This document shows, piece after piece, positions 1-11,002 of a DNA stretch of 11,002 nucleotides. The position numbers and the translations under genes were made by a program. Source of the stretch: Candidatus Omnitrophota bacterium (GTDB lineage Bacteria; Omnitrophota; Koll11; Aquiviventales; Aquiviventaceae); NCBI GenBank assembly GCA_023247285.1, contig JAHFGU010000009.1, forward strand, positions 1-11,002. Direction: 5' to 3'. The number at the start of each line of letters is the position of its first letter. The stretch's first letter is position 1. Below the pieces are notes generated by a model. It did no database searches. It was not told where the DNA came from and worked only from the letters and a program-made list of their open reading frames with translations.

Positions 1-142
1 GGCGATCATCACGGCGGTCGTGTTAGCCACCGGAACCGTGTTCAAGACAGGCCTCAAGAACATGATGGATAACTCCGGGCAGGCCGTCACGGACGCCGCG
101 GCGAAGCTCAAGACGCAGCTCGGCACACCTGCTGCGCCGTAA
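1..142 (+). CDS. Flp-like type IVb pilin, C-terminal part only
   Basis: This is the 3' end of a gene cut by the window edge. Reading starts at base 2 and stops at TAA 140-142, giving 46 visible residues. They begin with a hydrophobic run (AIITAVVLATGTVF) and continue into a polar, amphipathic helix (KTGLKNMMDNSGQAVTDAAA) and a short Lys/Gln/Pro tail. A hydrophobic helix followed at once by a small helical tail is the layout of a classical short Flp pilin, and unlike its neighbours it has no long Thr-rich C-terminal domain. It could be the major pilin of the locus, with the longer pilins downstream being minor or specialised subunits; that role is inference. The signal peptide and cleavage site are outside the window, so the family call rests on the C-terminus and the context. 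Confidence 0.6.
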   Translation, partial: AIITAVVLATGTVFKTGLKNMMDNSGQAVTDAAAKLKTQLGTPAAP

Positions 143-151
143 GCGCAGGGG

Positions 152-171
152 CCTGTAGGACCCTGTAGGAC
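152..171 (+). repeat. Tandem pair of a 10-bp unit (CCTGTAGGAC)
   Basis: Two exact head-to-tail copies of CCTGTAGGAC lie in the 52-bp gap between the partial pilin and the next pilin, just before its ribosome binding site. No function is evident. It may be simple slippage. Confidence 0.6.
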
Positions 172-194
172 CAGGGAAAGGAGGGACTCATCGC

Positions 195-557
195 ATGAAC
201 GTGTTCAATCGGAAAGGGCAAAACACCGCCGAGTACGCCGTGCTGATTGCCGTGGTCGTCGGGGCGATCGTCGCGATGCAGATCTACGTCAAGCGCGGCC
301 TGCAGGCCAAGGTGAAGCACGTGGCGGACCGCGTGGGGGACGGCCTGCTTCAGGCCGGCACCGGCATCACCACGGTCACGGGCCAGTACGAGCCCTACTA
401 CAACAAGGCGGGGTACAAGGTCGTCCAGGACCAGCAGGTGAGAGAGCAGTTTAAGGAGGGCGGGACCGTCCGGCGGGACAGCGACAATGAGACAACGACT
501 CGGACGGGAGGCTCTACGACGGATGTCGAGATGAAGGAGGATAATGACTGGAAATAA
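195..557 (+). CDS. Flp-like pilin, type A (copy A1)
   Basis: A 120-residue prepilin-like protein expected to be cleaved by a TadV-type prepilin peptidase and assembled in, or priming, a Flp pilus. The leader is MNVFNRKG (8 residues), cleavage is predicted as G8|Q9, Glu13 is at +5 and Tyr14 at +6, and a hydrophobic helix runs from about 13 to 32. Then comes the type A signature MQIYVKRGLQ. The C-terminal half is soluble: a QYEPYY motif near residue 72, then a charged Thr/Asn/Asp-rich tail ending EDNDWK. Flp pilins are usually 50-80 residues, so this tail is an added domain that would face outward from the filament. The start is supported by AAAGGAGGG at 177-185. It is followed after 40 bp by type B gene B1, and the same A-B order recurs twice downstream. 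Confidence 0.8.
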   Translation: MNVFNRKGQNTAEYAVLIAVVVGAIVAMQIYVKRGLQAKVKHVADRVGDGLLQAGTGITTVTGQYEPYYNKAGYKVVQDQQVREQFKEGGTVRRDSDNETTTRTGGSTTDVEMKEDNDWK

Positions 558-575
558 GCCGCAGAAGCTTGCAGC

Positions 576-750
576 TCGAAGGGAGGGGTGAATCCTGATG
601 AACGGCCGCACAGGCCAGAGCACGGTGGAGTACGCGGTCCTCATTGTCGTGGTCATCGCCGCGCTGTTGGCGATGTCCATCTTCATGAAGCGCGGCGTGA
701 TGGGCAAGGCGCGGGAATCGACGAACCAGATCGGCGAGCAGTTCGCTCCG
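576..750 (+). repeat. Near-identical 175-bp duplication, copy 1 (RBS plus 5' half of pilin B1)
   Basis: Matches 1351-1525 with three substitutions in 175 bases. It covers the ribosome binding site, start codon, leader, hydrophobic helix and first polar residues. Similarity falls sharply right after GTTCGCTCCG. The flanking A genes are much more diverged from each other, so this is either a recent local duplication or ongoing gene conversion. Confidence 0.9.
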
Positions 751-912
751 TTCGACACCAAGAACGCCTATACCCGGACGTTTAAGTCGACGCGCAATGA
801 GACGACCAAGGCCAATGGTGAGGGGGGTTCAAAGATCGCGGTGGCGGAGGTTCAGCACAAGACCGGCACGGAGAACGTGACGAAGAGTCTGGACAGCGAC
901 TCCCTCTTCTAA
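598..912 (+). CDS. Flp-like pilin, type B (copy B1)
   Basis: A 104-residue type IVb prepilin-like protein. The leader MNGRTG is only 6 residues. Predicted cleavage is G6|Q7, with Glu11 at +5 and Tyr12 at +6, and the hydrophobic helix covers about 11-31. The type B signature MSIFMKRGVMGK follows, then a polar region with EQFAPF and a YTRTF segment rich in Thr, Lys and Asn. A strong GGGAGGGG at 581-588 supports this ATG. Codons up to about residue 51 are almost identical in DNA to gene B2, while the C-terminal half differs, so the membrane/assembly part is conserved and the exposed part varies. It probably pairs with A1 just upstream. A perfect 9-bp inverted repeat spans its stop codon. Confidence 0.8.
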   Translation: MNGRTGQSTVEYAVLIVVVIAALLAMSIFMKRGVMGKARESTNQIGEQFAPFDTKNAYTRTFKSTRNETTKANGEGGSKIAVAEVQHKTGTENVTKSLDSDSLF

Positions 913-929
913 CGCGCAGGAGAAGAGGG
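902..929 (+). other. Perfect 9-bp inverted repeat spanning the stop codon of pilin B1
   Basis: CCCTCTTCT (902-910) pairs exactly with AGAAGAGGG (921-929) around a 10-base loop that contains most of the TAA stop. No run of T follows; the next bases are GGCGTATCGG. It therefore does not look like an intrinsic terminator. It could be an mRNA stability or processing element that sets relative pilin levels, or chance. Confidence 0.45.
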
Positions 930-956
930 GGCGTATCGGAAAGGGGGGAAGCGCGA

Positions 957-1328
957 ATGACGCTTTTAAACCGCAACGGACAGCAAACCGCCGAGTACGC
1001 CGTGCTGATCGCCGTGGTCGTCGGCGCAGTCGTCGCCATGCAGGTCTACGTGAAGCGGAGCCTGCAGGGGAAAGTGAAGGATGTGACGGACCATGTCGGG
1101 GATAGCCTGGGCACGGACAAGAACCCGGTCCTGAGCCAGTACGAGCCGTACTACAGCGACTCCGGTTACGACGTGACCCAGGCTCAGTCGGTCAATGAGA
1201 AATACCTGGCAGGCGGAAAGGTCGATCGGCTGGCCATCAGCCAGAAGACCACCCGGGAGGTCGACGGGTTTTCCAATACCGGGACCGATCTGACCAAAGA
1301 CGACAAGTGGACGGACACAACCAACTAG
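957..1328 (+). CDS. Flp-like pilin, type A (copy A2)
   Basis: A 123-residue prepilin-like protein paralogous to A1. The leader MTLLNRNG is 8 residues, cleavage is predicted at G8|Q9, Glu13 is at +5, and the helix spans about 13-32, followed by MQVYVKRSLQGKVK. The ectodomain keeps SQYEPYY, a GY-x-V segment and GGKVDR, then diverges into a Thr/Asp/Lys-rich tail ending TDTTN. The start is preceded by a purine-rich AAAGGGGGGAA at about 939-949. By eye, DNA similarity to A1 in the helix-coding part is clearly lower than between B1 and B2, so this A duplication is older or has not been homogenised. It is the first member of the second A-B pair. Confidence 0.8.
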   Translation: MTLLNRNGQQTAEYAVLIAVVVGAVVAMQVYVKRSLQGKVKDVTDHVGDSLGTDKNPVLSQYEPYYSDSGYDVTQAQSVNEKYLAGGKVDRLAISQKTTREVDGFSNTGTDLTKDDKWTDTTN

Positions 1329-1350
1329 CCGCACAGCCTGCAACAGGGTT

Positions 1351-1525
1351 TCGAAGGGAGGGGTGAATCCTGATGAACGGCCGCACAGGCCAGAGCACGG
1401 TGGAGTACGCGGTCCTCATTGTCGTGATCATCGCCGCGCTGTTGGCGATGTCCATCTTCATGAAGCGCGGCGTGATGGGCAAGGCGCGGGAATCGACGGA
1501 CCAGATCGGCGACCAGTTCGCTCCG
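1351..1525 (+). repeat. Near-identical 175-bp duplication, copy 2 (RBS plus 5' half of pilin B2)
   Basis: Partner of 576-750 at a constant offset of 775 bases. There are three substitutions. One changes the hydrophobic helix (Val to Ile), and two change the following polar segment (Asn to Asp and Glu to Asp). Confidence 0.9.
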
Positions 1526-1693
1526 CTGACCACCACGAATGATTACACGCGGACTTTTGACTCAGAGCGCCACGAGAGGACCCAGACGGACGGTATAGCC
1601 TTTTCCACGATCACCAAAGCGGAGATCCAGGACAGAAAGGGGCATGAGGATCTGACTGAGGGTCTGAAGGACGAGAAACTCTTCAAAAAATAG
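1373..1693 (+). CDS. Flp-like pilin, type B (copy B2)
   Basis: A 106-residue prepilin-like protein, sister of B1. The leader MNGRTG, cleavage at G6|Q7, Glu11 at +5 and the helix at about 11-31 are the same, with the signature MSIFMKRGVMGK. It keeps DQFAP and a DYTRTF segment. The rest is a charged, Thr/Lys/Glu-rich tail ending EKLFKK that differs from B1. GGGAGGGG sits 9-10 bases before the ATG, as in B1. The mature N-termini of B1 and B2 are nearly the same, so both should fit the same position in a filament, while the exposed surface differs. It is the second member of the second A-B pair. Confidence 0.8.
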   Translation: MNGRTGQSTVEYAVLIVVIIAALLAMSIFMKRGVMGKARESTDQIGDQFAPLTTTNDYTRTFDSERHERTQTDGIAFSTITKAEIQDRKGHEDLTEGLKDEKLFKK

Positions 1694-1792
1694 CGGGATG
1701 GATGTGCCACGGCAGTCCCAGGCGGCCCGGTGGGGTTATCTGGGGCTTCCGGGTGTTATGGGACGCGGATGACCGCAGATCGGGGGGCGCAG

Positions 1793-2365
1793 ATGGCTCA
1801 AGGCGCAAGGCTCAAGGCCCGCCCGGCTGAAGGCTCAAGTTGGCTCAAGGCTCAGGGCTCAAGGCTCAAGGCTGGAGAACGAGCCTTCAGCCTTCGGCGG
1901 TCTTCGGCGGCGAGCGGACAGTCGCTGGCGGAATACTCGCTGGTGCTGGCGCTGGTGGCGGCGGCGATGATGGGGATGCAGGTCTACGCCAAGCGGGGGA
2001 TCCAGGCCGCGCTGAAGATCGCGTCGGATGATCTGAGCCCTTGCCGCGTGCATGCGTGTTTCGGCGCCGTGGGTGACCCGGACGGCGAACTCGGCCAGCT
2101 CATCGGCGAAGTTCAAGAAGGCGGGCTTACGGAGGAAGAAAGGCTGAGGGAACCCGCGTTGCGTCAGGGGTTGGTGCTGGATCGGCTCTCGCTGGATCGG
2201 CTCTCGAGGGTGACCACCGTCACGGATCAATCCGTCCTGGACGAGGAGCTGCCCGGCGGCGGACGCACGAGGACCGTGGAGCGGGAGCGCGTCTCCTCGA
2301 GGGGGGCGTTGGGGGATGGCGTGTCATCCGTGTCGTCGGTCGTGGTGGACGCGAACCCGCAATGA
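1793..2365 (+). CDS. Flp-like pilin, type A (copy A3), with repeat-encoded long leader
   Basis: A 190-residue protein when read from ATG 1793; a GTG at 1730 and an ATG at 1769 are in frame and possible. The pilin core starts at G42|Q43, with Glu47 at +5 and Tyr48, a hydrophobic helix at about 47-66, then the type A signature MQVYAKRGIQ. Residues 2-35 are encoded by a heptanucleotide-repeat element and read RLKAR...GSRLKA. Start 1793 is preferred because it lies exactly 900 bases before the start of the TadE-like gene, and the shared 88-bp repeat begins 15 bases after both starts; GGGGGG at 1782-1787 could serve as ribosome binding site. The C-terminal domain, about 120 residues, is Glu/Arg/Leu-rich with a doubled LDRLS and differs from A1 and A2. 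The final TGA overlaps the next ATG (ATGA). Confidence 0.72.
   Translation: MAQGARLKARPAEGSSWLKAQGSRLKAGERAFSLRRSSAASGQSLAEYSLVLALVAAAMMGMQVYAKRGIQAALKIASDDLSPCRVHACFGAVGDPDGELGQLIGEVQEGGLTEEERLREPALRQGLVLDRLSLDRLSRVTTVTDQSVLDEELPGGGRTRTVERERVSSRGALGDGVSSVSSVVVDANPQ
1795..1895 (+). repeat. Heptanucleotide inverted-repeat element 1, inside pilin A3 leader
   Basis: Degenerate GGCTCAA units run from the G of the start codon to about 1874. A short inverted arm GAGCCTTCAGCCTTC follows at 1881-1895. The core can fold as a hairpin: 1861-1873 against 1882-1894 with one mismatch in 13 and an 8-base loop. The inverted arm is shorter than in element 2, as if truncated, and is followed by a GC-rich CTTCGGCGG doublet. 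It is read in frame, giving a basic leader. Confidence 0.85.
1808..1895 (+). repeat. 88-bp exact direct repeat, copy 1
   Basis: Base-for-base identical to 2708-2795, at an offset of exactly 900. The copy lies in the same reading frame and at the same distance from the start codon in both genes. A further short match (GCGGTCTTC) follows in both leaders. Confidence 0.95.
2177..2206 (+). repeat. In-frame 15-bp tandem duplication in pilin A3
   Basis: Two exact copies of CTGGATCGGCTCTCG, encoding LDRLS twice in the C-terminal domain of A3. This is a recent slippage-type expansion that keeps the frame. Confidence 0.85.
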
Positions 2366-2709
2366 ACCCGCGCGGACCGGCGTCCAGGGGGCAAACGGCC
2401 GTGGAGTACGCCGTGTTGTTCACCGCCGTCTGTGCGGCGCTGCTGAGCATGTCCGTGTACATGAAGCGGGGCGTCTCAGGCCACCTGCGTAGAACGTCGG
2501 ACTCGATCGGGGAGCAGTACGGGCCGGGCTCGACCACGTCCAGTTTGCGGACCACCCTGACGTCCACGAGCACCACGAGTTCTGAGCGCTCCAACGTGGA
2601 CCTGGACGGTGATGGAATCTGGGATGCGGGCGTGATGGAGACCGTCACGACCATCGATGCGCCGGAAACCACAAGCCGGACGGGAAGCGAGCATGTCGAT
2701 CCTCAATAG
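2362..2709 (+). CDS. Flp-like pilin, type B (copy B3), with DxDxDG loop
   Basis: A 115-residue prepilin-like protein. The leader is MNPRGPASRG, cleavage G10|Q11, Glu15 at +5 and Tyr16 at +6, helix about 15-34. The type B signature MSVYMKRGVSGH and EQYGPG follow. The ectodomain opens with a Ser/Thr run (about residues 57-75) and then has D80-x-D-x-D-G (DLDGDGIWD), the pattern of an EF-hand or thrombospondin type 3 calcium-binding loop. Calcium binding is inferred from this short motif only. The start overlaps the A3 stop as ATGA, and the end overlaps the TadE-like gene by 17 bases, so all three are probably translated in coupled fashion. It completes the third A-B pair; it is more diverged from B1/B2 than those are from each other. 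Confidence 0.78.
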   Translation: MNPRGPASRGQTAVEYAVLFTAVCAALLSMSVYMKRGVSGHLRRTSDSIGEQYGPGSTTSSLRTTLTSTSTTSSERSNVDLDGDGIWDAGVMETVTTIDAPETTSRTGSEHVDPQ

Positions 2710-3931
2710 GCTCAAGGCCCGCCCGGCTGAAGGCTCAAGTTGGCTCAAGGCTCAGGGCTCAAGGCTCAAGGCTGGAGAACGAGCCTTCAGCCTTCAGCCT
2801 AGAGCCTTCAGCCAGGTGAGCCTCGAGCCTCGAGCCTCGAGCCTTGAGCGGTCTTCACGGGGTCAGGCCCTGCTCGAGCTGGCCATTGTGGGTTCGCTGA
2901 TCGTTACGATGTTGGGATGGCTCGTCAACTATGCTATGCGCGCAGATTTCGAACAGTACGGCCAGATGGAATCCTTCCGCGCTGCGCTGGCCATGACCTC
3001 GGAGCCGCTGGACGACACGCTGCGCGGCGCCGGCAATGTGCTGATCCTGCGGGACCGGCATGTGCCGGACCCGGCTCACCCGTTTGCGGTCGGACAGGTG
3101 ACGCCGATCACCGGCTCGGCGAGCGCCACGCGTGACGTGCAAATGTACAGGGGGCCCATTGAGACCAGCCATCTGCCGCGCGTTCGCCTGAACCTTGATG
3201 GGCAACCCTTCGACTGCGGCAGCGCGGGCGGGAGCTGCGCGACGGCGGGTTTCCGCGACGAACCCGGCTTTGAGAGCTCGAGCGAGCAGCGCTACAAGCT
3301 GATCTACAGCGCGGTATGCACCTCGCCAGATTGCGGGACAAGCCCGGCTGTCTGCACCGAGTGGGAGACCGTCACGGATCCAGATCCGTACGCCGGCGGC
3401 CAGACATCGACCAACTGCGTCCGGTACACGATGTCGGTCCGGGTGCTCGATGCCTGCGAGGGCGAGATCATCAATTACGATATCTGCACCAAGCAGGCCC
3501 GCATGATCGTGGACTCGGCCATGTGCGAGCGGGAATGCCGCAAGGAGAAGCCGGTGACAGGAGGGTTTGACTACTGCGCGACCATCTGCGCGCAGGCCAT
3601 CAAGCCGCCATGGTACGCCCAAGACGCGGTGCAGTCCCGGGATGGGCGCTGGATCTTCCCGCGTCTCGATGCCCTGTTCGCGGGCACCGGAAGTCGAATG
3701 GGCCTGCAACCGGGTTCGGTGACGGTCGTCAGGGCCGACCATCGGATGGACAAGACCGAATCCCCTGCGGCGATCACGACGACCGCGTCCGGAAGCTCCG
3801 TACATGAAATCACCCGGACCATGGTGTGGTCGCCGCTGGCGGAGGGCGGCACCCGTGTGCAAGCCCGGGATGAGCACGTGACGCGGACCAAAGAGGTCAA
3901 GACCGAGAATTCATGGACCGTCAACTGGTAA
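2693..3931 (+). CDS. TadE-like pseudopilin with cysteine-rich ectodomain and repeat-encoded leader
   Basis: A 412-residue protein. The processed core begins at G57|Q58 with Glu62 at +5 (GQALLELAIVGS, a TadE-type N-terminus) and a hydrophobic helix to about residue 82. TadE-family pseudopilins are prepilin peptidase substrates needed for Flp assembly. Residues 1-6 (MSILNR) resemble the leaders of A1 and A2. Residues 7-53 are encoded by repeat element 2, inserted exactly between that leader and the cleavage site. The exported part, about 330 residues, has 12 cysteines, most between about 180 and 300, suggesting disulfides outside the cytoplasm. The tail is Thr/Arg/Glu-rich and ends WTVNW. ATG 2693 is chosen over an in-frame ATG at 2657 because of the MSILNR match and the GGGAAG just upstream. 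Typical TadE proteins are much shorter (under 200 residues). Confidence 0.7.
   Translation: MSILNRLKARPAEGSSWLKAQGSRLKAGERAFSLQPRAFSQVSLEPRASSLERSSRGQALLELAIVGSLIVTMLGWLVNYAMRADFEQYGQMESFRAALAMTSEPLDDTLRGAGNVLILRDRHVPDPAHPFAVGQVTPITGSASATRDVQMYRGPIETSHLPRVRLNLDGQPFDCGSAGGSCATAGFRDEPGFESSSEQRYKLIYSAVCTSPDCGTSPAVCTEWETVTDPDPYAGGQTSTNCVRYTMSVRVLDACEGEIINYDICTKQARMIVDSAMCERECRKEKPVTGGFDYCATICAQAIKPPWYAQDAVQSRDGRWIFPRLDALFAGTGSRMGLQPGSVTVVRADHRMDKTESPAAITTTASGSSVHEITRTMVWSPLAEGGTRVQARDEHVTRTKEVKTENSWTVNW
2708..2795 (+). repeat. 88-bp exact direct repeat, copy 2
   Basis: Identical to 1808-1895. Both copies start 15 bases after the start codon of a pilin-class gene, in the same frame. Confidence 0.95.
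2708..2848 (+). repeat. Heptanucleotide inverted-repeat element 2, inside TadE-like leader
   Basis: The left arm consists of GGCTCAA / GGCTGAA units (about 2709-2773). After an 8-base spacer, the right arm has complementary units TTCAGCC, TAGAGCC, TCGAGCC and TTGAGC (about 2782-2848). It is the longest symmetric copy among the three pilin-leader elements. The left arm reads as GSRLKAQ-like basic heptads and the right arm as SLEPRA-like heptads. The frame stays open. Confidence 0.88.
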
Positions 3932-4302
3932 CAAGCGCTCAAGGCTCAACATTGGCTCGAGGCTCAAGGCTCGAGGCTCAAGGCTCGAGGCTCAAGGCCC
4001 ACCTGGCTGAAGGCTCTAGGCTGAAGGCTGAAGGCTGCGGCTCTCGTTGCCTAGAGCCTAGAGCCATGAGCCTGGAGCCAGGGCAGGCGAGCATCGAGAT
4101 GGCCGTCGCCATGATCCTCAGTCTGCTCCTGATGGGGTTTTGCGCGAAAATTTGCTTCTGGTTTGCGGAGCGCTTCGTCCTCCGCCAACAGGCGTATGAG
4201 GAAACCCGGACGGATGCGGCCAACAGGCCAGGCATGACGCCGTGGGTGGAGCTGTTCGAGAAGCTCACGGTCGTCGATTCGGGGACCTCCGGCACGCGAT
4301 GA
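3913..4302 (+). CDS. Short TadE/TadF-like pseudopilin with repeat-encoded leader
   Basis: A 129-residue protein from ATG 3913, which lies inside the end of the TadE-like gene. The pilin-like core is G57|Q58 with Glu62 at +5 (GQASIEMAVAM), followed by a hydrophobic helix to about residue 80 and a short basic/polar tail. This fits a minor pseudopilin of the TadE/F kind with almost no ectodomain. Repeat element 3 encodes nearly all of residues 9-56. A second in-frame ATG at 4066 sits within the repeat and would give MSLEPG|Q, a leader of normal length; no good ribosome binding site precedes it, but it may be the true or an alternative start. The stop overlaps the TadG-like start (ATGA). Family assignment beyond pseudopilin is uncertain. 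Confidence 0.62.
   Translation: MDRQLVTSAQGSTLARGSRLEAQGSRLKAHLAEGSRLKAEGCGSRCLEPRAMSLEPGQASIEMAVAMILSLLLMGFCAKICFWFAERFVLRQQAYEETRTDAANRPGMTPWVELFEKLTVVDSGTSGTR
3937..4079 (+). repeat. Heptanucleotide inverted-repeat element 3, inside TadE/F-like leader
   Basis: It begins 6 bases after the TadE-like stop codon. Left-arm units GGCTCAA / GGCTCGA alternate, followed by GGCTGAA. Right-arm units TAGAGCC, ATGAGCC and TGGAGCC lie at 4049-4079. GGCTCTAGGC at 4012-4021 pairs perfectly with GCCTAGAGCC at 4049-4058 or 4056-4065. One right-arm unit supplies an in-frame ATG (4066). Confidence 0.86.
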
Positions 4303-7300
4303 TGAGACGGTGGCCGATGCCGAGCTTGCTCGCTCGCATTTCCTCGAAGCGGCCGGGCGGGCAAATTGCGACCTTTCTCCTGCTGCTCGTGATGGTCGTG
4401 CTGATTTTCGCTCTGGTAGTGATGAATCTCGGGCGGGTGGCGTCGAGCTCCACGACGGTGGCCAACGCGGCGGACGGTGCCGCGCTCTCCATCGCTTCGC
4501 AGCTGGCCTCACGCTCGAATCAGCTGTGCTATGGGATCGGCAAGAAGACCGGTGAGTGCCTGACGGAGCGGTGCCAGAAAACCGGGATTTTGCCCGTGGT
4601 CCTGGCCGTCATTGCCGCGGTGGTGGTGACGATTGCGACGGGCGGGTTCGGGGCGCCGCTCAGCATGCATATGGTCACCCATATGCTGCTGCCGGCCATC
4701 ATCGCGGGCGCAGCCGGCGGGGCCATCGGCGGGGCCATCACCGGCACCGGGACCGTCAAGGGCGCTCTGTGGGGCGCGATGATCGGGGCCGGCATCGCCG
4801 GCGCCTCAGGGATCGCCGGGCATGGATTTCTGGGTCACCTGGGGACCGTCGCGAAAACTCCACTGCAAGTAACTCTATCTGGGGCTGCGACGCTTGGTGA
4901 TACAACGATCAAGGTCGCCGCGGCGTCCGCGGTGTACACGGGGCTGGGATCAGGTCTTGCAGCCGGGTTTGCCGGGGCTGTCGCCGCAGATGCCATCCAT
5001 CAGAACTACATGATCGATCAGGCGATCGGAGAGCGGTTCGCGACCGCGGCCAAGGCGCTCAACGGCTTGCCGGATTACGAGCAGATCCGGGAAGGGGCGC
5101 TGTTTCAGGCGCTGGCGCAAACGGTGGATGACCCAAACTTCACGGGCCAGCAATGCCATTGGGTCGATCCAGCAGGCACCACGCTCAACATCGCCGTCGG
5201 GGGCGATCCGTTCGATTCGGATGCGGACGGCAACACCCGGGAAAAGATCCCGTGCTTCCAGTATTGGTGGGACCGGCGCAGCCAGCTGCTGATTGCGGGC
5301 CTGAAGCGCGAAGGGCCCGGCGATATCATCAGGCTGTACCTTGACAGCCGAAGCGGGCTGATCACGGAGTTTCGGAATCGCGCGCGGGAATTTCTGCACG
5401 AGCTCGAGCGCACGGAGATCGAGTGCCCGTGCAAGCAGACGGAGACCGGGGTGAATCCCGAAGGCCGTCTCATGCAGGTGTGGCGCGCGTTTGACAAGCA
5501 GCTCGGCACGGGCGCCGTGGGGTTCTGGAAGCCTGGGCCTGACCAAGCCGGGGCGCGCGCGTGGTACGAGCTGGACACCTGCCCATCGTGCGACACCACC
5601 CCACCCCCTGAGGGCTGGGATTCGGCAGATGCGGTGCGCCTGACGTATGAACAGCTCCTGGAGTATCTCAAGGCGCTGATCTGGAACGTTGAGCTGTTCG
5701 GCGGCGAGAGTGAAGCCGCGTTTATTTATGAGCTTCGCTATTATCAAAATTGGTTTCCCCACCTCTACAACCCCACCCAAGAGGAGGAAACAAACGGGAG
5801 CTTCCACACCCTGTTCGGGGCCGTCCTCGACGGCGATGACGGACTCGTGGGGATGAGGAAATGGCCCGAGCAGACCCTCATGGCGCAAAGCCGGCTGCCG
5901 GGCTGCTCCATCGACTACGGCTCGTATCCGGCCATGGAGTCCGTGACCTCGAGGCCGCCGGATCCGCCCACTTGCGCGAACGAAGAGCCGATCGATAACT
6001 GCACGTGGGATCAGCCTGAGGTGGCGACCGAAAACGGCGTGCACTTCCGCGACAACCAGTTCACCGATCCCGCCGCCCCGCCCGGCTTCCCCGGGCCGAC
6101 CTGCAAGATCGACGCAGGCCACCGGACGAACCTCTTGAACCAGATGGCCGCCGTGGGACAGCGGGTCAAGGAGCTGCCCGCGTACATCGCCGCCAACCTG
6201 CAACGGCTGGTGCCGGTCACCTGCGCGGAAGGGGCGTTTGATCCCGACTCAGTGAAGGTATCGAATCTCCAGGTGGCGTTGGACAACCCGCCGGCCACGC
6301 TGAAATACCGCTTCGACTATTCGTATAAGTGCGCCGGCATCGGCAGAGCATGTAACGATGCCAAGGAACTCGCGTGCGGCGAAGGGGAAGCCTGCCCGAC
6401 GTGCGAATGCGATCCGAACTCGCCAGGACCGAATTGTCGGTTGACCAGCAGCAACATTACGCGGAATGATTCCACGTGCGTTACATGCGACTACTGCTGC
6501 GCAACGGGGCTGGATCCCATCACCGGCCTCCCAGTCTGCACCGCGACGTGCCAGGCGCCCGTGGGTAGCTGCTCCTTTGAGAAGTCGAACGTCTATGCGT
6601 GCAGAACCGAGGGACAGAGCCCGGTGATCCCGGAAGATATCGCGGCGCCGAATGTGCGCATCCCCAGCCCGCTCATGCCGGCTGGGACCTTCCTCGGCAT
6701 CCTGGGCCAGATGCAGGCTACCGTCCGCCCACTGCCGTTTTCGTTCGCCACAATCAACGCCGATACGAAGGATGAGCTGACCCCCCTGCTCGAGCTTCTG
6801 GATGACCAAGTCAGGTATGTCCAAGGCTTCCGGTCAAATCTAGAGGCGATGTACGCGCAGTTGCAAGGGTTGAGCAGCAAGATCCCGCCGGCGCAGGATG
6901 GGCGACTGCCGAATCCGAACCAGCTGGTGCCGCCTGCCGACTGGCCGCTGTTTGGCACGGTCTATAACGGGCGGTACGCATGGGAAGACACGCACGGCCA
7001 GCACACCGTGGAGGTGGAGATCGGGCCCTTCCACCTCGCCTTTACCGAGAAGCGCAAGCATGGGAGCATCTGGAAGGGCAGGGTGTGCTTGGAGCTGATC
7101 GATTACTGCGACGGACTGGACGCGGGGGATTCGAAGAATCGGGAGAACTGCAACGACAAGTGCTGCTACGAATTTGACAAGGGTCACTTGCCGGGGGATA
7201 CCTTCGTGCGCATCACGCGCACCGACCCCCGGGGGCCGGAGATGGGCCTGCTGTGGCGGCTCAATCCGTTAGGGTTGCGGACGCGGAAGACCGCCAGAGT

Positions 7301-7346
7301 CAGGTACCATACGCAGTTCGTCGGACTGGAGTCCACGCGCAACTGA
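4299..7346 (+). CDS. Very large TadG-like pilus assembly protein
   Basis: A 1015-residue protein from ATG 4299, chosen because it overlaps the previous stop as ATGA; a second ATG follows at 4302. The N-terminus matches TadG-like proteins: basic residues, G-G-Q22, a hydrophobic helix at about 23-45, then AADGAALS at 57-64, the position of the family's AADAAALA motif. TadG acts in Flp pilus biogenesis at the envelope. Next is a Gly/Ala-rich hydrophobic stretch (about 97-185) with repeated GxxxG-like spacing, which may be membrane-embedded. Residues 306-311 read DSDADG, a calcium-loop pattern. A cysteine-rich block lies at about 677-767 with CxxC and CC pairs, and more cysteines occur at 77, 87, 92 and in CPC/CPSC motifs. 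Tad-type proteins are usually 400-600 residues and often have a VWA domain; I see no clear MIDAS motif. Confidence 0.68.
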   Translation: MMRRWPMPSLLARISSKRPGGQIATFLLLLVMVVLIFALVVMNLGRVASSSTTVANAADGAALSIASQLASRSNQLCYGIGKKTGECLTERCQKTGILPVVLAVIAAVVVTIATGGFGAPLSMHMVTHMLLPAIIAGAAGGAIGGAITGTGTVKGALWGAMIGAGIAGASGIAGHGFLGHLGTVAKTPLQVTLSGAATLGDTTIKVAAASAVYTGLGSGLAAGFAGAVAADAIHQNYMIDQAIGERFATAAKALNGLPDYEQIREGALFQALAQTVDDPNFTGQQCHWVDPAGTTLNIAVGGDPFDSDADGNTREKIPCFQYWWDRRSQLLIAGLKREGPGDIIRLYLDSRSGLITEFRNRAREFLHELERTEIECPCKQTETGVNPEGRLMQVWRAFDKQLGTGAVGFWKPGPDQAGARAWYELDTCPSCDTTPPPEGWDSADAVRLTYEQLLEYLKALIWNVELFGGESEAAFIYELRYYQNWFPHLYNPTQEEETNGSFHTLFGAVLDGDDGLVGMRKWPEQTLMAQSRLPGCSIDYGSYPAMESVTSRPPDPPTCANEEPIDNCTWDQPEVATENGVHFRDNQFTDPAAPPGFPGPTCKIDAGHRTNLLNQMAAVGQRVKELPAYIAANLQRLVPVTCAEGAFDPDSVKVSNLQVALDNPPATLKYRFDYSYKCAGIGRACNDAKELACGEGEACPTCECDPNSPGPNCRLTSSNITRNDSTCVTCDYCCATGLDPITGLPVCTATCQAPVGSCSFEKSNVYACRTEGQSPVIPEDIAAPNVRIPSPLMPAGTFLGILGQMQATVRPLPFSFATINADTKDELTPLLELLDDQVRYVQGFRSNLEAMYAQLQGLSSKIPPAQDGRLPNPNQLVPPADWPLFGTVYNGRYAWEDTHGQHTVEVEIGPFHLAFTEKRKHGSIWKGRVCLELIDYCDGLDAGDSKNRENCNDKCCYEFDKGHLPGDTFVRITRTDPRGPEMGLLWRLNPLGLRTRKTARVRYHTQFVGLESTRN

Positions 7347-7798
7347 TGGACAAACCCACGGGCGCGCTGCTGGGGTACGGGGCCATGGTGATCCTGGCGG
7401 TGGCCGGGCTGGCATGGGCGATGCGGGCGGTGAGCCACGACGAGGCGGCTTGGTGCCGCCGGGTGTTTGCCGGGTTGGCCGCCGGCCGGCTGTACGTCCA
7501 AGGGGATGTGAACTGGGAGCGGCTGAAGGCGTTGGGCGCCGATGTGGGGGAGGACTATCGCGCACTACCCAACGAGCGGGAGCGGGCCAATTTCCGACGG
7601 GCGTTCATCACGAGGTTTGCGTCCAGTTTCCAAGGCGCGAAAGGCCGGGTGCAGGATTTCACCGGCTGGCGATCGCAGGGCCGGGATGACGAGGGTCGGC
7701 TCATTGTGGCGGTCGATTATCCGGCGAAACAGCAGACGCTGCTGGTGACCGTCTCGGAGCTGGGGCAGCGGCGCGTGGATGCGCTGCAATGGCAGTGA
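7346..7798 (+). CDS. Unidentified single-span membrane protein in tad operon
   Basis: A 150-residue protein I do not recognise. The start ATG 7346 overlaps the preceding TGA by one base (TGATG), indicating coupling. One hydrophobic segment spans about residues 7-27, then a soluble domain with one cysteine (Cys37), an Arg/Glu-rich helical middle (about 55-95) and a C-terminal part of alternating hydrophobic residues (LIVAVDYP, TLLVTVSEL) that suggests beta strands. The layout, a short N-terminus, one helix and an alpha/beta domain, is compatible with a minor pseudopilin or an inner-membrane assembly factor, but no G|xxxxE site is present. Its place between TadG-like and a pilin-like gene implies a pilus role by association only. 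Confidence 0.6.
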   Translation: MDKPTGALLGYGAMVILAVAGLAWAMRAVSHDEAAWCRRVFAGLAAGRLYVQGDVNWERLKALGADVGEDYRALPNERERANFRRAFITRFASSFQGAKGRVQDFTGWRSQGRDDEGRLIVAVDYPAKQQTLLVTVSELGQRRVDALQWQ

Positions 7799-8385
7799 AC
7801 CGCCGAGGGGCCGGCGACAAGCGCCGGGCGACAGGGCGGGGAACGTTTTCATCGGAGTATGCGCTGATGGTGGTGCTGATCGCGGCGGCCTCGTACGGGA
7901 TGTTCAGCTACATGTCGCACGCGCTGGCCGGCCGGTGGCGCGGGGTCGGCGACGCGTTCGGCCATGGCCGGCAGTACGAAGGCGGGCCGTGCGGGTCGGA
8001 GGGCGTGATGTGCTGGGCGGTGACCATCGACGCGAAGTATGGCGGAGACAGGTGGAGCGAAAGTGATCCTTGTGGTGGCAATCCATGCGATCCGCAGAAG
8101 CACTGCTGGGCGAGTGAGGTGCATCCTGACGAAATTGAAGATCAGCAGTCTGCATCCTGTTTCTGGGCGCCATTCACCGGTTATGGTTTGAGCCAGGCAG
8201 AAGCTGAACAGAACGCCAGAGCGGGCATCCAAGCCTTATGCCCGAACCATAACGGTCCATGTCCAGAGGCGTGTTATTGGAGGGGCAACGTGCTTGACGG
8301 CCTCGGTCGGGTGTTAGGACCAACGGGATATCTCTGCATGCGAGTCAAGTCATTCAAACAAGTCTGCCGGAGCAGTTGTCCGTGA
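7789..8385 (+). CDS. Cysteine-rich type IVb pilin-like protein
   Basis: A 198-residue protein with a pilin-type N-terminus: basic leader of 18 residues ending TGRG, predicted cleavage G18|T19, Glu23 at +5, Tyr24 at +6 (TFSSEYALMVVL), hydrophobic helix about 24-43. Soon after comes VGDAF...RQYEGG, which recalls the VGD and QYEP positions of type A pilins A1/A2, so it may derive from that type. The ectodomain has 12 cysteines, in pairs such as DPCGGNPC, which would suit a disulfide-stabilised tip or adhesin subunit (inference). The 3' part of the gene (about 8050-8385) looks poorer in GC than its neighbours. The start overlaps the previous gene; GTG 7795 (GTGA overlap) is an alternative. Confidence 0.65.
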   Translation: MAVNRRGAGDKRRATGRGTFSSEYALMVVLIAAASYGMFSYMSHALAGRWRGVGDAFGHGRQYEGGPCGSEGVMCWAVTIDAKYGGDRWSESDPCGGNPCDPQKHCWASEVHPDEIEDQQSASCFWAPFTGYGLSQAEAEQNARAGIQALCPNHNGPCPEACYWRGNVLDGLGRVLGPTGYLCMRVKSFKQVCRSSCP

Positions 8386-8392
8386 GGCGCTG

Positions 8393-9268
8393 ATGGACAT
8401 CCAGGCCGCACAACTCTATTGCGTGGCGATGACGACGACGGGCGCCGGGGCCGTCGCCGTCTACCCGAGCCTCGTGCGCGCAATCGAGCGCTGGACGCAG
8501 CCGATCGCCGACTACCAGGCAGGGAAGGTCAGCCGGGCCGCGCGCCTGCTGGACGACATCTTCATGGAGGTCAAACCCACCTGGCTCAAGGCGGCCTACG
8601 GCCTCGGGCCGGTGGCGGTGGGATTTCTCATCTACGTGCTGTTCCAGAGCCTGCCGATCGCGATCCTCGCCGCCGTGGCCGGCATCATCGTGCCGGATCT
8701 GATCGTGCGGCAGGTCAAGGCGGCCAGGAAGAACAAGTTCCGCGGGCAGCTGGTCGACACGCTCTTCCTCCTGGCCAGCAGCATGAAGGCGGGGCTCTCG
8801 CTGCCGCAGGCCTTCGAAGTGGTGGAGGCGGAGATGCCCCCGCCGGTCTCGCAGGAATTCGGGCTGATGCTCAAAGCGCACCGCGTGGGCCGCACCTTCG
8901 AGGAAGCGCTGCAGCGCCTCAACGAGCGGATGAGCTGCGAGGAGGTGGAGCTGATCACGACCGCACTCCTGGTGGCCCGGGAGACCGGCGGCGACGTCAC
9001 GACGATCATCCAGCAGCTGATCATGACCATCCGCGAAAAGAAGAAGGTGCTGGACAAGGTAAAGACGCTCACGCTGCAGGGCAAGCTGCAGGCCTACATC
9101 ATGAGCTTCCTGCCGGTGGGCTTCGCGGTCTTCATCAAGGCGTTCAACCCCACCTATTTTGATCCGCTGCTGCACTATCCGGTCGGCCACCTGCTCGTCG
9201 GGATCGCCGTGCTGTTGTGGCTCTGCGGCATGGTGCTGCTGCTGAAGCTCTCCAAGGTGGATATCTGA
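8393..9268 (+). CDS. tadB: TadB-like inner-membrane platform protein (T2SSF/GspF domain)
   Basis: A 291-residue membrane protein of the type II secretion F (GspF/PilC) superfamily. With TadC it forms the platform that couples the TadA ATPase to pilin polymerisation. Membrane segments are at about 71-85, 86-104, 233-250 and 265-287. The cytoplasmic T2SSF domain lies at about 117-235 and includes QLVDTLFLLASSMKAGLSL, a family-typical helix in which the chain is presented as a small bundle, and LVARETGGDV. The helix 226-240 leads back into the membrane. Length and topology fit TadB, which usually has about 300 residues. It starts 7 bases after the previous stop, and its own stop overlaps the next start by one base. 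The gene symbol is assigned by order (first of the B-C pair) and family resemblance. Confidence 0.85.
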   Translation: MDIQAAQLYCVAMTTTGAGAVAVYPSLVRAIERWTQPIADYQAGKVSRAARLLDDIFMEVKPTWLKAAYGLGPVAVGFLIYVLFQSLPIAILAAVAGIIVPDLIVRQVKAARKNKFRGQLVDTLFLLASSMKAGLSLPQAFEVVEAEMPPPVSQEFGLMLKAHRVGRTFEEALQRLNERMSCEEVELITTALLVARETGGDVTTIIQQLIMTIREKKKVLDKVKTLTLQGKLQAYIMSFLPVGFAVFIKAFNPTYFDPLLHYPVGHLLVGIAVLLWLCGMVLLLKLSKVDI

Positions 9269-10206
9269 TGAGCGCCTCGCTTGCGACGATCCAGCCGATG
9301 ATCAATCAGGCGCTGCTGGTCGTGATTGATGCGATGGGATTCCTGTCGCTGGCATGCCTGGCCTGGGCGGTCTTCCCGCAGCCGGCCCTCGAGCTGCCCG
9401 GCTTCATCGGCGGCCAGGACGATCCAGCGCTCGGCCCGGGCGGCCGGCCGAGGCGGCGCCGGGCGCTGAAGCGCCTGGTGGCCCGCCTGGGCAGGGCCAT
9501 CACGCGCGGCGAGATCATGGGCGAGCTGGCCAAACCGAGGCTCATCTACACCGGTTCGCAGATGACCGTGCTGGAGTTCAACGGCGTGCGGGTGCTCTGC
9601 GGGCTCTTCGGCGCGTTCGCAGGGCTGGTGCTGCTGCGCGACTTCAAGCAGCTGCCGCCGTCCCTGGTGATCATCGCCGTGGCCGTGGGGCTGCTCGCGC
9701 CGAGCCTGTGGCTGAAGGCCAAGGTCGCCGCGCGGCAAAAGGCGATCCTGCGGTTGCTGCCCGAGATGGTGGATCTGCTCTCCCTGTGCATCGGCGCCGG
9801 GCTGGACTTCTTGATGGCGCTGAACAAGGTGGTGAGCCTCAAGAAGATCCAGAAGGAGCCGCTCATCGAAGAGCTGGCGGTCGCCTTGCAGGAGATCAAG
9901 TTCGGCAAACGCCGCATGGAGGCCCTGAAGGCGATGGCCAAGCGGGTGAATCTGCCGGAGATCTCCTCCTTCGTGCGCACCGTGACACAGGCGGATCGGA
10001 TGGGCACGCCGGTCGGCGAGGTGCTCGCCATGCACTCGGAGGACGTCCGCGGCGGGCGGCTGATGCGGGCGGAGCGGGAGGCGCTGAAAGCGCCGATCAA
10101 AATTCTCGTTCCGCTCATCTTCTTCATCATGCCGTGCGTGGCGATCGTGGTTGGGGCACCCATCTTCATCCAGTTTATGACGCAGAGCCCGTTTGGGAAA
10201 CAGTGA
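9268..10206 (+). CDS. tadC: TadC-like inner-membrane platform protein (T2SSF/GspF domain)
   Basis: A 312-residue protein, second of the T2SSF pair. Membrane segments are at about 12-37, 107-123, 131-148 and 277-304. A basic, Arg-rich cytoplasmic stretch (about 60-80) follows the first. The T2SSF domain (about 160-290) contains LLPEMVDLLSLCIGAGLDF, the form typical of TadC, and later RMGTPVGEVL and an AEREALKAPIK-(I)-LVPL segment, also characteristic. It probably pairs with TadB to make the pilus platform. The start ATG 9268 overlaps the TadB stop (TGATG) and is preferred to an upstream GTG at 9217 inside TadB. It is the last clear pilus gene in the window; an 83-bp gap follows. Confidence 0.85.
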   Translation: MSASLATIQPMINQALLVVIDAMGFLSLACLAWAVFPQPALELPGFIGGQDDPALGPGGRPRRRRALKRLVARLGRAITRGEIMGELAKPRLIYTGSQMTVLEFNGVRVLCGLFGAFAGLVLLRDFKQLPPSLVIIAVAVGLLAPSLWLKAKVAARQKAILRLLPEMVDLLSLCIGAGLDFLMALNKVVSLKKIQKEPLIEELAVALQEIKFGKRRMEALKAMAKRVNLPEISSFVRTVTQADRMGTPVGEVLAMHSEDVRGGRLMRAEREALKAPIKILVPLIFFIMPCVAIVVGAPIFIQFMTQSPFGKQ

Positions 10207-10289
10207 GCGGGCCCAGCCGCAGAGGAAGCGACCTATTCGAATGCCGGGGGGATTGTCGTTCCCTTTAATCATGCAAATTGCAAAACGAT
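10207..10289 (+). promoter_or_regulatory. AT-richer gap between tadC and the next gene; possible weak promoter
   Basis: This is the largest gap in the second half of the window and is visibly richer in A/T near its 3' end. TTTAAT at 10264-10269 is one mismatch from a sigma-70 type -10 box, but no convincing -35 lies 16-18 bases upstream. A weak imperfect hairpin (GGAAGCGAC near 10224 with GTCGTTCC at 10255-10262) encloses it partly. The gap may mark an operon boundary. Evidence is thin. Confidence 0.22.
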
Positions 10290-11002
10290 ATGCGAATCGA
10301 TAAGTGGTTAAAGCTTAAGCGGACGAAGGCCCTGTGCGTCGGGCTGGCGGCCCTGTTCGGGGCTGAGCAGGCGGTCTGGGGCGCTGACGTCAACGCGCTC
10401 CAGGCGCTGCGCGTCTCGGCGGAGCAGGAGCGGCAATTTGATACCGTCCGCTCGGCCGCCGTCATCACCATCTACGATGACCTCTACGGCCGCGCGCCCA
10501 CCAGCCAGGAATTAAAGGAAGCGCTTGAATTTCTGAAGCGCTCGCCGCAGCTGGCCCACCTGGTGGAGCGCCTCTCTGAGTCTCCGGAGTCCCGCTGGCG
10601 CCTGCGCCAGCTCAATCCCGAACGGATCAAGCAGCGCAAGGAAGCCGCGGCCCGCATCAGCGAGGCGGTCAGCCGCCAAGTGGGAGATTTCTTACGGCGG
10701 CCGGCTCAAGGCTCAAGGCTCGAGGCTCGAGGCTACGAGGTCCGCAGCCTTCAGCCTTCAGCCTCGAGCCTTGAGCGCATTCAGATTGCGCCGAACCTGT
10801 CGGTGCAAGCGGAACCGGCTGTCCTGGCGCGCCTGAACGAGGGCACGATCAGCGAGCTGGAGGCCTGGCTCCGCCAGCCCGAGACCTTGTGCTCGAATTG
10901 CGCGCCGAGCGCGTTGGCGCCGATGCTTGGCATGGTGGGCATTCCGGCCTCCCGCGAGACGCTCACTACGCAGGCGTTTCTCGTTGACTACCTCTCCGGC
11001 AA
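10290..11002 (+). CDS. Secreted protein, possible C39-like cysteine peptidase, N-terminal part
   Basis: Open from ATG 10290 through the window end, 237 residues visible. A Sec-type signal peptide fits residues 1-31: basic MRIDKWLKLKRTK, hydrophobic ALCVGLAALFGA, and a WGA|D cleavage region. Residues 60-102 (IYDDLYGRAPTSQELKEALE...SPE) resemble the DUF4214-type repeat pattern Y-x-x-L-x-G-R-x-P-(8)-L. A helical, charged region follows to about 135. Residues 139-163 are encoded by repeat element 4 and look like a linker. Then LCSNCAPSALAPMLGMVGI (200-218) resembles the catalytic Cys region of peptidase C39-like domains (C-G-x-x-A-L-x-x-x-L-x-x-x-G), with Cys204 as candidate nucleophile. The His and Asp partners would be beyond the window. 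The start has no strong ribosome binding site. The peptidase call is inference. Confidence 0.55.
   Translation, partial: MRIDKWLKLKRTKALCVGLAALFGAEQAVWGADVNALQALRVSAEQERQFDTVRSAAVITIYDDLYGRAPTSQELKEALEFLKRSPQLAHLVERLSESPESRWRLRQLNPERIKQRKEAAARISEAVSRQVGDFLRRPAQGSRLEARGYEVRSLQPSASSLERIQIAPNLSVQAEPAVLARLNEGTISELEAWLRQPETLCSNCAPSALAPMLGMVGIPASRETLTTQAFLVDYLSG
10703..10776 (+). repeat. Heptanucleotide inverted-repeat element 4, inside the secreted protein gene
   Basis: The 31-nt left arm (10704-10734: two GCTCAAG, two GCTCGAG, GCT) faces the 31-nt right arm (10746-10776), which is its reverse complement at 26 of 31 positions, around an 11-base loop. Arms consist of the same heptamer family as elements 1-3. 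The frame is kept, encoding QGSRLEARG then LQPSASSLER between two putative domains. Confidence 0.9.

Follow-up and report, generated by a model that had tools for sequence, protein, structure and literature searches.

The window, by which we mean the whole stretch of 11,002 nucleotides analyzed here, carries a series of pilin-class genes from a Candidatus Omnitrophota bacterium. The same locus holds genes for a TadG-like protein (PF13400) and a T2SSF-domain protein (PF00482), and the window ends in the 5' part of a very long non-pilin gene (Table 1). The leader pattern of Tad/Flp and type IV prepilins, which ends in a glycine followed by x4-E and a hydrophobic stretch, is present in GQSLAEY, GQALLELA and GQASIEM. 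The names TadE1 and TadE2 are based on motif and position, neither protein having a Pfam match at E 0.1. Where homologues are named, they are from Candidatus Omnitrophota, and 10 of the 11 named loci belong to the Omnitrophota.

Three of the pilin-class genes (A3, TadE1 and TadE2) contain an element of heptamer repeats with an inverted arm, in each case in frame between the start codon and the G-Q motif. An earlier, sequence-only reading of the window had described this arrangement with element lengths of 100-145 bp; placement and frame are as it described, and the lengths are really 116, 143 and 146 nt. It had also given the plain neighbors leaders of 6-8 residues, which are in fact 5 (B1, B2), 7 (A1, A2) or 9 (B3) residues long, and had overlooked a fourth element in non-pilin coding sequence. 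This element 4 is shorter, at 74 nt, and consists of two 32-nt heptamer arms flanking 10 nt; element 2 includes 32-nt arrays at 2782-2813 and 2818-2849. Elements 1 and 2 have a block of 91 nt in common, with 99% identity and no length difference. The window has 20 copies of GGCTCAA versus 1.73 expected, and our scanner detected eight period-7 arrays versus none in 100 dinucleotide shuffles; in the TadG-like gene it found no such array. No Rfam covariance model matched the window at gathering scores.

Table 1. Genes and heptamer elements of the window.
Feature	Position	Strand	Remarks
Pilin A1	195..557	+	Plain 7-residue leader MNVFNRK, then GQNTAEY; Class_IIIsignal match below its cut-off
Pilin B1	598..912	+	Plain 5-residue leader MNGRT, then GQSTVEY; TadE match below its cut-off
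Pilin A2	957..1328	+	Plain 7-residue leader
Pilin B2	1373..1693	+	Plain 5-residue leader
Pilin A3	1793..2365	+	41-residue leader, mostly from element 1, then GQSLAEY; no Pfam match
Element 1	1795..1910	+	GGCTCAA heptamers and inverted GCCTTCA arm, A3 leader; used frame open; RNA fold z -2.0
Pilin B3	2362..2709	+	Plain 9-residue leader; Class_IIIsignal and Flp_Fap matches below their cut-offs
TadE1	2693..3931	+	TadE-like; 56-residue leader (MSILN, element, SSR), then GQALLELA; no Pfam match
Element 2	2708..2850	+	Heptamers with inverted arms, TadE1 leader; used frame open; RNA fold z -7.1
TadE2	3913..4302	+	Small, TadE-like; 56-residue leader (5 from ATG at 4066), then GQASIEM; no Pfam match
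Element 3	3934..4079	+	GGCTCAA/GGCTCGA heptamers and inverted GCCTAGA arm, TadE2 leader; used frame open; RNA fold z -3.8
TadG-like protein	4302..7346	+	PF13400 over its cut-off
T2SSF-domain protein (TadB/TadC-like)	9268..10206	+	PF00482; same locus
Very long gene, 5' end	10290..11002	+	Contains element 4; orthologue open frame of 8665 aa in G001
Element 4	10703..10776	+	In frame, interior of the very long non-pilin gene; used frame open; RNA fold z -6.1

The sequence-only reading had proposed that the insertion is derived and that orthologous pilins with and without the element should be sought; orthologues with arrays and orthologues without any were encountered. From 61 listed TadE1-like matches we sampled 30, of which L211, L217, L219 and L222 yielded no leader, leaving 26 loci that include close kin (L199 with L200, and L213 to L216) and one locus, L203, where a second match was left aside. 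A short leader with no array was present in 19 of the 26 loci, and strong arrays, built of other heptamers than those of the window, in two. It can therefore be deduced that the insertion is the derived state. In addition, two loci of relatives (L001 and L011) have elements of different sequence at the same leaders as in the window. No pair of empty and filled sites was found among near-identical strains, a scan of genome contigs with the TadB/TadC-like protein returned no relative, and a scan of viral contigs with one GGCTCAA-type pattern gave no match.

The arrays of 7-nt units show a length peak at 30-33 nt and are often paired as inverted arms. Period 7 does not dominate throughout: in L002-L004 it is equalled or exceeded by period 8 and, in part, by periods 4 and 12. 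A purine-rich 5' arm was considered as a general rule and rejected; it holds for 9 of the 11 two-arm elements in G001 and G002 and fails in G010. Arrays are otherwise rare in the phylum: 29 N_methyl loci, a set in which short leaders are over-represented, had them at 2 of 60 prepilins, and the loci read from G005 and G006 had none close to a prepilin. In the genome of L010, which is labelled Planctomycetales, the 14 loci covered had no elements, and 37 of the 38 genomes in the corresponding "phylum" sample were already in an earlier one, so that the heptamer result is limited to Omnitrophota. Inspection by eye found no target duplication, no common terminal repeat was recognised, and no transposase was linked to the heptamers.

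The relation of the elements to gene position was analyzed in parts of three element-rich relatives, G001, G002 and G010 (215,919, 106,204 and 368,284 bases), chosen because arrays had already been seen there and, in G002, already at prepilins; the first 5170 bases of L001, which overlap L045, were left out of the counts. Prepilins were called by a regular expression with a hydrophobicity cut of 1.8, which misses A3 of the window (1.67), absent for this reason from the 24 prepilin-leader elements considered below. Of 89 period-7/8 elements, 22 lie in the leader region, defined as within 130 nt 5' of a prepilin glycine, at 12-28 times the overall rate: 6 of 17 in G001, within 1.3% of the bases (28-fold), 8 of 24 in G002 (12-fold) and 8 of 48 in G010 (16-fold), with p from 4e-8 to 2e-7 per genome. 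The element ends at most 13 nt 5' of the glycine codon in 16 of the 22. Counted by gene, 22 of 74 prepilins have an element versus 29 of 478 other genes (odds 6.6, p 2.5e-8). With the discovery loci L001 and L011 removed, G001 and G010 together retain an excess, 8 of their 51 elements falling within 5070 of the 548,125 bases (17-fold, p 2.4e-8), or 8 of 39 prepilins versus 17 of 389 others (p 8e-4); for G001 alone without L001 the per-gene comparison is weak (2 of 12 versus 4 of 142, p 0.07). In the sampled parts of these genomes, the elements are not scattered at random relative to genes. The excess lies before the prepilin glycine, but the elements are not confined there, since element 4 lies elsewhere and, by crude ORF calls, 30 elements are intergenic and 22 are in ORF interiors.

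The most likely explanation, in our judgment, is that these are invasive in-frame elements that are kept, and perhaps preferentially placed, where processing would remove their product. Short hairpin elements of 7-nt tandem units would spread within genomes and land between the start codon and the G-Q or G-F codons of a prepilin with the frame kept, such that their residues join the leader. The leader, including these residues, would stay cytoplasmic and be removed by the prepilin peptidase, leaving an unaltered mature pilin, and the insertion would therefore survive. The short, array-free leaders of most orthologues, the different elements at the same leaders and the enrichment all support the original proposal that the leader is a place where an invasive repeat can land safely, and suggest that removable leaders can serve as a safe harbor for parasitic DNA. 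Elements between and inside other genes count against this reading, as does TadE2, which may start 3' of most of its element.

Pure tolerance is a related explanation, also based on survival, in which the elements insert at random, with no preference for leaders, and leaders tolerate them in the same way as spacers do. We regard it as possible but somewhat doubtful. It would account for the elements in spacers, for those at gene starts and for that in a linker of the giant protein. However, element density in the leader region is 4.3 times that of intergenic DNA (p 1.2e-6), or 15 times when only a 27-nt leader is counted. This comparison is not decisive, because compact genomes also have constraints on their intergenic DNA, but it indicates that survival alone probably does not explain the leader excess, however the excess may divide between preferred placement and survival. 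Further contributions may come from copying between leaders or from biased insertion. For example, L095 has identical 77-nt elements in two neighboring prepilin genes, in addition to the 91-nt block of A3 and TadE1, and some leader copies, such as the L095 and L094 pairs, are probably duplicates.

Another potential explanation is that the elements are functional. A long basic leader or an RNA stem-loop could slow processing or tune the translation of minor pilins and be kept by selection, an alternative that the sequence-only reading had also raised. Strong predicted hairpins in three of the four window elements (z -3.8 to -7.1) and the higher density in leaders than between genes are in keeping with it. 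However, we found no evidence that the heptad leader or the hairpin has been put to use: the heptamer sequence, hence the peptide, and even the presence of an element differ among orthologues, neighboring pilins have none, and the same kind of element is found in other genes and in intergenic DNA. We consider such a function improbable.

It could also be that the start codons are wrongly assigned, and that the element is 5' untranslated DNA with translation beginning 3' of it. In TadE2, an in-frame ATG at 4066, within the 3' arm of element 3, would give the product MSLEP followed by GQASIEM; in TadE1 a GTG at 2815, within element 2, is in frame, and L103, from a relative, has a TTG 3' of the element. 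In G004 (L032), two arrays end ~60 nt 5' of the motif, upstream of a short plain leader, and are thus non-coding. In A3, no in-frame ATG, GTG or TTG was seen on reading the sequence between 1793 and the glycine, and 22 of the 24 prepilin-leader elements are followed by none of these codons ahead of the glycine. Of the 24 elements, 23 are open in the used frame and one holds a stop, compared with stops in 20 of the 48 other frames. A wrong start is therefore very unlikely as a general explanation, and the repeats are, as judged from these reading frames, normally translated as part of the prepilin leader. Least likely of all is phase variation, in which gain or loss of a heptamer, 7 not being a multiple of 3, would shift the frame and switch the pilin on or off; the position of the array between the start and the mature part fits this, as do periods of 7 and 8, not 6 or 9, but 12 of the 24 elements are stop-free in every frame, the two window copies are equal in length across 91 nt, and the hairpin form and intergenic copies would be left unexplained.

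The reading in which invasive elements persist in removable leaders may extend beyond the heptamers. In relatives, GIY-YIG genes (24 of 40 retrieved proteins by a motif rule) and the GxxExxY genes P0018 and P0068 were found at the prepilin-leader position, as was another palindrome unrelated to the heptamers; L195-L197 were included among the loci read. This position is also used by a TIR element that carries a GIY-YIG gene, and in three prepilin insertions (L114, L133 and L154) it is flanked by repeated TTTA from the G-F-T codons. Its own end, CTA ACG GGG, restores the cleavage glycine by providing a new one, which makes this family the furthest case. We tentatively propose that prepilin leaders, and perhaps the n-regions of Sec signal peptides, could be a general, convergent harbor for selfish DNA, in which unrelated elements as different as heptamer hairpins and whole nuclease genes would enter just before the cleavage glycine, be translated, and be discarded by the host leader peptidase, in an intein-like manner without splicing. 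If so, a defined protein position collects several unrelated element classes because the product is cut away, which would be a new rule for mobile DNA in coding sequence. Odd, long repeat-encoded prepilin leaders and the GIY-YIG or GxxExxY "fusions" in databases would then be scars left by insertion and not functional domains, and the tolerance of the prepilin peptidase for leaders from 40 to >100 residues becomes testable. Among the open-access papers listed, titles and abstract openings contained no mention of repeats or elements in prepilin leaders.

Several known systems can be compared. Inteins and homing-endonuclease genes place a nuclease gene in frame within a host gene, and the product is removed from the precursor. 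The GIY-YIG elements of the relatives are similar in having an in-frame nuclease gene whose product would be removed, but removal would be by the host prepilin peptidase and not by splicing. The STRR of cyanobacteria are heptanucleotide tandem repeats that are mainly non-coding; the window elements have the tandem 7-nt unit as well, whereas their relatives are in Omnitrophota and they are coding in leaders. In the cited portion of the account of the TAACTGA repeats of Beggiatoaceae, these contain stop codons when read forward; the majority of sets lie entirely between genes, and one inverted repeat is noted (PMC4679880). As far as the available description goes, both kinds of heptanucleotide repeat resemble our elements in the 7-nt unit, the few copies per array, the many arrays per genome and the frequent location near gene starts; unlike the TAACTGA repeats, many arrays here are coding, they often form pairs of inverted arms, and they have many different sequences. 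Bacterial MITEs (ERIC, Correia/NEMIS, YPAL) are described in part of a further source as small stem-loops whose reading frames become fused to host genes, in one case making up part of a signal peptide (PMC2229807). The heptamer elements differ in having no recognised common terminal repeat or target duplication, and that part of the source mentions no excess of MITEs at prepilin leaders.

In-frame selfish repeats are already known in Rickettsia. According to the portions cited, Rickettsia palindromic elements and Wolbachia palindromic repeats are ~105-146 bp long and are found in frame in protein genes and in intergenic DNA (PMC2229807, PMC2996958), at assorted protein positions that are typically non-structured segments (PMC2996958). 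Elements 1-3 of the window are similar in length and in their inverted arms, and all four window elements lie in frame in genes with the used frame open. The heptamer elements may, by analogy, work like Rickettsia palindromic elements, a comparison that makes no claim of membership: here the arms consist of 7-nt units in tandem, with many different sequences, the relatives are Omnitrophota and not Rickettsia, and the insertions cluster before the prepilin cleavage site.

The Tad-type pilus locus in the window comprises A/B pilin pairs, two TadE-like genes (TadE1 and TadE2, so called from motif and position, with no Pfam match), a gene for a TadG-like protein (PF13400) and one for a T2SSF protein. 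The scanner detected eight period-7 arrays in the window and none in 100 shuffles, and the RNA fold z-scores of elements 1 to 4 were -2.0, -7.1, -3.8 and -6.1, compared with 0.03 for the start of A1. Leaders measure 7, 5, 7, 5 and 9 residues in the plain pilins A1, B1, A2, B2 and B3, and 41, 56 and 56 residues in the element-bearing A3, TadE1 and TadE2. The sequence-only reading had correctly placed an element in three pilin-class leaders, but its range of 6–8 residues for A1, B1, A2 and B2 was too high for B1 and B2. B1 (598–912) and B2 (1373–1693) share one leader sequence and are nearly identical over their first 40 residues; their C-terminal parts have diverged.

Repeat elements of the window and copies of the TIR element in related loci
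Feature	Position or loci	Location
Element 1, GGCTCAA-type heptamers	1795–1910	leader of A3
Element 2, GGCTCAA-type heptamers	2708–2850	leader of TadE1
Element 3, GGCTCAA-type heptamers	3934–4079	leader of TadE2
Element 4, two 32-nt arms with 10 nt between	10703–10776	interior of another coding sequence
TIR element copies	L113–L116, L119, L120, L133, L134, L154, L171, L174, L175, L179, L181, L183, L184, L187, L195	

A protein search with TadE1 listed 28 proteins, two of them named Candidatus Omnitrophica; the first, P0001 (99% identical), is probably the window's own protein or nearly so. The sequence N-terminal to the conserved GQALLELA varies between these relatives. Judged from the peptide alone, the leaders of P0003, P0004, P0008, P0012, P0014, P0019, P0024 and P0028 look repeat-encoded, in differing ways, while a GxxExxY domain precedes the motif in P0018 and a GIY-YIG domain in P0021. 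At the DNA level, the TadE1 orthologue in locus L001 is preceded by a GTCTCAT array and the TadE2 orthologue by a CACTCCG array, and locus L011 has GATTGTC-type arrays before TadE1 and an apparent TadE2. These two (as L198 and L223) were the only loci with a strong array among 26 TadE1-like loci, some of them matched to the model in its N-terminal part only. L207 showed weak period-7 sequence, and in L204 the leader is encoded by a different palindrome, TCATTGCGAG...CTCGCAATGA, which we take to be a common bacterial palindromic repeat. In 19 of the 26, read by eye, a Met precedes the glycine by 3 to 14 residues and an array is lacking; the insertion in the TadE1 leader is thus derived, as proposed earlier.

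Enrichment was counted in sampled parts of three relatives, G001, G002 and G010, which were picked for arrays already seen there, in G002 at prepilins. Leader windows of 130 nt before the prepilin glycine held 6 of 17 elements in G001 (2730 of 215,919 bases), 8 of 24 in G002 (3008 of 106,204) and 8 of 48 in G010 (3770 of 368,284). An element was present at 6/21, 8/24 and 8/29 prepilins, respectively, versus 5/149, 9/74 and 15/255 other genes despite their larger control window of 280 nt (pooled, 22/74 versus 29/478). With L001 and L011 left out, G001 and G010 together retained 8 of 51 elements within leader windows totalling 5070 of 548,125 bases (17x), or 8/39 prepilins versus 17/389 others; G002 without L002 retained 8 of 21 (22x). 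The per-gene excess was weak in G001 alone without L001 (2/12 versus 4/142, p 0.07). The postulated leader enrichment therefore holds for the sampled parts of these genomes, though not exclusively, as elements also occur in intergenic DNA (30 in 56,435 bases), relative to which leader windows are 4.3x denser. In a counter-sample of 29 N_methyl loci of the phylum, two elements were found at 60 prepilins and no others in those 84 kb. The loci read from G005 and G006 had no element near prepilins, and G004 (L032) had two arrays ahead of short plain leaders.

The element lies 13 nt or less from the glycine codon in 16 of 22 cases, as in the leaders MKKRR[LVTGYWSLVT]TR|GQSTLEY (L001) and MSSTGEQRSKVKGQRLKVSGLHLSPFTFHLSPWYR|AFTLVEL (L095). 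Across 24 cases (22 from relatives, two from the window), a stop fell within the element in 1/24 used frames and 20/48 other frames, and the interval from element to glycine lacked ATG, GTG or TTG in 22/24. Since the used frame is open in 23/24 and no start follows the element in 22/24, the repeats normally belong to the translated leader. In the window, the used frame is the sole open coding-strand frame of three in elements 2 and 3; two of three are open in elements 1 and 4. Alternative starts are possible for TadE2 (ATG at 4066, within the 3' arm of element 3) and TadE1 (GTG at 2815); reading A3 by eye revealed no comparable start bypassing its element.

Element 4 lies in a very long gene, whose N-terminal end occupies 10290–11002 and whose open frame extends over 8665 aa in the G001 orthologue. 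Its slot is a linker behind ...FLR; in L001 (16195) and L002 (13562) this slot contains other heptamers, and in L054 (3152) an insert resembling the window's. Heptamer inserts of at least three sequence families occupy this linker in four genomes, which may reflect either an old element with sequence turnover or repeated hits. Elsewhere, a heptamer array at L044 4447–4472 seemingly contributes to a signal peptide of lipoprotein-like type (MKTRRWFIIPLIILHSSLITSLTGCES).

Other element classes also reach leaders. Among 40 GIY-YIG proteins (including P0021) retained by a length filter that favours fusions, 24 by rule and 26 by eye run into a prepilin motif and hydrophobic stretch; about five continue into what resembles a signal peptide, with three left uncertain. 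Among 11 loci of the gene's close family read from a genome sample, two (L114 and L133) show an open frame leading into a prepilin. The gene can be enclosed by a TIR element, CCCCGTTAGAGA...TCTCTAACGGGG, whose copies span 31 to 284 nt, some with the GIY-YIG gene, and often end shortly before a start codon. Its end sequence is present in 40 of 141 Omnitrophota genomes; 4 of 54 ends read adjoin a prepilin motif. Identical 4-nt flanks were seen in 10 of 18 distinct paired copies and were absent from the other 8; in the three paired prepilin cases (L114, L133 and L154) the flank is TTTA, from the codons for G-F-T. With its final codons, CTA ACG GGG, the element ends in L-T-G and puts back the glycine ahead of the cut. 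GxxExxY genes continue into TadE1 in P0018, into a Flp-type pilin in P0068 and into an apparent signal-peptide protein in P0069. In P0070–P0074 the GxxExxY domain occurs together with other Pfam domains, presumably of glycosyltransferase or RecG-like type.

The simplest account is that an invasive hairpin repeat would survive where the peptide it encodes stays in the cytoplasm and is removed. By itself, survival would probably yield too few elements for the density in leader windows; copying from one leader to another or a bias in insertion may contribute. Two neighbouring prepilin genes at L095 10411–11061 share an identical 77-nt element and similar flanks but differ in their mature parts, which suggests that the leader region was copied.

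In the sampled DNA of G001, G002 and G010, period 7 dominates among periods 5 to 11, alongside period 8 in G001 and G002. Each genome has several heptamer families, and array length peaks at 30–33 nt irrespective of sequence (58 of 99 period-7 arrays). Set against the literature consulted (PMC2229807, PMC4679880 and PMC2996958), the heptamer elements resemble the Rickettsia palindromic elements in mode of action, a likeness that need not extend to family membership.
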